From: Bacillota bacterium
GTDB lineage: Bacteria; Bacillota; Clostridia; Peptostreptococcales; Anaerovoracaceae
Assembly (NCBI GenBank): GCA_017431785.1
Contig: JAFRKJ010000019.1
Span: forward strand, 1 to 64,000
Length of the DNA stretch: 64,000 nucleotides
Direction of reading: 5' to 3'
Each line of letters starts with the position of its first letter. Position 1 is the first letter of the stretch. The translations under genes and the position numbers were made by a program. Shown one piece after another: positions 1-64,000 of this stretch. The notes below the pieces were generated by a model. That model made no database searches and was not told the DNA's origin. It saw only the letters and a list, made by a program, of their open reading frames with translations.

Positions 1-49
1 ATTCAGTTTTCAATGTGCATATAATCTGTACATTATTTAGAAGAAATAT

Positions 50-163
50 GCGGTGACTATAGCGGGGAGGACACACCTGTTCCCATACCGAACACAGAAG
101 TTAAGCTCCTTAGCGCTGATGATACTTGGAGGGCGACCTCCTGGGAAAGCAAGACGTTGCCGC
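50..163 (+). rRNA. rrf: 5S ribosomal RNA
   Basis: The ends pair (GCGGTGAC with GTTGCCGC), and the conserved internal stretch CCCATACCGAACACAGAAG together with GTTAAGCTC is typical of 5S rRNA. The length is about 114 nt. It lies 14 nt before tRNA-Glu, so it is probably the tail of an rRNA operon whose 16S and 23S genes lie before base 1. The ends are accurate to a few bases. Confidence 0.93.
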
Positions 164-177
164 TTATTTCTCTATTT

Positions 178-252
178 GGTCCTATGGTCAAGCGGTTAAG
201 ACACCGCCCTTTCACGGCGGTAACCCGGGTTCGATTCCCGGTAGGATCACCA
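178..252 (+). tRNA. tRNA-Glu (anticodon TTC)
   Basis: Cloverleaf of 75 nt including an encoded CCA. The acceptor stem GGTCCTA pairs with TAGGATC through one G-T pair. The anticodon stem CCGCC/GGCGG encloses loop CTTTCAC with anticodon TTC, and the T arm contains GGGTTCGATTCCC. It is co-oriented with the 5S gene and likely co-transcribed with it. This tRNA is a normal substrate of MnmA, whose gene lies at 13260-14387. Confidence 0.96.
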
Positions 253-258
253 AAGCGA

Positions 259-286
259 AGAGGGTTGCAAGGCAGCCCTCTTTTTA
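259..286 (+). terminator. Terminator of the 5S/tRNA-Glu transcript
   Basis: AGAGGG and CCCTCT form a short GC-rich stem followed by a T-rich run (TTTTTATT), directly after tRNA-Glu. This fits the end of the rRNA operon transcript. Confidence 0.7.
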
Positions 287-356
287 TTATGATATATAAG
301 TATTTCCCGGGGGAAACGAAAGGAACATAGATAGCAACAGGGAGGAGAATGAAGCA

Positions 357-821
357 TTGGAAGTAAAATCACAGGAAGAACTAGAACAGAAGTTCAAAAT
401 CATTGAGACATTCTTCAGAGATAAGGACACAAGCCTGAGCGCTCAGCTGGAACCCAAGGTAATCAGCTGCGATTATGAGAAGCGCACAGCACTGATTCGA
501 TACAAGAAACTCGATTGGGAGCTGAACCACCGCGGTGAAATGCACGGCGGAGCTACGGCGACCATGTTTGACTTGTCCATGGGAATGACAGTATCCGCCT
601 TCGCAGGGGGAGAGAATGTCACGACTACGGACATCACCGTCAGTTACATAAGACCCTTCTTCGGTGAAAGCTTTGACTTCGAGGTCGAAGTTCTTCACAT
701 AGGCAAGAACCTGATCAGAGTCAGGTCCATCGTCAGAGATACCCAGACAGGCAAGGAGATGGCGTCGGCCATTGCCAATTATGCGCACATGCACGATTAC
801 GACTATATCGCAGTCAACTAG
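357..821 (+). CDS. PaaI-type hotdog-fold thioesterase
   Basis: A 154-residue protein of the hotdog thioesterase family, which hydrolyses acyl-CoA thioesters in the cytoplasm. The diagnostic stretch is NHRGEMHGGATATMFD (about residues 57-72), the helix-start region that holds the active site in PaaI/YbgC-type enzymes. It is followed by the usual beta strands (TTTDITVSYIRP). The start is TTG at 357, with GGAGGAG at 341-347 nine bases upstream; the nearby ATG at 349 runs into a stop after five codons. The gene stands alone between the tRNA and a convergent deacetylase gene. The acyl substrate cannot be told from sequence. Confidence 0.85.
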   Translation: MEVKSQEELEQKFKIIETFFRDKDTSLSAQLEPKVISCDYEKRTALIRYKKLDWELNHRGEMHGGATATMFDLSMGMTVSAFAGGENVTTTDITVSYIRPFFGESFDFEVEVLHIGKNLIRVRSIVRDTQTGKEMASAIANYAHMHDYDYIAVN

Positions 822-873
822 TTTCGGTGGCCAACTAGTCGCGAAGCCAATTCATCGATGTGAGTCGAAGACA

Positions 874-2097
874 TTAATTATTGACCCTGTGGTGAACCGT
901 AGGTGAACCCGGGGTCATTGCTTTAAATACATAGCCTTCTTCCTGCGCCCATTCTATGATCTTCGGCAATGCTTTTGCTGTCGTCCCCTTGGCATCGGAG
1001 TCGTGCATCAGGATGATGTTGTAGCCGTCCTTATCACAGTTTTTTTCTACCGATTCAATCAGTTTTTTCACAGGAACGTTGTTCCCGGAAGCGTCCGTCG
1101 AATCCACATTCCAGTCACTGTAATAATAGTTTTCCTTTTGAACCAGTTTGGTCAGCTGGCCCATGATGCCTTTGCAGTAGTCTTTGCTGACGGTGTTGGA
1201 ACTGCCGCCCGGGAAACGCAGGATAAAAGGATCATAATCCAGATCTGTCTTGAGTTTCTCATGGAGCGTCGTAATGTTGTTCATGAAGTCATCTGTGGAA
1301 GTGTAGATTTTGCTGTAATCGTGGGAATAACCATGGAGACCGATCGTGCATCCGTCTTTCAGGGCGCGCTTCATAATGCTGATCTTTTCCGGGTCGCTGC
1401 CGTAGTCAATGACGAAGAATGTGGCAGGGACGTCATATTTCTCCAGTGTTTTTAGGATCTTTGGGGTGACAGTGGTGCTCGGGCCATCGTCGAAGGTCAG
1501 GTAGATCACGCCTTTTACTTCGCGGGCCGGATCACCTTTCACTGTAACAGTACGGACAGCGGACGCTTCATTTCCATAGGAATCCGTGACCTTATAGTCA
1601 ATTTCGTAGTCGCCTTTGTTGAACAGATCGACGAGACCCTTTGATTCGACTTTATCTGTCACATCGCCGTCGGAGTCATCCACAGCAGTAACGCCGGGAT
1701 CCTCAAAACTGCTTGCTGTCTGCACAGTAATATGATCCCCGTCGATCAGGGTGATTTCCGGAGGTTCCTTGTCGATGACATTGACTGTTCTGGTTGCGGT
1801 AGCAGTTTTTTCGAGATACTCAACAGAGTAGGTCACCTTGTAAGTGCCTACTTTTTTATCGTTTACTTCCGAACTGATTTTGATGTGGTCGCTGATATCA
1901 TGAAACGAAAAAGAAGCAGACGCACCGGGTTCCCGGTATCCGTCCTTCATAGTGACTGTGACTTCTTTGGATCCTTCCAATGTGATCTGCGGTGTCGTGT
2001 ACATGTAGAATGCAAAGGCACCGCCGCCTAACAATGCGAAAATCAGAAGTGTGATCAGCAGTTTGAACTTGATTGTTTTTTTCTTGCCTTTGCTCAT
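874..2097 (-). CDS. Membrane-anchored polysaccharide deacetylase with Ig-like domains
   Basis: 407 residues. A single hydrophobic anchor (about residues 12-32) is followed by two DUF5011/bacterial Ig-like repeats (about 38-110 and 112-188; both have the EPPEIT/DPGVTA style strands) and a C-terminal NodB domain (about 196-395). The NodB motifs are all present: TFDDGPS, the metal histidine pair in HGYSHD, RFPGGSS and ILMHDS. It probably acts outside the cell on N-acetylated peptidoglycan or another glycan. The gene is divergent from glutamate decarboxylase; a perfect inverted repeat lies just upstream of its start. The substrate is inferred from the family. Confidence 0.88.
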   Translation of the reverse strand: MSKGKKKTIKFKLLITLLIFALLGGGAFAFYMYTTPQITLEGSKEVTVTMKDGYREPGASASFSFHDISDHIKISSEVNDKKVGTYKVTYSVEYLEKTATATRTVNVIDKEPPEITLIDGDHITVQTASSFEDPGVTAVDDSDGDVTDKVESKGLVDLFNKGDYEIDYKVTDSYGNEASAVRTVTVKGDPAREVKGVIYLTFDDGPSTTVTPKILKTLEKYDVPATFFVIDYGSDPEKISIMKRALKDGCTIGLHGYSHDYSKIYTSTDDFMNNITTLHEKLKTDLDYDPFILRFPGGSSNTVSKDYCKGIMGQLTKLVQKENYYYSDWNVDSTDASGNNVPVKKLIESVEKNCDKDGYNIILMHDSDAKGTTAKALPKIIEWAQEEGYVFKAMTPGSPTVHHRVNN

Positions 2098-2111
2098 CGG
2101 TCCATCCCCCT

Positions 2112-2133
2112 TTTGTGATTATTGTATCACAAA
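2112..2133. promoter_or_regulatory. Inverted repeat, likely operator of the deacetylase gene
   Basis: TTTGTGAT, six bases, ATCACAAA: a perfect 8-bp inverted repeat 15 bases upstream of the deacetylase start at 2097. On the minus strand it contains TACAAT (2121-2126), which could be the -10 box, so a bound protein would cover the promoter. The regulator is unknown; the half-site TGTGA resembles Crp/Fnr-family sites. Confidence 0.45.
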
Positions 2134-2208
2134 GACTGCCGGAGAATGTGAGAATACTGTGTGATTTCAATTTGATGTGAAGATACAGTGAAGAAACAAT
2201 TTTTGCTG

Positions 2209-2237
2209 TGGACTATTTCAGTTTGCAGGGGTAGAAT
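2209..2237 (+). promoter_or_regulatory. Candidate promoter of glutamate decarboxylase
   Basis: TGGACT (2209-2214), 17 bases, TAGAAT (2232-2237). This leaves a leader of about 65 nt before the TTG start at 2308. Called from box match and spacing only. Confidence 0.4.
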
Positions 2238-2307
2238 GGACAGCGGAAGAAAAATGCGGAACGCAAAAAAAATAGATGTTAGCAACAACAAATGACGGAG
2301 GAAGACA

Positions 2308-3729
2308 TTGCTTTACGGAGAAAAAAACAAAGAGAAACTCAGAAGCATGGCCTTTGGCTATGGCACCAAAGAAGAGGGCTCAGTAATACCGAAATACAGT
2401 TTGAATGAAGAATCAATCGACCCGGACGCGGCCAGATCTCTGATAGAAAATCAGCTATTGGATGAAGGAAATTCACGTCTGAACATGGCAACCTTCTGCC
2501 AGACTTATATGGAAGAGCAGGCGGTGGAACTCATGAGCAACACCCTGGCGAAGAATGCCATCGACAAATCAGAATATCCGCAGACGGCTGAGCTTGAGAA
2601 CCGCTGTGTCAATATTCTGGCGAACCTTTGGAATGCGCCGAAGGGTGCGGATTATCTGGGCACATCTACGGTTGGAAGCAGCGAGGCCTGCATGCTCGCC
2701 GGCATGGCCATGAAATTCCGCTGGAGGAATCAGGCCATCAGAAAGGGTGTCAACGTCCGCGCGAGAAAGCCAAACCTCATCATGAGCTCAGCTTACCAGA
2801 TCTGCTGGGAGAAGTTCTGCGTCTACTGGGACGTAGAACTGCGTATTGTACCGGTTACAAAGAACGACATGACTTTGGACATCGATACCGTTATGGAATA
2901 TGTCGATGAATACACCATAGGTATTGCGGCGATTCTGGGTACGACTTACACAGGGGAATACGATGATATCGAGTCATTGGATAAACTTGTTGCTGAGTAC
3001 AACAAGTCTCATCCGAACCTTCCGGAACTCGTCATCCACATAGATGGGGCGAGCGGCGGAATGTTTGCGCCGTTTACCGAGCCGGATCTTCTGTGGGATT
3101 TCAGACTGGACAACGTCGTTTCCATCTCCACGTCAGGGCACAAATACGGACTTACGTATCCGGGCGTCGGCTGGGTTGTCTGGAAAGATCAGAAGTATCT
3201 GCCGGAAGAACTCATCTTCAAGGTCAGTTATCTGGGCGGCGAAATGCCGACTATGGCGATTAATTTTTCCAGAAGTGCGAGCCAGATCGTCGGACAGTAT
3301 TACAACTTCCTGCGCTTCGGCAGACAGGGATATTCTCAGATTCACCTGAAGACTCAGGAAATCGCCACGGTTATCGGCGAATGGATCCAGGAAACAGGAA
3401 TGTTTGAACTGTACAATTCAGGTGCCCGTCTTCCGATCGTATGCTACAAGCTGAAAGCTGATGCGACATACGAAGATGGAACACCGATTATCTGGAATCT
3501 TTACGACCTGTCAGACAGACTCCGCATGTTCGGATGGCAGGTACCGTCCTATCCGCTTCCTGATGGAGCAGGTGAAGTCACAGTACAGAGAATCGTCTGC
3601 AGAGCGGATCTGACCTTCAATCTGGCAGAAGCTTTCATGAAGGATTTCCAGCAGTGCCTGGAAGAACTGAAAGACGCGCACGTGCTTACAAATACAAATA
3701 AGACAGGAAAGTACGGATTTACGCACTAA
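2308..3729 (+). CDS. gadB: Glutamate decarboxylase
   Basis: 473 residues, a PLP-dependent enzyme that converts L-glutamate to 4-aminobutyrate plus CO2 and consumes a proton. The family is shown by the N-terminal region (EGNSRLNMATFCQTYME), the cofactor region GTSTVGSSEACMLAG, and the PLP lysine K279 in STSGHKYG. Length matches GadA/GadB (about 465). The start is TTG, with ACGGAGG just upstream; an ATG at 2292 is in another frame. No glutamate/GABA antiporter (gadC) is adjacent and the next gene (bioB) is convergent five bases away, so acid resistance needs a partner elsewhere. The GABA-type aminotransferase at 44776 is a possible consumer of the product. Confidence 0.92.
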   Translation: MLYGEKNKEKLRSMAFGYGTKEEGSVIPKYSLNEESIDPDAARSLIENQLLDEGNSRLNMATFCQTYMEEQAVELMSNTLAKNAIDKSEYPQTAELENRCVNILANLWNAPKGADYLGTSTVGSSEACMLAGMAMKFRWRNQAIRKGVNVRARKPNLIMSSAYQICWEKFCVYWDVELRIVPVTKNDMTLDIDTVMEYVDEYTIGIAAILGTTYTGEYDDIESLDKLVAEYNKSHPNLPELVIHIDGASGGMFAPFTEPDLLWDFRLDNVVSISTSGHKYGLTYPGVGWVVWKDQKYLPEELIFKVSYLGGEMPTMAINFSRSASQIVGQYYNFLRFGRQGYSQIHLKTQEIATVIGEWIQETGMFELYNSGARLPIVCYKLKADATYEDGTPIIWNLYDLSDRLRMFGWQVPSYPLPDGAGEVTVQRIVCRADLTFNLAEAFMKDFQQCLEELKDAHVLTNTNKTGKYGFTH

Positions 3730-3734
3730 CCATG

Positions 3735-4715
3735 TTATTCATAATGAACGACTTCTCTTCCCAGCGCCGTCAGCATCTGTCGGTCGCTGGCGATGGTCGA
3801 GCCTGACGTGGTCAGCATGTTGCCTGTGATGGCTGCACTGGCGCCGGAGCAGAAGGCTTTTTCGCCATCGTTTTCGCAGAGACTGCGGCCGGCGGCCAGA
3901 CGTACGTGGGCCGTTGGATTGATGAAACGGAAGATGGCGACGGTCCTTAGGATCTCAGCTTCCGTAAGATGAGGAAGATCCTCAAAAGGTGTCCCGGGAA
4001 GAGGAATCAGTGAATTGATCGGAATTGATTGAATGCCGAGCTCTGAAAGACTTACGGCCATATCAATTCGATCCTCCCACGTTTCACCCATACCGATGAT
4101 GCCGCCCGAACATACGCTAAGACCAGCGTCCTGGGCGGCTTTTATGGTTCTGATTTTATCCTCATAGGTATGTGTTGTGCAGATGTTCGGGAAGTTGCGT
4201 CTGGACGTTTCAATATTTTCGTGGTACCTTACGACCCCACTGTCAGCCAGACGTTCGAGCTGCTCTTTGCTCAAAAGGCCCATGGACGCGCACAGTTCCA
4301 TACGACACTCTTCACGGAGAAGACGGAAGGCATCGATAGCCTTTTCAAAATCCTGCCCATTCAGAGACTTTGCAGCTGTGACGATGGAGAAACGATCGAC
4401 GCCATCTTTCTGGTTTGCTTTCGCTTCAGCCAATATTGTTTCCGGATCAAGAAAACGGTAGGTCTCACATTCAGCAGCATTGCGCGCTGATTGGGCGCAG
4501 AATTTGCAGTCTTCGCTGCAGCGGCCGGCTTTACCGTTAATAATCGTGCAGAGATCAACCTTTTCGCCGCATAAAGCATGGCGGATGCGGTCTGCTTCTG
4601 CGCAGAGCGTTTCCAGATCACAGGTGATCAGCTGCGGCAGATCATCCTCCCTTGTAAGACGTCTTCCGTTTATGATTTCATCAGCAAGCTGATGCAGATT
4701 CCATTGATTTTTCAT
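3735..4715 (-). CDS. bioB: Biotin synthase
   Basis: A radical SAM enzyme that inserts sulfur into dethiobiotin. The CX3CX2C cluster motif is CSEDCKFC (about residues 57-64), followed by AQSARN. Other BioB signatures are YHENIETS, VCSGGIIGMGE and NSLIPLPGTP. The start is the second Met (MKNQWN, 326 residues), because AAAGGA lies about nine bases upstream of it; the longer reading begins seven codons earlier (4736) with no ribosome site. No bioA/bioD/bioF are adjacent. The promoter carries a BirA-like operator, so biotin repression is expected. Confidence 0.95.
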   Translation of the reverse strand: MKNQWNLHQLADEIINGRRLTREDDLPQLITCDLETLCAEADRIRHALCGEKVDLCTIINGKAGRCSEDCKFCAQSARNAAECETYRFLDPETILAEAKANQKDGVDRFSIVTAAKSLNGQDFEKAIDAFRLLREECRMELCASMGLLSKEQLERLADSGVVRYHENIETSRRNFPNICTTHTYEDKIRTIKAAQDAGLSVCSGGIIGMGETWEDRIDMAVSLSELGIQSIPINSLIPLPGTPFEDLPHLTEAEILRTVAIFRFINPTAHVRLAAGRSLCENDGEKAFCSGASAAITGNMLTTSGSTIASDRQMLTALGREVVHYE

Positions 4716-4746
4716 AGTGTCATTTCCTTTCTGCAACTCGTGTTTG

Positions 4747-4778
4747 ATTGTAAACTTGAATCATAAAAATGTCAACTT
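4747..4778 (-). promoter_or_regulatory. bioB promoter overlapped by BirA-like operator
   Basis: Minus-strand promoter: -35 TTGACA (4770-4775), 17 bases, -10 TACAAT (4747-4752). Plus-strand TTGTAAAC (4748-4755), 15 bases, GTCAACTT (4771-4778) matches the Firmicutes BirA pattern TTGTTAAC-N15-GTTAACAA at 7/8 and 5/8 positions. The two half-sites lie exactly on the -10 and -35 boxes, so bound biotin-BirA would block polymerase. Confidence 0.75.
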
Positions 4779-4787
4779 ACATGGCGA

Positions 4788-4815
4788 TTGAAATCATCGC
4801 AGGTTGGGATATAAT
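4788..4815 (+). promoter_or_regulatory. Promoter of the flavodoxin/ferredoxin gene
   Basis: TTGAAA (4788-4793), 16 bases, TATAAT (4810-4815), 33 bases before the ATG at 4849. It is divergent from the bioB promoter, with only 13 bases between the -35 boxes. Confidence 0.6.
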
Positions 4816-4848
4816 GAATGTAAGAGACAATAGAGGTAGGAGGCACAT

Positions 4849-5694
4849 ATGGAAATCAGGCGAATCGTCGCGGCGTATTTTAGCCCGACGGGGAACACGG
4901 AACAATTAGCAAAGGCAATGGCGCAGGCAATCGCGCAAGCGGAGGATCTTCCTGTGGAGACGATCGACTTCACGCGTCCGCAGGCGCGTGACAATGCATA
5001 TGAATTTGGGAGAGAAGATTTGCTGATCATCGGTCTGCCGGTCTATGCAGGTAGGCTTCCCAACAAGATTCTGCCTTTTGTGCAGGAGAATCTAAAAGGA
5101 AACGCTGCCGTTTCTGTTGCTTTTGTATGTTACGGAAACCGTTCTTTTGACGACGGGCTGTCAGAGCTGGTTTACGAGCAGGAGCACACTGGATTCAGAC
5201 CGGCAGGCGCGGCGGCTTTTGCAACGCAGCACGCGTTCGCCACAGAACTTGCGCACGGCCGGCCCGATGAAGCGGACTTGGCAGAAGCGAAGCAGTTCGC
5301 CGTGGAACTCTTAGAGCTCATCAGGAATACAGAGGATTCAGCAGAACTTGCGCCGCTGCAGGTCGAGGGCAATACACCGCCGGGACCATACTACCGCCCG
5401 AAGCGCATGGACGGAGAACCAGCTGTGTTCCTGAAGGCAAAACCAGTGACAGATACAGAGAAATGCATTCAGTGCGGAACCTGCGCGCGCGTTTGTTCCA
5501 TGGGTTCCATCGATCCGGTTGATGTAACACAGACACCGGGCATCTGCATCAAGTGTCAGGCTTGCATCACCCACTGTCCGGCAGAAGCGAAGTGCTTTGA
5601 CCATCCGGATTTTCTTTCCCATAAAGAGATGTTGGAGACGAACTTCAGAGAAGAGAAAAAGAACCGTTTCTGGATAGCCACCTTATGCAAGTGA
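4849..5694 (+). CDS. EFR1-type flavodoxin/ferredoxin electron-transfer protein
   Basis: 281 residues. The N-terminal half is flavodoxin-like, with the FMN phosphate loop SPTGNTEQ (about residues 12-19) and LPVYAGRLPN. The C-terminal half carries two 4Fe-4S motifs, CIQCGTCARVC and CIKCQACITHC (about 206-250). This architecture is called EFR1 in clostridial genomes. It probably shuttles low-potential electrons in the cytoplasm; the partner is unknown. AGGAGG stands six bases before the ATG. The DNA polymerase IV gene follows 18 bases later and is probably co-transcribed. Confidence 0.85.
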   Translation: MEIRRIVAAYFSPTGNTEQLAKAMAQAIAQAEDLPVETIDFTRPQARDNAYEFGREDLLIIGLPVYAGRLPNKILPFVQENLKGNAAVSVAFVCYGNRSFDDGLSELVYEQEHTGFRPAGAAAFATQHAFATELAHGRPDEADLAEAKQFAVELLELIRNTEDSAELAPLQVEGNTPPGPYYRPKRMDGEPAVFLKAKPVTDTEKCIQCGTCARVCSMGSIDPVDVTQTPGICIKCQACITHCPAEAKCFDHPDFLSHKEMLETNFREEKKNRFWIATLCK

Positions 5695-5712
5695 TAGAAC
5701 AAAAAAATAGAT

Positions 5713-6963
5713 ATGAGAACGATATTTCACATAGATGTTAATAGTGCGTATTTGTCCTGGGAGGCAACTCGCCGGAAACGGGATGCAGAGCGCCGGGGTG
5801 ATGTGCAGAATGCCGCAGGCGGTCAGAAAGCGGAGCCTGACCTTAGGGATATTCCGTCGATTATCGGTGGGGATCCAACGCGGCGGACGTCCATCGTGCT
5901 GGCCAAGTCCGTGCCAGCTAAGAAGTATGGCATTGTGACGGGCGAGCCGGTGTCGGCGGCAGTGCGCAAATGCCCGGGACTTGTGATTGCACCTGCGGAT
6001 TTTTCACTGTATTCGGAGATGTCCCATGCATTCAAGGCGATCCTCAGGGAGTACACGCCTGTCATGGAAGAGTTCTCCATTGATGAATGTTTTCTGGATA
6101 TGACGGGTATGGAACTGGTATATCCGGATCCGGTGGCAACAGCTCATGAGATCAAAGATCGAATTCGGCGGGAGCTGGGTTTCACCGTCAACGTCGGCAT
6201 ATCGTCCAACAAGCTTCTGGCAAAGATGGCCAGCGATTTCGAGAAGCCTGACAAAGTGCATACGCTGTTTCCAGAGGAAATCGAAGACAAAATGTGGCCG
6301 CTTCCGGTAGGCGAACTCTTTCTCTGCGGGAAGTCCTCGGCAGATAAACTGTCGCGGCTGCATATCGACACAATTGGAGCGCTTGCACAATCAGATTTGA
6401 CTTCTATCAGGGCGATTCTGGGGAACAAAGCAGGAAGTCAGCTGTGGAACTTTGCCAATGGTATTGATGATTCCCCGGTGGCGGCGGAACCGGATGCCCC
6501 AAAGGGATACAGCAATGAGATCACCTTCGACGATAACATCATAAGCTGGGAACAGGGGAACAGAGTGCTTTTGCATCTGGCGGACAATGTGGCAGCGAGG
6601 GTGCGGCGCGACGGCGTGAAAGCGTCCTGCATCTCTGTGACGATTCGTGGAAACGATATGAAAAAACATTCTCATCAGCGCATGCTCGATGCGCCGACGG
6701 ACGGAACGACAAAGACCTATGAAACAGCGAAGGAACTCTTCGGACAGCTTTGGGACGGCCACACGAACCTGCGCCTGATCGGACTTGCGATGACGCAGAT
6801 CGACAAGGACGCCCAGCAGCAGATGTCTTTGTTTGGGGAAGCGGTGGACGAGAGAGAAGAAAAAGCCGATAAAGCGGTCGACGCGCTGAGAGAAAAATTC
6901 GGTAATGACATCATCAAGCGGGGCGGAATGCTGGGGTCAAACATCAAAGTTCGCAAACGCTGA
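5713..6963 (+). CDS. dinB: DNA polymerase IV (Y family)
   Basis: 416 residues; error-prone translesion polymerase. Motifs: N-terminal FHIDVNSAYLSWEA with the first catalytic Asp, SIDECFLDMT with the second Asp-Glu pair, and VGISSNKLLAKMAS. The C-terminal little-finger region follows. There is an insertion of about 22 residues after the first motif (RRGDVQNAAGG region), as in other clostridial DinB. The start is ATG; no clear ribosome site is seen, which fits coupling to the gene 18 bases upstream. No LexA box was recognised. Confidence 0.93.
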   Translation: MRTIFHIDVNSAYLSWEATRRKRDAERRGDVQNAAGGQKAEPDLRDIPSIIGGDPTRRTSIVLAKSVPAKKYGIVTGEPVSAAVRKCPGLVIAPADFSLYSEMSHAFKAILREYTPVMEEFSIDECFLDMTGMELVYPDPVATAHEIKDRIRRELGFTVNVGISSNKLLAKMASDFEKPDKVHTLFPEEIEDKMWPLPVGELFLCGKSSADKLSRLHIDTIGALAQSDLTSIRAILGNKAGSQLWNFANGIDDSPVAAEPDAPKGYSNEITFDDNIISWEQGNRVLLHLADNVAARVRRDGVKASCISVTIRGNDMKKHSHQRMLDAPTDGTTKTYETAKELFGQLWDGHTNLRLIGLAMTQIDKDAQQQMSLFGEAVDEREEKADKAVDALREKFGNDIIKRGGMLGSNIKVRKR

Positions 6964-6984
6964 TATGCACGGGGCCAGTGAGTA

Positions 6985-6993
6985 TGATATAAT
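6985..6993 (+). promoter_or_regulatory. Extended -10 promoter of tRNA-Leu
   Basis: TGATATAAT (TG at 6985, TATAAT at 6988-6993) is an extended -10 box 35 bases before tRNA-Leu. No good -35 box is visible. Confidence 0.55.
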
Positions 6994-7028
6994 ACACAGG
7001 TGCCGCTCCATCGGGCGGTCCTGAACGT

Positions 7029-7111
7029 GCGTCTGTGGTGGAATTGGCAGACACGCTGGATTTAGGTTCCAGTGCGAAAGCATGCAGGTTCGAGTCCTGT
7101 CAGACGCACCA
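7029..7111 (+). tRNA. tRNA-Leu (anticodon TAG)
   Basis: 83 nt with encoded CCA. Acceptor stem GCGTCTG/CAGACGC; anticodon stem CTGGA/TTCCAG region enclosing TTTAGGT with anticodon TAG; a class II variable arm (GCGAAAGC); T arm GGTTCGAGTCC. It is a single-gene transcript. Confidence 0.95.
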
Positions 7112-7480
7112 GATTTCAGACACGTGTTTGAAGCAATGAGGAATGTGTTCAGATACGTGTCTTTTCTTGTGCCAGAGAAGTCAAACGGCAAGGAGTTGGC
7201 AGGGAGTTGCAGACGGAATTTGACGGTAGCCCCAGATAATCCTTGCAAAGCATTTTGGGGCTGTTTTCGCGACGATCGAGGACTATATTCATTCATTTTA
7301 TTCCGGTTGAGGAGACTTTACACCTCCTCCCTGATTTAATGGATTCACAAAAGCGAACATATTGCATTTAAAGCATAAATATGTATGTAAAAATGCATAA
7401 AAAGGGGATATAATAAGAATGGAGAAGAATCAGCAGAAAATGCTGTGAATGAATAGAAATGAAAAGGAGAAAAGAGGATT
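7112..7480. other. 369-bp gene-free stretch after tRNA-Leu
   Basis: No convincing gene in either strand. It holds a hairpin AGCCCCA (7228-7234) / TGGGGCT (7256-7262) followed by GTTTTC, a weak terminator candidate for the tRNA; an inverted repeat TGCATTT (7363-7369) / AAATGCA (7391-7397); and TATAAT (7409-7414), a likely -10 box for the gene at 7481. The first 200 bases have near-repeats (GGAGTTGGCAGGGAGTTGC), and their position at a tRNA 3' end would suit an old integration scar. That is inference. Confidence 0.5.
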
Positions 7481-7723
7481 ATGGGTAAGAGGAAAGACAT
7501 CACAGACTGGACGCAGAAAGGCGGTTCACAGATTCTGCATCCGACGGGTCCCAGCAAGACAGACAAGATCAAGGACACAGCCGGCAAAACCGGATTGCTG
7601 CTCTGCGCGGCTTCGATCATCTATGTGCTGGCGAAAGGTTTGAAGAAGAGTGACACCTGGAAGGAAACCAGAGACGAAGCGTGGAAAGAACCAGCAGAAG
7701 AAGAGAACAAGGAATCGGCTTGA
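7481..7723 (+). CDS. Small protein with one membrane segment
   Basis: 80 residues, not recognised. A polar N-terminal third (MGKRKDITDWTQKGG) is followed by one hydrophobic stretch (about residues 40-53, LLLCAASIIYVLAKG) and an acidic, Lys/Glu-rich tail. AAGGAG precedes the ATG. It is the first gene of a plus-strand run that continues with an acetyltransferase, the XpaC/TelA genes and their regulator, with 25 bases to the next start. A small membrane partner of that set is possible but unproven. Confidence 0.6.
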   Translation: MGKRKDITDWTQKGGSQILHPTGPSKTDKIKDTAGKTGLLLCAASIIYVLAKGLKKSDTWKETRDEAWKEPAEEENKESA

Positions 7724-7748
7724 TAAACTGCTAAGGGAGGATCTAACA

Positions 7749-8255
7749 GTGAGCAATAGCTATGTGATCAGAGATGTCCGTGAAGCAGATCTGGACTATG
7801 TGCTTGCGCTGAACGAAAAGGACGTGGTCGTTCTATCACCCATGGACAGAGCGAAGGCAGACTACTTCCGGCAGACCGCGGAGCTGTTCAAGGTCGTTGA
7901 AGTGGACGGTCAACCGGCGGGTTTTATGATCGTCATGCGCGAGGGTGCAGATTACACGAGTGAGAACTACATCTGGTTCTCGCAGCAGTATGAGAAGTTT
8001 CTCTACATCGACAGGATCGTCATCGACGAAAACTTCAGGAAGATCGGTCTCGGAAGGTGTTTGTATGAGTATGTCTTTCAGCATGCTGAAGACACCGGTG
8101 TTTCTGTTGTAACTGCTGAGGTGGACATCCTGCCTGTGTACAATGAGCCGAGTTTCGGATTCCACAAGGAGATGGGATTTGAAGAAGTCGGGCAGCAGAT
8201 CATACGCGGCGGGGATGTGAAAGTATCCCTGCAGGCACATTCGGCATTGAAATAA
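7749..8255 (+). CDS. GNAT-family N-acetyltransferase
   Basis: 168 residues from GTG at 7749, chosen because AAGGGAGG lies eight bases upstream; longer in-frame readings overlap the preceding gene. The acetyl-CoA binding motif is RKIGLGRCLYEYVF, preceded by the strand YIDRIVIDENF. The final strand and loop (YNEPSFGFHKEMGFEEVG) fit the family. It transfers an acetyl group to an unknown small molecule or protein. There is no evidence linking it to the TelA set beyond position. Confidence 0.85.
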   Translation: MSNSYVIRDVREADLDYVLALNEKDVVVLSPMDRAKADYFRQTAELFKVVEVDGQPAGFMIVMREGADYTSENYIWFSQQYEKFLYIDRIVIDENFRKIGLGRCLYEYVFQHAEDTGVSVVTAEVDILPVYNEPSFGFHKEMGFEEVGQQIIRGGDVKVSLQAHSALK

Positions 8256-8295
8256 TCAATGCGGATATCATAAGGATTGGAAAGCGGAGAAAGAG

Positions 8296-9216
8296 ATGAA
8301 CGGAAATCAGAATTTAAGACAACGGAAGAAGATCCAGAACATGAGAGCGGGCCGCACGAGGAAGATCTGCGGAATCATATTCCTGGCAACCGGACTGTAC
8401 AATCTGATGTACTGCATGGGCGCCTTCTCAGTTTCCTTTAGAGACGGACTGCAGAGTTTAGTTGTTCCTATTCTTTTCATTGTTGCCGGCATATGGATGT
8501 ACTACGGGACAAAGAAAGAAGTAGAACGGTGGGACAAATATGAGAAATTCATCAATCCAAACGGAAATACGTCCCTGAAGATGCTCTCGCGAAAGACGGG
8601 CATTTCCCTGGACAAAGTCAGGAAGGACATCCAGAAGATGGTCAACAACGGATTCTTCATGGATGACAGCGGCAATATAGGAGCCTACATCAATAAGAAG
8701 TATGATGTGCTCGTGATGATGCGGAATGGTGAGCCTCTCGAACCGGTTGAGGAAACAGCCAGACGTGAGGAAGAAGAAGCGGGAACAGTAGAGAAACCAG
8801 CAGCAGCAAAGGAAGGGTCCGAAGAAGCCTATGCGGATATCATCGCATTGGCTGCGGAGAGAATTTCAGATGATGACGTTGTGGAAGCCCTGGGAAGTAT
8901 TGAAACATCCATCAGGAAAATCGATAAGCAGATCAAGCGCAATCCGGAGCTGAAAAATCATGCAAGTGTACAGCAGCTCAGGGAGATCTACCTTCCGAAG
9001 ACTGCAGAACTGGTCAGCAAACTCATTCATGAAGAAGTGGGTTCAGATACGATGCTCGAAATCAAGGGCATCCTGCATACATGTTCGGTCGCATACGAAA
9101 GCATCGTAGAGAAGCTTTATAAGCGCGAGGATGAAGATACGTTAATTGATATCGAAGTGCTGAAACAGACTTTTGAAAGAGAAGGTCTGCTTGGATCAGA
9201 TTTTGATTTTGAATAA
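8296..9216 (+). CDS. XpaC-like membrane protein (first copy)
   Basis: 306 residues. Two membrane segments near residues 25-45 and 53-72 are followed by a winged-helix-like stretch (GNTSLKMLSRKTGISLDKV) and a long charged helical C-terminal half. This is the layout of XpaC ('5-bromo-4-chloroindolyl phosphate hydrolysis') proteins. Their true biochemical role is unknown; they usually neighbour TelA. The C-terminus (EGLLGSDFDFE) closely resembles the end of the second copy (10433-11368), so the two are paralogues. Eleven bases separate it from telA. Confidence 0.8.
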   Translation: MNGNQNLRQRKKIQNMRAGRTRKICGIIFLATGLYNLMYCMGAFSVSFRDGLQSLVVPILFIVAGIWMYYGTKKEVERWDKYEKFINPNGNTSLKMLSRKTGISLDKVRKDIQKMVNNGFFMDDSGNIGAYINKKYDVLVMMRNGEPLEPVEETARREEEEAGTVEKPAAAKEGSEEAYADIIALAAERISDDDVVEALGSIETSIRKIDKQIKRNPELKNHASVQQLREIYLPKTAELVSKLIHEEVGSDTMLEIKGILHTCSVAYESIVEKLYKREDEDTLIDIEVLKQTFEREGLLGSDFDFE

Positions 9217-9227
9217 GGAGGAACGAA

Positions 9228-10409
9228 ATGGCAGAAGTTGAAGCAAAAGCAATGGAACTGGAAGTACCAACAGCAGATGTGAACGATGTAATCACACCTG
9301 TATTATCATTGGAATCACTTGAAGAAATCCAGGATCCGGCTGTTGAGAAAATCGATCAGAAGGATGCTGAGGAATTCAGAATGAAGCAGTTTTCAGAAGA
9401 AGAGATGAAGCAGATCAATGATTTCTCAGAGAAAATCGATCTGCACGACTCGAATCTGATCATCACATACGGCGCTGGCGCGCAGAAGAGACTGGCAGAT
9501 TTTTCGGAAACTGCCCTTGAGCACGTACGCAACAAAGACATCGACGAAATCGGTGAGACAGTCAGCCAGCTGGTGGCAGATCTCAAAGTGGACCCTACCG
9601 AATCCAAAGGTCTCAAAGGTCTGTTCAACAAAGGCGCCAGCCAGACTGAGAAAATCAAGGCTCACTACAGCAAGGTGGAGACCAACGTCGATACCATCGC
9701 CAGATCTTTAGAGAAGCATCAGGAAACCCTGCTGAAGGACGTTGCTGTCATGGAGAGACTCTTTGAGAACAACAAGGCTTACTTCAAAGAGCTGACTATG
9801 TACATTGCCGCAGGACGCATTGCATTGGATAAAGCCCTGAACGAAGAGCTTCCTGCACTCAGAGCAAAAGCAGCAGAAACGGGTCTGGCAGAAGATGCGC
9901 AGGCAGCGAACGATTACGCATCCATGTGCGAGAGATTCGAGAAGAAACTCTATGATCTTGAACTGACGAGGGCGATCTGTCTGCAGAACGCACCACAGAT
10001 CAGACTGGTTCAGACAAACGCAGTCGTTCTCTCCGACAAGATCCATTCCACTCTTGTAAATACACTTCCTCTGTGGAAGAACCAGATGGTCATCTCCCTC
10101 GGCATGGCCCACTCAAAGGAGGCCATCAAGACACAGCAGATGGTGACAGAGGCAACCAATGAGATTCTGAAGAAGAATGCAGAGATGCTGCACACTTCCA
10201 CCGTGGAGATCGCGGAAGAGAACGAGAGAGGCATCGTAGATATCGAGACTCTGCAGCATACAAACGAAGAACTGATCGCAACGCTGGATGATCTCATCAG
10301 AATCCAGGATGAGGGAAGACAGAAGCGCAGAGATGCCGAACTGGAACTGACAAGCATTGAGCAGACGCTCAAAGAAAGACTGACCCAGGCTGGCTCCATG
10401 AGAGTGTAG
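9228..10409 (+). CDS. telA: TelA-family toxic anion resistance protein
   Basis: 393 residues, almost wholly alpha-helical and coiled-coil, with no membrane segment. It shows the family's core region SKVETNVDTIARSLEKHQ followed by VMERLFENN and the later stretch LPLWKNQMVISLG. TelA/KlaA proteins are linked to tellurite and envelope-stress tolerance, but the mechanism is unknown. AAGGAGG sits six bases before the ATG. The gene is flanked by two XpaC-like genes in one orientation, suggesting a membrane complex of XpaC dimers and cytosolic TelA (inference). Confidence 0.88.
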   Translation: MAEVEAKAMELEVPTADVNDVITPVLSLESLEEIQDPAVEKIDQKDAEEFRMKQFSEEEMKQINDFSEKIDLHDSNLIITYGAGAQKRLADFSETALEHVRNKDIDEIGETVSQLVADLKVDPTESKGLKGLFNKGASQTEKIKAHYSKVETNVDTIARSLEKHQETLLKDVAVMERLFENNKAYFKELTMYIAAGRIALDKALNEELPALRAKAAETGLAEDAQAANDYASMCERFEKKLYDLELTRAICLQNAPQIRLVQTNAVVLSDKIHSTLVNTLPLWKNQMVISLGMAHSKEAIKTQQMVTEATNEILKKNAEMLHTSTVEIAEENERGIVDIETLQHTNEELIATLDDLIRIQDEGRQKRRDAELELTSIEQTLKERLTQAGSMRV

Positions 10410-10432
10410 ACAGAAGTTTCGGAGGCTGAGAA

Positions 10433-11368
10433 ATGGCAGGCGAATACGACAAGAGAAGAAGAGAAAATCCGGCGAGCAAGAGGCTGACAGCAGATGAACT
10501 CCGCGCCATCAGAAATGCGAGAAACTGCCTCGGTCTGAAGCTTGGGGCCTTTGGCGCGGGTGCAGGTGCAGTGCTTTCCATCATGATGGCGATCGGCGGA
10601 AGCACGCAGCTGCTTGACATGGTTGTTTACGGCATTTGCATACTCCTGTTCGTCATGCTGGCAGTCGTGCTGACCAGTGTCAGCAAAAAGCGTCAGACAA
10701 AGTGGGGCAAGTACGAGGCTTTGATCAATTGGGAAGGCAACACATCTCTTGATTACATTTCCGAGAGCACCGGTTATCCGATGAACAAGGTCATCAGCGA
10801 TCTGCAGGAGATGATCGATAAGAAGTTTCTCATCGGTCCGAAGGAAAACCTCGGAGCGTACATCGACAAAGGCAATGGTCTGCTCGTTCTGACAGACTAT
10901 ATGACAGGGCAGCCGATCGAACCGCTGGATGAAGCGATCAAACGCAAGAAGGCGCGGGATAAAATCAAGACGGAGAGTGAAAGCATCCATGTGATCCGCA
11001 AAGCGGTACTGGACGTCAACGACGAAGAGGTCAGAGACTATCTCTTCGAGCTCTCGGGATCCATCGGCAAAATTGAGAAGAAACTCAAAGAGAACCCAGA
11101 GCTGGCCAAGATGGAGATCGTCAGAAAGTTCAAGGAGACCTATCTGCCGAGAACGCTCGAGCTTGTTGAGAAGTACAGAAAAGGCGACGGATCAGAGGAA
11201 ACACAGGCAAAGATCAAGGAAACCCTTGCTATCTGCGCTGAGGCATTCGATAACATCGAAGAGAGTATCTACGAAAGGGAAAGCGAAGACACCCTGGCGG
11301 ATATCGAAGTTATCAAGGCGATGCTTGCGAGAGAAGGATTTCTGGATTCAGATTTTGATATCAAGTAA
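10433..11368 (+). CDS. XpaC-like membrane protein (second copy)
   Basis: 311 residues. It has the same order as the first copy: two membrane segments (about residues 39-56 and 62-81), a winged-helix-like stretch (GNTSLDYISESTGYPMNKV), then helical tail ending EGFLDSDFDIK. GGAGG precedes the ATG. It lies 23 bases after telA and 42 before the PAS regulator. Divergence between the copies is large enough to exclude recent duplication. Confidence 0.8.
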   Translation: MAGEYDKRRRENPASKRLTADELRAIRNARNCLGLKLGAFGAGAGAVLSIMMAIGGSTQLLDMVVYGICILLFVMLAVVLTSVSKKRQTKWGKYEALINWEGNTSLDYISESTGYPMNKVISDLQEMIDKKFLIGPKENLGAYIDKGNGLLVLTDYMTGQPIEPLDEAIKRKKARDKIKTESESIHVIRKAVLDVNDEEVRDYLFELSGSIGKIEKKLKENPELAKMEIVRKFKETYLPRTLELVEKYRKGDGSEETQAKIKETLAICAEAFDNIEESIYERESEDTLADIEVIKAMLAREGFLDSDFDIK

Positions 11369-11410
11369 TCGTAAACAAGTAGCAGTATCAGAAAGAACTC
11401 TTATATTGTC

Positions 11411-12775
11411 ATGAAAAAGACACCTGAAGAAAACATCTACAAGACAATAGTGGAGAACCTTGGCGTTGAGATCTTCGTCAGCGACGGCAAAGGCAACGTT
11501 CTGTTTGTCAATCCGGCATCCATACAGATCAACGAACTGGATGTCGACAATGTCGTCGGACGCAATGTGCGTGAGCTGATGAAAGACGGATACTTCGAGG
11601 AGAGCAGTACACTTCGTGTGCTTAAGGACAAGAAGACAGAAAGTGTTCTGCAGCATCTTAAAAACGGCAAACAGGTCATAGCGACAGGCGTTCCTGTTTA
11701 CGATGACGACGGGAAAATCAGAATGGTCATCACTACATCCCAGGACATCGAAGCAGTTAACGAACTTGTTGAAACACTGAATGCTCAGGAAAAGGAGATT
11801 GACCTTCTGAAGAGACAGCTGCAGAAAAGCAGTGATTTCGACGTCAAAGATCCGGCGAGCATCAAGGTCAAATCCGCCATGGAAATGGTAGCTTCCCTTG
11901 ACATGCCGATACTCATTTCCGGTGAGTCCGGAACCGGCAAGCATATTGCCGCCAGATATATCCATTACTTCGGAAAGCGCAGGGATGAACATTTTATCAC
12001 CGTGAATTGTGTCAGTGCGGATCCGGACTTCTTGGAACAGGAGATCTTCGGACGGGAGAGCAACTCGGAGGACGGCAAGTCGGAAGTCATCATCCAGGGC
12101 AAGCTGGATCTGGCCAACGAAGGGACTCTGGCGCTGAACAATATCAGTTATATGCCGCAGAGGATTCAGTCGAAGCTCTTTGAATATATCAACACGGGAA
12201 CATTCACAAGGGCCGGCGGCCACCGGCCGGTGAAGTCGAACGCCCGGATCATCGCGATGACGGGAATGGACCTGCGGGCACTGAGTGATACAGGGATGTT
12301 CATGAAGGCTCTGTATTATAAGCTCAACACAGTGCCGATCGTGATTCCGCCGCTCAGAGACAGGGTGCGGGATATCCCGTATTTCGCCAATCAGTACGTT
12401 TTGAGATATAACGAAAAGTACAAGGCGAAGAAGATTCTGAACAAAGACGCTCTTGGTAAGCTCACATCCCACTCCTGGCCGGGCAATCTTATCGAACTCG
12501 ATCAGACCATTGAGAGTGCCTATGTCATGACTGAAGGACCAATCATAAGCGGAACGACCATATACAAAGTTCTGCACGGGGCGGATGATCAGAGCAAGAG
12601 CAAAAGCAGCGTATACTGCGAAGACATCATACCGCTCAAGGAAGCGAAGCACCTGCTGGAGGAACAGTTGGTAAAGCGGGCTTACGAGGTATATAAAACG
12701 ACAGGAAAGACAGCCGATGCATTGGGCGTAAACCAGTCCACTGTGTCGAGGATACTGAATAAATATTCGGGGTGA
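11411..12775 (+). CDS. PAS-domain regulator with degenerate sigma-54-type AAA+ domain
   Basis: 454 residues. PAS domain (about 10-120), coiled linker, AAA+ domain (about 148-380) and a C-terminal Fis-type helix-turn-helix (TADALGVNQSTVSRILNKY). The Walker A motif GESGTGK is kept. The Walker B region reads GTLALNNIS where active enhancer-binding proteins have GTLFLDEV, and the GAFTGA loop that contacts sigma-54 is absent: the region after IFGRE is replaced by an acidic stretch. It therefore cannot act as a sigma-54 activator and probably works as a TyrR-like sigma-70 regulator or repressor. No ribosome site is evident. Likely targets are the XpaC/TelA genes upstream. Confidence 0.85.
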   Translation: MKKTPEENIYKTIVENLGVEIFVSDGKGNVLFVNPASIQINELDVDNVVGRNVRELMKDGYFEESSTLRVLKDKKTESVLQHLKNGKQVIATGVPVYDDDGKIRMVITTSQDIEAVNELVETLNAQEKEIDLLKRQLQKSSDFDVKDPASIKVKSAMEMVASLDMPILISGESGTGKHIAARYIHYFGKRRDEHFITVNCVSADPDFLEQEIFGRESNSEDGKSEVIIQGKLDLANEGTLALNNISYMPQRIQSKLFEYINTGTFTRAGGHRPVKSNARIIAMTGMDLRALSDTGMFMKALYYKLNTVPIVIPPLRDRVRDIPYFANQYVLRYNEKYKAKKILNKDALGKLTSHSWPGNLIELDQTIESAYVMTEGPIISGTTIYKVLHGADDQSKSKSSVYCEDIIPLKEAKHLLEEQLVKRAYEVYKTTGKTADALGVNQSTVSRILNKYSG

Positions 12776-12780
12776 CAGAG

Positions 12781-13194
12781 ATGAGAAAGATTTTAGTTGT
12801 AACATTTGCCCTAACAGCGGCGATTATTATGCTGGTAGCCTTTACAGGCTGCGGAGGTTCCAAGGTACCGGAACGTCTGGTCGGAGAATGGCAGTGCGCG
12901 GATCTGGCTTCAGACGGATACACAGATACCAGTTTTTATGCGCTTACCATCGAAACGGATGGCACCTTCAGCCTCTATGACATTGCTGCAGGCAATCCGG
13001 GCATTTCCGGAACCATGAAAGGGGATGACACCGGCAAACTGGGCATTCTGGAACTGACATGCAACGAGGACGATTTTGATCCTCCGGTATGCTGGGCAAA
13101 GATGCAGAAGAACTCCCGCGTCAGATATAAGATTATGGATGAAAATACGATCCGGCTGGGCTATGTAGGTATCTGGCTTACCTTTACGAAATAG
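12781..13194 (+). CDS. Small lipoprotein
   Basis: 137 residues from ATG 12781 (GGGGTG upstream); a GTG three codons earlier (12772) overlaps the preceding stop. The signal peptide ends in lipobox AFTGC, so it is exported and lipid-anchored. The mature part (about 115 residues) resembles a lipocalin-like beta barrel often seen in clostridial lipoproteins (PERLVGEWQC ... TIETDGTFSLYD ... GIWLTF). The function is unknown. It is translationally coupled to the PAS regulator, so it may belong to the same envelope-response unit. Confidence 0.75.
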   Translation: MRKILVVTFALTAAIIMLVAFTGCGGSKVPERLVGEWQCADLASDGYTDTSFYALTIETDGTFSLYDIAAGNPGISGTMKGDDTGKLGILELTCNEDDFDPPVCWAKMQKNSRVRYKIMDENTIRLGYVGIWLTFTK

Positions 13195-13259
13195 GATGGT
13201 TGCAGGTACGAAATAAGTTGGGCGCAGGGCAGTGGGGGTTCGTTACACGAGTATGCCGC

Positions 13260-14387
13260 TTACACGAGCACTCCGCCGCCCAGAACGATATCTCCGTCAT
13301 ACAGTACGGCAGACTGCCCCGGCGTGATGGCGCGCTGCGGTTCGTCAAAAAAGATTTCAACAGCGTCGGTTCCCTGGGAACCGGCGTTTTCATTTGCTTT
13401 GACCGGGCGTACGGTGGCCCACTGTTCTCTCTGCTTATAGCGTACGCGAACGCGGCAGCGGATCTCCCCTTCCGGGATCTCCCCGGAGATCCAGTTGAAG
13501 TCTGTTGCCTTTGCATAAGATGAGAAGACATCCTCGTTTTTGCCGAGGATAACCTGGTTCTTTTCCGCGTCGATGCGGCAGACGTAGCGTTTTTCGCCGA
13601 AGGCCTGTCCCAGGTGTTTGTGCTGACCGATGGTGTAGTGGATGATGCCCCGGTGTGTTCCGATGACGTTGCCGTCAAGATCCACATAGTCGCCCTCCGG
13701 GAAGGTGCGGTTCGTATACTGCCTGATGACGGAAGCGTAGTCGCCGTTCGGAACGAAGCAGATGTCCTGGCTCTCCGGTCTGTCTGCATTCACAAAGCCA
13801 TTGGCTTTTGCCAGCTCCCTGACCTCGTCCTTCGTATACTGTCCTAACGGCATGAGAACATGGGCCAGCTGCTCCTGGGTAAGGTTGTAGAGAACATAGC
13901 TCTGGTCTTTTGCGTCATTGACAGCCTTGCGGAGCAGGTATTTCCCGGTCTGCGGATCGCGCTCGATGCGCGCGTAGTGACCGGTCACGATGTATTCGCA
14001 ACCCAGTTCCTCCGCCTTTTGGAGCAGTGCGCCGAATTTCAGATTCTTATTGCAGTCAACGCAAGGATTCGGCGTGACGCCGTGGGAGTATGCGTCGGTG
14101 AACTTATCGATGACACAGCAGCGGAAGGCCTCCTTCAGATCGAAGGCATAAAAAGACATGCCGAGACGTTCAGCAACGCTGCGCGCGTCGCGGACATTGT
14201 CGCTGTCGGCAGACGTGGCTTCACTTTGCGGAGTTCCGTCGGATGGTGCTTCGCCCCGCGGGCTTCCTCCGCATCCGATGTCAAAGAGCTCCATCGTGCA
14301 TCCGATGCATTCAAAACCGGCCTCTTTTGTAAGTTTCGCGGCGACGGAAGAATCGACTCCGCCGCTCATGGCGATCAGTGCTTTCAT
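13260..14387 (-). CDS. mnmA: tRNA-specific 2-thiouridylase
   Basis: 375 residues. It thiolates U34 of tRNA-Glu, -Gln and -Lys. The PP-loop SGGVDSS lies at residues 8-14; catalytic cysteines are in NPCVDCNK and ESQDICFVP; VTGHYAR is conserved. A Gly/Ser/Asp-rich insertion (about residues 38-62) follows MELFDIG and is longer than in most MnmA. No ribosome site precedes the ATG. A TAGTAT -10-like box lies nine bases upstream on the minus strand, so the mRNA may be leaderless or nearly so. The sulfur donor gene (nifS/iscS type) is not adjacent. Confidence 0.94.
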   Translation of the reverse strand: MKALIAMSGGVDSSVAAKLTKEAGFECIGCTMELFDIGCGGSPRGEAPSDGTPQSEATSADSDNVRDARSVAERLGMSFYAFDLKEAFRCCVIDKFTDAYSHGVTPNPCVDCNKNLKFGALLQKAEELGCEYIVTGHYARIERDPQTGKYLLRKAVNDAKDQSYVLYNLTQEQLAHVLMPLGQYTKDEVRELAKANGFVNADRPESQDICFVPNGDYASVIRQYTNRTFPEGDYVDLDGNVIGTHRGIIHYTIGQHKHLGQAFGEKRYVCRIDAEKNQVILGKNEDVFSSYAKATDFNWISGEIPEGEIRCRVRVRYKQREQWATVRPVKANENAGSQGTDAVEIFFDEPQRAITPGQSAVLYDGDIVLGGGVLV

Positions 14388-14446
14388 ACCCGTATGATAC
14401 TACAGTGAAGAGCAAAAGTCATGAAAAACAGGCTGATCCAAAATTA

Positions 14447-14473
14447 TTAGCACTCTTATGTGGTGAGTGCCAA
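14447..14473. promoter_or_regulatory. CIRCE element (HrcA operator)
   Basis: TTAGCACTC, nine bases, GAGTGCCAA. This matches the CIRCE consensus TTAGCACTC-N9-GAGTGCTAA at 17 of 18 positions. It lies eight bases upstream of the clpB -35 box, so HrcA would repress clpB at normal temperature. Confidence 0.93.
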
Positions 14474-14480
14474 AAAAGTG

Positions 14481-14509
14481 TTGACTTTGCATATGGCGGG
14501 TATTACAAT
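14481..14509 (+). promoter_or_regulatory. clpB promoter
   Basis: TTGACT (14481-14486), 17 bases, TACAAT (14504-14509): a strong sigma-A promoter immediately after CIRCE. The leader to the ATG at 14580 is about 63 nt. Confidence 0.85.
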
Positions 14510-14579
14510 GAATTTAGCAAAGGGGAAACGCCTCAATACAAAGGGGTAAAGGCCCCGAAATAGAAGGGGGAAACTAGTT

Positions 14580-17171
14580 ATGAACATAGAAAAATACACA
14601 CAGAAAGCACAAGAGGCAATCATTGATTGCCAGAATATCGCTGTGGAAGAAGGCCATCAGCAGGTGGATGGAGAACACCTGCACATGGCTCTGCTGCAGC
14701 AGAAGGATGGGCTTATTCCTAAGCTCCTCACTTACGCTAAGATAAATGTCGGAGAGGTCATTGGGTCCGTACAAGCTGAACTGGATAAGATTCCGAAGGT
14801 AAGTGGAAGCGCAGATCAGATGTATTCCACCAGACGTCTGCAGCAGATTCTGGTCGATGCAGAAAAAAAGGCCGAAAGACTCAAGGATGAGTATGTCAGC
14901 GTTGAGCATCTCTACATGGCTCTGCTGGATGAGAGAAATACACCGAGCGCTGAGATCTTCAGAAGATATGGTATGAGCAAGGATTGTTTCCTGAATGCAC
15001 TCAATCAGGTCCGCGGCAACCAGAGAGTTACGAGCCAGAATCCGGAAGAAGGATATGACGCTCTGAACAAGTATGGCAGAGACCTTGTGGAAATGGCGAG
15101 GGACGGCAAACTGGATCCGGTCATCGGACGTGATGCGGAGATCAGACACACCATTCAGATCCTTTCCAGAAGAACAAAGAATAATCCGGTGCTCATCGGC
15201 GAACCTGGCGTCGGCAAGACAGCCGTTGTGGAAGGACTGGCTCAGCGTATCCTGAACGGGGATGTCCCGGAAGGGCTGAAGGATAAGACCATATTCGCAC
15301 TGGACATGGGCTCACTTATTGCGGGCGCGAAGTTCAGAGGTGAGTTTGAGGAGAGACTGAAGGCGGTCCTCAACGAAATTGAGAAATCTGATGGCAGGAT
15401 TTTGCTGTTCATCGACGAGCTGCACAACATCGTTGGAGCCGGCAAATCGGAAGGCGCTATGGATGCGGGCAACCTGCTCAAGCCGAAACTTGCCAGAGGC
15501 GAACTGCACTGCATCGGCGCGACGACTCTTGACGAGTACCGCAAGTACATTGAAAAGGACGCGGCGCTGGAGAGAAGATTCCAGAAGGTCATGGTGGATC
15601 AGCCGACCGTGGAAGATACCATTTCCATTCTCCGTGGACTGAAGGAGAGATTTGAGATACATCACGGCGTAAGGATTACAGACAGCGCACTGATTGCGTG
15701 CGCGACCCTTTCGGACCGTTACATTACAGACCGATTCCTGCCGGATAAGGCCATCGACCTGATGGATGAAGCGGCGGCAAGAATCAGAACCGAAATCGAC
15801 AGCATGCCTGAAGAACTCGATCAGATTTCGCGTAAAATCATGCAGCTTGAAATCGAAAAACAGGCACTGAATAAGGAAACCGATAAAGCGTCCAAGGCGA
15901 GACTGAAAGCCCTGGAAGAAGAACTGGCGGAACTCAAGGACGAGGACAACGCCCTCCGTGCGCAGTGGGAGAACGAGAAGAACGCTATCGCGGAAGTCAA
16001 GGAAGTCAAGCAACAGCTTGACGACGTCCGCCATGAAATCGAGGAAGCCGAGAGAAGATACGATCTGGAAAAACTTGCTGAGCTCAAGTACGGCAAACTT
16101 CCTGAGCTGGAAAAGAAGCTGGAGGAAGAAAAAGCAAAGGCAGAAAAAGCCGAAGAGGCACGCCTCCTGAAGGAGGAAGTCGGAGAAGAGGAAATCGCAG
16201 AAGTCATCTCGGGATGGACCGGCATTCCTGTTGCCAAACTGGTTGAAACAGAACGTGAGAAACTGCTGAAACTGCCGGAGATCCTGCACCAGAGAGTCAT
16301 CGGTCAGGATGAGGGTGTGCAGTCTGTTGCAGAGGCTGTTTTGAGAGCCCGCGCAGGACTGAAGGACGCCAACAGACCGATTGGGTCATTTATCTTCCTG
16401 GGACCGACAGGCGTCGGTAAGACAGAGCTGGCAAAGGCTCTTTCAGAAGCACTCTTTGACTCAGAGAGAAATATGGTCAGAATCGATATGTCCGAGTATA
16501 TGGAGAAACACTCCGTTTCGAGACTGGTCGGAGCGCCTCCGGGATATGTCGGCTACGACGAAGGCGGTCAGCTGACAGAAGCAGTCAGACGGAAGCCTTA
16601 CAGCGTCATCCTGTTCGATGAGATCGAGAAGGCTCATCCGGATGTGTTCAACATCCTGCTGCAGCTTCTGGACGACGGACGTCTGACAGACAATCAGGGA
16701 AGAACCGTTGACTTCAAAAACACCATCGTCATCATGACTTCCAACATCGGAAGCAGCATGCTGATCGATGGCATCAAAGAAGACGGAACGGTAGATCCGG
16801 AAGTCAAGGAGAGAGTCGAAGCGGAGATGAAGAAGTACTTCAGACCGGAATTCCTGAACAGAATCGACGAGACTGTCGTATTCTCGCCGCTCACCATTGA
16901 TCAGATCATCAAGATCATTGAGCTGGGAATGAAGGATATCGAAGCAAGACTCAGAGAGCGTGAGATCACCCTGGAACTGACAGAGGCTGCGAAGAAGTTC
17001 ATCGCAGACGAATCCTACGACGCGGCTTATGGTGCACGTCCGGTCAAGAGGTTCCTGCAGAGAAATATCGAGACAGAACTTGCAGGCGAGCTGATCCGCG
17101 GAACGATCATGGACGGCGACCACGTCCTCATCGACACCGACGGACAGAAACTGACATTTGCGACTAAGTAA
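14580..17171 (+). CDS. clpB: ATP-dependent disaggregase ClpB
   Basis: 863 residues, the normal family length. N-terminal Clp domain (1-145), first AAA+ module with Walker A GEPGVGKT at 207-214, long coiled-coil M domain (about 400-525, highly charged), and second AAA+ module with Walker A GPTGVGKT at 608-615. The M domain sets it apart from ClpC/ClpA. It pulls apart protein aggregates together with DnaK. AAGGGGG lies upstream of the ATG. Heat-shock control through CIRCE is expected. A strong terminator follows. Confidence 0.97.
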
Positions 17172-17197
17172 CGGGATCGCGACGAAACAACAAAAAG

Positions 17198-17227
17198 AAA
17201 AGACGGCTGCCGGGGCAGCCGTCTTTT
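17198..17227. terminator. Bidirectional terminator between clpB and the minus-strand block
   Basis: AAAAGACGGCTGCC and its exact complement form a 14-bp stem with a two-base gap, T-rich on both sides. It serves clpB (plus) and the membrane-protein gene ending at 17235 (minus). Confidence 0.9.
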
Positions 17228-17234
17228 AGTTCAG

Positions 17235-17768
17235 TTAGTCAATGAGTTTCAAGTTCTCCGGACTCCCTTTAAAACGCCGGATGTACCAGTTGATGAGGAA
17301 CGTCATGACATAGTCATAGAGAATCATCATCACGATTCCTGCGAAGATGAGCCCGGCCACCGGCCAGTCCGGTGTATGGACGCTGGAGGCGAGCACTGAC
17401 TGGAACAGCAGGAAACCAATACACATAAGAGCGGCTGCGTAGATTACTTTGACGAGTATCTGCAATACGCCGCTTTTGATTTTCTCAATATAGAATTTGA
17501 GAACTGCATAATAACCGAAGCAGAAGATGTACGGGATGAGGGCCAGCTTGTTCGGTACCAGAATCAGCCCGAGAAGACTTGCTGCGGCGAATACAGAAAG
17601 CCCGCCGGCAACACCTGCTTCAATGACCATGATTGCAGTAAAAAGAGAGCTGATCAAAAATAGTGTCAGCTCGATTCCCGGCACGAATGATGCGCCGAAC
17701 ATAAATATGACTGCGAGGGCGGTGCAGATGCCGCCCATCGCGATTTTTCCGGTTTTGTTTTGTTTCAT
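17235..17768 (-). CDS. Multi-pass membrane protein, possible ECF S-component-like
   Basis: 177 residues with about five membrane segments (near residues 10-28, 34-56, 58-80, 95-118, 134-158). The start MKQNKTGKIAMGGICTAL resembles the N-terminus of substrate-binding S components of ECF vitamin transporters, and the length suits them, but no substrate motif is recognised. No energy-coupling (A/A'/T) genes are adjacent. Translation start support is weak (AAGG two bases upstream). It follows the DnaJ gene by 37 bases and is probably in the same minus-strand transcript. Confidence 0.65.
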   Translation of the reverse strand: MKQNKTGKIAMGGICTALAVIFMFGASFVPGIELTLFLISSLFTAIMVIEAGVAGGLSVFAAASLLGLILVPNKLALIPYIFCFGYYAVLKFYIEKIKSGVLQILVKVIYAAALMCIGFLLFQSVLASSVHTPDWPVAGLIFAGIVMMILYDYVMTFLINWYIRRFKGSPENLKLID

Positions 17769-17805
17769 TGCCTTTGCTGTTTACTGCCTTTGCGGCAGAG
17801 GGTTA

Positions 17806-18459
17806 TCAGATGCAGTCGCAGCAGCAATCTGCGCAGATATAGCACTGGAGTGCCTGACAGCACATATCATCATTGCCCATGGTATTGTAACCATGTCCCT
17901 GCGCCTGATTCTGGAACGCCTGTCCGCGGTTCTTGACTGCGGTGTAGTGGCGCTGGTATTCCGCGTTCTGTGGATCCATGCGGCAGGCCGTCTGCAGATT
18001 GTTGAGTGCGTCGTCGTACCAGCCTTTGCGGGAGGACAGAACACCTTTCAGGAAGAACCACTCAGCGTCCTTAGCGGACATACCGTTGAGCGCAGCTTCC
18101 GCGGAATCCAGTCTTCCCATGTCGATATCACGTCTGATCCGCATGAAGTCCTCTTCATAGCTGTAATCATTCTGTGAAGCATAGCCGCCCTGAGATGCGT
18201 AGCCGCCCTGAGATGCATAGCCTCCTTGAGACGCGTAGCCGCCCTGACCGTAGTCTGCGGTGCTGCCCGTGCTGCCCGGCTTCTTCATGAGCATATCATA
18301 GGCTTCATTGATCTCCTGCATCTTCTGTTCAGCCAGATCAGCGAGAGGGTTATCAATGTACTTATCCGGGTGGTACTTCTTGACCAGCTCCTTATAAGCC
18401 GCCTTGATTTCTTCATCCGTCGCGTTTTCTTTGATTCCTAAAACTTCATATGGATTCAT
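17806..18459 (-). CDS. DnaJ-domain protein with GGYASQ repeats and cysteine-rich tail
   Basis: 217 residues. An N-terminal J domain (about 1-62) has the HPD motif in KKYHPDKY, so it can stimulate an Hsp70. A linker with four GGYASQ repeats (about residues 73-96) follows, then a TPR-like helical segment (AEWFFLKGVLSSRKGWYDDAL) and a C-terminus with eight cysteines (CCQALQCYICADCCCDCI), which could bind metal or sit at a membrane. This is not a classic DnaJ (no zinc-finger region or DnaJ C domain). It overlaps the end of the DUF5685 gene by 14 bases, implying coupled translation. Confidence 0.82.
   Translation of the reverse strand: MNPYEVLGIKENATDEEIKAAYKELVKKYHPDKYIDNPLADLAEQKMQEINEAYDMLMKKPGSTGSTADYGQGGYASQGGYASQGGYASQGGYASQNDYSYEEDFMRIRRDIDMGRLDSAEAALNGMSAKDAEWFFLKGVLSSRKGWYDDALNNLQTACRMDPQNAEYQRHYTAVKNRGQAFQNQAQGHGYNTMGNDDMCCQALQCYICADCCCDCI
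18179..18250 (-). repeat. Tandem 18-bp repeat inside the DnaJ-domain gene
   Basis: Four near-identical 18-bp units on the minus strand, each coding GGYASQ. The copies differ at only one to three bases, so the number of units could vary between strains by slippage. Confidence 0.8.
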
Positions 18460-19396
18460 CCGATTCTCCTTCGTCGTTTATCGTATTGTTATCTTCAGTC
18501 TTGTTCTTGTTTATTATTTCTTCGGTTTTTCTGTTCATTCCGAAGTATATCACATTGTCTATTATACCTTGATTCTTTTTTATATCAAGTGATCCTGTCT
18601 GTTCCGAAAGAACGGCCAGATAGTGATACAGATTGAAGTCAAGATTCTCGTGTATTCTGTCGCGGAACTGCTGCGGCGTTTCATCAGCAAGCTCCCCGCT
18701 GCCGGACAGATTGCCTTTGTAGTCGAAGCGGTAGAGCAGCGGATTGTAGGCGCCGCTTTCAATGTTTTCTTCGATGTCGTCTGCGGCATCGATCAGGTAG
18801 ATCCACTTTCCCATATGATACCCTGTCCGGGCAAAAATGTCGTGAAGGTTCTGTGAATTCGGGTAGAGAGATTTCGCGCCTTCCCGGAAAATGACTTCCA
18901 TGATTTTGGAAAAGGATTCTGCAGCTTCGTCGAGGCTTGCGCACTTATTCTCCTCAAGACCGTTCAGTACGGCAAGGTTGATCTCGATGCCATCACAAAG
19001 AGCAGGATACTTCTGCTGCAGTTTTCTGTGCAGGCGCTTCAAAAGTTTCACGGCTGCCTTTGCAGAGGTTTTGCCTTCATCGTGGGCGTCGTCCAGCATC
19101 TTATACCACGCCAGAATGAGCATGACATCACCGGCGTATTCGATGGCCTTGTTGCGGATGATCGTTTTGTTCTTGATGTGGTGAACGATGCAGTGTTCCT
19201 GAGTTGGTGCATCGGGTGTTTCATCCACAGAAGCAAGAAGAAGAGCCAGAAAGGCGGCATCATAACTCAGAGCCATACGCGGCAGCTGGCCGTACTCGGA
19301 ACCGATGTACTTGCACACGCCGCAGTAGTAGCCCATATAGATTTCATATTCCCGGACTTTAAGATCCGGTTTGAAGATCTGCACGTAACCCAACAT
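18446..19396 (-). CDS. DUF5685 family protein
   Basis: 316 residues, soluble and mainly helical. The N-terminus (YEIYMGYYCGVCKYIG, with CX2C) and LPRMALSYDAAFLALL match the DUF5685 family. Acidic pairs inside the later helices (LAWYKMLDDAHDEGK and LIDAADDIEEN) recall the Asp-rich helices of all-alpha prenyl-transfer enzymes, but this is only a resemblance. It sits 15 bases after the DUF815 ATPase gene and overlaps the DnaJ gene, so the three are likely one operon. The function is unknown. Confidence 0.75.
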   Translation of the reverse strand: MLGYVQIFKPDLKVREYEIYMGYYCGVCKYIGSEYGQLPRMALSYDAAFLALLLASVDETPDAPTQEHCIVHHIKNKTIIRNKAIEYAGDVMLILAWYKMLDDAHDEGKTSAKAAVKLLKRLHRKLQQKYPALCDGIEINLAVLNGLEENKCASLDEAAESFSKIMEVIFREGAKSLYPNSQNLHDIFARTGYHMGKWIYLIDAADDIEENIESGAYNPLLYRFDYKGNLSGSGELADETPQQFRDRIHENLDFNLYHYLAVLSEQTGSLDIKKNQGIIDNVIYFGMNRKTEEIINKNKTEDNNTINDEGESDESI

Positions 19397-19411
19397 ATCT
19401 ATATTGCGATT

Positions 19412-20638
19412 CTAAAGTCCGATTTTGAGCAACTCGATGAACTGCCGCGCTGTACGCGGACTTCTGCCGTTTCTTCTAATTGCAAAGGCCTCCGCCTTCG
19501 TGATGAGTTCTTCCTCGGTGATTTCATCCTCGCCGTCTCCGATGGCGATTCCGTACTCGTCAGCCAGGGAGCGCACGATTGACAGGTACGCGTCCTTGCC
19601 CGGTTTGCTGAATGTGATGGTGAGTCCGAAGCGGGCAGCCAGACTCATGGTCTCCTGCATCGTATCGTTGAGATGCAGGTCGTCATCAAAGCCCGCGCCG
19701 CTGACACGGTCAGATGCGGATTCACGCACCAGATGGCGTCTGTTGCTGGTCGCATAGATGACCGAATTGTCACCGCAGCCTGTAATACTGCCTTCCAGGG
19801 TAGCCTTGAGGGCGGAGAAATTGTCATCGTTTCCAGCAAAGCTCAGATCATCGATAAAGATGATGAACTTGAGCGGATTGGCGGCGATTTCCTCCATGAC
19901 GGCAGGAATCTGGAAGAGTTGGTTCTTCTTCAGTTCAATCATGCGGAGCCCCTGATCTGCATAAGCCGCAGCCACAGCCTTGATGGTGGAGCTTTTGCCT
20001 GTGCCCATGTCGCCGTAGAGAAGCATGTTGCTGGCGCCACTTCCGTCCAGGAGAGCTTCTGTATTGCGGATGACCAGATCACGCTCGCGTTTGTATTCAA
20101 AGAGCTGGTCGAGCTTCTGGTAGTCAGGGTGAGCGACCGGTACGATTTTACCGTCTTCCACGCGGAAGAAGGTGTACTTGGCGTAGATGCCATATCCGGT
20201 AACAGCGATATTCGTCAACTTGCCGGTGAAGTCTTTTACCAGATTGCACTCCTCTGTCTTCCATTTCGGCAAAACCAGAGAATCGGCGTTAGAAACATTC
20301 GCATCGAGCACTCTCTGGCGGATATCAGCAGATGGAATCTGGCTGATCTCCGTGAGAACGCTCAGTTCGTTTTTCACGGCAGCGATGATTTCAGGATCAA
20401 GCTTCTTGCCGGCGGCTACAGCTTTTACATAGAAGTTGTCATCCTCAAGAACCAGCTTTCTGATGTAAGCCGACAGGCTCGCGCCTTCCGGATAGAGAAG
20501 CTCTATGAATTCGCTGTACGCTGCGACGGAATTGGCGTCCAACAGCCTCCTCAGCGCAGCCACAGCAGGGTCGTCTTTCACACTGCTGAAGATTGCGAGT
20601 GAATCGATTTTGATTTTCAGTTCATCATAGATACTCAT
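19412..20638 (-). CDS. DUF815 family AAA-type ATPase
   Basis: 408 residues. A helical N-terminal half is followed by a P-loop ATPase domain with Walker A GDMGTGKSS and Walker B FIIFIDDLSF, then TSNRRHLVRE. These are DUF815 hallmarks. The start ATG at 20638 has AAGGAG eight bases upstream; a GTG two codons earlier (20644) is too close to it. The function is unknown; the layout suggests a remodelling ATPase. It is first in the minus-strand set DUF815-DUF5685-DnaJ-membrane protein. Confidence 0.85.
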   Translation of the reverse strand: MSIYDELKIKIDSLAIFSSVKDDPAVAALRRLLDANSVAAYSEFIELLYPEGASLSAYIRKLVLEDDNFYVKAVAAGKKLDPEIIAAVKNELSVLTEISQIPSADIRQRVLDANVSNADSLVLPKWKTEECNLVKDFTGKLTNIAVTGYGIYAKYTFFRVEDGKIVPVAHPDYQKLDQLFEYKRERDLVIRNTEALLDGSGASNMLLYGDMGTGKSSTIKAVAAAYADQGLRMIELKKNQLFQIPAVMEEIAANPLKFIIFIDDLSFAGNDDNFSALKATLEGSITGCGDNSVIYATSNRRHLVRESASDRVSGAGFDDDLHLNDTMQETMSLAARFGLTITFSKPGKDAYLSIVRSLADEYGIAIGDGEDEITEEELITKAEAFAIRRNGRSPRTARQFIELLKIGL

Positions 20639-20721
20639 AAACACAGCTCCTTATTTCCTTATCGGGATAATTATACAACAGAATGGTAAGAACATTTTAA
20701 AAACTTTTTTTGCCAAAACGG

Positions 20722-20750
20722 TTGACATCGACTAACTGCGAGAGTAATAT
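20722..20750 (+). promoter_or_regulatory. Strong promoter with no protein gene downstream
   Basis: TTGACA (20722-20727), 17 bases, TAATAT (20745-20750) on the plus strand. Downstream lie only minus-strand genes, so it most likely drives the small RNA candidate at 20757. Confidence 0.6.
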
Positions 20751-20756
20751 ACTTAC

Positions 20757-20850
20757 TGTATTACTGGTTTAATTGACTAAAGCAACCTAAATCAGTCTAG
20801 TAGCATAACATCTATCTTCTTGAATTGAGGCCTTCGGGTCTCTTTTCAAT
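20757..20850 (+). ncRNA. Candidate small RNA
   Basis: A predicted transcript of about 90 nt. It begins after a near-consensus promoter and contains stem ACTGGTTTA (20763-20771) / TAAATCAGT (20788-20796). It ends in hairpin GAGGCC (20827-20832), TTCG loop, GGTCTC (20837-20842), TTTT. The outer AATTGA (20823-20828) / TCAATT (20846-20851) pairing could extend the last hairpin. It does not match 6S, SRP or tmRNA by eye. It lies in the 297-bp gap between the DUF815 and rluB genes. Confidence 0.42.
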
Positions 20851-20866
20851 TATAACGAAAAGCAAC

Positions 20867-20892
20867 AAAAAACCGCTGGCGGGCAGCGGTTT
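20867..20892 (-). terminator. rluB terminator
   Basis: On the minus strand AAACCGCTG, five bases, CAGCGGTTT, then TTT. It is 44 bases after the rluB stop. Confidence 0.8.
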
Positions 20893-20935
20893 GATTCATT
20901 CCCGTATGGATTACCTTTGCAATAGATTGTCTTTG

Positions 20936-21640
20936 CTAAAGCGATTTGAGGTATTCGATTTCGGCACGGGTGAGCTTGCGGTAGTGACCCTGCAGGAGTC
21001 GGCCGAGCTTGATGTCTCCGACGGCAACACGCTCCAGACTCTGCACCTTGTTGCCTACAGCTGCGAACATCTTGCGGACCTGACGGTTCTTCCCTTCATG
21101 AATCGAGATTTCGACCACGGCGGAGCGCGGATTCTGCTTGATCACGCGCACCTGGGCAGGGGAGGTTACGAAGCCGCCGATATCGATGCCCTTGCGGAGC
21201 TTCGCCAGACGGGCTTTGGAAAGGACGCCTGCAACAGTGGCAATGTAGGTTTTGCTTACCTCGTGCTTCGGGTGGGTCAGGGAATAGGTCAGCTCGCCGT
21301 CGTTGGTCATAAGCAACAGACCGGTTGTGTTGTAGTCAAGCCTGCCCACCGGGAAGAGACGTTCCGGAATGTCCGCCACCAGGTCAGCTACCGTCGGGCG
21401 GTCTTTGTCATCATTCATGGATGTAATATAACCGAGAGGCTTGTTCACAGCCACGTAAACCTTGGCAGTAGCCCCCTGGATCTCGGTGCCGTTGACAGAG
21501 ACCACATCCCCATCTTCGACCTGAGCGCCCATCTCCCGAACGACAGCGCCGTTGATTTTCACATTTCCGTTGGCGATCAGCTCATCGGCTTTTCTGCGGG
21601 AGCAGACGCCGGCTGACGCGATATATTTGTTCAGTCTCAT
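20936..21640 (-). CDS. rluB: Ribosomal pseudouridine synthase, RluB/RsuA family
   Basis: 234 residues. An S4 RNA-binding domain (MRLNKYIASAGVCSRRKADEL) precedes the catalytic domain with GRLDYNTTGLLLMTND (catalytic Asp in GRLD) and EGKNRQVRKM. It modifies uridine in rRNA, probably 23S. The start is ATG at 21640; a longer reading to 21718 adds 26 implausible residues. There is no ribosome site: TATAAT on the minus strand (21647-21652) ends six bases before the ATG, so the mRNA may be leaderless. Confidence 0.92.
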   Translation of the reverse strand: MRLNKYIASAGVCSRRKADELIANGNVKINGAVVREMGAQVEDGDVVSVNGTEIQGATAKVYVAVNKPLGYITSMNDDKDRPTVADLVADIPERLFPVGRLDYNTTGLLLMTNDGELTYSLTHPKHEVSKTYIATVAGVLSKARLAKLRKGIDIGGFVTSPAQVRVIKQNPRSAVVEISIHEGKNRQVRKMFAAVGNKVQSLERVAVGDIKLGRLLQGHYRKLTRAEIEYLKSL

Positions 21641-21646
21641 GAGGTG

Positions 21647-21674
21647 ATTATAACACGTGCGCCTGTGAAAGCAA
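21647..21674 (-). promoter_or_regulatory. rluB promoter giving a possible leaderless mRNA
   Basis: Minus strand TTGCTT (21669-21674), 16 bases, TATAAT (21647-21652), then six bases to the ATG. Transcription would begin at or within a base or two of the start codon. Confidence 0.5.
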
Positions 21675-21687
21675 CCGCACAAATTAA

Positions 21688-21714
21688 AGAGGCACCGCCG
21701 GAAGCGGAGCCTCT
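21688..21714 (-). terminator. kal terminator
   Basis: Minus-strand AGAGGC...GCCTCT stem with inner CCGC/GCGG pairing, followed by TTAATTT. It is 30 bases after the kal stop and separates kal from rluB. Confidence 0.75.
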
Positions 21715-21743
21715 GCACTGTCAGTCATATTGGCTGTTTCAGC

Positions 21744-22133
21744 TTATTTTCTCTTCATTTCCTTCGGAGTTACGCAAGTTCCGGAAGCTCTTGCAACGAC
21801 GATTGGCTCTTCCAGGAAGTCTGCAGCTGAATCATTGATGTCTTTTCTTGAAACGATGACTTTTCTTGCTTCGAAGACCATGTGTCTTGAAGTGTTGCCG
21901 ATCTTGTCGATTTCGCCGTAAGCTTCGATGTAGTCACCAGCATAAGTAGGTGCCAGGAACTCTACGTTATCGTAAGCGCAGAACAGGCCTTCGTCTCCGT
22001 CCAGCTTGATGAGCAACTCAGTAGCAACATCACCAAAGAGGTGTACCATGTGAGCTCCATCTACCAGTTCTCCGCCGTAATGAGCGTCTTTTGCTGACAT
22101 TCTGAGTCTGAGTGTTGAAGTAATCTTTTCCAT
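21744..22133 (-). CDS. kal: 3-aminobutyryl-CoA ammonia-lyase
   Basis: 129 residues of the hotdog fold ([19 protein letters not shown], then [14 protein letters not shown]). It eliminates ammonia from L-3-aminobutyryl-CoA to give crotonyl-CoA, the last lysine-specific step of lysine fermentation. Identification rests on this short family profile plus context: it is divergent from the lysine regulator and its promoter is a -24/-12 box like that of the kdd-kam operon. GGAG precedes the ATG. It is monocistronic, with its own terminator. Confidence 0.9.
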
Positions 22134-22198
22134 TTGTTATCTCCTTTTCGTTTTATTTAATACAAAATTACAAACTACATTACCTGTGTAATATATAT

Positions 22199-22214
22199 TG
22201 CAAAACCAATGCCA
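22199..22214 (-). promoter_or_regulatory. Sigma-54 (-24/-12) promoter of kal
   Basis: Minus-strand TGGCAT-TGGTT-TTGCA matches the consensus TGGCAC-N5-TTGCA with the exact GG/GC spacing. It lies about 65 bases upstream of the kal ATG and next to the palindrome at 22244. Confidence 0.82.
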
Positions 22215-22243
22215 AACGTTTATCATATGAATCAGAGGAAAAC

Positions 22244-22259
22244 GAACCGAAAACGGTTC
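22244..22259. promoter_or_regulatory. Palindrome GAACCG-AAAA-CGGTTC, likely activator site
   Basis: A perfect 6-bp inverted repeat separated by four A. A near copy (GAACCA-AAAT-CGGTTC) lies 118 bases before the kdd sigma-54 promoter. The site is 30-45 bases upstream of the kal -24 box and 15 bases before the regulator's own start, so it could serve both activation of kal and control of the regulator gene. Confidence 0.65.
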
Positions 22260-22274
22260 AGGAGGTAAGATGAG

Positions 22275-24344
22275 ATGAACACATTTGGACTTGAACGATC
22301 ACTGACTCCACGCCGGACATTCACACCTCTGGCATGGGAGCTGGATAACAGCAGCCAGCTTCATGAAGGGGAGGTCAGAATCGCTCTGGACAGGGTGCAC
22401 GTGGAAGGAACCAGCTTCCGTCAGATCTGCCAGGAAGCCGGCAATGACGAAGAACGCATCAAAGAGAAAATCAAGGATATCGTCATCAGGAGGGGGAAAC
22501 TCCACAATCCGGTCACGGATACAGGAGGGCTTTTCTGCGGTGTCATTGAAGAGATAGACAGCAAATACGCCAACGAGAAGGGCTTGAAGCCGGGGGATGA
22601 GGTCATATGCAACTCGTCATTGGCTGGTATTCCTATGTACATAGACAAGATAAACGAAATCGACAAAGTGTATCCGCAGTTCACTGCAGAAGGGTATGCC
22701 ATCTCTTTGCCTGGAATGCCTGTTATCAAGAGACCAAAAGACCTTCCGATCGACCTGCTTTTGTTTACGTTTAATGAATCAGGGACGATTTATACGGTAT
22801 CAAAAGGCGCAAAGGACAAGAAACGGTTTGCCGTATTGGCCAACAATGTCATCATGGCGCTCATCTACGGCTACACGATCAAGAAGTCAGCGGGAGAAGA
22901 TGCTGAGATCTACTGCGTCCTCGACAGGAATACGCCGGTAGCGCTGAAAGGAGAAGGCGTTGAAGAGATAAAGAAGAAGATATTCACTGAGGTTCGTTAC
23001 GTCAATATGATGCGTCCGGCAGAATGCCTGAAGAACTTTGAAGGTACACCGCAGATGGACATGGTGGTTAACTGCGCGGACATTCCGGGTGCAGAAACCA
23101 TCAGTGTTATGGCTGCGAAGTCCGGCGGTACCGTCATCTTCGCCAACTTCATCAGCAATTACAACATTGCGCTGTATGTCACGGAAGCCACGTCAAAGGA
23201 CATCAATATCAGGTGCGCCGATGGATATCTGGAGAAGTACGACGAACTGGATTTTGAAATCGTCAGAGGTCTGGCGCCTTATTTTGAAGGCAATTTAGTA
23301 CCAAGGGAAAAGACGATCGCTGGGGGTCAGAAATCAGAGGTCGACAGGGAGATTCTGGAGCAGTACAATCAGCACAACTTGGAAGAGGCAGAGGATTTCA
23401 TAGCCGCAAGCCCACGGATGCGTTCTGTGCTCGATGAGATCATGAGTGTATCCAAGTATGACTGCAATGTTCTGATCACAGGAGATACCGGTGTCGGTAA
23501 AGAAAAGGTGGCCAACATCATTCAGAAGAACAGCCGCCGGAAGATGCAGCCTTTTATCAAGATCAATTGCGCTTCCATATCCCCGAATCTCATTGAATCA
23601 GAGTTCTTCGGATATGAGAAGGGCGCCTTCACCGGTGCTGATACAAAGGGTAAAATCGGATACTTTGAAGCGGCGGATAACGGTATCATCTTCCTGGATG
23701 AAGTGGGCGAGCTGCCGATGGATATGCAGGCAAAGCTTCTTCGCGTCATACAGGATGGAGAATTCCTGAAAGTGGGCGGCACAACGCCTGTGAAGACGGA
23801 TGTCAGGATCATTTCCGCCACCAATAAGGATCTGGAGGATCTGGTGGAAAAGAGGGTGTTCAGGCGGGATTTGTACTACAGACTCAACGTATTTCCAATC
23901 AAGGTGCCTGCGCTGGATGAACGAATCGAGGACATCCCGCATCTTGCTGACAACTTCGTCCGGAAGTACAACGAGAAGTTCGGTATGGACAAGTACATCG
24001 ACGAAGAAGCGAAGGAAAGCCTGGCTTCCCACAAGTGGCCGGGTAATATCAGAGAGCTGGAAAACGTGATTCAAAGACTGCTGATTGCCAGCAGCAGCGA
24101 TGCTGTTACGGTTATTGACGTTGTCAAAGAGCTGGACGGAGGTTTGCTGGGAGGCATAGAAACAATGGTGCCGGCGGAATCGGACCAGGAAAGTGACATA
24201 GATTTAACAAGTATGGTTGAGGCCTTCGAAAAGAACATCATCAGAGAAGCATGCGAGAGATATGGCTCCACGAGAAAAGCGGCAAAAGCAATTGGTATTT
24301 CCCAGACCCAGCTCGTCCGAAAGAAAAACAAATACGGCCTGTAA
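22275..24344 (+). CDS. Sigma-54 activator with Kdd-like sensor domain (lysine fermentation regulator)
   Basis: 689 residues. The N-terminal part (about 1-355) aligns by eye with the 3,5-diaminohexanoate dehydrogenase encoded at 24621: shared spacing of TSFRQIC/ASFTEIC, KDIVIRRGKLHNP/KDIVAKAGKHKNP, GGLFCGVIEEI/GGMLIGTVKEI and LKPGDEV/LKVGDKI. The dinucleotide loop GGGGKSG of the enzyme is replaced by LANNVIM, so NAD binding and catalysis are probably lost. A full AAA+ domain follows (Walker A GDTGVGK 403-409, GAFTGA 450-455, Walker B IIFLDEV) and a Fis-type helix-turn-helix (about 664-689). It should activate kal and kdd-kam transcription on sensing a lysine-pathway intermediate. GGAGG precedes the ATG. 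Confidence 0.9.
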   Translation: MNTFGLERSLTPRRTFTPLAWELDNSSQLHEGEVRIALDRVHVEGTSFRQICQEAGNDEERIKEKIKDIVIRRGKLHNPVTDTGGLFCGVIEEIDSKYANEKGLKPGDEVICNSSLAGIPMYIDKINEIDKVYPQFTAEGYAISLPGMPVIKRPKDLPIDLLLFTFNESGTIYTVSKGAKDKKRFAVLANNVIMALIYGYTIKKSAGEDAEIYCVLDRNTPVALKGEGVEEIKKKIFTEVRYVNMMRPAECLKNFEGTPQMDMVVNCADIPGAETISVMAAKSGGTVIFANFISNYNIALYVTEATSKDINIRCADGYLEKYDELDFEIVRGLAPYFEGNLVPREKTIAGGQKSEVDREILEQYNQHNLEEAEDFIAASPRMRSVLDEIMSVSKYDCNVLITGDTGVGKEKVANIIQKNSRRKMQPFIKINCASISPNLIESEFFGYEKGAFTGADTKGKIGYFEAADNGIIFLDEVGELPMDMQAKLLRVIQDGEFLKVGGTTPVKTDVRIISATNKDLEDLVEKRVFRRDLYYRLNVFPIKVPALDERIEDIPHLADNFVRKYNEKFGMDKYIDEEAKESLASHKWPGNIRELENVIQRLLIASSSDAVTVIDVVKELDGGLLGGIETMVPAESDQESDIDLTSMVEAFEKNIIREACERYGSTRKAAKAIGISQTQLVRKKNKYGL

Positions 24345-24381
24345 CCCTTGCTGCAAGGGCTTTCATGCAAAAGCAACACAG

Positions 24382-24410
24382 ACGCGAACCAAAATCGGTT
24401 CGCGTTTTTT
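24382..24410 (+). terminator. Regulator terminator containing a second activator site
   Basis: ACGCGAACC, six bases, GGTTCGCGT, then TTTTT: a 9-bp stem with a T run, 38 bases after the regulator stop. The core GAACCAAAATCGGTTC (24386-24401) matches the palindrome at 22244 at 14 of 16 positions and lies 118 bases before the kdd -24 box, a usual enhancer distance. One sequence may thus act as RNA terminator and DNA enhancer. A half-site (AAAACGGT, near 24435-24442) follows. Confidence 0.7.
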
Positions 24411-24518
24411 GCGCAGAGAACACATAACGGTTCAAAAACGGTGGATATGAGAGCCGCAAAATGGGAATGACTTTGTGAAAGCCTTAACACAAGGGGTTTC
24501 CGCAATAAGGACTTGGAT

Positions 24519-24534
24519 TGGCATGTATATTGCT
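24519..24534 (+). promoter_or_regulatory. Sigma-54 (-24/-12) promoter of the kdd-kam-ato operon
   Basis: TGGCAT-GTATA-TTGCT fits the consensus with the exact spacing. Expected start is near 24546, giving a leader of about 75 nt before kdd. Confidence 0.87.
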
Positions 24535-24620
24535 ATATTAGTGAAGTAAGTTAAAACTGCCTTTGCAAGAAGGCGAGGCCTGGCAAAGGCTTGAATACAA
24601 AAAATTTAGGAGGAAAAATC

Positions 24621-25682
24621 ATGAAAAAAGGAAATCCGTACGGAACACACAGAGTTATCTCACCTAAGGGCGTTCTGCCACAGCCTGCAGACGTAGTAGA
24701 CAACACTATGGAAATCTATGACAACGAGATCCTGATCGACGTTAAGACACTGAACATCGACTCAGCTTCATTTACAGAAATCTGCAAGCAGGTTCTGAAC
24801 AAGAAGCCGGCTGAAATCGAAACACAGGAAGAAAAGGACAAGGTTGCACAGTGCATGAAGGACATCGTTGCTAAGGCTGGAAAGCACAAGAACCCTTGGA
24901 CTGGTTCAGGCGGAATGCTGATCGGTACAGTTAAGGAAATCGGACCTGAGTGGAAAGGCGACCTGAAGGTTGGCGACAAGATCGCTACACTGGTATCACT
25001 GTCACTGACTCCACTGGTAATCGAAGAGATCCACGAGATGAGACCTGCAATCGACCAGGTTGACATCACTGGCCAGGCTATCCTGTTCCAGAGCGGTATC
25101 TATGCTAAGCTTCCTGATGACATGCCGGAAGGTCTCGCACTTTCAGCACTGGACGTTGCAGGTGCTCCTGCACAGACAGGCAAGCTGGTTCAGCAGGGAC
25201 AGAAAGTCCTCGTCATCGGCGGCGGCGGCAAGTCAGGTCTTCTCTGCCTCTACGAAGCAAAGAAGAGAGCCGGCGTAACTGGTCTGGTTGTCTGTGCAGC
25301 AGGTTCACAGAAATCAGAAGACAGAGCAAGAGCTCTTGATCTGGCAGACGAGTACTTCCACATGGATGCTTCCGATGCAGTTGGAATGTATGAGAAGGCT
25401 ATGGAACTGACAAACGGCGAACTGTACGATGTAGTAATCAACTGCGTATCCATCGAGAACACTGAGATGGGCTCCATCCTCAGCTGTAAGGACGATGGAA
25501 CAGTTTACTTCTTCTCAATGGCTACAAGCTTCACAAAGGCTGCTCTGGGAGCAGAGGGCGTTGGCAAGGACGTTAACATGATCGTAGGTAACGGATACAC
25601 TAAGGGCCACGCTGAGATCACTCTGCAGGAACTGAGAGAGCATGAAGGCCTCAGAAAGCTCTTTGAAGAAATGTATGCATAA
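24621..25682 (+). CDS. kdd: L-erythro-3,5-diaminohexanoate dehydrogenase
   Basis: 353 residues from ATG 24621 (AGGAGG ten bases upstream; an in-frame ATG at 24591 lacks a ribosome site). An NAD-dependent oxidative deaminase that makes 5-amino-3-oxohexanoate in lysine fermentation. A Rossmann-type loop reads VLVIGGGGKSGLL (about 197-209). The N-terminal region (YGTHRVISPKGVLPQPA) is typical of Kdd. It is the first gene of the operon; the next start is 37 bases on. Confidence 0.92.
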   Translation: MKKGNPYGTHRVISPKGVLPQPADVVDNTMEIYDNEILIDVKTLNIDSASFTEICKQVLNKKPAEIETQEEKDKVAQCMKDIVAKAGKHKNPWTGSGGMLIGTVKEIGPEWKGDLKVGDKIATLVSLSLTPLVIEEIHEMRPAIDQVDITGQAILFQSGIYAKLPDDMPEGLALSALDVAGAPAQTGKLVQQGQKVLVIGGGGKSGLLCLYEAKKRAGVTGLVVCAAGSQKSEDRARALDLADEYFHMDASDAVGMYEKAMELTNGELYDVVINCVSIENTEMGSILSCKDDGTVYFFSMATSFTKAALGAEGVGKDVNMIVGNGYTKGHAEITLQELREHEGLRKLFEEMYA

Positions 25683-25719
25683 TCATTCCAGATAGACAAG
25701 AGATGTAAAGGAGATAACA

Positions 25720-26979
25720 ATGGCTATTAGAAATTGGAAAGACATTCCTCTTTTCAAGGATGTCACAGAAGAACAGTGGAACGACTGGCACTGGCAGGTT
25801 GCAAACCGTCTGAACACAGTTGAGCAGATCAAGCAGGTCGTCAACCTTACTCCGCAGGAAGAGGAAGACATCACTAAGGTAATGGATGGCTTCAGAGTAG
25901 GCATCACTCCTTACTACGCTTCCCTGATGGATCCGGATGATCCGCACTGCCCGGTAAGAATGCAGGCTGTTCCAACGCTGGCTGAGACGCACAGAGGCGA
26001 AGCAGATATGCTGGACCCTCTGCACGAAGACGAAGACTCACCGGCACCTGGACTGACTCACAGATACCCTGACAGAGTTCTGTTCCTGATTACTGACCAG
26101 TGCTCCATGTACTGCAGACACTGCACCAGAAGAAGACTGGCAGGTGAAACAGACGGCGCAAGATCCAGAGAAGACATCGACGCTTGCATCGATTACATCA
26201 GAAGAACTCCGGTTGTCAGAGACGTACTGCTTTCCGGCGGAGACGCTCTCTGCGTAGAGACAGACGTTCTCGAGTACATCATCTCAGAGCTGAGAAAGAT
26301 AGACCACGTTGAAATCGTAAGAATCGGATCAAGAACACCGGTCGTTATGCCGCAGAGAATCACAGATGAACTGTGCGACATGCTGAAGAAGTATCATCCA
26401 ATTTGGCTGAACACTCACTTCAACCATCCGAAAGAATGGACTCCGGAAGCTGCAGAAGCATGTAGAAAACTGGCTGACGCAGGTATTCCTCTCGGAAACC
26501 AGTCAGTACTGCTCAGAGGCGTAAACGATGACGTTCATGTTATGAGAAATCTGGTACAGCTCTGCTGCAAGAACAGAGTTCGTCCGTACTACATCTATCA
26601 GTGCGACCTGTCACTTGGTATCGAGCACTTCAGAACTCCGGTATCCAAGGGCATCGAGATCATCGAAGGACTCAGAGGTCACACTTCCGGATATGCAGTT
26701 CCTACATTCGTAATTGACGCTCCGGGCGGCGGCGGAAAGACTCCTGTAATGCCTCAGTACGTAATTTCACAGACTCCTGAAAAGGTTATCCTGAGAAACT
26801 ACGAAGGCGTTATCACGACTTACACTGAGCCACAGGGACAGCCACCTCTCCAGTGTAGCTATGAGAACTGCAAGAACGTAGAAGATTATCACTATGAAGG
26901 TGTTGCAGGACTGGCACAGGGCGAAAGAATGTCCATGGAGCCGGCTCACCTGCTCAGACACGAAAGAAACAAGAAATAA
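25720..26979 (+). CDS. kamA: Lysine 2,3-aminomutase
   Basis: 419 residues. This radical SAM, PLP enzyme converts L-lysine to L-beta-lysine, the first step of the pathway. The cluster motif CSMYCRHC has Cys at 128, 132 and 135; the PLP lysine is K340 in PGGGGKTP. C-terminal GEPCQ-type zinc region is represented by cysteines near CSYENC. Length and order match the clostridial enzyme. GGAG precedes the ATG; 13 bases separate it from kamB. Confidence 0.96.
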   Translation: MAIRNWKDIPLFKDVTEEQWNDWHWQVANRLNTVEQIKQVVNLTPQEEEDITKVMDGFRVGITPYYASLMDPDDPHCPVRMQAVPTLAETHRGEADMLDPLHEDEDSPAPGLTHRYPDRVLFLITDQCSMYCRHCTRRRLAGETDGARSREDIDACIDYIRRTPVVRDVLLSGGDALCVETDVLEYIISELRKIDHVEIVRIGSRTPVVMPQRITDELCDMLKKYHPIWLNTHFNHPKEWTPEAAEACRKLADAGIPLGNQSVLLRGVNDDVHVMRNLVQLCCKNRVRPYYIYQCDLSLGIEHFRTPVSKGIEIIEGLRGHTSGYAVPTFVIDAPGGGGKTPVMPQYVISQTPEKVILRNYEGVITTYTEPQGQPPLQCSYENCKNVEDYHYEGVAGLAQGERMSMEPAHLLRHERNKK

Positions 26980-26992
26980 GAAATCCGGGTAA

Positions 26993-28012
26993 ATGTATCT
27001 GTTAGAAGAACTTGCTGAAAACTACAAAAGGATCTCCATCGTAGGAATGGCGAAGAACGCAGGCAAGACCACTGCCCTCAATTATCTGATTGAGGAAGCA
27101 ATGGATGAAGGCCTGACGCTCGCCGTCACTTCCACAGGCAGAGATGGAGAGGGAACCGATGTAGTAACAGGTACAGAGAAACCTAGAGTATATCTGGATC
27201 AAGGCACTATCGTATCGGTGCCGAAACAGTTATATGAACTGGCGGATGCCGGACTCGAAATACTCAGGATGACGGAATACGGCACTTCTCTCGGGCAGAT
27301 CATGCTCTGCAGAGTTGCTGACGCAGGGTACGTCCAGGTGGCAGGGCCGGTAATCAACGCCCAGCACATTACCATGTGCGAAGAAATGCTTGCTCTTGGA
27401 GCTGATCTGGTGCTCATTGACGGTGCGATCGACAGGAAATCGATCGCGGCACCGGACATCTCGGATGCGATCATCCTTTCCACCGGAGCGGTTTTGTCGA
27501 GGAAACTGAGCAAGGTCGTAGAAGAAACAGCTTATACAGTTGAACTCTACAGCCTGCCGGTTCTCGAAGATGGTGAAGAGAGAAGAATAATTGAAGAGCA
27601 GGCGGACAGTGATCGTTTATTCACAGTCAAAAACGGCGAAGCCGTTACATTGAATATAGCTACGGGACTCGGTTCGGGAAAACTCCTTGATAACGCGATT
27701 GACGAAGAGGTCACACACGTTTTCGTGCCGGGTGCATTCACCCAAAGTGTTGTGACGAACATAGATCGTCGGAAACTGAAGAATGTCACCTTTGTTCTCA
27801 AGGATCCTACGAAAATTTTTATTGATAGGACGGTCTGGGGCAAACTGAGAAAGTACGGCCTTCAGGTAAAAGTCCTTGAGAACATCAAGGTGGTAGCAAT
27901 AACCGTCAACCCGACGAGTCCTGCAGGATATTCATTCGATCACGATGAGTTGACATCCGAAATGCAGAAAGCCGCAGGAGATATCCCTGTAATAGATGTA
28001 ATGATGGGCTAG
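26993..28012 (+). CDS. kamB: P-loop protein of the lysine fermentation operon (KamB)
   Basis: 339 residues. Walker A GMAKNAGKT at 18-26 near the N-terminus marks a P-loop NTPase of the SIMIBI kind. VLIDGAIDRKS follows at about residue 140. The gene position between kamA and kamD is the same as in known lysine clusters (Clostridium, Fusobacterium), where it is called kamB and has no proven function. I infer a role in maintaining the B12-dependent aminomutase together with KamC. The ribosome site is weak (GGGTAA). Confidence 0.8.
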   Translation: MYLLEELAENYKRISIVGMAKNAGKTTALNYLIEEAMDEGLTLAVTSTGRDGEGTDVVTGTEKPRVYLDQGTIVSVPKQLYELADAGLEILRMTEYGTSLGQIMLCRVADAGYVQVAGPVINAQHITMCEEMLALGADLVLIDGAIDRKSIAAPDISDAIILSTGAVLSRKLSKVVEETAYTVELYSLPVLEDGEERRIIEEQADSDRLFTVKNGEAVTLNIATGLGSGKLLDNAIDEEVTHVFVPGAFTQSVVTNIDRRKLKNVTFVLKDPTKIFIDRTVWGKLRKYGLQVKVLENIKVVAITVNPTSPAGYSFDHDELTSEMQKAAGDIPVIDVMMG

Positions 28013-28017
28013 GTGAG

Positions 28018-29655
28018 ATGAGCGAAGGAGCCAGAAGACTTGCAAACAAAAAAACGAGAAGCGAGACAGGACTGGATTATGTCGTAAGCTCTATTAACGT
28101 GCTTACGCCCTTTGGCGTCAGAATCTTAAAAGAACAGAAACCTTTTATGCCCGGGCAGGAGGAAGAACTCAGAGCAGAGTTCGACCGCATACAGAGAATG
28201 GCTGAAATCGCGGGTGCCAACAAGCGCGAGATAAGCGTACTTCAGGAAACGTTCATGATGATGAAGGACAATTCTTTCACCATTGAAAGAAGCGCAGGTG
28301 CAGCGCTGTCCGTCGTCGAGATCTTTGAAATCAAGAGTCTGCTGTTGCTTTTGGATAAAGTGAGAAAGGTTGCGGATCAGGTAGGCTTGCCTGAGGAGTT
28401 CGTGCCGGGGGACATCACAGAGCTTCTGGACGTACTCGATCCGGGGAAAGACAGACTCAACACCTTCTACATCTACGACTCATTCTCAGAGAAACTCGCT
28501 CAGCTTCGCAGCGAGAAGAAGGAGCTTGAGAGACAGACGAGGAGAGAAAAGAAAAAGAGAAAAAATGAACTGAGGGCTGAAACAGGCCTGAACCTGACAC
28601 CGAAATTCGATATTACAGTATCGAAGAGTGATGCGAAGCGTATAGAAATGATAAATGAGATTTCCGATTTGGTAAAATCGGAGGAAGATTATATGTCTGT
28701 TACCTATGTCCTCGCACCGACGGAAGCAGAGAATCAGATTCAGAAGAAGATGGATGAGACCACTGCTGAGATCGAAGAAGAGGAACTCAAGGTAAGAGAG
28801 GAACTGTCGCAAGAGATACACAAGTGGGCGGTAGTGCTCCTGACCGCGTGTGAGCGGGTCGGACAGCTGGACGTGACACTGGCAAAAGCACTGTTTGCGA
28901 AGAAGCGCAACTGTGTCAGACCGGAAATTGTGGAAGAACACGTCCTGGAGTTTGAGGATGGCAGACACCTTCAGGTGGAAGAAATCGTGAACAAGAAGGG
29001 CGGCGAATATTGCCCGGTCAGCATTTCTCTGAAACAGGGTGTCACCTGCATAACAGGGGCAAACATGGGCGGAAAAACGGTGTCTCTGAAACTGGTGGGC
29101 ATGGTTGCGATACTGGCCCAGTACGGATACTTCGTACCGGCAGCGAGCGCACGTGTCGGCCTTTCGAACTTCATGCAGATCCTCATAGGTGACAGTCAGT
29201 CCATAGAAAGGGGCCTTTCGAGCTTCGGCAGTGAAATGGAGGAGCTCAAAGAAATTATGGACAACAGCCGGGACAGATCGCTGCTTCTCATTGATGAGAT
29301 TGCGAGCGGAACAAATCCGGCAGAGGGGCTGGCGCTGACAAAGAGCATTACGGATTACCTGAAGCAGCAGCCGTTCATCGCTCTGATAACAACTCACTTC
29401 GAGACGGTTACAGAGGATAAGGATGTTGTGAACATGCAGGTAACAGGCCTTGCGAATGCGGACTTTGACAGACTGGACAAGGAGCTCCGGTACGCGAACA
29501 GGAGGGAGCGGATAAACATCATACAAAAGTATATGGACTACCGCCTCACCCGCGTGGACAACAACAGGGAGATTCCGAAGGACGCCCTGAACATTGCGAA
29601 AATGCTTGGCATAGACGCAAATATTATTGAAAAGGCAAAACAATACTTGAACTAA
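28018..29655 (+). CDS. kamC: MutS-like ATPase of the lysine fermentation operon (KamC)
   Basis: 545 residues. The C-terminal third is a MutS-type ABC ATPase: Walker A GANMGGKT at 347-354, SSFGSEMEEL (signature-like), Walker B LLLIDEIASGTNP at 422-434 and TTHFE. The mismatch-recognition domain of MutS is absent; the N-terminal half is helical and coiled-coil. In lysine clusters it is called kamC. The placement just before both subunits of lysine 5,6-aminomutase suggests a protein-remodelling or reactivation task rather than DNA repair. It is five bases after kamB. Confidence 0.85.
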   Translation: MSEGARRLANKKTRSETGLDYVVSSINVLTPFGVRILKEQKPFMPGQEEELRAEFDRIQRMAEIAGANKREISVLQETFMMMKDNSFTIERSAGAALSVVEIFEIKSLLLLLDKVRKVADQVGLPEEFVPGDITELLDVLDPGKDRLNTFYIYDSFSEKLAQLRSEKKELERQTRREKKKRKNELRAETGLNLTPKFDITVSKSDAKRIEMINEISDLVKSEEDYMSVTYVLAPTEAENQIQKKMDETTAEIEEEELKVREELSQEIHKWAVVLLTACERVGQLDVTLAKALFAKKRNCVRPEIVEEHVLEFEDGRHLQVEEIVNKKGGEYCPVSISLKQGVTCITGANMGGKTVSLKLVGMVAILAQYGYFVPAASARVGLSNFMQILIGDSQSIERGLSSFGSEMEELKEIMDNSRDRSLLLIDEIASGTNPAEGLALTKSITDYLKQQPFIALITTHFETVTEDKDVVNMQVTGLANADFDRLDKELRYANRRERINIIQKYMDYRLTRVDNNREIPKDALNIAKMLGIDANIIEKAKQYLN

Positions 29656-29667
29656 AGGAGAAAAAGG

Positions 29668-31224
29668 ATGGAAAGTAAACTCAACCTGGACCCTAAAAAG
29701 GTCGATCATGCCAGAGCGAGCGCCAGAAAGATCGCAGAGAGCATGCAGGAATTCATCGACAGACACACTACAGTCAGCACAGAGAGAACAATTCTCAGAC
29801 TGCTGGGCGTAGACGGCGTTGATGAAGTTGATACTCCACTGCCTAACGTAGTAGTAGATCAGATTCTCGATGCAGGCGGACTGCCTAGAGGAGTCGCTTA
29901 CTGGATCGGTAACGCAATGATTCAGACAGGCAAAGAGCCGCAGGAAATCGCAGAGGAAATGGCTGCAGGAAACCTTGATATCACCAAGCTCCCGCTGGCT
30001 CCTGCGAAAGAAGCAGAAGAGAAGATCATGCCGAGGGTAATGGAAGCTCTTAAGGTCATCAGAGCGCAGACAGAGAAGAGAAACAACTATCTGGCAACAA
30101 TAGGTGAAGGCAGAAGACCTTACCTGTACGTAATCGTAGCAACAGGAAACATCTACGAAGACGTTGTACAGGCACAGGCTGCAGCACGTCAGGGAGCGGA
30201 CATCATCGCAGTAATCAGAACAACTGCACAGTCACTTCTTGACTATGTACCATACGGACCGACAACAGAAGGATTCGGCGGTACATACGCAACGCAGGAG
30301 AACTTCAGAATCATGAGAAAAGCTCTTGATGAAGTTGGCGAAGAAGTTGGAAGATACATCAGACTGTGTAACTACTCATCAGGAATGTGCATGCCGGAAA
30401 TCGCTGCAATGGGCGCCATCGAGAGACTGGACGTTATGCTGAACGACGCTCTCTACGGAATCCTGTTCAGAGACATCAACATGCAGAGAACGCTGGTTGA
30501 CCAGTACTTCTCAAGAGTTATCATCGGATACTGCGATATCATATTCAACTCCGGTGAAGACAACTACCTCACAACGGACGACGCCTTTGAGAACGCTCAC
30601 ACTGTATTGGCTTCACAGCTGATCAACGAGCAGTTCGCAGTTCTGGCAAACGTTAAGGAAGAGCAGATGGGACTGGGTCACGCATTCGAAATGGATCCGG
30701 ACATCGAGAACGGATTCCTCTACGAGCTGGCACAGGCGATCATGGCAAGAGAAATCTTCCCGAACGCACCTCTGAAGTACATGCCTCCTACGAAGTACAT
30801 GACAGGAAACATCTTCAAGGGCAACGTACAGGATGCGCTGTTCAACATGATTGCAATCTGGTCCGGACAGTCACTGCAGCTCCTCGGAATGCTGACAGAG
30901 GCTATTCACACACCGCATATGCACGACAGATATCTCTCCATTGAAAATGCACAGTACATCTTCAATAACATGAGAGACTTAGGCAGCGATGTATATTACA
31001 AGGAAGGCGGAATCATCCAGTCAAGAGCACAGCTCGTACTCGACAAGGCAGATGCGCTCCTGGAAGAAATCGTTGAAGAAGGACTCTTCTCAACAATCGA
31101 ACAGGGCAAGTTCGGCGGCGTTAAGAGACCGAGAGACGGCGGCAAGGGCCTGGCAGGCGTTTGCGTCAAGGATGATGAATACTTCAATCCGTTCATTCCA
31201 CTTATGTTAGGAGGTGTAGAATAA
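29668..31224 (+). CDS. kamD: D-lysine 5,6-aminomutase alpha subunit
   Basis: 518 residues, a TIM-barrel subunit (N-terminus NLDPKKVDHARASARKIAES) that holds the substrate and PLP site with KamE. The enzyme moves the 6-amino group of beta-lysine to C5, using adenosylcobalamin. Sequence features TVSTERTILRLLGVDGVD and MHDRYLSIENAQYIFNN match the family, and the length agrees. AGGAG precedes the ATG. Its TAA overlaps the kamE ATG by one base. Confidence 0.95.
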   Translation: MESKLNLDPKKVDHARASARKIAESMQEFIDRHTTVSTERTILRLLGVDGVDEVDTPLPNVVVDQILDAGGLPRGVAYWIGNAMIQTGKEPQEIAEEMAAGNLDITKLPLAPAKEAEEKIMPRVMEALKVIRAQTEKRNNYLATIGEGRRPYLYVIVATGNIYEDVVQAQAAARQGADIIAVIRTTAQSLLDYVPYGPTTEGFGGTYATQENFRIMRKALDEVGEEVGRYIRLCNYSSGMCMPEIAAMGAIERLDVMLNDALYGILFRDINMQRTLVDQYFSRVIIGYCDIIFNSGEDNYLTTDDAFENAHTVLASQLINEQFAVLANVKEEQMGLGHAFEMDPDIENGFLYELAQAIMAREIFPNAPLKYMPPTKYMTGNIFKGNVQDALFNMIAIWSGQSLQLLGMLTEAIHTPHMHDRYLSIENAQYIFNNMRDLGSDVYYKEGGIIQSRAQLVLDKADALLEEIVEEGLFSTIEQGKFGGVKRPRDGGKGLAGVCVKDDEYFNPFIPLMLGGVE

Positions 31225-31994
31225 TGGCAGAATGCAATACAGCAGTAGCTCAGATTGATCTGACGAAAGTAAAGCCATATGGCGACACGCTTAACGATGG
31301 TATGACGGAAGTAGCGTTCACACTTCCTGTACCTTATGGTGATGAAGCCAATGAAGCGGCTAAGATCCTCGCTAAGAAGATGGGTCTTGACGAGCCGAAT
31401 GTTGTTTATTCCAAGGCGATGACCAAGGAATACACATTCTTCGTAGTATACGGCAAGTGCCAGCACACAGTTGACTACACGACGATCAAGGTTGCAAAGG
31501 TCGACGTAGACGTTATGGACAGGCTTGAGTGCGCTGAGTATATCAAGGAAAACATCAAGAGACCTGTAGTAATCGTAGGCGCGTCAACAGGTACAGACGC
31601 ACATACAGTAGGTATCGACGCTATCATGAATATGAAGGGCTTCCACGGCCACTTCGGTCTTGAAAGATATGAAGGCATCGAAGCATACAACTACGGATCA
31701 CAGGTACCGAATGAAGACCTCATTGCACACGCAAAGGAACTTCATGCAGATGCGATTCTGGTATCACAGACAGTAACACAGAAGGACATCCACATCCAGA
31801 ACCTGACAAACATGGTTGAACTTCTTGAAGCAGAAGGAATGAGAGATAAGGTCATCCTCGTTTGCGGCGGACCGAGAATCTCCCACGAACTGGCTCAGGA
31901 ACTCGGCTATGACGCAGGATTCGGCCAGCACAAATATGCTGAGGATGTAGCGTCATTCGTTCTGACTGAGATCGTTAACCGCGGTATGGTATAA
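31224..31994 (+). CDS. kamE: D-lysine 5,6-aminomutase beta subunit
   Basis: 256 residues. It binds adenosylcobalamin and PLP. DAHTVG supplies the cobalt-binding His127, and K138 eleven residues later (in NMKGFHGH) corresponds in spacing to the PLP lysine of the Clostridium sticklandii enzyme (His133, Lys144). AGGAGGTG precedes the start, which overlaps the kamD stop. It acts as a complex with KamD. Confidence 0.95.
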   Translation: MAECNTAVAQIDLTKVKPYGDTLNDGMTEVAFTLPVPYGDEANEAAKILAKKMGLDEPNVVYSKAMTKEYTFFVVYGKCQHTVDYTTIKVAKVDVDVMDRLECAEYIKENIKRPVVIVGASTGTDAHTVGIDAIMNMKGFHGHFGLERYEGIEAYNYGSQVPNEDLIAHAKELHADAILVSQTVTQKDIHIQNLTNMVELLEAEGMRDKVILVCGGPRISHELAQELGYDAGFGQHKYAEDVASFVLTEIVNRGMV

Positions 31995-32038
31995 ATAATC
32001 GTTATCAGTTATTACTTATAAGCGAGAAAGGCAAAAAA

Positions 32039-32764
32039 ATGTTCAATAAAATCTTAACAGCTGACGAAGCAGTTGCAGGTGTACAGGACGGTATGACTAT
32101 CATGGTCGGCGGATTCCTGGGAACAGGTTCCCCGGAAGTCCTGATGGACGCTCTCGTACGCAAAGGCGTTAAGCACCTTACTGTTATCGGTAATGACGGC
32201 GGTCTGGCAGAAGGCCAGCCAGCAGGTGAATTCGCAGGCAAGACTCCAAGAGGAATCGGCAAACTGTTAGAGCACCACATGGTAGACCACGTTATCATGT
32301 CACACGTTGGTGTAAACCCTCGTCTGAACGAGCAGTTTGCTGACGGCAGCCTGAAGTACACTCTGGTTCCGCAGGGAACACTTGCTGAGAAAATCAGAGC
32401 AGCAGCTTATGGACTCGGCGGGGTTCTGACACCAGTAGGACTTGGTACTCCAATGGAGACTGACCTGGACGAACTCGGAAGAGAGAAGGAAGTAATGGTA
32501 ATCGACGGAAAGAAGTATCTCTTCGAGAGACCTCTTCACGCTGACTACTCCTTCATCAGAGCATCCATGGCAGACAAGTTTGGAAACTATATGTGTTCAA
32601 AGGCAACAAGAAACTTCAACATCGTTATGGCTGGAGCAGCTGATCACACCGTTATTGCAGCAGAAAAACTGGTCGAAGTTGGCTCAGTAGATCCTGACAT
32701 CTGGCAGGTAGCTGGCGTACTGGTTGAATCAATCGTGGAAGGAGAACCAAAATGGCAGATTTAA
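32039..32764 (+). CDS. atoD: Acetoacetate/butyrate CoA-transferase subunit A
   Basis: 241 residues. Class I CoA-transferase alpha subunit (TIMVGGFLGTGSPE, VIGNDGG, LVPQGTLAEKIR). With subunit B it transfers CoA between butyryl-CoA or acetyl-CoA and acetoacetate. In lysine fermentation it disposes of the acetoacetate formed by the keto-acid cleavage step. The ribosome site (GAAAGG) is moderate. It overlaps atoA by 13 bases. Confidence 0.93.
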   Translation: MFNKILTADEAVAGVQDGMTIMVGGFLGTGSPEVLMDALVRKGVKHLTVIGNDGGLAEGQPAGEFAGKTPRGIGKLLEHHMVDHVIMSHVGVNPRLNEQFADGSLKYTLVPQGTLAEKIRAAAYGLGGVLTPVGLGTPMETDLDELGREKEVMVIDGKKYLFERPLHADYSFIRASMADKFGNYMCSKATRNFNIVMAGAADHTVIAAEKLVEVGSVDPDIWQVAGVLVESIVEGEPKWQI

Positions 32765-33408
32765 AAGCAAGAATCGCGAAGAGATGTGCAAAACACTTTG
32801 AGGACGGCGATTTCATCAATCTCGGAATTGGTCTTCCTACAATGGTAGCTGACTATCTTCCTGAGGATGTCATCATCACTTGCCACTCCGAAAACGGTTT
32901 TGCAGGAATCGATATCCTGGCAGACGAGGAAACGCTCGACACAAACATCATCAACTCAGGCGGACAGTATGTAACAGCTCTTCCAAGAGCAAAGTTCTTC
33001 GACACAGCTGAAAGCTTCGGACTCGTAAGAGGCGGACACGTTAAGGCTACTGTTCTCGGCGCTATGGAAGTTGCCGAAAACGGAGACCTGGCAAACTGGA
33101 TCGTTCCTGGCAAGAAGGTTGCAGGAATGGGCGGAGCGATGGACCTGTGCGTAGGATGTCCTGAAGTAATCATCACGATGCTTCACACTCAGAAGGGCAA
33201 CCACAAGATCAAGAAAGAGTGCACACTCCCTCTGACTGCAGAGAAGTGCGTAACAGACATCATCACAGAGATGGCTGTTATGAAGGTTACAGATGAAGGC
33301 ATCGTTGTTACAGAACTGCACCCTGACTACACGAAGGAAGAAGTTCAGGAAGCAACAGGTGTGGAACTCATCTGGTCACCTGACCTGAAGCCTTACGACG
33401 AAACGTGA
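32752..33408 (+). CDS. atoA: Acetoacetate/butyrate CoA-transferase subunit B
   Basis: 218 residues. Beta subunit of the class I CoA-transferase, with catalytic Glu47 in HSENGF and the oxyanion-loop region GGQYVTALP. GGAG lies inside the end of atoD, before the ATG, so the subunits are translated in a coupled way. It is the last gene of the operon; a terminator follows 51 bases later. Confidence 0.94.
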   Translation: MADLKARIAKRCAKHFEDGDFINLGIGLPTMVADYLPEDVIITCHSENGFAGIDILADEETLDTNIINSGGQYVTALPRAKFFDTAESFGLVRGGHVKATVLGAMEVAENGDLANWIVPGKKVAGMGGAMDLCVGCPEVIITMLHTQKGNHKIKKECTLPLTAEKCVTDIITEMAVMKVTDEGIVVTELHPDYTKEEVQEATGVELIWSPDLKPYDET

Positions 33409-33459
33409 TCGTCTAGCGCCGTACCTTACGGTACGGGCAAGGCAACATAATGAATCACT

Positions 33460-33497
33460 AAAAAGGAGCTGACGCAGTATGCGCCGGTTCCTTTTTT
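33460..33497 (+). terminator. Terminator of the lysine operon
   Basis: AAAAAGGAGC, inner ACGCA/TGCGC pairing, GGTTCCTTTTTT. A smaller hairpin CGTACC-TTAC-GGTACG (about 33419-33434) precedes it without a T run. Confidence 0.82.
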
Positions 33498-33534
33498 CGT
33501 TGCGGAAAAACGGAAATGCATTGGTCTTAGGAGT

Positions 33535-33563
33535 TAGACAACGGAACAAAAATGCCGTATAGT
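33535..33563 (+). promoter_or_regulatory. miaB promoter giving a possible leaderless mRNA
   Basis: TAGACA (33535-33540), 17 bases, TATAGT (33558-33563), then six bases to the ATG at 33570. Each box differs from consensus at one base. Confidence 0.55.
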
Positions 33564-33569
33564 ATAGCT

Positions 33570-35045
33570 ATGAATAACCAAGGAATAAAAACATACAAAA
33601 TCATCACCTTTGGCTGTCAGATGAACGAACATGATTCCGAGGTCATCTCCGGTATGCTCGCCCAGCGCGGTTACATGGAACTGCCGGAAACATCAGGCGG
33701 CGCAAAGGACAATCCGGATATCATGATCATCAACACTTGCAGCATCAGGGAGAATGCGGATAAACGTTTCTTCGGGACACTGGGACAGTTGAAGAAGATC
33801 AAAGCGAAAAATCCGGATTTCACAGTTTGCGTGTGCGGCTGTATGATGCAGCAGGACCACGTCACCACAAAACTCCGCAGAAGTTACCCATGGGTGGACG
33901 TGATCTTCGGAACCCACAACATCCATGAGTTTCCGGACATGCTGCAGGAGCTCTACGACAACCGCGCAAAGGCTGCAGAAGCAGCTGCAAAGGCAGAAGA
34001 GGCGGAGGCAAAGGCAACCGAGGCCGCAGCAGGAAGTGCACCGCAGAGCTACGCTGTTGCAAAACATGAGATCAGAAGTTCCAAGGATACTCGCGTCGAA
34101 CGCATATATGATGATATGGAAGAAATCGTAGAAGGTCTTCCGGCGAGAAGACTGTTCCGGCACAAGAGTTTCGTGAACATCATGTTCGGCTGCAATAATT
34201 TCTGCGCGTACTGCATCGTGCCGTACACAAGAGGCAGAGAGAAGAGCAGATGCCCGGAGGATATCCTCAGCGAGGTCAGGGGATTGACCGTAGATGGTGT
34301 GAAGGAAGTGACTCTTTTGGGACAGAACGTGAACTCCTACCGCGGGGTGGACCGTCAGGGAAAGCAGTGGGATTTCACAGATCTCATCTATGGGCTGAAT
34401 GAAATCGAGGGACTGGAGCGCATCCGGTTCATGACGTCCCACCCGAAGGATCTTTCCGACAGGCTCATTGATGCCTTTGCAAGATGCGATAAATTATGCA
34501 ATTACATACACTTGCCGGTGCAGGCGGGCAGCAGCAACGTGCTGAAACGCATGAACCGGAAGTATAACAGAGAACAGTATCTGGAACTGGTCAGAAAGCT
34601 CAGAGAAGCCGTATCGGGCATTGCAATCAGTACGGATATCATCGTGGGATTTCCGGGAGAGACCGAGGAGGACTTCCAGCAGACTCTGGAGCTTGCGAAG
34701 GAAGTGAGATATGATTCGGCCTTTACCTTCCTGTATTCACCGCGTCCTGGAACGCCGGCGGCGGAATATGAGGATCAGATTCCGGAGACCGTGAAGCATG
34801 AGCGGTTCAACCGTCTTGTGGAGATAATGAACACGATCAGCGCAGAGAAGAATGCCGCCTATGTAGGCAGAGTCTGCAGGGTTCTGGTGGACGGGCCGGA
34901 CAAGAAAGCCAAAGGCATGCTCAGCGGCAGAACAGAGGAATTCAAGCTTGTGAACTTCGAGGGATCTGAAGAAATCGCAGGACAGACCGTTGAAGTTGAG
35001 ATAACAGGATCAAACACATTCAGTCTGATAGGAAAATTGCTGTAA
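33570..35045 (+). CDS. miaB: tRNA-2-methylthio-N6-dimethylallyladenosine synthase
   Basis: 491 residues from ATG 33570. A methylthiotransferase that modifies A37 of tRNAs reading UNN codons. Order: MTTase domain (GCQMNEHDSE, NTCSIRENADKR), radical SAM domain with CX3CX2C in GCNNFCAYCIVPYTRG, and a C-terminal TRAM domain. An Ala/Glu-rich insertion of about 25 residues (KAAEAAAKAEEAEAK) separates the first two domains. An earlier ATG (33552) lies inside the likely promoter. No ribosome site precedes either start, so a leaderless mRNA is possible. Confidence 0.94.
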   Translation: MNNQGIKTYKIITFGCQMNEHDSEVISGMLAQRGYMELPETSGGAKDNPDIMIINTCSIRENADKRFFGTLGQLKKIKAKNPDFTVCVCGCMMQQDHVTTKLRRSYPWVDVIFGTHNIHEFPDMLQELYDNRAKAAEAAAKAEEAEAKATEAAAGSAPQSYAVAKHEIRSSKDTRVERIYDDMEEIVEGLPARRLFRHKSFVNIMFGCNNFCAYCIVPYTRGREKSRCPEDILSEVRGLTVDGVKEVTLLGQNVNSYRGVDRQGKQWDFTDLIYGLNEIEGLERIRFMTSHPKDLSDRLIDAFARCDKLCNYIHLPVQAGSSNVLKRMNRKYNREQYLELVRKLREAVSGIAISTDIIVGFPGETEEDFQQTLELAKEVRYDSAFTFLYSPRPGTPAAEYEDQIPETVKHERFNRLVEIMNTISAEKNAAYVGRVCRVLVDGPDKKAKGMLSGRTEEFKLVNFEGSEEIAGQTVEVEITGSNTFSLIGKLL

Positions 35046-35075
35046 TAGACAGATTTCTGTGAGAGGCGGGTTGTT

Positions 35076-36113
35076 ATGAATATCAAACAAATCGCAAAGG
35101 CAGCGGGAGTGTCCGTTGCCACGGTCTCCAGGGTGCTGAACCACCCGGAAAATGTAGCGCCGAAAACAAGAGAAAAGATACAGAAAATCATCGATGAGGA
35201 AGAGTATACACCGAATCTGTTCGCTCAGGGGCTCAACTTCAAGAGGACGAAGACAATCGGGCTCGTTCTTCCTCAGAACATCAATTCCGCGAATATGGAA
35301 GTGGCAAATGGCGTTGAGGATGTGGCTCGCCAGAAGGGATACATTACCTTTATCTGCAACATGGAGAAGGATCTAAAGAGAGAAAAGGAATATCTCGACC
35401 AGCTCATAACCAGGAAAGTGGATGGGTTGATTTTGCTGTATTCCACCCTGAATGAGGAGTACGCCAGCTGGATCGAAGAAGAGAATGTGCCGATCGTTCT
35501 GATAGGCGAGACGAAGGCGAGGGACAGCTGGGATTCCGTATTTGTGGATTGCAGAGCGGGAGCGGCTGAGATGACGGCTCATCTGATAGAGTGCGGACAT
35601 AAGCGAATCGCCATGCTGTGCGGCAAAGATCCGGAGCCGGAGGCAAAAGCAATGCTGCAGGGTTACAAGAACGTGTTGAAGGCCAGCGGAATCAAAGTCG
35701 AAGAGCATCTGATCTACCATGTGAACAATAATATTGAAGGCGGTTATATCGGGATGAAGAAGATGATAGGCAATCTCCCGAGAAAGCCCGATGCTGTTTT
35801 TGCATCCAGCGATGAGATCGCATACGGGGCAATTGACGCACTGAAGGAGATGAAACTGCGCGTTCCAGAGGATATCGCAGTAACCGGTTTCGGAAACGAT
35901 AGAATGTCATCCCTGATGGAGCCGAAGGTGACGACGGTCGAACTGCCTTACAGGAAGATGGGTATCTATGGGGCGCGAATGCTCTTTGACCAGATAGAAG
36001 AGAAACAGGCCAAGGCGGAAAAACGCCGCCGGCCGAAGAAGATACAGCTGCAGACGAAGATGAGAGTGCGCAAATCCTGCGGACACAGAGAGAGAATAGG
36101 AGAGATGTTCTGA
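35076..36113 (+). CDS. LacI-family transcriptional regulator
   Basis: 345 residues. N-terminal LacI helix-turn-helix (NIKQIAKAAGVSVATVSRVL) with hinge helix region, then a periplasmic-binding-like effector domain (about 60-325). The basic tail (EKRRRPKKIQ) is unusual. Its TGA overlaps the ATG of the dihydroorotate dehydrogenase-like gene. A LacI-type palindrome lies downstream of the promoter at 37237, before the pyrimidine catabolic genes, so those are the likely targets. The effector is unknown; a pyrimidine or beta-alanine derivative would fit. GAGGCGGG precedes the ATG. Confidence 0.88.
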   Translation: MNIKQIAKAAGVSVATVSRVLNHPENVAPKTREKIQKIIDEEEYTPNLFAQGLNFKRTKTIGLVLPQNINSANMEVANGVEDVARQKGYITFICNMEKDLKREKEYLDQLITRKVDGLILLYSTLNEEYASWIEEENVPIVLIGETKARDSWDSVFVDCRAGAAEMTAHLIECGHKRIAMLCGKDPEPEAKAMLQGYKNVLKASGIKVEEHLIYHVNNNIEGGYIGMKKMIGNLPRKPDAVFASSDEIAYGAIDALKEMKLRVPEDIAVTGFGNDRMSSLMEPKVTTVELPYRKMGIYGARMLFDQIEEKQAKAEKRRRPKKIQLQTKMRVRKSCGHRERIGEMF

Positions 36114-37222
36114 TGCTCAAAACGAAATTTCTGGGAATGGTACTTCCCAACCCCGTTATGGTTGCGGCGGGTCCGTGGAATAGAGACGGCAAAGGCCTGA
36201 AAGAATCACTTGATGCAGGCGCCGGCGCGGTTGTGACGGAGAGTATTGTCAGTGACACCGTCATGGATGTGCGACCTAGAATCTCCAGCGATAAGCTTGG
36301 CGCTGAGAATATCAGGATGTACAGCGATATCCAGATTGAAGGCTGGGAGCGTGAGATGAACATCGCCAAGTCTTCAGGCGGTATCGTTATCGCGAGTGTC
36401 TCCGGGCACACTCCTTCGGAACTTGCTTATCTTGCCAGCAAGATGGAGCGGTTTGGCGCGGACGCTATTGAACTGAGTGTTTCCAACCCGGCAGCGGAGT
36501 CTTTGGAAGTTGTTGCATCCCATGCGGACACCCTCTTCGATATGACGAAGGAAGTGGTTTCGGCAGTCAAAATACCAGTCATGGTCAAACTGTCCCAGAA
36601 TACGACGAATATTTCCAAAGTCGCAAAGGCAGTAAAAGCCGCCGGAGGATCCGGCGTCACGGCGATCAATTCCGTCAGAGGTATATTGGGAGTGGATCTG
36701 GAGAATGCCGTACCTTCACTTTCCACTTACGGCGGTATTTCAGGCGAATACATCAGGCCGCTGGGGCTTGCTTCGGTTGCTACGATCGCCCAGACTGTGG
36801 ATATTCCGATCTGCGGCGTCGGAGGAATCAGCTGCGCAGAGAATGTACTGGAGTACATCATGCTGGGTGCGTCGACTGTCCAGGTGGGCACCAGCGTCAT
36901 GTTGGATGGCAAGGAGTCAATCCGCAAAATAGTACAAGAATTAGAAATATGGGCACAAAATCATAATATTAAGAACTTATCTGCAATTCAGGGAAAAGCC
37001 CTCGAAAACCTGAAAGCATTCGAGGAAATCAGGTTCGAACCGGCTGTCAGCCATGCCAATGGCGTTCCTTGCGGCGAAAGCTGTGACAAATGCGTCAATG
37101 CCTGCATGTATCAGGCCATCTCCAGAAGAGGGAAATCGATCCGGATCGACAGGGCGAAATGTACAGGATGCGGTCTTTGCACATCTGTTTGCCCCGCAAA
37201 AAAGTTAAAATTAGACCTTTAA
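36113..37222 (+). CDS. Dihydroorotate dehydrogenase-like flavoprotein with ferredoxin domain
   Basis: 369 residues. A DHOD class I TIM barrel (NPVMVAAGPWNRDG; SVSNPAAESLE; NSVRGILGVDLE; GVGGISCAENVLEYI) is followed by a C-terminal ferredoxin region (CGESCDKCVNAC and CTGCGLCTSVC). It resembles both PyrD and the PreA subunit of dihydropyrimidine dehydrogenase. No pyr biosynthesis gene is near. Position next to a LacI regulator and the PreT/PreA genes argues for a catabolic or redox role on a dihydropyrimidine, but the substrate is open. Confidence 0.78.
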   Translation: MLKTKFLGMVLPNPVMVAAGPWNRDGKGLKESLDAGAGAVVTESIVSDTVMDVRPRISSDKLGAENIRMYSDIQIEGWEREMNIAKSSGGIVIASVSGHTPSELAYLASKMERFGADAIELSVSNPAAESLEVVASHADTLFDMTKEVVSAVKIPVMVKLSQNTTNISKVAKAVKAAGGSGVTAINSVRGILGVDLENAVPSLSTYGGISGEYIRPLGLASVATIAQTVDIPICGVGGISCAENVLEYIMLGASTVQVGTSVMLDGKESIRKIVQELEIWAQNHNIKNLSAIQGKALENLKAFEEIRFEPAVSHANGVPCGESCDKCVNACMYQAISRRGKSIRIDRAKCTGCGLCTSVCPAKKLKLDL

Positions 37223-37236
37223 AGCTTCAAACCCCC

Positions 37237-37265
37237 TTGTATTTTTCTTTAAACCTATTTATAAT
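37237..37265 (+). promoter_or_regulatory. Promoter of the pyrimidine catabolic genes
   Basis: TTGTAT (37237-37242), 17 bases, TATAAT (37260-37265). The expected start is about 37272, just before the LacI-type operator. Confidence 0.75.
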
Positions 37266-37279
37266 ATAGTCACAAAGTA

Positions 37280-37293
37280 TGTAACCGGTTTCA
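37280..37293. promoter_or_regulatory. LacI-type operator
   Basis: TGTAACC-GGTTTCA is a 14-bp palindrome with one mismatch and a central CG, typical for LacI-family repressors. It lies about eight bases after the predicted transcription start, a position for repression by the neighbouring regulator (35076-36113). Confidence 0.7.
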
Positions 37294-37361
37294 CAACAGA
37301 AAAAATGAGTGAAGAAAGCGGTAGCGTATATAATTTTTCATCAAGAAAAGGAGGATGAATC

Positions 37362-38663
37362 ATGTATAAGTGTAGTTTAGAGAGAATGTCAGACAAGATT
37401 AAGACATTCGCACAGTTTGGTGATGCTGGTCACGGTGGAATTACTAGATATTCACTGTCACCGGAAGCTCACATGGCAAGAGACGAATTCGTAAGAAGAA
37501 TGGAAGCTATCGGCGCTAAGATCGAATGCGACGACTGCGCTTGCCTGTATGCAACACTGGAAGGATCAGATCCAAACGCTAAGAGAATCGTTATGGGTTC
37601 ACACTGCGACTCAGTAAAGAACGGTGGTAACTATGACGGTATCGAAGGTGTTATGACTGGTATGGAAGTTCTCGAAACAGTTGCAGCTGAGAACATTCCT
37701 CATAAGCACCCGCTCACAGCAATGATCTGGACTAACGAAGAAGGTTCACTGTATCCACCTGCAATGATGGTATCAGGAATCATCTGCTATGACTATCTGC
37801 CGGATTATCTGAAGCCAAACTTTGAATATGACAACATGATGGCTTCAAAGCCAATGGACAAGTCAGAATTCGCAAACTTCGGCGAAGCTCTGGCAGCATC
37901 CAAGTACAAAGGCGACAAGGCTAACAGAATCAGCCCTGACAAGTATTGCGCAATGTTCGAGACTCACCTGGAACAGGGTCCTATCCTCGAAGACAACGGC
38001 AATGAGATCGGTGCTGTACAGCTCGTAATGGGTATGTTCAACTACAGAGTAAGATTCCACGGATTCACAGCTCACGCTGGTACATTCCCAATGGCTAAGA
38101 GACATGATGCTCTCCACGCTGCTGCAGACTTCCTCTGCAAGCTGCATGAGAGATATGATGCTTACAACAAGGAGCTCATAGAGAGCGGCGAAAGCGAATA
38201 TGAATTCGTATTCACTACTGGCGAAATTTATGTACACCCTTGCATCCACACTTGCATTCCTGACGAAGCAGAGTTCTCACTGGATGTAAGACACCCTGAT
38301 CAGAAGGTTCTTGACAAGTGCATGGACATCCTGAAGGAGATGGCTGGCGAAATGTATCAGCAGTGCACTTGCGACATAGAAGAACAGTGGAAGAGAGATC
38401 CAGTACCATTCGATTCAAGACTGATCGGATTCGTAGAAGAGTCCATGGACGAAATGGGAGCTAAGTGGCAGAAGATTCTGTCAGGCGCTGGCCATGACGC
38501 ACAGTTCTGCGCTTACATGATCCCTACTACTATGATCTTCTCAAGAACGAAGGATGGTCTGTCACACTGCGAACCTGAACACGTTTCAGACGAAGACTGC
38601 ACAGCAGCAGCAACTGCTACTCTGAATGCAGTACTTAAGTGCGACGCTTCCCCTGAATTTTAA
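37362..38663 (+). CDS. Zn-dependent N-carbamoyl-amino acid hydrolase (beta-ureidopropionase-like)
   Basis: 433 residues of the M20/M28-type amidohydrolase family (AmaB, allantoate amidohydrolase, yeast-type beta-alanine synthase). Metal ligands are visible in order: GSHCDSV, NYDGIEGV, WTNEEGS, ETHLEQG, and the late SHCEPEHVS. By context it should hydrolyse N-carbamoyl-beta-alanine to beta-alanine, CO2 and ammonia. AGGAGG precedes the ATG. It is first behind the LacI-regulated promoter. Other N-carbamoyl substrates cannot be ruled out. Confidence 0.85.
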   Translation: MYKCSLERMSDKIKTFAQFGDAGHGGITRYSLSPEAHMARDEFVRRMEAIGAKIECDDCACLYATLEGSDPNAKRIVMGSHCDSVKNGGNYDGIEGVMTGMEVLETVAAENIPHKHPLTAMIWTNEEGSLYPPAMMVSGIICYDYLPDYLKPNFEYDNMMASKPMDKSEFANFGEALAASKYKGDKANRISPDKYCAMFETHLEQGPILEDNGNEIGAVQLVMGMFNYRVRFHGFTAHAGTFPMAKRHDALHAAADFLCKLHERYDAYNKELIESGESEYEFVFTTGEIYVHPCIHTCIPDEAEFSLDVRHPDQKVLDKCMDILKEMAGEMYQQCTCDIEEQWKRDPVPFDSRLIGFVEESMDEMGAKWQKILSGAGHDAQFCAYMIPTTMIFSRTKDGLSHCEPEHVSDEDCTAAATATLNAVLKCDASPEF

Positions 38664-38688
38664 TTGAGGCAATTTTGTGAGGCAATTC

Positions 38689-38720
38689 AAACTGACGAGA
38701 GCGCAAACTCTCGCCAGTTT
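38689..38720 (+). other. Intercistronic stem-loop
   Basis: AAACTG-A-CGAGAG, six-base loop, CTCTCG-C-CAGTTT: a 12-bp stem with one mismatch and no T run, between the hydrolase and preT. It is preceded by two copies of TGAGGCAATT. It probably stabilises or processes the mRNA rather than ending it. Confidence 0.6.
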
Positions 38721-38772
38721 GCTATCTGAGGACGTTGCTCCTTGGTGAGGCACCTGAAAAGGAGGAATCAAA

Positions 38773-40044
38773 TTGAGTAAAGTAGTAAAAGCAAAGTACA
38801 CTGCTGAAGCTGTTGCTGGTTTCACTCACAGAACAGCTTTAGAAGAAGCAGCAAGATGTCTGCTGTGCCACGATGCACCATGCAGCAAGGGCTGTCCTGC
38901 TGGAACTGACCCTGCGAAGTTCATCAGATCAATCAGATTCAGAAACGTTAAGGGCGCTGCTGAGACAATCAGAGAAAACAATGTTCTGGGCGGAACTTGC
39001 GCAAGAGTATGTCCGTATGACAATCTTTGCGAAGAAGCATGCTCAAGATGCGGCATTGACAGACCTATCGAAATCGGTAAGTTACAGAGATACGCTATCG
39101 AGCAGGAAAAACTGTTCAAGATGAAGACTCTGCAGGCTCCTGCAGAGAAGAAGCCAGGAAAGATCGCTTGCGTAGGTGCAGGTCCTGCTTCACTGGCATG
39201 TGCAGCTGAACTGGCTAAGGCTGGTTACAAAGTAACTATTTTCGAAAGAGAAGCTAAGGCAGGCGGAGTTCTGACTTATGGAATCACTCCATCAAGACTT
39301 CCGCAGGCAGTAGTAGACCATGATATCGCTCAGGTCAAGGGCCTCGGCGTTAAGTTCGTATTCAACAAGGAAGCAAAGGCAGAAGATCTGGAAGACTTCG
39401 ACGCAGTATTCGTAGGCGCAGGTCTTTGGAGTGCAAATCTGGATGCCCATAACTTCAAGGGTTCAAACCTGAAGGGCGTATATTCAGCAATCGACTTCCT
39501 GAAGGAAGCAAGAACGAAGAAAAAAGACTTCTATCCTGGTAAGAGAGTTATCGTAGTCGGCGGCGGTGACGTTGCGATCGACTGTGCAGTAACTGCTAAG
39601 CTGCTGGGTGCAGAGGACGTAAGAATCCTTTACAGAAGATCCATCGAAGAAGCTCCTGCAAACATCAATGAATTCCACTATGCACTGTCACTGGGAATCG
39701 GCGTTACTACAGGTCTGTATCCTGTAGCAGCGAAGGGCACAAAGACTCTGCTGAAGACAGTTGAGGCTGCTGGATTCTATGACAAGAAGGCAAAGGCAGA
39801 ATTCAGTGCAGATACGCTGGTATTCGCAACTGGCCAGAGCCCTGAAGACATGAGCAAGATCGGAGATCTGGATCTGGATCACAAGGGCCGCATTAAGGTC
39901 AAGAAGGGCGGAAAAGCCGGCGGCAAGTTCTTCTCAGGCGGCGATGTCGTCAATGGTGGTAAGACTGTTGTCGAAGCAGTAGCAGAAGGTAAGGAAGCTG
40001 CAGCATCAATCATTGCTTATCTGGAAAAGAAAGGAGTGAAGTAG
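38773..40044 (+). CDS. preT: NAD-dependent dihydropyrimidine dehydrogenase subunit PreT
   Basis: 423 residues. An FAD/NAD oxidoreductase of the glutamate synthase small-subunit type. Two N-terminal cysteine clusters (CLLCHDAPCSKGC and CARVCPYDNLCEEAC), the FAD loop GAGPASLACAAELA, and the NAD loop VGGGDVAIDCA are visible, with ATGQ near the end. It passes electrons from NAD(P)H to PreA. The start is TTG with GGAGG eight bases upstream. One base separates its stop from the PreA start. Confidence 0.92.
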   Translation: MSKVVKAKYTAEAVAGFTHRTALEEAARCLLCHDAPCSKGCPAGTDPAKFIRSIRFRNVKGAAETIRENNVLGGTCARVCPYDNLCEEACSRCGIDRPIEIGKLQRYAIEQEKLFKMKTLQAPAEKKPGKIACVGAGPASLACAAELAKAGYKVTIFEREAKAGGVLTYGITPSRLPQAVVDHDIAQVKGLGVKFVFNKEAKAEDLEDFDAVFVGAGLWSANLDAHNFKGSNLKGVYSAIDFLKEARTKKKDFYPGKRVIVVGGGDVAIDCAVTAKLLGAEDVRILYRRSIEEAPANINEFHYALSLGIGVTTGLYPVAAKGTKTLLKTVEAAGFYDKKAKAEFSADTLVFATGQSPEDMSKIGDLDLDHKGRIKVKKGGKAGGKFFSGGDVVNGGKTVVEAVAEGKEAAASIIAYLEKKGVK

Positions 40045-40045
40045 A

Positions 40046-41404
40046 ATGGCAGTTAAGAAAGATTTATCATTGAAATATCTGGGTGTTGATTGTCTGAATC
40101 CGTTCTTCCTTTCATCATCACCAGTAGGCGGAAACTATGACATGGTAGCTAAGTGCTACGAAGAAGGTTGGGGCGGCTGCTTCTTCAAGACTGTTGGTAT
40201 CTTCGTTGCAGACGAATGCTCACCTAGATTTGACCAGACAAACAAGGAAGGTCTCCCATGGCTCGGATTCAAGAACATGGAGCAGATCTCCGATAAACCG
40301 ACAGAAGTCAACTTTGAGTACATTTACAGACTCGTAAGAGATTATCCGGAACACATCACAGTTGCATCCATCATGGGTTCCACTGTTGATGAGTGGAAGA
40401 AGCTCGCTAAGATGGCTGACGAAGCCGGCGCGAAGATCATCGAAGGAAACTTCTCATGTCCTCAGATGACTTCACACGACATGGGTTCTGACGTTGGAAC
40501 AAACAACGAACTGGTAGAATCATATTCAAGAGCTGTTTCAGAGACAGTTCCTCACATTCCGTTCGTTGCTAAGATGACTCCAAACTGCAAGAACATGGAA
40601 GAGCATGCAAGAGCTGCACTGAAGGGCGGCGCTGCTGCTGTATCAGCGATCAACACAATCAAGTCAATCACAAACATCGACTTCGAGAACACAACCGGTA
40701 TGCCAGTAGTTGATGGTAAGTCATCCATTTCCGGTTACTCCGGAGCAGCTGTTAAGCCAATCGCTCTCAGATTCTGTACTCAGGTACAGCAGGATGAGGA
40801 GATCCAGAGAATGGCAAGAGAAGGCAAGTGGAACTTCGGATACGGTCATGAAATGTCCGGTATCGGTGGTATCGAAACTTGGAGAGACGTTGCTGAATTC
40901 CTGGCTATCGGCTGCAGAAACATTCAGGTTACGACTGCAATCATGCAGTATGGTTACAGAATCGTAGAAGATATGGCTTCAGGTCTCATGCACTTCATGG
41001 ACGAGAAGGGCTACAACCATCTTGATGAGTTCATCGGAAGCGCTCTGCCTAACATCATCCCGGCAGAAGAGCTGAACAGAGAATACAAAGTTCTGCCACA
41101 GTTCGATGAGAAGAAGTGCATCGGATGCGGAAGATGCTACATCTCCTGCTACGATGCAGCTCACCAGGCAATTGACTGGAACGAGAAAAAGAGAAAGCCT
41201 GAACTGAATGACAACTGCGTAGGATGCCACCTCTGCCTGAATGTATGTCCTGTACAGGAATGCATCACTCCGGGAGAGATCAAGTGGAAGGTTCGCGACA
41301 AGGACGGCAACGTTGTTCGCGAAGCGAAGGATCCTACTCACATCAAGTTCAAGAAGGATGCCAAGAAGGCAAAGAAGCTTGCTCTGAAGGCTCACTACGA
41401 ATAA
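40046..41404 (+). CDS. preA: NAD-dependent dihydropyrimidine dehydrogenase subunit PreA
   Basis: 452 residues. A DHOD-like FMN barrel (NPFFLSSSPVGGNYDMV; GNFSCPQM; SAINTIKSI) with a C-terminal pair of 4Fe-4S clusters (CIGCGRCYISC and CVGCHLCLNVC). With PreT it reduces uracil or thymine to the dihydro form. A lysine-rich tail follows the clusters. AAAGGAG precedes the ATG inside the end of preT. Confidence 0.94.
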   Translation: MAVKKDLSLKYLGVDCLNPFFLSSSPVGGNYDMVAKCYEEGWGGCFFKTVGIFVADECSPRFDQTNKEGLPWLGFKNMEQISDKPTEVNFEYIYRLVRDYPEHITVASIMGSTVDEWKKLAKMADEAGAKIIEGNFSCPQMTSHDMGSDVGTNNELVESYSRAVSETVPHIPFVAKMTPNCKNMEEHARAALKGGAAAVSAINTIKSITNIDFENTTGMPVVDGKSSISGYSGAAVKPIALRFCTQVQQDEEIQRMAREGKWNFGYGHEMSGIGGIETWRDVAEFLAIGCRNIQVTTAIMQYGYRIVEDMASGLMHFMDEKGYNHLDEFIGSALPNIIPAEELNREYKVLPQFDEKKCIGCGRCYISCYDAAHQAIDWNEKKRKPELNDNCVGCHLCLNVCPVQECITPGEIKWKVRDKDGNVVREAKDPTHIKFKKDAKKAKKLALKAHYE

Positions 41405-41443
41405 GAAGTTCACGAAACTACACTTTCGTATTAAAATGACACG

Positions 41444-41477
41444 AGAGACTGTCGCTATGAGCGACAGTCTCTTTTTT
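41444..41477 (+). terminator. Terminator after preA
   Basis: AGAGACTGTCGCT and its complement form a 13-bp stem followed by TTTTTT. It ends the hydrolase-preT-preA transcript. Confidence 0.92.
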
Positions 41478-41509
41478 GTGTTATAATAACCATGGGAGAT
41501 TAGGAATCA

Positions 41510-42817
41510 ATGAATGCAGTAGATATCATTAATAAAAAAAGACGCGGTGAAGCGCTGAGCACAGAAGAAATCGAATATATGGTCATGGGATTCACGGAAG
41601 AAGTGATTCCTGATTATCAGATGTCCGCGCTGCTCATGGCGATTTGCCTGCAGGGAATGACAAAGGAAGAAACCGTTGAACTGACGAGGATCATGAGAGA
41701 CTCCGGGGAGACGGTTGATTTGTCTGCAATCAAAGGAGTAAAAGTCGACAAGCATTCCACGGGAGGCGTAGGTGACAAGACAACATTGATTGTCGCACCG
41801 ATTGCCGCAGCGTGCGGCGTTCCGATTGCGAAGATGAGCGGACGAGGACTGGGATTCACAGGAGGTACCGTCGATAAGATGGAGTCCATTCCGGGATTTG
41901 TCACGTCTATGGAACGGGACAGATTTATTGAATCTGTAAACGAGAAAGGCATTGCGGTCATCGGACAGACAGGTCACATCGCACCTGCTGACAAGAAGAT
42001 GTATGCACTGCGGGATGTGACAGGGACCACTGAGAGCATCAGCCTGATCACCTCCAGCATTATGAGCAAAAAACTTGCTGCCGGAGCTGACGCAATCGTG
42101 CTTGATGTCAAGTGCGGATCAGGTGCCTTCATGAAGACCTATGAGGATGCCAGAGAACTTGCAGTGTGGATGGTTGACATCGGCAGAGGGAACAATAAGA
42201 AAATGACAGCGGTCATTTCCGATATGGAACAGCCGCTCGGAAAAGCTGTCGGAAATGCTTTAGAAGTACGTGAAGCAATCGATGTTCTGCACGGCGGCGG
42301 TCCTGACGATATCAGAGAACTCTCGCTGAGATTGGCTGCGGAGATGATACTGCTGGGTGAACTGGCAGACGGCAGCAGGGCAAAGGCGGAAGAAATGGCG
42401 CGGGAAGCTCTCAAAAGCGGAAGAGCGCTTGAGAAATTCCGGCAGTTCGTGGCAAATCAGGGCGGTGATCCGGCAATCATCGAGGACACATCCTTATTTG
42501 CGCAGACTGCTTTTGCGGTGGAAGTCAGAGCCGAAGAAGCAGGTTATGTAACTGCTCTTGATGCGATGCAGATTGGTCTGGCGTCCCAGCACGCGGGTGC
42601 GGGAAGAGAGAAAAAAGAAGACGAGATCGATATGGCAGCGGGCATTCTGCTCGACAAAAAGGTCGGCGACGAAGTACAGACAGGAGACCTGCTGTGTACG
42701 GTTTATGGAAACGATAAAGCGAAAACAGAAGCAGGAGCCAGAGAGGCTTTTGTAGCATATAAAATCGGTTTGAACAAACCGGAGAAAACTGCACTGATTA
42801 AAGAAATCATAGATTGA
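41510..42817 (+). CDS. pdp: Pyrimidine-nucleoside phosphorylase
   Basis: 435 residues. It splits uridine or thymidine into base and (deoxy)ribose-1-phosphate. The family signature SGRGLGFTGGTVDKMES and KHSTGGVGDKTT are intact. Start ATG at 41510. It lies just after the preA terminator and would supply uracil to PreTA. A TATAAT-like box (TTATAATAAC near 41480) overlaps the terminator end, so it may have its own promoter. Confidence 0.95.
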   Translation: MNAVDIINKKRRGEALSTEEIEYMVMGFTEEVIPDYQMSALLMAICLQGMTKEETVELTRIMRDSGETVDLSAIKGVKVDKHSTGGVGDKTTLIVAPIAAACGVPIAKMSGRGLGFTGGTVDKMESIPGFVTSMERDRFIESVNEKGIAVIGQTGHIAPADKKMYALRDVTGTTESISLITSSIMSKKLAAGADAIVLDVKCGSGAFMKTYEDARELAVWMVDIGRGNNKKMTAVISDMEQPLGKAVGNALEVREAIDVLHGGGPDDIRELSLRLAAEMILLGELADGSRAKAEEMAREALKSGRALEKFRQFVANQGGDPAIIEDTSLFAQTAFAVEVRAEEAGYVTALDAMQIGLASQHAGAGREKKEDEIDMAAGILLDKKVGDEVQTGDLLCTVYGNDKAKTEAGAREAFVAYKIGLNKPEKTALIKEIID

Positions 42818-42851
42818 GACATTATTAAGATTTCAGGGGGAAAGAAAGACA

Positions 42852-44627
42852 ATGAAGATTCAATTTTGCGGAGCAACGACAGGCGTAACAGGATCATGTC
42901 ATCTGATTACAACAGCAAATCATAAGATTCTGCTCGACTGCGGACAGTTTCAGGGCGGCAAGGCGCAGGAGGAACTCAATTACGAACCATTTCCTTTTGA
43001 TCCGGCGGAAGTAGAATACGTGATACTCAGCCACGCCCACATAGACCACTGCGGCAGAATTCCGCTCCTCGTAAAGAGAGGATTCAAAGGACAGATCTAT
43101 TGTACAGATGCGACGGCAGATCTGCTGGACATCATGCTCAAAGACAGCGGCCACATTCATGAGCAGGAAGCGGAGTGGCAGAACAGAAAGAACGCCAGAG
43201 CGGGAAGACCTCTTGTGGAGCCTTTGTACACGGAGCTGGAAGCAGAAGAATCTCTGAAGTTTGTAAAGCCGGTTCTCTATGATCAGCTCATCGAGCTCAA
43301 TGACGAAATGCGCATCTGTTTCAATGACGCGGGACACATTCTGGGGTCCGGTGAAATCGAACTGTTCATCTCCGAAAAAGAAGAAGGTTTTGACGGAGTG
43401 CGCACATCGAAAATTGTCTTCTCAGGCGACTTGGGCGTCATGGACAGACCGATTCTCCGCAACCCGACCATCATCAAAAAAGCCGACTACATCATCATGG
43501 AGTCGACCTACGGAAACAGAAACCACCCGGATAACTCCATGGATGTCAACAACCTGGTCGATATCATCTGTGAGACTGCGGCGCGTGGCGGCAATACAGT
43601 CATTCCGTCCTTTGCAGTAGGAAGAACCCAGGAACTGATTTTCGAATTGAACAAAATCTACGAAAACCTGCAGGATCCGCGCCAGAAGAAACTGGCAGAT
43701 CTCAAGATCTATGTGGACAGCCCGATGGCTTCTGCCGCGACGGAAATATTCAAGAAGAACGCGCAGGTATTTGATGAGGAAACAAAGGATTACATCAGCA
43801 AAGGCGACAATCCTCTGGAATTCGCGAACCTCAAATTCACACAGTCGACAGAGGAATCCCAGTGGCTCAATATCGACAAAGAGCCGAAGGTAATCATCTC
43901 CGCAAGCGGCATGTGTGAAGCGGGAAGAATCAGGCATCACCTCAAGCACAACCTCTGGGATGCCAGAAACAGCATCATCTTCGTCGGATATCAGGCGGAG
44001 GGGACTCTGGGAAGATGCCTCATCGAAGGGCAAAAAGAAGTCACACTCTTCGGTGAGAAGGTTCAGGTCAACGCCAAGATCCACAACCTGGAAGGATTCT
44101 CGGGACATGCAGATATGGATGGACTCATCGGCTGGCTTAAGGGGTTCCAGAAACCGCCGAAACAGCTCTTCCTTGTCCACGGTGAACCGGAGGTAAAAAT
44201 CGAGTTTGCGAAGACCATCAAGGAGAGGGTCGGATTCGATGCGATTCCGGTCAATGTCAACAGTGAGTACGAACTTCAGCACAGCGGAGAAGTGGTCACC
44301 ATGAAGGAAGCCATTGCGGAAGCAGTGGATGAACGAAAGATCAACGAAGCGCGGGACAACCTGTACAACGTCAGGAGAAGACTGGAGGATATCATCTACA
44401 ACACAGACCTGAGCGTTGACAACACCACAGATCCGGAGAAACTTGCTAAGATCAACAACATCATTCTCGAACTGGAGAAGTCCGCCATCAATCTGGGCGC
44501 GGTCATAACAGAATCCGAGGAGGACGAAAGAATTGAACTGACGGATGAACAGAGACAGCAGCTCAGGGAGGCGAGAGAAGAGAAGATTCGCGAAAAGAAA
44601 AAAGAAAAGAAGTCAGCAAAAAAATAA
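42852..44627 (+). CDS. Metallo-beta-lactamase/beta-CASP ribonuclease-like protein
   Basis: 591 residues. The MBL motif HAHIDHCGR (about 57-65) plus the later AGHILGS and SGDLG histidine/aspartate sites give a two-zinc centre. The beta-CASP part carries SFAVGRTQE and GYQAEGTLGR, ending in FSGHADMDGL. This is the YSH1/CPSF-73-like bacterial family, likely an RNA-processing nuclease. A charged tail of about 85 residues (REEKIREKKKEKKSAKK) is an addition to the fold. Gene spacing (34 bases) suggests co-transcription with pdp, without an obvious functional link. Confidence 0.86.
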   Translation: MKIQFCGATTGVTGSCHLITTANHKILLDCGQFQGGKAQEELNYEPFPFDPAEVEYVILSHAHIDHCGRIPLLVKRGFKGQIYCTDATADLLDIMLKDSGHIHEQEAEWQNRKNARAGRPLVEPLYTELEAEESLKFVKPVLYDQLIELNDEMRICFNDAGHILGSGEIELFISEKEEGFDGVRTSKIVFSGDLGVMDRPILRNPTIIKKADYIIMESTYGNRNHPDNSMDVNNLVDIICETAARGGNTVIPSFAVGRTQELIFELNKIYENLQDPRQKKLADLKIYVDSPMASAATEIFKKNAQVFDEETKDYISKGDNPLEFANLKFTQSTEESQWLNIDKEPKVIISASGMCEAGRIRHHLKHNLWDARNSIIFVGYQAEGTLGRCLIEGQKEVTLFGEKVQVNAKIHNLEGFSGHADMDGLIGWLKGFQKPPKQLFLVHGEPEVKIEFAKTIKERVGFDAIPVNVNSEYELQHSGEVVTMKEAIAEAVDERKINEARDNLYNVRRRLEDIIYNTDLSVDNTTDPEKLAKINNIILELEKSAINLGAVITESEEDERIELTDEQRQQLREAREEKIREKKKEKKSAKK

Positions 44628-44633
44628 ACCAAA

Positions 44634-44740
44634 TGAAACATGAATGTATTTGTTTCAGGGAAATAAATCGTTTGAAAGATTCTGAATGTGATAAAATGTA
44701 TTCGGACAGAAACCATTTTGTTTCATACAATTTGTTTCTT
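44634..44740. promoter_or_regulatory. Cluster of TTGTTTC motifs upstream of the aminotransferase
   Basis: Inverted repeat TGAAACA (44634-44640) / TGTTTCA (44651-44657), a second GAAAC (44709-44713) / GTTTC (44720-44724) and a further TTGTTTC near 44732, all within the 148-bp AT-rich gap before 44776. They look like operator copies for an unknown regulator. No confident sigma-A or sigma-54 promoter was identified. Confidence 0.35.
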
Positions 44741-44775
44741 ATACAAATGACAATATATTTCAAGGAGGAAAAATT

Positions 44776-46131
44776 ATGTCAGAATTAAGAACAGCATTAC
44801 CTAAAATCTCAACTCCACTGCCAGGCCCTAAGGCGCAGGCTCTGATCGAAAGAAGAGCGAAAGCAACACCTAAGGCCATCGGAACTGCATACAAAGCAGT
44901 CATCGAAAGAGGCGAAGGAGCAATGTTCGAAGACGTTGACGGCAACATCTTCCTGGACTGGATCGCAGGCGTAGGCGTACTGAACATCGGATACTCACAT
45001 CCTGAGCTGATCGAAGCAGTGAAGGCACAGGCAGACAAGTACTTCCACTCCATGTTCAACATCACGACTCACGAGCCATACGTAGCACTGGCAGAAGAGT
45101 TCTGCAAGATCGCGCCGGTAAGAGGCGAGGAGAAGCAGGCATTCTTCGTATGCTCCGGTTCAGAAGCAGATGAGAACGCCGTAAAGGTAGCAAGAAACGC
45201 AACAGGAAGACCGAACATCATCGTATTCACAGGCGCATTCCACGGAAGAACTTCCCTGACGATGACGATGACAGCGAAGAAAGCATATGCAGTAGGCATG
45301 GGTCCGTTCCCAGATGGTATCTACAGAGCAGAGTTCCCGAACATGTACAGGGCACCTGGAGATCTGGAAGGACAGGCAGCGATCGACTACTATGTAAGCA
45401 AGCTGGAAGAAGTATTCATCGAAGCGACACCATATGATTCATGTGCAGCGATCCTGTTCGAGCCGGTACAGGGCGAAGGTGGATTCATTCCGGCACCGAT
45501 CGAATGGGTCAAGGCAGTCAGAAAGATCTGTGACGAGCACGGGATCCTGATGGTATGCGACGAAGTACAGTGCGGCTGGGCAAGAAGCGGCAAGATGTTC
45601 GCATCAGAGTACTACAAGGAAGCAGGATGCGCACCTGACATCATGACGACAGCGAAGTCCATCGCAGGCGGAATCCCGCTCTCAGCGATCGTAGCAAGCA
45701 AGGAGATCATGGACAAGGTAAATCCGGGAACGATCGGCGGAACATACGGAGCAAACGCACTGGCAGCAGTATCCGCACTGAAGGTCATCGAAGTCATGAC
45801 AAGAGATGACTTCCCGGGCAAGGCACTGCACATCGCAGACGTACTCGGCAACGGCTTCAAAGAGATGCAGAAGAAGTATCCATGCATCGGCGACGTAAGA
45901 GGAATCGGCGCAATGATGGGTATCGAGTTCATCAAGGACGAGAAGAAGACACCGGATGCAGAGATCGTAGGAAAGATCGTACAGAACGCAATGAACAAGG
46001 GCCTGATGCTGGAAGCAGCAGGAACATTCAACAACGTTATCAGAATCCTTTGCCCACTGGTTGCAACTGATGAGCAGCTGGAAGCTGGACTGAAGATCTT
46101 CGAAGAAGCACTGGCAGAAGCTGTGAAATAA
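44776..46131 (+). CDS. Class III omega-amino acid aminotransferase (GABA/beta-alanine type)
   Basis: 451 residues, PLP-dependent. Motifs: SGSEADENAVKVAR, GAFHGRTSLT, FEPVQGEGGFIP, CDEVQCGWARSGK, and the PLP lysine in TTAKSIAGGIPLSA. It should transfer the amino group of 4-aminobutyrate or beta-alanine to 2-oxoglutarate. Context gives two candidate substrates: beta-alanine from pyrimidine breakdown (37362-42817) and GABA from the decarboxylase at 2308. AAGGAGG precedes the ATG. It is a single-gene unit ending at a strong terminator; codon use (GCA, AGA, ATC rich) matches the highly expressed lysine genes. Confidence 0.9.
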   Translation: MSELRTALPKISTPLPGPKAQALIERRAKATPKAIGTAYKAVIERGEGAMFEDVDGNIFLDWIAGVGVLNIGYSHPELIEAVKAQADKYFHSMFNITTHEPYVALAEEFCKIAPVRGEEKQAFFVCSGSEADENAVKVARNATGRPNIIVFTGAFHGRTSLTMTMTAKKAYAVGMGPFPDGIYRAEFPNMYRAPGDLEGQAAIDYYVSKLEEVFIEATPYDSCAAILFEPVQGEGGFIPAPIEWVKAVRKICDEHGILMVCDEVQCGWARSGKMFASEYYKEAGCAPDIMTTAKSIAGGIPLSAIVASKEIMDKVNPGTIGGTYGANALAAVSALKVIEVMTRDDFPGKALHIADVLGNGFKEMQKKYPCIGDVRGIGAMMGIEFIKDEKKTPDAEIVGKIVQNAMNKGLMLEAAGTFNNVIRILCPLVATDEQLEAGLKIFEEALAEAVK

Positions 46132-46168
46132 GAAGAACTGCATGAACGCATTCTAAACAGACAACGAT

Positions 46169-46218
46169 ATCCCGCAGAGCAGAGACCGCAATGGTCCCGC
46201 ATCTGCGGGATTTTGTTT
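46169..46218 (+). terminator. Aminotransferase terminator
   Basis: ATCCCGCAGA / TCTGCGGGAT outer stem with an inner GACC/GGTC hairpin, followed by TTTGTTTT. Confidence 0.88.
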
Positions 46219-46335
46219 TATCTATGTTTTTATTGTGCTAAACCGCTAAAGATATAGTAAAATGGAAAAAGCAAACAAAGATGAACAAATGTCAATAAGA
46301 ATGAACAAAGAGCGATTGAGAGGAGGAAAAAGAAC

Positions 46336-48432
46336 ATGAAAAAAATACTGGCTATTCTTATGTCGGTTGTTTTTGCATTCACCATGTTCGGGCTGAGTGG
46401 CTGCGGAAGCAGCGATACCCAGGAGGAAGCGACGGAAGAGCCGGCAGCAACAGCGGAATTCAGCGAGGAGTATACTGCTTTTGCAGATGCCATTGACATG
46501 GATTTCGTCAAGGAAGTCAACAAAACAGTCGCATCCTTTGGGGATGATGAAGCAGTAGGAATGAGATCCGCAGGATCACCGGCAGAAAAAGAGACCTGCG
46601 ACTACCTGGAAGGCGTCATGAATGACATCGGATTAAACAACGTCACGGTCGATGATATTACGGTCGATGGATGGACGTTCAACGGCGCCAACATCACATT
46701 CACAAACGCGAAAGGAGAAGAGCAGAAGATAGATTTGGGCGGATACCAGACGACGATCCAGGCGGACAATCAGGAGGTTGAACTCGTATACGTCAACCGC
46801 GGAACGGAAGAAGATTACGAGGGTTTGGATGTCGCCGGTAAGCTGGTGCTCTTTGAAGTAAACCAGGAAGAAGACTGGTGGATCAACTATCCGGCATATC
46901 AGGCAAAGGCGAAGGGCGCCCTCTGTGCAATCGCTATGAGAGAGTTTGTCAACAAGGATGAGGACGGAACCAGAATCGGAGTACAGGATGTATGCGGACC
47001 TGCAGATGCGCCTGCTTTGGCCATCAGCCGCAAAGACTGCAATGCTTTGAAGAAGGCCATCAAGGCATCTGGTGAAGATTCCATCAAGGTCACATTCAAC
47101 GCGGATTCGAAAGTCACAGAAAATGCGACTTCCCACAACCTCTATGGAGAGATCCCGGGGGCTGAAGATGAGACGATCTTTGTATTTGCTCATATGGACG
47201 GATATTTCCACGCAGCATACGATGATGCATGGGGCGTAGGTGCATCCATGGGCATGGCAAAAGCAATGATCGAGAGCGGCTTTACGCCGGACAAGACCAT
47301 CCGCTTCTGCATACACGGCGCGGAAGAATGGGGCCGTGAAGGAAGTGAATACGACTGGTCCGTCGGCGCCTATGAGGACATCATGACGAACCATCCTGAC
47401 TGGGTCAACGGCGGCTTCGCCATCGTCAATATGGATGGTGGATATACCGTTGAGGGCGAACCGAACAAGGGCGTCATGACCACGATAGAACTGAAACCGT
47501 TTGTGAAGAAGAGTGTAGGGGAAATTGCAGACACCACAAAATACAATTGGAAATTCACAAATCTGAGCACGTATACGGAAGACTTCCAGTGGACGAGAAT
47601 GGGCATTCCGGCAATCAGCGCAGGTGACGGAGATGGAACGAGTTATGATGATACCGGATACCACTCCACCTATGACAGCTGGGAATACCAGCCGCTTGAT
47701 GAAGAGGGCTTTGCTGATTGTATCAAGACTTATGGAAAAATCGCCATAGATCTGGATGAATGCCTCGTCAGACCATTCAATTTCACAGCGAGAATCAAGA
47801 ATTTCGACAAATCGCTTAATGACGATGCGAGAGATCAGTTCGCAGAAGCCCTTGATGAAGCATACGCTGCAGCAGACGGACTGCAGGCGTTCATGGACAA
47901 GACCGAAGCGTCCGGCGAAGATGCGGCAGCAACAGAACTGAACAAGAAGACACAGGAAGTCTATCTGGCGTTCCAGGATTCACTCCTCGGCCTTGACTTC
48001 ATCAACGTAGACGCCATCATCAGACATGATATGTATGAAGATAATATCGATTATCTCGACCAGACGATCAAGGCGCTGGAGGCAGGCAACATTCAGGAAG
48101 CTTACGATGAGTATCTGTGGGCGGTCGACTGGTCATGGTACGATATGTTCTTCGACAAGGAAACCTGCGACTACATGAAGAACCAGCTCTTCAGCAAGCG
48201 TGACGACACCTGGGGCGCAGACCTGATCAAGTACCCTCACGCAGATACCAATGCGATCGTTGTATCGCTGAGAGATAAATACGATACAGAAGGCGCAGAT
48301 GTCAGTGAAGAAATCGCAGCACTGAAGGAAATCAAAGCACAGCAGGAAGGTTATCTGGAAGAAGTATATGCGGATGAGCTGGCGGGAATCCAGAAAGCCA
48401 CTAAGCTGATGAACGAAATACAAGGGAAATAA
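46336..48432 (+). CDS. M28-family metallopeptidase lipoprotein
   Basis: 698 residues. Signal peptide with lipobox LSGC, then an acidic linker. A PA-like insert (about 140-260) interrupts the M28 peptidase domain. Zinc-ligand regions: FAHMDGYFHAAYDDAWG, HGAEEWGREGS and late GYHSTYDSW. The C-terminal 200 residues are helical. It is probably an extracellular aminopeptidase supplying amino acids for fermentation. AGGAGG precedes the ATG. The next gene (lipoate ligase) follows 39 bases later. Confidence 0.87.
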   Translation: MKKILAILMSVVFAFTMFGLSGCGSSDTQEEATEEPAATAEFSEEYTAFADAIDMDFVKEVNKTVASFGDDEAVGMRSAGSPAEKETCDYLEGVMNDIGLNNVTVDDITVDGWTFNGANITFTNAKGEEQKIDLGGYQTTIQADNQEVELVYVNRGTEEDYEGLDVAGKLVLFEVNQEEDWWINYPAYQAKAKGALCAIAMREFVNKDEDGTRIGVQDVCGPADAPALAISRKDCNALKKAIKASGEDSIKVTFNADSKVTENATSHNLYGEIPGAEDETIFVFAHMDGYFHAAYDDAWGVGASMGMAKAMIESGFTPDKTIRFCIHGAEEWGREGSEYDWSVGAYEDIMTNHPDWVNGGFAIVNMDGGYTVEGEPNKGVMTTIELKPFVKKSVGEIADTTKYNWKFTNLSTYTEDFQWTRMGIPAISAGDGDGTSYDDTGYHSTYDSWEYQPLDEEGFADCIKTYGKIAIDLDECLVRPFNFTARIKNFDKSLNDDARDQFAEALDEAYAAADGLQAFMDKTEASGEDAAATELNKKTQEVYLAFQDSLLGLDFINVDAIIRHDMYEDNIDYLDQTIKALEAGNIQEAYDEYLWAVDWSWYDMFFDKETCDYMKNQLFSKRDDTWGADLIKYPHADTNAIVVSLRDKYDTEGADVSEEIAALKEIKAQQEGYLEEVYADELAGIQKATKLMNEIQGK

Positions 48433-48471
48433 GCAGTACAAAGGGAATAAGCAGCGCGGACTGCAACAGAA

Positions 48472-49458
48472 ATGCTTCTGATTATCAACGACAGCAACAA
48501 TGCATATTACAATCTGGCAGCAGAAGAATATCTCATCGACAGTTTCGATGAGGACATTGTGATGCTGTGGCGTAATGACAACACCGTCGTTGTAGGAAAA
48601 AATCAGAACACCATAGAGGAAATCGACAGCCGCTATGTTGAAGAACATGACATCAGCGTCGTCCGGCGGCTGACCGGCGGCGGCGCAGTCTTCCACGATA
48701 TGGGCAATGTGAATTACACCATCATCCAGCCCTATCGGGAAGGTCTGTTTTCCAACTATGCCTATTTCACAGAAGCCGTCCGCGATTTTCTGCAGCAGCT
48801 TGGCGTCAGTGCAACACTGAGCGGCAGAAACGATCTGATGATCGACGGGAAGAAATTCTCCGGAAATGCCCAGTGTGTCAGAAAGGGCAGAATGATGCAC
48901 CACGGAACCCTCATGTTCAGTTCTGATGTGAAAGACATTTCCGGAGCTCTCACACCGAACCGGAAGAAGACAGAGAGCAAAGGCGTGAAGTCTGTCCAGT
49001 CCCATGTGACGAACATTTCCTCCCACCTGCCGGAGGATAAGATGAGCGTCGAGGACTTCATGGAACAGCTGCATCGTTATTTCCTGCGCCGGTTTCCGGA
49101 GGCGGTTCCCTATGAACTGACAAAAGAAGACAAAGCTTCCATTCAGCAGCTGTCGGATCAGAAGTATTCCACCTGGGAGTGGAACTACGGCGCGTCTCCT
49201 GCTTTTGCAGTAAGTGCCAGCCGCAAGTATGACTTCGGGTTGGTCGACGTCAGGCTAGATGTCACGCGCGGACGGATCAGGGAGATCCGCATCTTCGGCG
49301 ACTTCTTCGGCATCAAAAGCGTATCGGAACTGGAAGAGCTGCTTGTCGGCACCGAGTACCGGGCGGACGCCATCAGTCAGGCGCTCGCGGACGTCGCCCT
49401 CGGTGAATATATCAGCGGCATGACAGCAGAAGAACTGACAGAACTCATGATGCAGTGA
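48472..49458 (+). CDS. lplA: Lipoate-protein ligase A
   Basis: 328 residues. It activates lipoate with ATP and attaches it to E2 or GcvH domains. Motifs: VVRRLTGGGAVFHD (lipoate-binding loop), NDLMIDGKKFSGNAQ with the catalytic lysine, and HHGTLMF. A C-terminal accessory domain (about 245-328) is present. No lipoyl-domain gene is near. The ribosome site is not clear, so it may depend on readthrough from the peptidase gene. Confidence 0.93.
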   Translation: MLLIINDSNNAYYNLAAEEYLIDSFDEDIVMLWRNDNTVVVGKNQNTIEEIDSRYVEEHDISVVRRLTGGGAVFHDMGNVNYTIIQPYREGLFSNYAYFTEAVRDFLQQLGVSATLSGRNDLMIDGKKFSGNAQCVRKGRMMHHGTLMFSSDVKDISGALTPNRKKTESKGVKSVQSHVTNISSHLPEDKMSVEDFMEQLHRYFLRRFPEAVPYELTKEDKASIQQLSDQKYSTWEWNYGASPAFAVSASRKYDFGLVDVRLDVTRGRIREIRIFGDFFGIKSVSELEELLVGTEYRADAISQALADVALGEYISGMTAEELTELMMQ

Positions 49459-49503
49459 ATCGGCCGTTGGTTTTCATCTCGAGGCACATAATCAAGAAAA
49501 TAT

Positions 49504-49550
49504 AGTCCCAATCGTCAACATCCTGACGAATTGGGACTATTTTGTTTTTT
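49504..49550 (+). terminator. lplA terminator
   Basis: AGTCCCAATCGTCA / TGACGAATTGGGACT stem with a one-base bulge, then ATTTTGTTTTTT. Confidence 0.88.
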
Positions 49551-49586
49551 GGTCTGCATCAATAATAGACCCAAAATTTCAGGGTA

Positions 49587-49615
49587 TTTACAGATACCCC
49601 CTAGGGGTATATAAT
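49587..49615 (+). promoter_or_regulatory. csoR-copA promoter with CsoR operator in its spacer
   Basis: TTTACA (49587-49592), 17 bases, TATAAT (49610-49615). The spacer is almost filled by ATACCCCCTAGGGGTAT (49594-49610), the G/C-block palindrome recognised by CsoR-type repressors. Copper-free CsoR bound here would stop polymerase. Confidence 0.88.
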
Positions 49616-49638
49616 GAGAGCCATCAGGAGGAGAAAAG

Positions 49639-49974
49639 ATGAACAGAGCGATACAGGATAACTGCTGCAGCAGACAGACAGAAAACTGCTGCGGAACAAG
49701 AATGAAGGAAAGATCTCAGGAAGAGTATAAGGATCTGATCAATCGGCTCAGCCGCATTGAGGGTCAGATCAGAGGTCTGAAGAGAATGGTGGAAGAGGGT
49801 GCATACTGTCCGGACATACTCAATCAAAGTGCGGCGGCAAGCGCGGCGCTGTCCAGCTTTAATCGCGTGCTCATGTCGAACCACATCAAAAGCTGCGTCA
49901 TCGATGATGTCAGGGCAGGAAATGATGAGACAGTGGAAGAGCTCCTTGGCGTTCTGCAGAAACTTATGAAATAG
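49639..49974 (+). CDS. csoR: Copper-sensing transcriptional repressor CsoR
   Basis: 111 residues, all-helical DUF156 fold. The Cu(I) ligands Cys57, His82 and Cys86 (in AYCPDIL and SNHIKSC) are all present. An N-terminal extension holds two Cys pairs (C9-C10, C17-C18) that are not part of the core fold and might add metal binding. GGAGG precedes the ATG. Forty-five bases separate it from copA, which it should repress together with itself. Confidence 0.93.
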   Translation: MNRAIQDNCCSRQTENCCGTRMKERSQEEYKDLINRLSRIEGQIRGLKRMVEEGAYCPDILNQSAAASAALSSFNRVLMSNHIKSCVIDDVRAGNDETVEELLGVLQKLMK

Positions 49975-50019
49975 ACAGAGATAGAGATAGGCAGAGGATA
50001 GAAGGAGACAGAAAGAAGA

Positions 50020-52536
50020 ATGGATCAATATTTCGTGACAGGGATGAGCTGTGCGGCTTGTCAGGCGAGGGTAGAGAAAGCAGTATCCGGTGTGCCGGGC
50101 GTCGATAGCTGTTCAGTAAGTCTGCTGACAAATTCCATGGGGGTCGAAGGGACGGCTTCCGCGGATGACATAATCAAGGCAGTGGAGAAAGCCGGCTACG
50201 GGGCAAGCGTGAAGGGCGCGTCAGCAAACGCATCTGCAGTTGAAGAAGAGATGTTGCGCGATAGGGAAACACCGGTACTGAAGAAGAGACTGATTTCTTC
50301 CGTAGCGGTTCTTGTTGTGCTCATGTACGTTTCGATGGGGCACAGCATGATGGGGTTTCCGCTCCCCGAGTTTTTTGAAGGGAATCACATTGCAGTCGGC
50401 ATGGTCGAGATGATACTGGCATTTGTTGTTATGCTGATCAACAAGAAGTTCTTTACAAGCGGTTTCAAATCGCTGATACATGGAGCGCCGAATATGGATA
50501 CACTGGTGGCCATGGGGTCGTCAGTTTCTTTTGTCTGGAGTTTGCTTTTGTTATTTAAAATGACAAAGGATTTGACAGATGGTAATATGGATGCTGTGGC
50601 GGCAGGCGGCCACAGCCTGTACTTCGAAACAGCGGCAATGATCGTTACGCTCATCACCATCGGCAAAATGTTGGAAGCCATGTCCAAAGGCAGGACAACC
50701 GATGCACTGAAGAGCCTGATGAAACTGTCACCAAAAGAAGTAACGCTCATCGTAAATGGGGAAGAAAAAATCGCACCTGTTGAGAACATTAGAGTTGGTG
50801 ATGTGTTTGCCGTTAAACCGGGAGAAAACATACCGGTAGATGGTATCATTATCGAAGGAAGCACCGCAGTGAATGAAGCGGCGCTGACCGGCGAAAGTAT
50901 TCCTGTTGACAAAGCAGAAGGGGATCAGATTTCCGCAGCGACATTAAACCAGTCAGGATACATCAGAGCAAAAGCTACAAGAGTCGGGAAGGATACAACG
51001 TTATCACAGATCATCAAGATGGTCAGCGACGCGGCTGCAACGAAAGCACCGATTGCGCGTATTGCAGATAAAGTTTCTGGAATCTTCGTTCCTGCAGTAC
51101 TGATTATAGCAGCAATTGTAATCATCATATGGATTGTAGCAGGACAGGAAATCGGTTATGCACTCGCCCGCGGGATTTCCGTTCTTGTCATTAGCTGTCC
51201 GTGTGCTTTGGGGCTTGCTACTCCTGTTGCGATCATGGTTGGAAACGGACTCGGCGCGAGAAACGGAATTCTCTTCAAGACCGCACAGTCACAGGAAGAG
51301 GCGGGACGAGTCAATATCGTCGTTCTGGATAAGACCGGAACGATTACAGAGGGACAGCCGATCGTCACAGATATCATACCGTCGGATGGCGTAGAGGAAG
51401 AGACTTTTATAGCAAAGGCTTATGCGCTGGAATGCAAGAGCGAACATCCTCTTGCAAAGGCGGTGACAACCACCGCGGAGTCCAGAGGTATGAAGCCGGC
51501 GGAAGTGACTGCATTCAAAGCAGTAGCCGGGAACGGACTTTCCGGCAAGTTGGAAGAGCAGGAACTGATCGGCGGGAATCTGGGGTACGTGCAGAAGGTT
51601 TCCAAAGTAGAAGTTGGAGAGAAGTATACACTGCTTGCGGAGAAACTCGCAGGAGAAGGCAAGACCTGTCTGTACTTCGCAGAGTGCGGACGATTCCTGG
51701 GTATCATAGCAGTTGCGGATACAATAAAAGAGGACAGCCCTGAGGCGATCCGTCAGCTGAAGAATATGGGCATTCGTGTTGTCATGCTGACAGGAGACAA
51801 CGAACGGACAGCACATGCAATTGCAGAGCAAGCCGGAGTGGATGAGGTGATTTCGGGCGTAAAGCCTGACGGCAAAGACAGGGAAATCAGGAAGCTCAGG
51901 AAGAAAGGAAAAGTTGCGATGGTCGGCGATGGCATCAATGATGCTCCCGCGCTCACGAGGGCGGATGTTGGTATCGCCATAGGAGCCGGCACAGATGTGG
52001 CCATCGACGCAGCGGATGTCGTGCTGATGAACAGCAGACTCTCTGAAGTGCCGGCTGCAATCAGACTGAGCAGAGCGACGCTCAGGAATATACATGAGAA
52101 TCTGTTTTGGGCGTTCATATACAATATCGTATTGATTCCGGTTGCAGCGGGAGCATATGTGAATCTGATGGGTTGGACGATGAATCCAATGCTCGGAGCA
52201 GCGGCGATGAGTTTGTCAAGCGTTTGTGTCTGTATGAATGCGCTTAGACTCAATTTGTTTGATATACACAGCACAAGGAAAGATAAAATAATAAAGACAA
52301 AGACATTGGAAAGAGAGGAACAGGAAATGGAAAAAACAATGAATATTGAAGGTATGATGTGTATGCATTGTGAGGCGACAGTAAAAAAGGCGCTCGAGGC
52401 AATCGATGGCGTGGAAGCTGCTGAGGTAAGTCATGAGCAGGATAAGGCTGTCGTAACGCTGAATGCTGACGTTTCAGATGATGTGCTGAAGGACGCTGTA
52501 GAAGCAAAGGATTATACTGTTGTTTCCATCGAATAA
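50020..52536 (+). CDS. copA: Copper-exporting P-type ATPase with C-terminal CopZ-like domain
   Basis: 838 residues. N-terminal metal-binding domain (GMSCAAC, 8-14), membrane segments, CPC metal site at 393-395, phosphorylation motif DKTGT from 437, and GDGINDAPA from 636. After the last membrane pair a linker of about 25 residues leads to a second metal-binding domain with GMMCMHC (778-784). That C-terminal domain is about the size of free CopZ and has its own possible start (52327). It exports Cu(I) from the cytoplasm. AAGGAG lies upstream of the ATG. Confidence 0.95.
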   Translation: MDQYFVTGMSCAACQARVEKAVSGVPGVDSCSVSLLTNSMGVEGTASADDIIKAVEKAGYGASVKGASANASAVEEEMLRDRETPVLKKRLISSVAVLVVLMYVSMGHSMMGFPLPEFFEGNHIAVGMVEMILAFVVMLINKKFFTSGFKSLIHGAPNMDTLVAMGSSVSFVWSLLLLFKMTKDLTDGNMDAVAAGGHSLYFETAAMIVTLITIGKMLEAMSKGRTTDALKSLMKLSPKEVTLIVNGEEKIAPVENIRVGDVFAVKPGENIPVDGIIIEGSTAVNEAALTGESIPVDKAEGDQISAATLNQSGYIRAKATRVGKDTTLSQIIKMVSDAAATKAPIARIADKVSGIFVPAVLIIAAIVIIIWIVAGQEIGYALARGISVLVISCPCALGLATPVAIMVGNGLGARNGILFKTAQSQEEAGRVNIVVLDKTGTITEGQPIVTDIIPSDGVEEETFIAKAYALECKSEHPLAKAVTTTAESRGMKPAEVTAFKAVAGNGLSGKLEEQELIGGNLGYVQKVSKVEVGEKYTLLAEKLAGEGKTCLYFAECGRFLGIIAVADTIKEDSPEAIRQLKNMGIRVVMLTGDNERTAHAIAEQAGVDEVISGVKPDGKDREIRKLRKKGKVAMVGDGINDAPALTRADVGIAIGAGTDVAIDAADVVLMNSRLSEVPAAIRLSRATLRNIHENLFWAFIYNIVLIPVAAGAYVNLMGWTMNPMLGAAAMSLSSVCVCMNALRLNLFDIHSTRKDKIIKTKTLEREEQEMEKTMNIEGMMCMHCEATVKKALEAIDGVEAAEVSHEQDKAVVTLNADVSDDVLKDAVEAKDYTVVSIE
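52327..52536 (+). other. Possible internal start giving free CopZ
   Basis: In-frame ATG (codon 770 of copA) preceded at eight bases by GAGAGGAA, a good ribosome site inside the linker. Starting here gives a 69-residue protein consisting of exactly one heavy-metal-associated domain with CMHC. Whether ribosomes use it cannot be seen from sequence. Confidence 0.45.
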
Positions 52537-52561
52537 GTGATGGCGCAACAGGCGGAAGAGC

Positions 52562-53566
52562 ATGAAGAACAACAGACCTGTATTTTACAAAAGCACGATC
52601 AACACGGATCCTGCAGTCGAAGAATGGCTCGGAAGTCAGAATGCATCTGATGATGAAAACATCAGAGAGTACATCATCCACCACAAGCGGAGCATCGAGG
52701 AGATGATCTTCTGGGAAGACAAGGTGGCATGGATGCAGAACTACCTGACTGTCCGAAGGGATTTCATTGAAAGGAGCATAGATAAACGCATCAAGCGTGA
52801 CTATGCTTATCTTGACGTAATCGATAATCTGATCCAGAGAGCGATCGAAGAGAACTGCATGCAGATTCGCGCCTGGCTTGTGGAGTACAAGAACAGGACC
52901 TTCGGCAATGCCTTTTTGGATGAAGCAGAAGCAGATCAGATTGATCTGGAATTTGAACTCAGGGACCCATTGCCGGCTGAGAAGCACGCTGTTGGAGAGG
53001 AACTCAGACTGGGCAGTTATTATTACGATGTATCCGGGCAGAAGCAGGATATCGTCTGGCAGGTACTGGACATCATTGAAGACAGAGCGTTGATCGTCAG
53101 CAGGGACGTGCTCACGTTTAAGCTGTTCAACAATGACTGGGGAAAGATGGTCTGGGAAGAATGCTCCCTGAGAAAGTGGCTCAATGAAGACTTTCTGCAG
53201 AGTGCCTTTGCAGAAGAGGAACGAGATAGAATTATCTGCAGAACGATCAAAAACAGAGAGAACGATCTCTTCGGAACAGACGCAGGTCCGGATACGGAAG
53301 ACAGCGTTTTCCTGTTGAGCATGGAGGAGGCCAGAGAGTACTACACAAGCGATGAAGAGCGCCGTGTTTCGGCGACACCGTACGCGGCAGAAGAAGCCGC
53401 TCTCGCCGACAATACAGAAACGGTGCCTTGGCGGCTCCGCACACCGGGATATAAAGGCGGGTGTTATAATGCGTGTATCCGTGCAAACGGCATGATCAAC
53501 ACACACGGTTGTTTCAACGATCAGGAGGGATTCGGAATCCGTCCTGCAATGTGGATAAAACTATAG
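52562..53566 (+). CDS. DUF6273-domain protein
   Basis: 334 residues, soluble. The N-terminal half is helical and charged. The C-terminal half (about 145-334) fits the DUF6273 beta-rich fold (GSYYYDVSGQKQDIVWQVLD; SLRKWLNEDFLQSAF; GFGIRPAMWIKL), known in formylglycine-like and ligand-binding contexts but without proven role. It ends one base before the VWA gene starts, so the two are coupled. The gene follows copA by 25 bases. No copper link is apparent. Confidence 0.7.
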   Translation: MKNNRPVFYKSTINTDPAVEEWLGSQNASDDENIREYIIHHKRSIEEMIFWEDKVAWMQNYLTVRRDFIERSIDKRIKRDYAYLDVIDNLIQRAIEENCMQIRAWLVEYKNRTFGNAFLDEAEADQIDLEFELRDPLPAEKHAVGEELRLGSYYYDVSGQKQDIVWQVLDIIEDRALIVSRDVLTFKLFNNDWGKMVWEECSLRKWLNEDFLQSAFAEEERDRIICRTIKNRENDLFGTDAGPDTEDSVFLLSMEEAREYYTSDEERRVSATPYAAEEAALADNTETVPWRLRTPGYKGGCYNACIRANGMINTHGCFNDQEGFGIRPAMWIKL

Positions 53567-53567
53567 A

Positions 53568-54956
53568 ATGAACAGCAGCAAACCGACAGAAAAAAACACT
53601 GGTACGATTGCCTGTGAAATACTGGAACTGGCACGCAATACGCTGCTTTTGCATCTCCGCTTTATGGATATGGCAATATGCAGTCTGAAACTGCAGGCGT
53701 ATCACGGAACCATTGCGGTCGACGAAGAGACGATCTCCTTCGATCCGGATTTTGTGATTGCAAAATACAGGACGGACAAGAGCATGCTCCCCAGGCTTTA
53801 CCTTCACATGGTATTCCACTGCGTGTTCCATCACATTCCTGAGGAAACGCCTATGGACGCACGGCTGTGGAACCTGGCTTGTGATATCACTGTCGAAAAT
53901 GTGATCGACGGAATGGACCTCGGGAGCATATGCCGTGAGACAAGCACCCATGAAAAAAGGCAGCTGGAAAAACTGAAGGCAAAGGTGAGCACGATCACAG
54001 CCGAAAAACTGTACCGGTACTTCGCAGAAGAGAAACTGCCGGAGAAGGAAATAGAGAAACTGGAAGAATCCTTTGCGGCAGATGATCATGGCGGGTGGTA
54101 CCCGGAGAGTGGAGCACGGACTGTCATCACCACCTATAGCGCAGGAGATGCTTACATCGAAGAAGAGTCCGACGAAGGCGAGCTAGCCTTTGGTTCAGGT
54201 GAAAGCGAAGAAGGCGGCGTCCAAAAGAAAAAAGATAAGTGGCGCGACATTGCGGAGATGATGCTGATGGATCTGGAGAGTTTCGCGAAACGTCAGGGAG
54301 ACACTGCGGGAGATATGCTCCAGAACCTGAGAGAGTCTACGAGAGAAAAATACGACTACGCGACGTTTTTGAAGAAGTTCTCCGTCATGGGTGAAGAAAT
54401 GACTGTCAGTGATGAGGACTTCGACTATATCTTTTATACCTATGGGCTGAAACTCTATCAGAACATGCCTCTGATCGAGCCTTTGGAATACAAAGAATCC
54501 AGAAGAATACGGGACTTCGTTATTGCAATCGATACCTCAGGCTCCGTTTCAGGTGAGTTGGTTCAGAAATTCATCGATAAGACATACAATATACTTCAGC
54601 AGGAGGACAGTTTCTTTCATAAAGTCAACCTGCACATCATACAGTGTGACACTGAGATTCACGAGCATGTCAAACTGACCTCGAAACATGAGGTCGATCG
54701 ATACCTGAAGGAGATGGTTCTCAAGGGATTTGGCGGTACTGATTTCAGACCTGTATTTGAGTTTGTGAATGAGATGAACAGCGAAGGAGAGTTCACAGAT
54801 TTCAAAGGACTGATTTATTTCACGGATGGTTACGGAACATATCCGTCGAAGCCTCCGGACTACCAGACCGCATTTGTGTTTATCGATGACGAATACAATA
54901 ATTACAACGTGCCTTCCTGGGCTGTCAAAATAATACTGCAAAGTCACGAGATATAA
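53568..54956 (+). CDS. VWA-like metallopeptidase-type protein (DUF2201)
   Basis: 462 residues. The N-terminal part (about 20-130) has HMVFHCVFHH and LWNLACDITVENVID, the DUF2201 putative-metallopeptidase pattern, although the usual HExxH Glu is replaced. The C-terminal part (about 300-462) is a VWA fold with metal-binding DTSGSVSG, GGTDFRP and YFTDGYG. A middle acidic linker (ESDEGELAFGSGESEEGG) separates them. It is the usual partner of a MoxR-type ATPase, encoded next (28 bases). No ribosome site; coupled to the gene upstream. Confidence 0.82.
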   Translation: MNSSKPTEKNTGTIACEILELARNTLLLHLRFMDMAICSLKLQAYHGTIAVDEETISFDPDFVIAKYRTDKSMLPRLYLHMVFHCVFHHIPEETPMDARLWNLACDITVENVIDGMDLGSICRETSTHEKRQLEKLKAKVSTITAEKLYRYFAEEKLPEKEIEKLEESFAADDHGGWYPESGARTVITTYSAGDAYIEEESDEGELAFGSGESEEGGVQKKKDKWRDIAEMMLMDLESFAKRQGDTAGDMLQNLRESTREKYDYATFLKKFSVMGEEMTVSDEDFDYIFYTYGLKLYQNMPLIEPLEYKESRRIRDFVIAIDTSGSVSGELVQKFIDKTYNILQQEDSFFHKVNLHIIQCDTEIHEHVKLTSKHEVDRYLKEMVLKGFGGTDFRPVFEFVNEMNSEGEFTDFKGLIYFTDGYGTYPSKPPDYQTAFVFIDDEYNNYNVPSWAVKIILQSHEI

Positions 54957-54984
54957 CTCACGAACTATAACTGGAGAAACGAGT

Positions 54985-56481
54985 ATGAATATTAAAGACG
55001 CCAAGACGCAGATCAAAAATGCCATGAGAGCGTACTTCACAAAAGACGAACACGGAAACTATGTGATTCCGGTCCAGAAGCAGAGACCTGTTTTCCTGAT
55101 GGGCCCGCCGGGAATCGGCAAGACTGCAATTATGGAACAAATTGCTGCGGAGATGGGAGTCGGGCTTCTGACTTATTCTATGACGCATCATACCAGACAG
55201 TCAGCGCTGGGCTTGCCGTTTATCGAGCACAAGGTGTATCAGGGGCAGGAATTCGACATCTCTGAATACACGATGAGTGAGATCATCGCTTCTGTGTATG
55301 AACTGATGGAAAGCACCGGAACCACTGAGGGGATATTGTTCCTCGATGAAATCAACTGCGTGTCCGAAACGCTCACACCAATCATGCTGCAGTTTCTGCA
55401 ATACAAAGTCTTCGGGCGGCACAGTGTGCCGGAAGGCTGGATTGTTGTGACAGCAGGTAATCCACCTGAGTATAACCAGTCGGTAAGAGAGTTTGATATC
55501 GTCACATGGGACCGCCTGAAGCGCATCGACTGCGAACCGGATTTCGAAGTCTGGAAGGAATACGCCATCGGCGCCGGCGTGCATCCGTCTGTTTTGACCT
55601 ATCTCGAAATCAGACCGGAAGATTTCTACAGCATTGAGTCCACTGTCGACGGCAAGACCTTCGTCACAGCGAGAGGCTGGGATGACCTGTCGCAGATGAT
55701 CATACTGTATGAATACAACGATATCGCAGTGGATGAAAAGCTGGTGCGCCAGTATGTGCAGGATCCGAAAATCGCCAAGCGCTTTTCCGTTTACTACGAT
55801 TTGTTCAACAAATACAAATCAGACTATCAGGTGGAAGCGATTTTAAGGGGCGAGATTTCCGAAGAGATTACTGCAAGAGCAAAGGAAGCAAACTTCGATG
55901 AGAGAATCTCCTTCATAGGTCTTTTATCAGATGCTGTCTTCCGTGAAATGAAGAGGGTGACAGATAAAGACACGATGATAAAGAATCTTCTGCAGACGCT
56001 GAAGGTGTTCAGAAAGAGAGCTTTGGAGGAAGACCCTTCTGAGGTGATGGGAGAACTGATCGCCGGCAAGGAATCAGAGCTGACGAAAGGCAGGAAGGCC
56101 GGATCCCTTTCACAGGACGAGTGCGCCATCATCACAGATGAGATAGAAGCACTGACAAGAGAGATGAACCTGATCGCAGGAGAAAAAGACGGGAGGGCTG
56201 CCTTTGCAGCTGTCAAAAAAGATTTCGATGAGATCGTGAAATCGTCAAAAGACGATGCACAAACAGTAAAGCAGGAACTCTCAAACATGTTCCGGTTCTG
56301 CGAGGAAGCTTTTGGCGAAGGACAGGAGCTGTTCCTCGTGACAAACAACCTGACCGTCAGCGACCACGGAACAAGATTCCTGTCCCGCTACGGATGTGAT
56401 GAGTATTTCAGGCACAATAAGGACCTGATGCTCTACGATAAGGAAAAAGAAATCGACGCATATCTGGAAGGATTAGATTAA
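54985..56481 (+). CDS. MoxR-type AAA+ ATPase
   Basis: 498 residues. Walker A GPPGIGKT (about 38-45), Walker B ILFLDEINC, sensor-like TAGNPPEYNQS. A helical C-terminal half (about 280-498) is longer than in typical MoxR. Such ATPases work with a VWA protein to insert cofactors or remodel a target complex. The target here is unknown; the trio DUF6273-VWA-AAA is preserved in order and orientation. The ribosome site is weak (GGAGAAACGAGT). Confidence 0.85.
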   Translation: MNIKDAKTQIKNAMRAYFTKDEHGNYVIPVQKQRPVFLMGPPGIGKTAIMEQIAAEMGVGLLTYSMTHHTRQSALGLPFIEHKVYQGQEFDISEYTMSEIIASVYELMESTGTTEGILFLDEINCVSETLTPIMLQFLQYKVFGRHSVPEGWIVVTAGNPPEYNQSVREFDIVTWDRLKRIDCEPDFEVWKEYAIGAGVHPSVLTYLEIRPEDFYSIESTVDGKTFVTARGWDDLSQMIILYEYNDIAVDEKLVRQYVQDPKIAKRFSVYYDLFNKYKSDYQVEAILRGEISEEITARAKEANFDERISFIGLLSDAVFREMKRVTDKDTMIKNLLQTLKVFRKRALEEDPSEVMGELIAGKESELTKGRKAGSLSQDECAIITDEIEALTREMNLIAGEKDGRAAFAAVKKDFDEIVKSSKDDAQTVKQELSNMFRFCEEAFGEGQELFLVTNNLTVSDHGTRFLSRYGCDEYFRHNKDLMLYDKEKEIDAYLEGLD

Positions 56482-56567
56482 ATAGATTGATAATTGCGAA
56501 CAGCATATGCTGGTGTTAAAATAAAATTTGTAATATTTAACGAAGTAAAGTATTTAATCAGCAAGTT

Positions 56568-57158
56568 ATGTCAATAGTTTATGATTATTTCGGCGGTTTA
56601 TATATCAACATCACGAACAGATGTCCCAACGCCTGTGAGTTCTGCATCAGGAACTTCACAAACTCGCTCGGCGATGCGGACAGCCTTGTTTTGAAGGAAG
56701 ATCCGACTGTCGATGAAGTGAAAAAAGAGCTGGAGAGCTGGGATGTCAGATCCTATGACGAAGTGGTTTTCTGCGGATACGGTGAACCGACGGAGCGGCT
56801 GCCGGAAGTTCTGGAACTTGCCCGTCACATCAAGGCCAAATACGGCAGACAGATCAGGATCAATACGAACGGACTTGCGGATCTGATCTGGGACCGTCCG
56901 ACAGCACCGGATCTGAAGGGCGTGGTCGACGCCGTTTCCGTGAGCATGAATGAAGCGGATGCGCAGAAGTATTACGATCTCTGCCACCCGAAGTTCGGGC
57001 TGAAATCCTATGATGCGGTCATCAAATACATTGAAGATGTGAGAGATTACGTCCCTTATGTCGCCGTCTCCGTTGTGACATCAGCGATATCCAGCGAATC
57101 CATCAGCATCTGCCGCGCAAAGGCAGCAGAGCTCGGCGTTGTATTCAAGCTCAGATAA
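56568..57158 (+). CDS. Radical SAM protein (TatD-associated type)
   Basis: 196 residues, short for a radical SAM enzyme. Cluster motif CPNACEFC (Cys 19, 23, 26), GGE-like motif as FCGYGEPTER, and INTNGLADLIW. The sequence fits the small TatD-associated radical SAM family, but no tatD gene is next to it. The reaction is unknown. No ribosome site; a promoter-like pair TTGTAA (56528-56533), 17 bases, TATTTA (56551-56556) would begin transcription about five bases before the ATG. Confidence 0.8.
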   Translation: MSIVYDYFGGLYINITNRCPNACEFCIRNFTNSLGDADSLVLKEDPTVDEVKKELESWDVRSYDEVVFCGYGEPTERLPEVLELARHIKAKYGRQIRINTNGLADLIWDRPTAPDLKGVVDAVSVSMNEADAQKYYDLCHPKFGLKSYDAVIKYIEDVRDYVPYVAVSVVTSAISSESISICRAKAAELGVVFKLR

Positions 57159-57252
57159 AATCAGATTACAAACAATCAGATCAGAATCATCGTTAAAAAC
57201 AGGCGAAAGCCTGATCAAATATTGTTTTCAATAAGGAAGTGAAGGTAAAAAC

Positions 57253-59136
57253 GTGGAATGGATGACAACAAAGAATGAACCGGGCAAGACTTACCTGATG
57301 CAGGGTAATGAGGCAATTGTCCGGGGAGCTCTGGAAGGCGGGGTGCATTTCGCATCGTCCTATCCGGGCTCACCATCGTCCCAGGTACTTGGAATGCTGG
57401 GACACATCGCAGAAGACCAGGGCTTCCGTGCTGAATGGTCGACGAACGAGACCACAGCACTGCAGTCATGCATGGGCGCGTCCTTTGCGAACGGCAGAGC
57501 GATCTGCATCGTCAAGCAGAACGGGCTGTTGTTCCATGGTGATACGATCCACTGCGGAGCACTGGGAGGAGTCAAGGGAGGACTGGTAATCATCAGCTCT
57601 GACGACCCTGATTCCCACTCGAGTACAAACGAATTTGACTCAAGACACATGGCGGTTTCAGCGAACATCCCTATGCTGGAGCCTGCAAGCGTACAGGAAA
57701 CGAAGGACATGATTCCGTATGCCTTTGAACTGTCCGAGGAACTGGAGCAGATGGTGCTGATCAGAGTCACCACCAGAATCTGCCACGGCAGAGGCAGCGT
57801 CACCCTCGGCGAGATCCCTGAGAAGAGACCGTTCACCCCGATCGGGCTCTGGGACAGAATGGTTGGTATCAACTGGCTGCACAGTTTCCTGCTGGAGAAG
57901 CTCGAAAGAGCCAGGGAAGCTTTTGAAGTAAGCCCGTTCAATCACTACATGGGGAAGGAAGATGCAGACAAGCTGATCATTACCGGGGGTACCGGAATGA
58001 AATACGTTCAGGAAGCGCTGGAGGAGTTCGGCCAGGAAGGCGAAGTCGGCGTACTCAGCCTCGGATGTCTGTGGCCGCTCCCTGAGAAACTGATTCTGAA
58101 GCATCTTGCAAAGGCATCAAAGGTTCTCGTTGTAGAAGAAGTCGATCCGTTCCTCGAGGAGCACATTTCAGCCATTGCAGGTAAAGCAAGGCTGAATGTG
58201 GAAATCAATGGAAGAGCAGATCTGATTCCTCCGATCGGCGAACTGAACCCGGAGGTCGTGTTCAAGGCAGTCGGAGAATTCCTGGGTGAAAAGCCAACGT
58301 GTTGCGGCGAAGGATGCCCGGCCATCGAAGGCGTGAATATTCCGGCCAGAGAGCTTACGTTCTGCGCAGGCTGTCCGCACAGAGCATCATTCTTCATTCT
58401 GAAGCAGGCTCTGAGAATGGAAGGCCATAAAGGCGTCGTTATGGGAGACATTGGATGTTACACCATGGCTGGCCAGAGAGCAGGCCAGTATGGTTACCAC
58501 TTCATGAGTTGCATGGGTTCAGGAATCAGTGCAGCAGAAGGTCTCGGTCAGCTGACCAACTACGGCTTCGATCAGCCGGTCGTCAGCCTTTGCGGTGACT
58601 CCACATTCTTCCATTCCGTCGTACCGGGTCTGATCAACGCCAAGATGAACGAGGCGAATATACTTCATATCGTACTCGACAACTCAGCAACGGCAATGAC
58701 CGGATTCCAGCCGCACCCTGGTACAGGACAGACTGCGATGGGATATGAAACCGATAAGGTTTCCATCACAGCCCTCTGTGAATCACTGGGATGCAGAGTC
58801 TGGAGAGCGGATCCGTTCGATGTTGAAAATACTAAGAATCTGATCTGTGAGCTGATTGGAATGAAGGGCCTCAAGGTACTGATTCTTGAGCAGCCTTGTG
58901 CAACGCTTGCAGCTAAGACAAGAAAGAAGAAAAAGGTCTGGGTAGACACGGATATATGCAGAGGCTCAAACTGCGGATGCGACGGATACTGCAGCAGAGT
59001 CTGGGGATGCCCGGGCAATATCTGGGACTTCGAGAAAAACTGCGCAGCAATTGACGAAGTCGTATGCGTAGGATGCGGTGCATGCGCAAGCATCTGTCCA
59101 TCCGGAGCAATCAAAGTGGAAGGAGGCGATGAGTAA
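57253..59136 (+). CDS. iorA: Indolepyruvate:ferredoxin oxidoreductase alpha subunit
   Basis: 627 residues. A thiamine-diphosphate enzyme subunit that oxidatively decarboxylates aryl pyruvates from Trp, Phe and Tyr to aryl-acetyl-CoA, reducing ferredoxin. Features: YPGSPSSQ and EWSTNETTALQ (pyrimidine domain), GDSTFFHS (ThDP motif), CRGSNCGCDGYC and CVGCGACASICPSGA (Fe-S clusters). The start is GTG at 57253 (an ATG two codons later is possible). It overlaps iorB by one base. Confidence 0.95.
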   Translation: MEWMTTKNEPGKTYLMQGNEAIVRGALEGGVHFASSYPGSPSSQVLGMLGHIAEDQGFRAEWSTNETTALQSCMGASFANGRAICIVKQNGLLFHGDTIHCGALGGVKGGLVIISSDDPDSHSSTNEFDSRHMAVSANIPMLEPASVQETKDMIPYAFELSEELEQMVLIRVTTRICHGRGSVTLGEIPEKRPFTPIGLWDRMVGINWLHSFLLEKLERAREAFEVSPFNHYMGKEDADKLIITGGTGMKYVQEALEEFGQEGEVGVLSLGCLWPLPEKLILKHLAKASKVLVVEEVDPFLEEHISAIAGKARLNVEINGRADLIPPIGELNPEVVFKAVGEFLGEKPTCCGEGCPAIEGVNIPARELTFCAGCPHRASFFILKQALRMEGHKGVVMGDIGCYTMAGQRAGQYGYHFMSCMGSGISAAEGLGQLTNYGFDQPVVSLCGDSTFFHSVVPGLINAKMNEANILHIVLDNSATAMTGFQPHPGTGQTAMGYETDKVSITALCESLGCRVWRADPFDVENTKNLICELIGMKGLKVLILEQPCATLAAKTRKKKKVWVDTDICRGSNCGCDGYCSRVWGCPGNIWDFEKNCAAIDEVVCVGCGACASICPSGAIKVEGGDE

Positions 59137-59744
59137 TGATGACCAACGTAGTTATCTGCGGAATCGGCGGACAGGGAAACATTCTGGCATCAGGCCTCAT
59201 GGGCTCCGCTCTTGTTGAGATGGGATATAAAGTTGCAGTCGGTGAGACCTACGGGGCTTCCCAGAGAGGCGGCTCTGTCATGAGTCACCTGAGAGTGTCC
59301 GATGATGTGGAAAGAGGCGTACTCATTCCACATGGAAAGGCAGACATTGTTGTTGCTTTTGAACCTGTAGAAGCGCTGAGAATTCTGCGTGTATACGGAA
59401 ACCCCGACACGAAAGTAATCTATGACACTCGCCCGGCATATCCGCTTGGCGTACTGATCGGGGAGGATGAGTATCCTTCCATCGAGGACATCGATGCGGA
59501 AATCAAGGCGCGCAGCAGCGAGAGCTTCCCGCTTCCGGCAACGGAGATGGCGGTGGAAGCAGGAAACGCCAAGGTCGCGAATATTCTCATGATGGGTGCG
59601 TTGGCAGCCCTTGATGAGATGCCGCTCGGACCAGATGATTTCTTCAAGGTCCTGGAGCAGAACTTCCACGGCAAAGCGCTCGAGCTGAATAAAGAAGTGT
59701 TCATGACAGGATACAGAAGGATCAAAGAAGGAGGGGGAAAGTAA
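59136..59744 (+). CDS. iorB: Indolepyruvate:ferredoxin oxidoreductase beta subunit
   Basis: 202 residues, the gamma-type catalytic domain of 2-oxoacid oxidoreductases. Features: GIGGQGNILAS near the N-terminus and GETYGASQRGGSVMSHLR. It forms the active heterodimer or heterotetramer with IorA. GGAGG lies inside the end of iorA. Its stop overlaps the start of the small downstream gene by one base. Confidence 0.95.
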   Translation: MMTNVVICGIGGQGNILASGLMGSALVEMGYKVAVGETYGASQRGGSVMSHLRVSDDVERGVLIPHGKADIVVAFEPVEALRILRVYGNPDTKVIYDTRPAYPLGVLIGEDEYPSIEDIDAEIKARSSESFPLPATEMAVEAGNAKVANILMMGALAALDEMPLGPDDFFKVLEQNFHGKALELNKEVFMTGYRRIKEGGGK

Positions 59745-60010
59745 TGGCTGAAATCAAGAAACAGAAATGCAGATTCTCCCATCCTCTGCGCAGGACATTC
59801 TATGAGACAGAAGTTCCTATGGACATGACCTTCAAGGAAATCGAGGGAAAACTGATCGAAGAAGGTTTTATAGATGCGAAAGTAGGCGGATACCAGTTCA
59901 TATTTGAGGATCATATGTGCAAGCTGGCAGCTCCGCTGTCTGATTACGTTCCTGAAGGAGAGGAATGTATGGAAATCAGAATCCACGGACTCCTGATTGT
60001 TCTGACATAG
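59744..60010 (+). CDS. Small beta-grasp-like protein of the ior operon
   Basis: 88 residues, not a recognised family. The predicted order strand (RRTFYETEVPMDM)-helix (FKEIEGKLIEEGFI)-strand (GYQFIFED)-turn (PLSDYVPEGEEC)-strand (MEIRIHGLLIV) resembles ubiquitin-like YukD/EsaB or monooxygenase-B proteins. Two or three cysteines are present but no Fe-S motif. It overlaps iorB by one base and lies ten bases before the FrhB-like gene, so tight coupling argues for a function with the oxidoreductase. AGGAGGGGG precedes the ATG. The fold is inference. Confidence 0.65.
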   Translation: MAEIKKQKCRFSHPLRRTFYETEVPMDMTFKEIEGKLIEEGFIDAKVGGYQFIFEDHMCKLAAPLSDYVPEGEECMEIRIHGLLIVLT

Positions 60011-60020
60011 GAGGTGTGTG

Positions 60021-61055
60021 ATGTACAGTATTTTAGAACTTGAAAGAAAAGTAGTAGAAACCGGTATCTGCACAAACTGCGGCGCTTGCCAGGGAATGTG
60101 TCCGTACTGGAAATCATGTGAAGGACGCACCTTCGTAGATTATGACTGTGACAGGAAAGAAGGACGCTGCAAGTACTTCTGTCCTAGGATGCCGGCGGAT
60201 CTCGATGCGCTCCGTGATAAATTCTTCGGAAAAGACGGATGTGAGATCATTCCTGAAATCGGACCGTTCAGAGCACTGTATCTGACCAGAGCGGCAGATT
60301 CTGAAATCAGGAAGAATGCCCAGCACGGCGGTACAATGACTGCGCTGGTAGAGTTCGCACTTCAGGAAGGGTTTATCGATGCGGCAGTTCTGTCAAAGGC
60401 GGAAGGAACTCTCGATCCTGCCGGATGTCTCGTAACAGACCCGGCAGAAGTCAGAGAGTGCGGCGGCTCAAGCTTCCAGATTCCTCCGACGCTGGCAGTG
60501 CTCAATGAGGCTCTTGCAGAGGGCGAGTACAAGCAGATCGGCGTAGTCGGAACACCTTGCAAGGCACTTGCTGTCGCGAAGATGAAAGCGAAACCATTTG
60601 AAGAGAACGACAATAATGCGGATAACATCGGCATGGTATTCGGACTCTTCTGCGGATGGGGACTGGATTGGAAGGGACTCGCTGCTTTGGGCGACGCCGA
60701 CCACGTTGACATTCTTCCGAGCAAGTTCCACCGTATGGATATGGACGACCGTCAGGTCGATCTCGACGAAGTGCTTCCTCTTGTGAGAAACGCCTGCAAG
60801 TATTGTGATGATATGACAGCCGAGTTTGCGGATCTTTCCGTAGGCGGTGCGCGAAGCGCAGAAGGCTGGGATGTGGATAAAGGCTGGAACCAGCTGATTG
60901 TCCGTTCCGCGAAAGGCCAGCAGCTCGTAGACCTGGCTCGTGAGAAGGGCGTGCTTGAATTCAGAGAATTCGGAGATGAAGAAGCCGAGGCTGCAGCGAT
61001 GAATAAGCTCATGAGAGCATCCGCTTCCAAAAGAGAGAAAGCGCTCAAACTGTAA
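60021..61055 (+). CDS. FrhB-like flavin/Fe-S oxidoreductase
   Basis: 344 residues of the coenzyme F420 hydrogenase/dehydrogenase beta-subunit family (N-terminal CTNCGACQGMCPYWKSC, GGTMTALVEFAL, VGTPCKALAVAKM, FGLFCGWG, CKYCDD). Members bind FAD or F420 plus Fe-S clusters and exchange electrons with ferredoxin. Coupling to iorAB suggests it takes electrons from the IorAB reaction or its ferredoxin. The start ATG at 60021 follows AGGAGG by six bases; a GTG at 60018 is too close. The acceptor is unknown. Confidence 0.87.
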   Translation: MYSILELERKVVETGICTNCGACQGMCPYWKSCEGRTFVDYDCDRKEGRCKYFCPRMPADLDALRDKFFGKDGCEIIPEIGPFRALYLTRAADSEIRKNAQHGGTMTALVEFALQEGFIDAAVLSKAEGTLDPAGCLVTDPAEVRECGGSSFQIPPTLAVLNEALAEGEYKQIGVVGTPCKALAVAKMKAKPFEENDNNADNIGMVFGLFCGWGLDWKGLAALGDADHVDILPSKFHRMDMDDRQVDLDEVLPLVRNACKYCDDMTAEFADLSVGGARSAEGWDVDKGWNQLIVRSAKGQQLVDLAREKGVLEFREFGDEEAEAAAMNKLMRASASKREKALKL

Positions 61056-61083
61056 CAGCCTGAAAACCATATGCAAAGGCAAC

Positions 61084-61113
61084 AAAAGGGAACCCGTACG
61101 GGTTCCCTTTTTT
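61084..61113 (+). terminator. Terminator of the ior operon
   Basis: AAAAGGGAACCCGT / ACGGGTTCCCTTTT stem, then TT. It lies 29 bases after the FrhB-like gene. Confidence 0.92.
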
Positions 61114-61147
61114 AAGGAAAAAGGTGGAAACGCATGTTTTTTTGGTG

Positions 61148-61153
61148 TATAAT
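61148..61153 (+). promoter_or_regulatory. Candidate -10 box before the Pro/Gln-repeat gene
   Basis: TATAAT preceded by GGTG, about 57 bases before the ATG at 61210. The -35 (TGGAAA at 17 bases) is weak. Confidence 0.4.
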
Positions 61154-61209
61154 GCTACTAACTATAAATATGTGTATTCATAGGAAGAAAAATATGGGGG
61201 AATCCATAT

Positions 61210-61959
61210 ATGACGATTGTTGGAATAATCGCCATAATTGTGATGGGCATTCTCTGTATTCTTTGCGTTGTTTGTATTGCGGTCATTCTTGGCAACAGAC
61301 GCCAAGCCAGAGTGAACAGTGAGGCGATCAGGGATATTGAGAAGAGTCTCAGCTCAGTCGGTGATTCAATAAAAGAGCAGACAGGTCAGCTGATCGAACA
61401 GCTTGGGCAGCAGCAGTCGAATGATTATCAGGAGAGACGGCTGGAACTGCTGGAAGAGGAAGTCAGACGGCTCAGCAGGTTTGATGAAATCGACCTTCCG
61501 GATGATGTGGAAGATGTTTTCAACAAGCCGGAAGAGCCGGAAGAGATAGAAGAACTGGGTGATGACGTAGAACTGGAGGACCTTCTCAGAGAGCTGAACG
61601 CAGTGGCTTCAGAAGAACAGGAGGCACTGGAAAGTTCGCAGCCGGCACCGCAGCTAGCACCGTTGCAGGAACAGCCGGCGCCACAGCAGACACAGCAGCC
61701 AGCGCCGCAACCGGTATGGACACCGGTACCGGATGTGCAGCCTGTGCAGCAGATGGCACCACCGGTACAGCCCGTGCAGCAGATGGTACCGGATGTGCAG
61801 CCTGTGCAGCAGATGGCACCACCGGTACAGCCTGTGCAGCAACCGGTTCAGCAGGCCGAGGAAGTCCTTGGGGAAACCAGATATCATCAGGGATATAACA
61901 TCGGGAGAAGCGGAAGAAGATACACAGCAGAAGAACTGAATTTGCTGATTAGAGAATAG
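61210..61959 (+). CDS. Membrane-anchored coiled-coil protein with Pro/Gln repeats
   Basis: 249 residues, not recognised. One N-terminal membrane segment (about 3-27) with a short outside part, then a charged coiled coil (about 32-85), an acidic region (about 90-135), and a Pro/Gln-rich region with four ten-residue repeats of the type PVQQMAPPVQ / PVQQMVPDVQ. The C-terminus (SGRRYTAEELNLLIRE) is a short ordered tail. GGGGGA precedes the ATG. It may be a cytoplasmic scaffold tethered to the membrane. The zinc-ribbon gene follows 46 bases later. Confidence 0.7.
   Translation: MTIVGIIAIIVMGILCILCVVCIAVILGNRRQARVNSEAIRDIEKSLSSVGDSIKEQTGQLIEQLGQQQSNDYQERRLELLEEEVRRLSRFDEIDLPDDVEDVFNKPEEPEEIEELGDDVELEDLLRELNAVASEEQEALESSQPAPQLAPLQEQPAPQQTQQPAPQPVWTPVPDVQPVQQMAPPVQPVQQMVPDVQPVQQMAPPVQPVQQPVQQAEEVLGETRYHQGYNIGRSGRRYTAEELNLLIRE
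61725..61850 (+). repeat. 30/60-bp tandem repeat in the Pro/Gln-rich gene
   Basis: A 60-bp unit (61741-61800) is repeated from 61801 to about 61850, preceded by the last 16 bases of another unit. Each unit is made of two related 30-bp halves. The near identity points to recent expansion. Confidence 0.85.
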
Positions 61960-62005
61960 AACTAAGAACTAGTAACTGAAAAGAAACTAGAGGAGGAAAT
62001 AACAA

Positions 62006-64000
62006 ATGTATTGCAGTAAGTGCGGAAATCAAATTGCAGATGGATCAAGGTTTTGTAGCTTTTGCGGCGCACCTGTGGCAGAAGTAAGTAGCTACACTCC
62101 AGAAGTAGAAGTTCCGGCAGCAGCATCGGAGCCAAAGGTCGAAGCCCCGGCAGAACCGGAACCTGTGAGAAAACCTTTCATAGAGGAGATCAACTGGAAT
62201 GTCAATGAGTATCCGGCTACAGACACAATCGAAAAGACAGATGATATAGATTTTGACTGGGGTGCAGATCCAGCCGAGATCAGAAGCAGATATACACGGG
62301 AATATCCTGCGGAAGTAAAAACGGAAGTCAATGAAAGAGCGGATGCTCTTAACGTTGAGGATCTGATTCCTTCCAGACCGGCGCAGCCGGAGATGCCTGC
62401 GGCACCAGAAGTACCGGATGACATCAGCGCCGCTGACAAAATCGACAAGTTCTATACATTCAGCAGAAAGAATGAAGAATTCCAACAGCTGCTCAACAGA
62501 GAATATGACAAGATCAAAGGCGGGAACCCGATAGAGCAGGAAAAAGCGATTGCAGACAAGGCAGCGGAAGAGAAATTTGAAGCCAGAGAGAAAGAGCCTT
62601 CCATGGAAGCATTCCTGAGCAGAGAGGGCGTCAAATACGAGCCAAAGGCATTTGAGTCGGATGTACTCGAGAGAATTGAAGCTCACGAAAGAGCGCTTGA
62701 ACAGAAACGCGCGGAAGAAGAAGCCCGTCAGAAGATGATCGAAGAAGAGAGGGCAAAGGCTGAAGCAGAGATGAGAGCTGCTGAGGAAGCCCGCCTTAAG
62801 GCAGAGCAGGAAGAAAGAGCGAGAATTGCAGCGGAGGCCAGAGCCCGCGCTGAGGAAGAAGTCAGAAGGGCTGAGGAAGCTGCAAGACTGGCAGCGGAAG
62901 AAGCAGCCAGAGCGGAAGAAGAAGCGACCAGACTGGAAGCAGAAGCAGCAGCAAAACTGGCAGCCGAGGAAGAAGTGAGAAAGCTGGAGGATGCGAGAGC
63001 AGCCAAAGAAGCTGTTGAGGAAGCAAGACGCAAAACAGAAGAGAGAGAAAGAGCAGAAGCTGAGGCGAAAGCCAGAGCGGAAGAAGAAGCCCGCATCAAA
63101 GCTGAGGAAGCAGCAAGAGCAAAGGCAGAAGAAGAAGCAAGAGCAAAGGCAGAAGAAGAAGCAAGAATCAAAGAAGCAGAAGAAAAGGCGAGAATCGAAG
63201 CAGCAGAAGCACTCAGAGCTCAGCAGCAGGCTGAAAAGATCAAAGCGCAGCAGGAAGCGAGACAGGCTGCGACCGAAAAGGAAAAGAGAATTGCAGAAAT
63301 AGAGAGACGCCGTCAGGAAGAGGAAGAACTCAAGAAGAATCTTGAGAAGAAGCAGGCCGATCTGCGTCTGCAGGCGGAATCTGCAGCAGCTGCTGAAGAG
63401 GCCAGAAAAGTTCTGGCGAGCACGAAGCAGATGAGAGAAGAAGAGGCTGCGAAGATCAGGGCGGCCATCGCTGGACTCAAGGGAGAAACGGTGAAACCAG
63501 AACCGGCGAAGCCAGTTGTTCCGGAACCTCCTGCAGTGCCGGAGACACCGACGGAACCTACCATTCATTTCAGTGAAGATATATTCAAAGCCGCGATGGA
63601 AAAGGTGGAAGAGCCTGCAGCAAAGGCAGTTGATGAGCCGACCATCGTAGCAAAACCGGAACCAAAGCCTGCACCTCAGGCCAGACCAAGCATTTCACAG
63701 GAAGAAGCAGCAAGACAGGATGCTCACAGAGCAACGCAGGCAGATCTCAGTAAGATGGCACAGGCAAGAGCACAGTTCCTGGCTGAGTTTGGCATTGATC
63801 CGATTTCAGGAAAAGCACCTGAAAAACCTGCGCCTGCACCGGAACCAGTTCCTGCAACAGTAGAAGAACTGCTCGGTGAGAAACCGGTAACCGGCAGAGA
63901 GACGATGATCTCCAAGGCAATCGACAACATCCAGACAAAGACCGTCAGCAAGGATGATGTTATCAGAGGTCTTGAAAATACAAGAAGAATCAGCAAGGAC
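62006..64000 (+). CDS. Zinc-ribbon protein with long Ala/Glu/Arg coiled coil (partial)
   Basis: Open for 665 codons and still open at the window end. The N-terminus is a zinc ribbon, CSKCGNQI...FCSFCGAP (CX2C-X10-CX2C, residues 3-20). A Pro/acidic region (about 25-150) follows, then a very long, uninterrupted charged helix rich in A, E, K and R (about 215-490), as in TolA- or IncA-like proteins, then Pro-rich and helical segments. AGGAGG lies nine bases before the ATG. No membrane segment is seen so far. The function is unknown; the pairing with the membrane-anchored gene upstream suggests a shared structural role. Confidence 0.8.
   Translation, partial: MYCSKCGNQIADGSRFCSFCGAPVAEVSSYTPEVEVPAAASEPKVEAPAEPEPVRKPFIEEINWNVNEYPATDTIEKTDDIDFDWGADPAEIRSRYTREYPAEVKTEVNERADALNVEDLIPSRPAQPEMPAAPEVPDDISAADKIDKFYTFSRKNEEFQQLLNREYDKIKGGNPIEQEKAIADKAAEEKFEAREKEPSMEAFLSREGVKYEPKAFESDVLERIEAHERALEQKRAEEEARQKMIEEERAKAEAEMRAAEEARLKAEQEERARIAAEARARAEEEVRRAEEAARLAAEEAARAEEEATRLEAEAAAKLAAEEEVRKLEDARAAKEAVEEARRKTEERERAEAEAKARAEEEARIKAEEAARAKAEEEARAKAEEEARIKEAEEKARIEAAEALRAQQQAEKIKAQQEARQAATEKEKRIAEIERRRQEEEELKKNLEKKQADLRLQAESAAAAEEARKVLASTKQMREEEAAKIRAAIAGLKGETVKPEPAKPVVPEPPAVPETPTEPTIHFSEDIFKAAMEKVEEPAAKAVDEPTIVAKPEPKPAPQARPSISQEEAARQDAHRATQADLSKMAQARAQFLAEFGIDPISGKAPEKPAPAPEPVPATVEELLGEKPVTGRETMISKAIDNIQTKTVSKDDVIRGLENTRRISKD

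Follow-up and report, generated by a model that had tools for sequence, protein, structure and literature searches.

A predicted sigma-54 activator with a 3,5-diaminohexanoate dehydrogenase-like sensor domain in the lysine-fermentation cluster of Anaerovoracaceae

Introduction

What is a domain resembling 3,5-diaminohexanoate dehydrogenase (Kdd) doing at the N-terminus of a predicted sigma-54 activator that is encoded next to kdd itself? The question is raised by contig JAFRKJ010000019.1 of a Bacillota bacterium of the family Anaerovoracaceae (GenBank assembly GCA_017431785.1), of which the first 64,000 nucleotides were analysed and are referred to here as the window. A sequence-only reading of this DNA had proposed that a catabolic enzyme was turned into the sensor of its own pathway's activator, having lost its cofactor loop but kept its substrate fold. 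Other regulator families do include enzyme-like sensors; for example, the MocR/GabR regulators, such as EnuR, possess an aminotransferase-like sensor domain, and these are GntR-type proteins, not sigma-54 activators, that keep the cofactor.

In a survey of 490 Clostridiales activators (Nie et al. 2019, PMC6615313), which are likewise one-component sigma-54 activators of amino-acid fermentation, the sensors listed are PAS, GAF, HPr, PrpR_N, ACT, CBS, Fer4, Fe-hydrogenase, FeS, V4R and RR domains; this list has no Kdd-like domain, and the word "lysine" is absent from the main text. In Bacilli, lysine 2,3-aminomutase genes were predicted by a 2025 survey (PMC12316311) to be under sigma-54 control. 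That case resembles the present one in the predicted control of this enzyme family but comes from another bacterial class; for this chemistry, control by sigma-54 is therefore by itself no novelty.

Results

We found that the activator gene (22275..24344, forward strand), which encodes 689 residues from an ATG start and was identified from its ORF and by BLASTP, Pfam and NCBIfam, lies between kal (3-aminobutyryl-CoA ammonia lyase; 21744..22133, reverse strand) and kdd (24621..25682), the latter followed, all on the forward strand, by kamA (lysine 2,3-aminomutase; 25720..26979), kamB (reactivase subunit; 26993..28012), kamC (reactivase ATPase; 28018..29655), kamD and kamE (lysine 5,6-aminomutase alpha and beta; 29668..31224 and 31224..31994) and the CoA-transferase pair atoD-atoA (32039..33408). 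These genes were assigned with NCBIfam models, except that atoA (32752-33408) was assigned by position only. The ATG of kdd at 24621 is preceded by AGGAGG, and the TTG at 24591 chosen by the ORF finder is probably not the true start; the likely start lies 277 bases past the activator stop, in agreement with the distance of about 300 bases given earlier. The order kal (reverse), activator, kdd and kam genes recurs in the genus of the source genome and in other Anaerovoracaceae genera, with kdd following the activator in the lysine clusters of this family that have enough flank. In the lysine clusters of some genera (L082, L089, L093 and L103), two kdd-like genes lie side by side. The source genome, which is 81% complete, has one sigma-54 gene and one Kdd-domain fusion, and its BKACE-family gene (kce type) sits on another contig.

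The C-terminal part of the protein places it among the sigma-54 activators. Residues 376-542 matched the Sigma54_activat AAA+ domain (Pfam, E=1e-67), with an AAA lid also present, and the domain is intact as had been read from the letters, with Walker A GDTGVGKE (residues 403-410; 23481..23504), the sigma-54 contact loop GAFTGA (residues 450-455; 23622..23639) and Walker B IIFLDE (residues 471-476; 23685..23702), all on the forward strand. These motifs are followed by a C-terminal HTH_50 DNA-binding domain (residues 642-689; 24198..24341, forward strand; Pfam, E=4e-13), sigma-54 is encoded in the genome, and conservation points to candidate sites, palindromes upstream of -24/-12 promoters. Among the fusions compared, a loose expression missed Walker A, loop 1 and Walker B in two of the 35 lysine-cluster rows each, and loop 1 in two of the 33 paralogous fusions. 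The window encodes a second sigma-54-type activator (11411-12775, forward strand; 454 residues), which shares 32% identity with the Kdd-domain activator over the AAA+ half and has no GAFTGA in its translation.

A Pfam search with residues 1-352 returned no family up to E=1, thus no PAS, GAF, ACT or receiver match. This region (22275..23330, forward strand, with approximate ends) is similar to Kdd: BLASTP of residues 2-338 against the adjacent Kdd gave 123 bits (E=4e-35, 26% identity); the solved Kdd, PDB 7dl3, matched the activator domain with E=1.3e-21 and a 73-row sensor profile with 1.2e-66; and a comparison of the profile of 73 sensor domains with that of 53 Kdds gave a probability of 100 and E=3.2e-80 over 349 columns. 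The earlier alignment by eye of the first 355 or so residues with Kdd was thus borne out, and on these alignments we regard homology from end to end as certain. The NCBIfam Kdd model NF052381 matched residues 5-170 (window 22287-22784) with E=1.6e-32 and 112.9 bits, under its 200-bit cut-off, whereas the neighbouring Kdd scored 245.6 bits, over the cut-off. By this curated score, by its lack of the GxxGKxG loop and by its failure to group with Kdds in the tree, the domain is probably not a Kdd enzyme. NF052381 has 178 positions, half of the enzyme, and matches Kdd-domain regulators under its cut-off; such partial matches could be miscounted or misnamed as Kdd. Compared with Kdd (NF052381; PDB 7dl0, 7dl1, 7dl3 and 7dl7), the sensor is alike along the whole length of residues 1-352 and has the GK..NP.T..GG block and E304 in common with the enzyme, but it has lost the nucleotide loop, has many enzyme-invariant residues replaced and is fused to AAA+ and HTH domains.

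Residues were compared among 53 Kdds, 35 lysine-cluster sensors, 33 paralogous sensors, four loop-keeping fusions and two tandem copies. In the activator, the nucleotide loop GGGGKSG (Kdd residues 210-216) is replaced by ANNVIMA (residues 189-195; 22839..22859, forward strand, by alignment); the loss of the loop, claimed before, is therefore real, but the replacement then given, LANNVIM, is one residue off. The loop residues G213, K214 and G216 are kept in none of the 35 lysine-cluster and none of the 33 paralogous sensors. Most sensors retain the block GK..NP.T..GG as well as D280, E292, G303 and E322 (Kdd numbering). The last of these corresponds to E304 of the activator (23184..23186, forward strand) and to Glu310 of PDB 7dl3; in our alignments 35/35 sensors of the lysine clusters and 29/33 of the paralogs retain it, and it is the most constant pocket residue of the sensors. 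In Kdd, Glu310 is reported to bind the NADPH amide and the change E310G to affect substrate scope (PMC9902596), suggesting that one cofactor contact survives the loss of the loop. The equivalent of Kdd G323 is kept in all 35 lysine-cluster sensors and in 9% of the paralogs; by contrast with Kdd, where it is an invariant V, position 168 (E168; 22776..22778, forward strand, by alignment) is acidic in 95% of 74 fused sensors; and the Kdd-invariant residues H340, F308, F314 and G333 are replaced in 35/35 lysine-cluster sensors.

The claim that the substrate fold had been kept found support for the overall fold only. With Kdd residues 196-305 assumed to be the Rossmann lobe, Kdd-conserved positions were kept at 32/107 outside versus 5/27 inside it (p=0.34), and E304, the pocket residue best retained, equals the cofactor-contacting Glu310 (PMC9902596). 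Preferential retention of substrate-lobe residues was rejected, being non-significant in all four variants of the comparison (p 0.34 to 1.0), so the ligand may be something other than the native substrate. Eighteen positions were peculiar to the lysine-cluster sensors, a pattern that would be consistent with separate selection on a pocket.

For the sensor tree, 211 candidate genes were reduced to 201 usable ones and, at 88% identity, to 127 rows (74 sensors and 53 Kdds). In this tree of the sensor half, made by a quick method with SH-aLRT values only, one branch (SH-aLRT 99) parts the 74 sensors from the 53 Kdds, which makes the split an old one. A recent duplication of the neighbouring kdd is rejected by this topology, and the idea of a pathway enzyme turned sensor, if read as a copy of the operon's own kdd, has to be given up. 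Four fusions, L149, L128, L057 and L058, keep the pattern G-x-x-[GT]-K-x-G. Counted from the Kdds, L149 departs first, then L128/L057/L058, then the loop-less sensors, and the same order (L149, L128/L057/L058, loop-less clade) emerged when the AAA+ half was analysed against an outgroup of ordinary activators. L149, L057 and L058 are directly upstream of kdd, and L128 is not; L149 and L128 form long branches.

AAA+ trees were made with 52 fusions and 26 activators, and then with 31 fusions and 39 of 42 activators. In the tree with 39 ordinary activators, including those of the L149 lineage, the fusions fell on one side of a branch with support of 93/89, which is not decisive; without the outlier L149 the support of the fusion branch was 99/94. 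In its AAA+ half, L149 shares as much as 53% identity with ordinary activators from the lineage to which it belongs, compared with 44-50% for the other fusions. An independent second fusion in L149 is disfavoured by the AAA+ tree, at a support of only 93/89; a single origin including L149 appears favoured, and one fusion followed by one loop loss is the simplest account.

Motif searches and conservation located exact sigma-54 promoters on both sides of the activator gene, TTGGCATTGGTTTTGCA facing kal (22199..22215, reverse strand) and TTGGCATGTATATTGCT before kdd (24518..24534, forward strand). In addition, motif conservation marked a palindrome between kal and the activator gene, GAACCGAAAACGGTTC (22244..22259), as a probable activator site, and two sites before kdd, GAACCAAAATCGGTTC (24386..24401), which is also terminator-shaped here, and, 32 bp from it, GAACACATAACGGTTC (24418..24433), which has one mismatch. 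The footprinting set consisted of 83 of the 101 fused genes in the fetched loci, leaving out genes in later loci that lacked an ORF table and rows whose compared flanks were identical; kal or kdd lay alongside in 46 of the 83, including the loop-keeping L057 and L058. Exact TGGCA-N6-TTGC was present before kal in 35/42 and before kdd in 37/41 regions, against 0.02 and 0.1 regions expected from mononucleotide shuffles, which preserve base composition only. GAACC-N6-GGTTC with at most one mismatch was present in 37/45 regions upstream of the activator and in 37/41 kdd-side regions, against 0.1 and 0.2 in shuffles and 0 and 1 with the reversed motif; as with the promoters, the regions are related by descent and the counts are thus not independent events. 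In L057 and L058, the promoter was present and the palindrome absent.

The first two kdd-side palindromes (at most two mismatches) lie 32-34 bp apart in 31/34 cases, about three helical turns. On the kal side, 28 bp separate the palindrome from the -24 end of the kal promoter but only 15 bp separate it from the activator start downstream, a spacing with which it may serve autoregulation instead. Runs of at least five T follow the first kdd-side site in 15/33 cases, the second in 1/33 and the activator-upstream site in 0/37, and these fail to explain the motif; that the palindromes are mere terminators was therefore rejected. An exact GAACC-N6-GGTTC at window 61090-61105 is part of an intrinsic terminator (GGGAACCCGTACGGGTTCCC followed by a T-run) and is unlikely to be a regulator site. 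The 2.7-Mb genome has palindrome matches at seven places, two of them in the lysine cluster, and one match to the reversed pattern; within about 1.5 kb of the five outside the cluster there was no exact sigma-54 core (L077 had two with one mismatch). Membership of kce in the same regulon was rejected, as the two BKACE matches had no sigma-54 core and no palindrome, each with up to one mismatch allowed, within 1.5 kb on either side. From the conserved promoters and palindromes, the Kdd-domain protein is probably the activator of the lysine pathway.

None of the 33 loop-less paralogs had kdd in the fetched flanks. When the paralogous and loop-keeping genes, 37 in all, were scanned within 3 kb, exact TGGCAY-N5-TTGC was found in 26 and not in the other 11, and 20 of the 37 had an ORF just downstream of that sigma-54 core, versus 0.3 genes expected by shuffling 2.5-kb flanks with base composition kept. 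Neighbours of the paralogs encode CoA-transferase, thiolase, class-III aminotransferase, NhaC and other Na+/H+-antiporter-type carriers, amino-acid permeases, EamA carriers with a B3/4 protein, histidinol dehydrogenase homologs and a pyruvate-formate-lyase-like pair, suggesting that the sensor family may serve several amino-acid-like signals; some neighbours, such as PNPase and a shikimate kinase fusion, look unrelated. For example, the paralogous fused activator adjoins a histidinol dehydrogenase homolog in L084 and L106, and a pyruvate-formate-lyase-like enzyme and a radical SAM protein in L052. In L050 and L051, from another family, two fused activators stand in tandem before kamA and atoDA, and a class III aminotransferase is encoded at a greater distance, an arrangement that is perhaps a Kat-type lysine or beta-lysine route.

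Loci L121-L148 comprised 27 Kdd loci and the fusion L128, two of the 28 being incomplete. A separate activator was found beside kdd and kamA within 1.5 kb in 10/28, each with one exact sigma-54 core, and in 17/28, with the two incomplete loci in the sample, no activator of either type was found within 1.5 kb. Eight of these ten, kdd loci of other Peptostreptococcales families chosen for their adjacent activator, were analysed with longer flanks (L219-L226); in all eight the activator lies directly upstream of kdd and has a PAS-like sensor, with a PAS match over the Pfam cut-off in seven and below it in L220. These proteins, which are probable lysine-pathway regulators and go unmentioned in the main text of the Clostridiales survey (PMC6615313), resemble the Kdd-domain activator in position, in AAA+/HTH plan and in having one exact sigma-54 core, but their PAS sensor has about 110 residues and is not Kdd-like, and their AAA+ domains are 34-40% identical to that of the Kdd-domain activator. 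Among loci with an activator, the Kdd-like domain thus stands in the sensor position.

A search for the same fusion elsewhere, proposed earlier, found it widely in this family. The sensor-domain profile matched 228 of 393 Peptostreptococcales genomes, and the best match was at E<=1e-110, the range of fused domains, in 106 by hand count, namely 102 Anaerovoracaceae, of which 21 are in the source genus and 81 elsewhere in the family, and the four genomes G044, G055, G127 and G193. A few rows among the 106 were truncated, at a contig end or by a short frame (G014, G020, G256 and G388), or contained a stop (G319), and the fusion L128 (G360) scored lower and is outside the 106. The other profile matches that were fetched were nearly all Kdds. 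In a Bacillota sample, 82/398 genomes matched and, among the matches listed, only the source genome and G520 had the fusion. Three genomes of the source genus that are 91-97% complete (G019, G024 and G316) had neither Kdd nor fusion at E<=1e-10.

Discussion

We consider the protein to be a one-component sigma-54 activator of lysine fermentation whose non-catalytic Kdd-fold domain would sense a small molecule of the pathway, and give this reading, drawn from comparison of sequences, a probability of roughly three in four. In the mechanism that we envisage, the HTH would bind the GAACC-N6-GGTTC palindromes, a diamino acid of the pathway would bind the cleft of the Kdd-like domain, and the ligand would relieve the sensor's hold on the AAA+ ring, which would then open the sigma-54 promoters. 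Our best guess for the ligand is 3,5-diaminohexanoate itself, followed by beta-lysine or lysine, but the guess is tentative and the odds are clearly against any such single choice. A signal of lysine or beta-lysine, taken as one alternative, comes closer to an even chance while falling short of it: the paralogs beside amino-acid-type transporters suggest amino-acid ligands, whereas the domain is homologous to an enzyme that has 3,5-diaminohexanoate as its substrate. During growth on lysine, the levels of the homologous pathway proteins in Intestinimonas increase about 10-fold (PMC4697335), a response that does not separate the candidates.

The domain may instead sense the enzyme, forming mixed oligomers with Kdd so that free or substrate-loaded Kdd sets its activity. 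A fold common to sensor and Kdd along the whole length makes a shared subunit interface possible, kdd follows the activator in the Anaerovoracaceae clusters, and there is a precedent in RtcR, a sigma-54 activator whose CARF domain is reported to bind enzymes under its control (PMC9650030); the loop-less paralogs without kdd in their fetched flanks, and L050 and L051, where kamA and not kdd follows the activator, make this reading unlikely. RtcR is similar to the present protein in being a sigma-54 activator with a Rossmann-type regulatory domain, but its reported CARF partners are proteins (PMC9650030). Slightly more doubtful still is a domain that senses redox state or nicotinamide nucleotides through some other mode of NAD(P)(H) binding, for which the retention of E304, the reported NADPH-amide contact, in 35/35 and 29/33 sensors, that of the G323 equivalent in the lysine-cluster sensors and the intact loop of the four basal fusions may be cited; however, the pyrophosphate loop is gone in 68/68 sensors, the G323 equivalent is rare in the paralogs, and E304 may instead hold the amino group of a ligand or the fold. 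To our knowledge, CARF is not a relative of the dehydrogenases. The same fold and the loop of the basal members would also suit an active dehydrogenase fused to a regulator, a trigger enzyme, but with the loop absent in the activator and in all 68 loop-less sensors compared, and H340, F308, F314 and G333 replaced throughout the lysine-cluster set, such an activity seems highly improbable.

The non-catalytic small-molecule sensor that we prefer may have arisen in steps. The two concordant trees suggest that a Kdd-like domain, with its loop at first intact, was fused once, beside kdd, and that loss of the loop was followed by expansion in the Anaerovoracaceae, where paralogs came to serve other operons for amino acids and their transporters. 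We lean, with some reserve, towards a family of sigma-54 activators not described before, whose sensor evolved from a dehydrogenase stepwise, by fusion beside kdd with the loop, gain of E168, loss of the loop and radiation into amino-acid sensors for multiple ligands; if so, enzyme, intermediate and pure sensor would be open to side-by-side study.

Among the top-listed papers of the open-access literature, a scope outside which most subscription papers fall, none treats a Kdd-domain regulator by title or start of abstract. What appears new is the Kdd-derived sensor on a sigma-54 activator, such activators, and enzyme-like sensors elsewhere, being already known. The finding would add a class of enzyme-derived sensors to regulators whose sensors are mostly PAS, GAF, ACT and receiver domains, and would name a regulator and a binding site for lysine fermentation in the Anaerovoracaceae, which are found in gut and rumen genomes. 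It would also provide an ordered series, with the loop kept, the loop lost and targets that appear to be new, as a means of testing how catalysis gives way to sensing.
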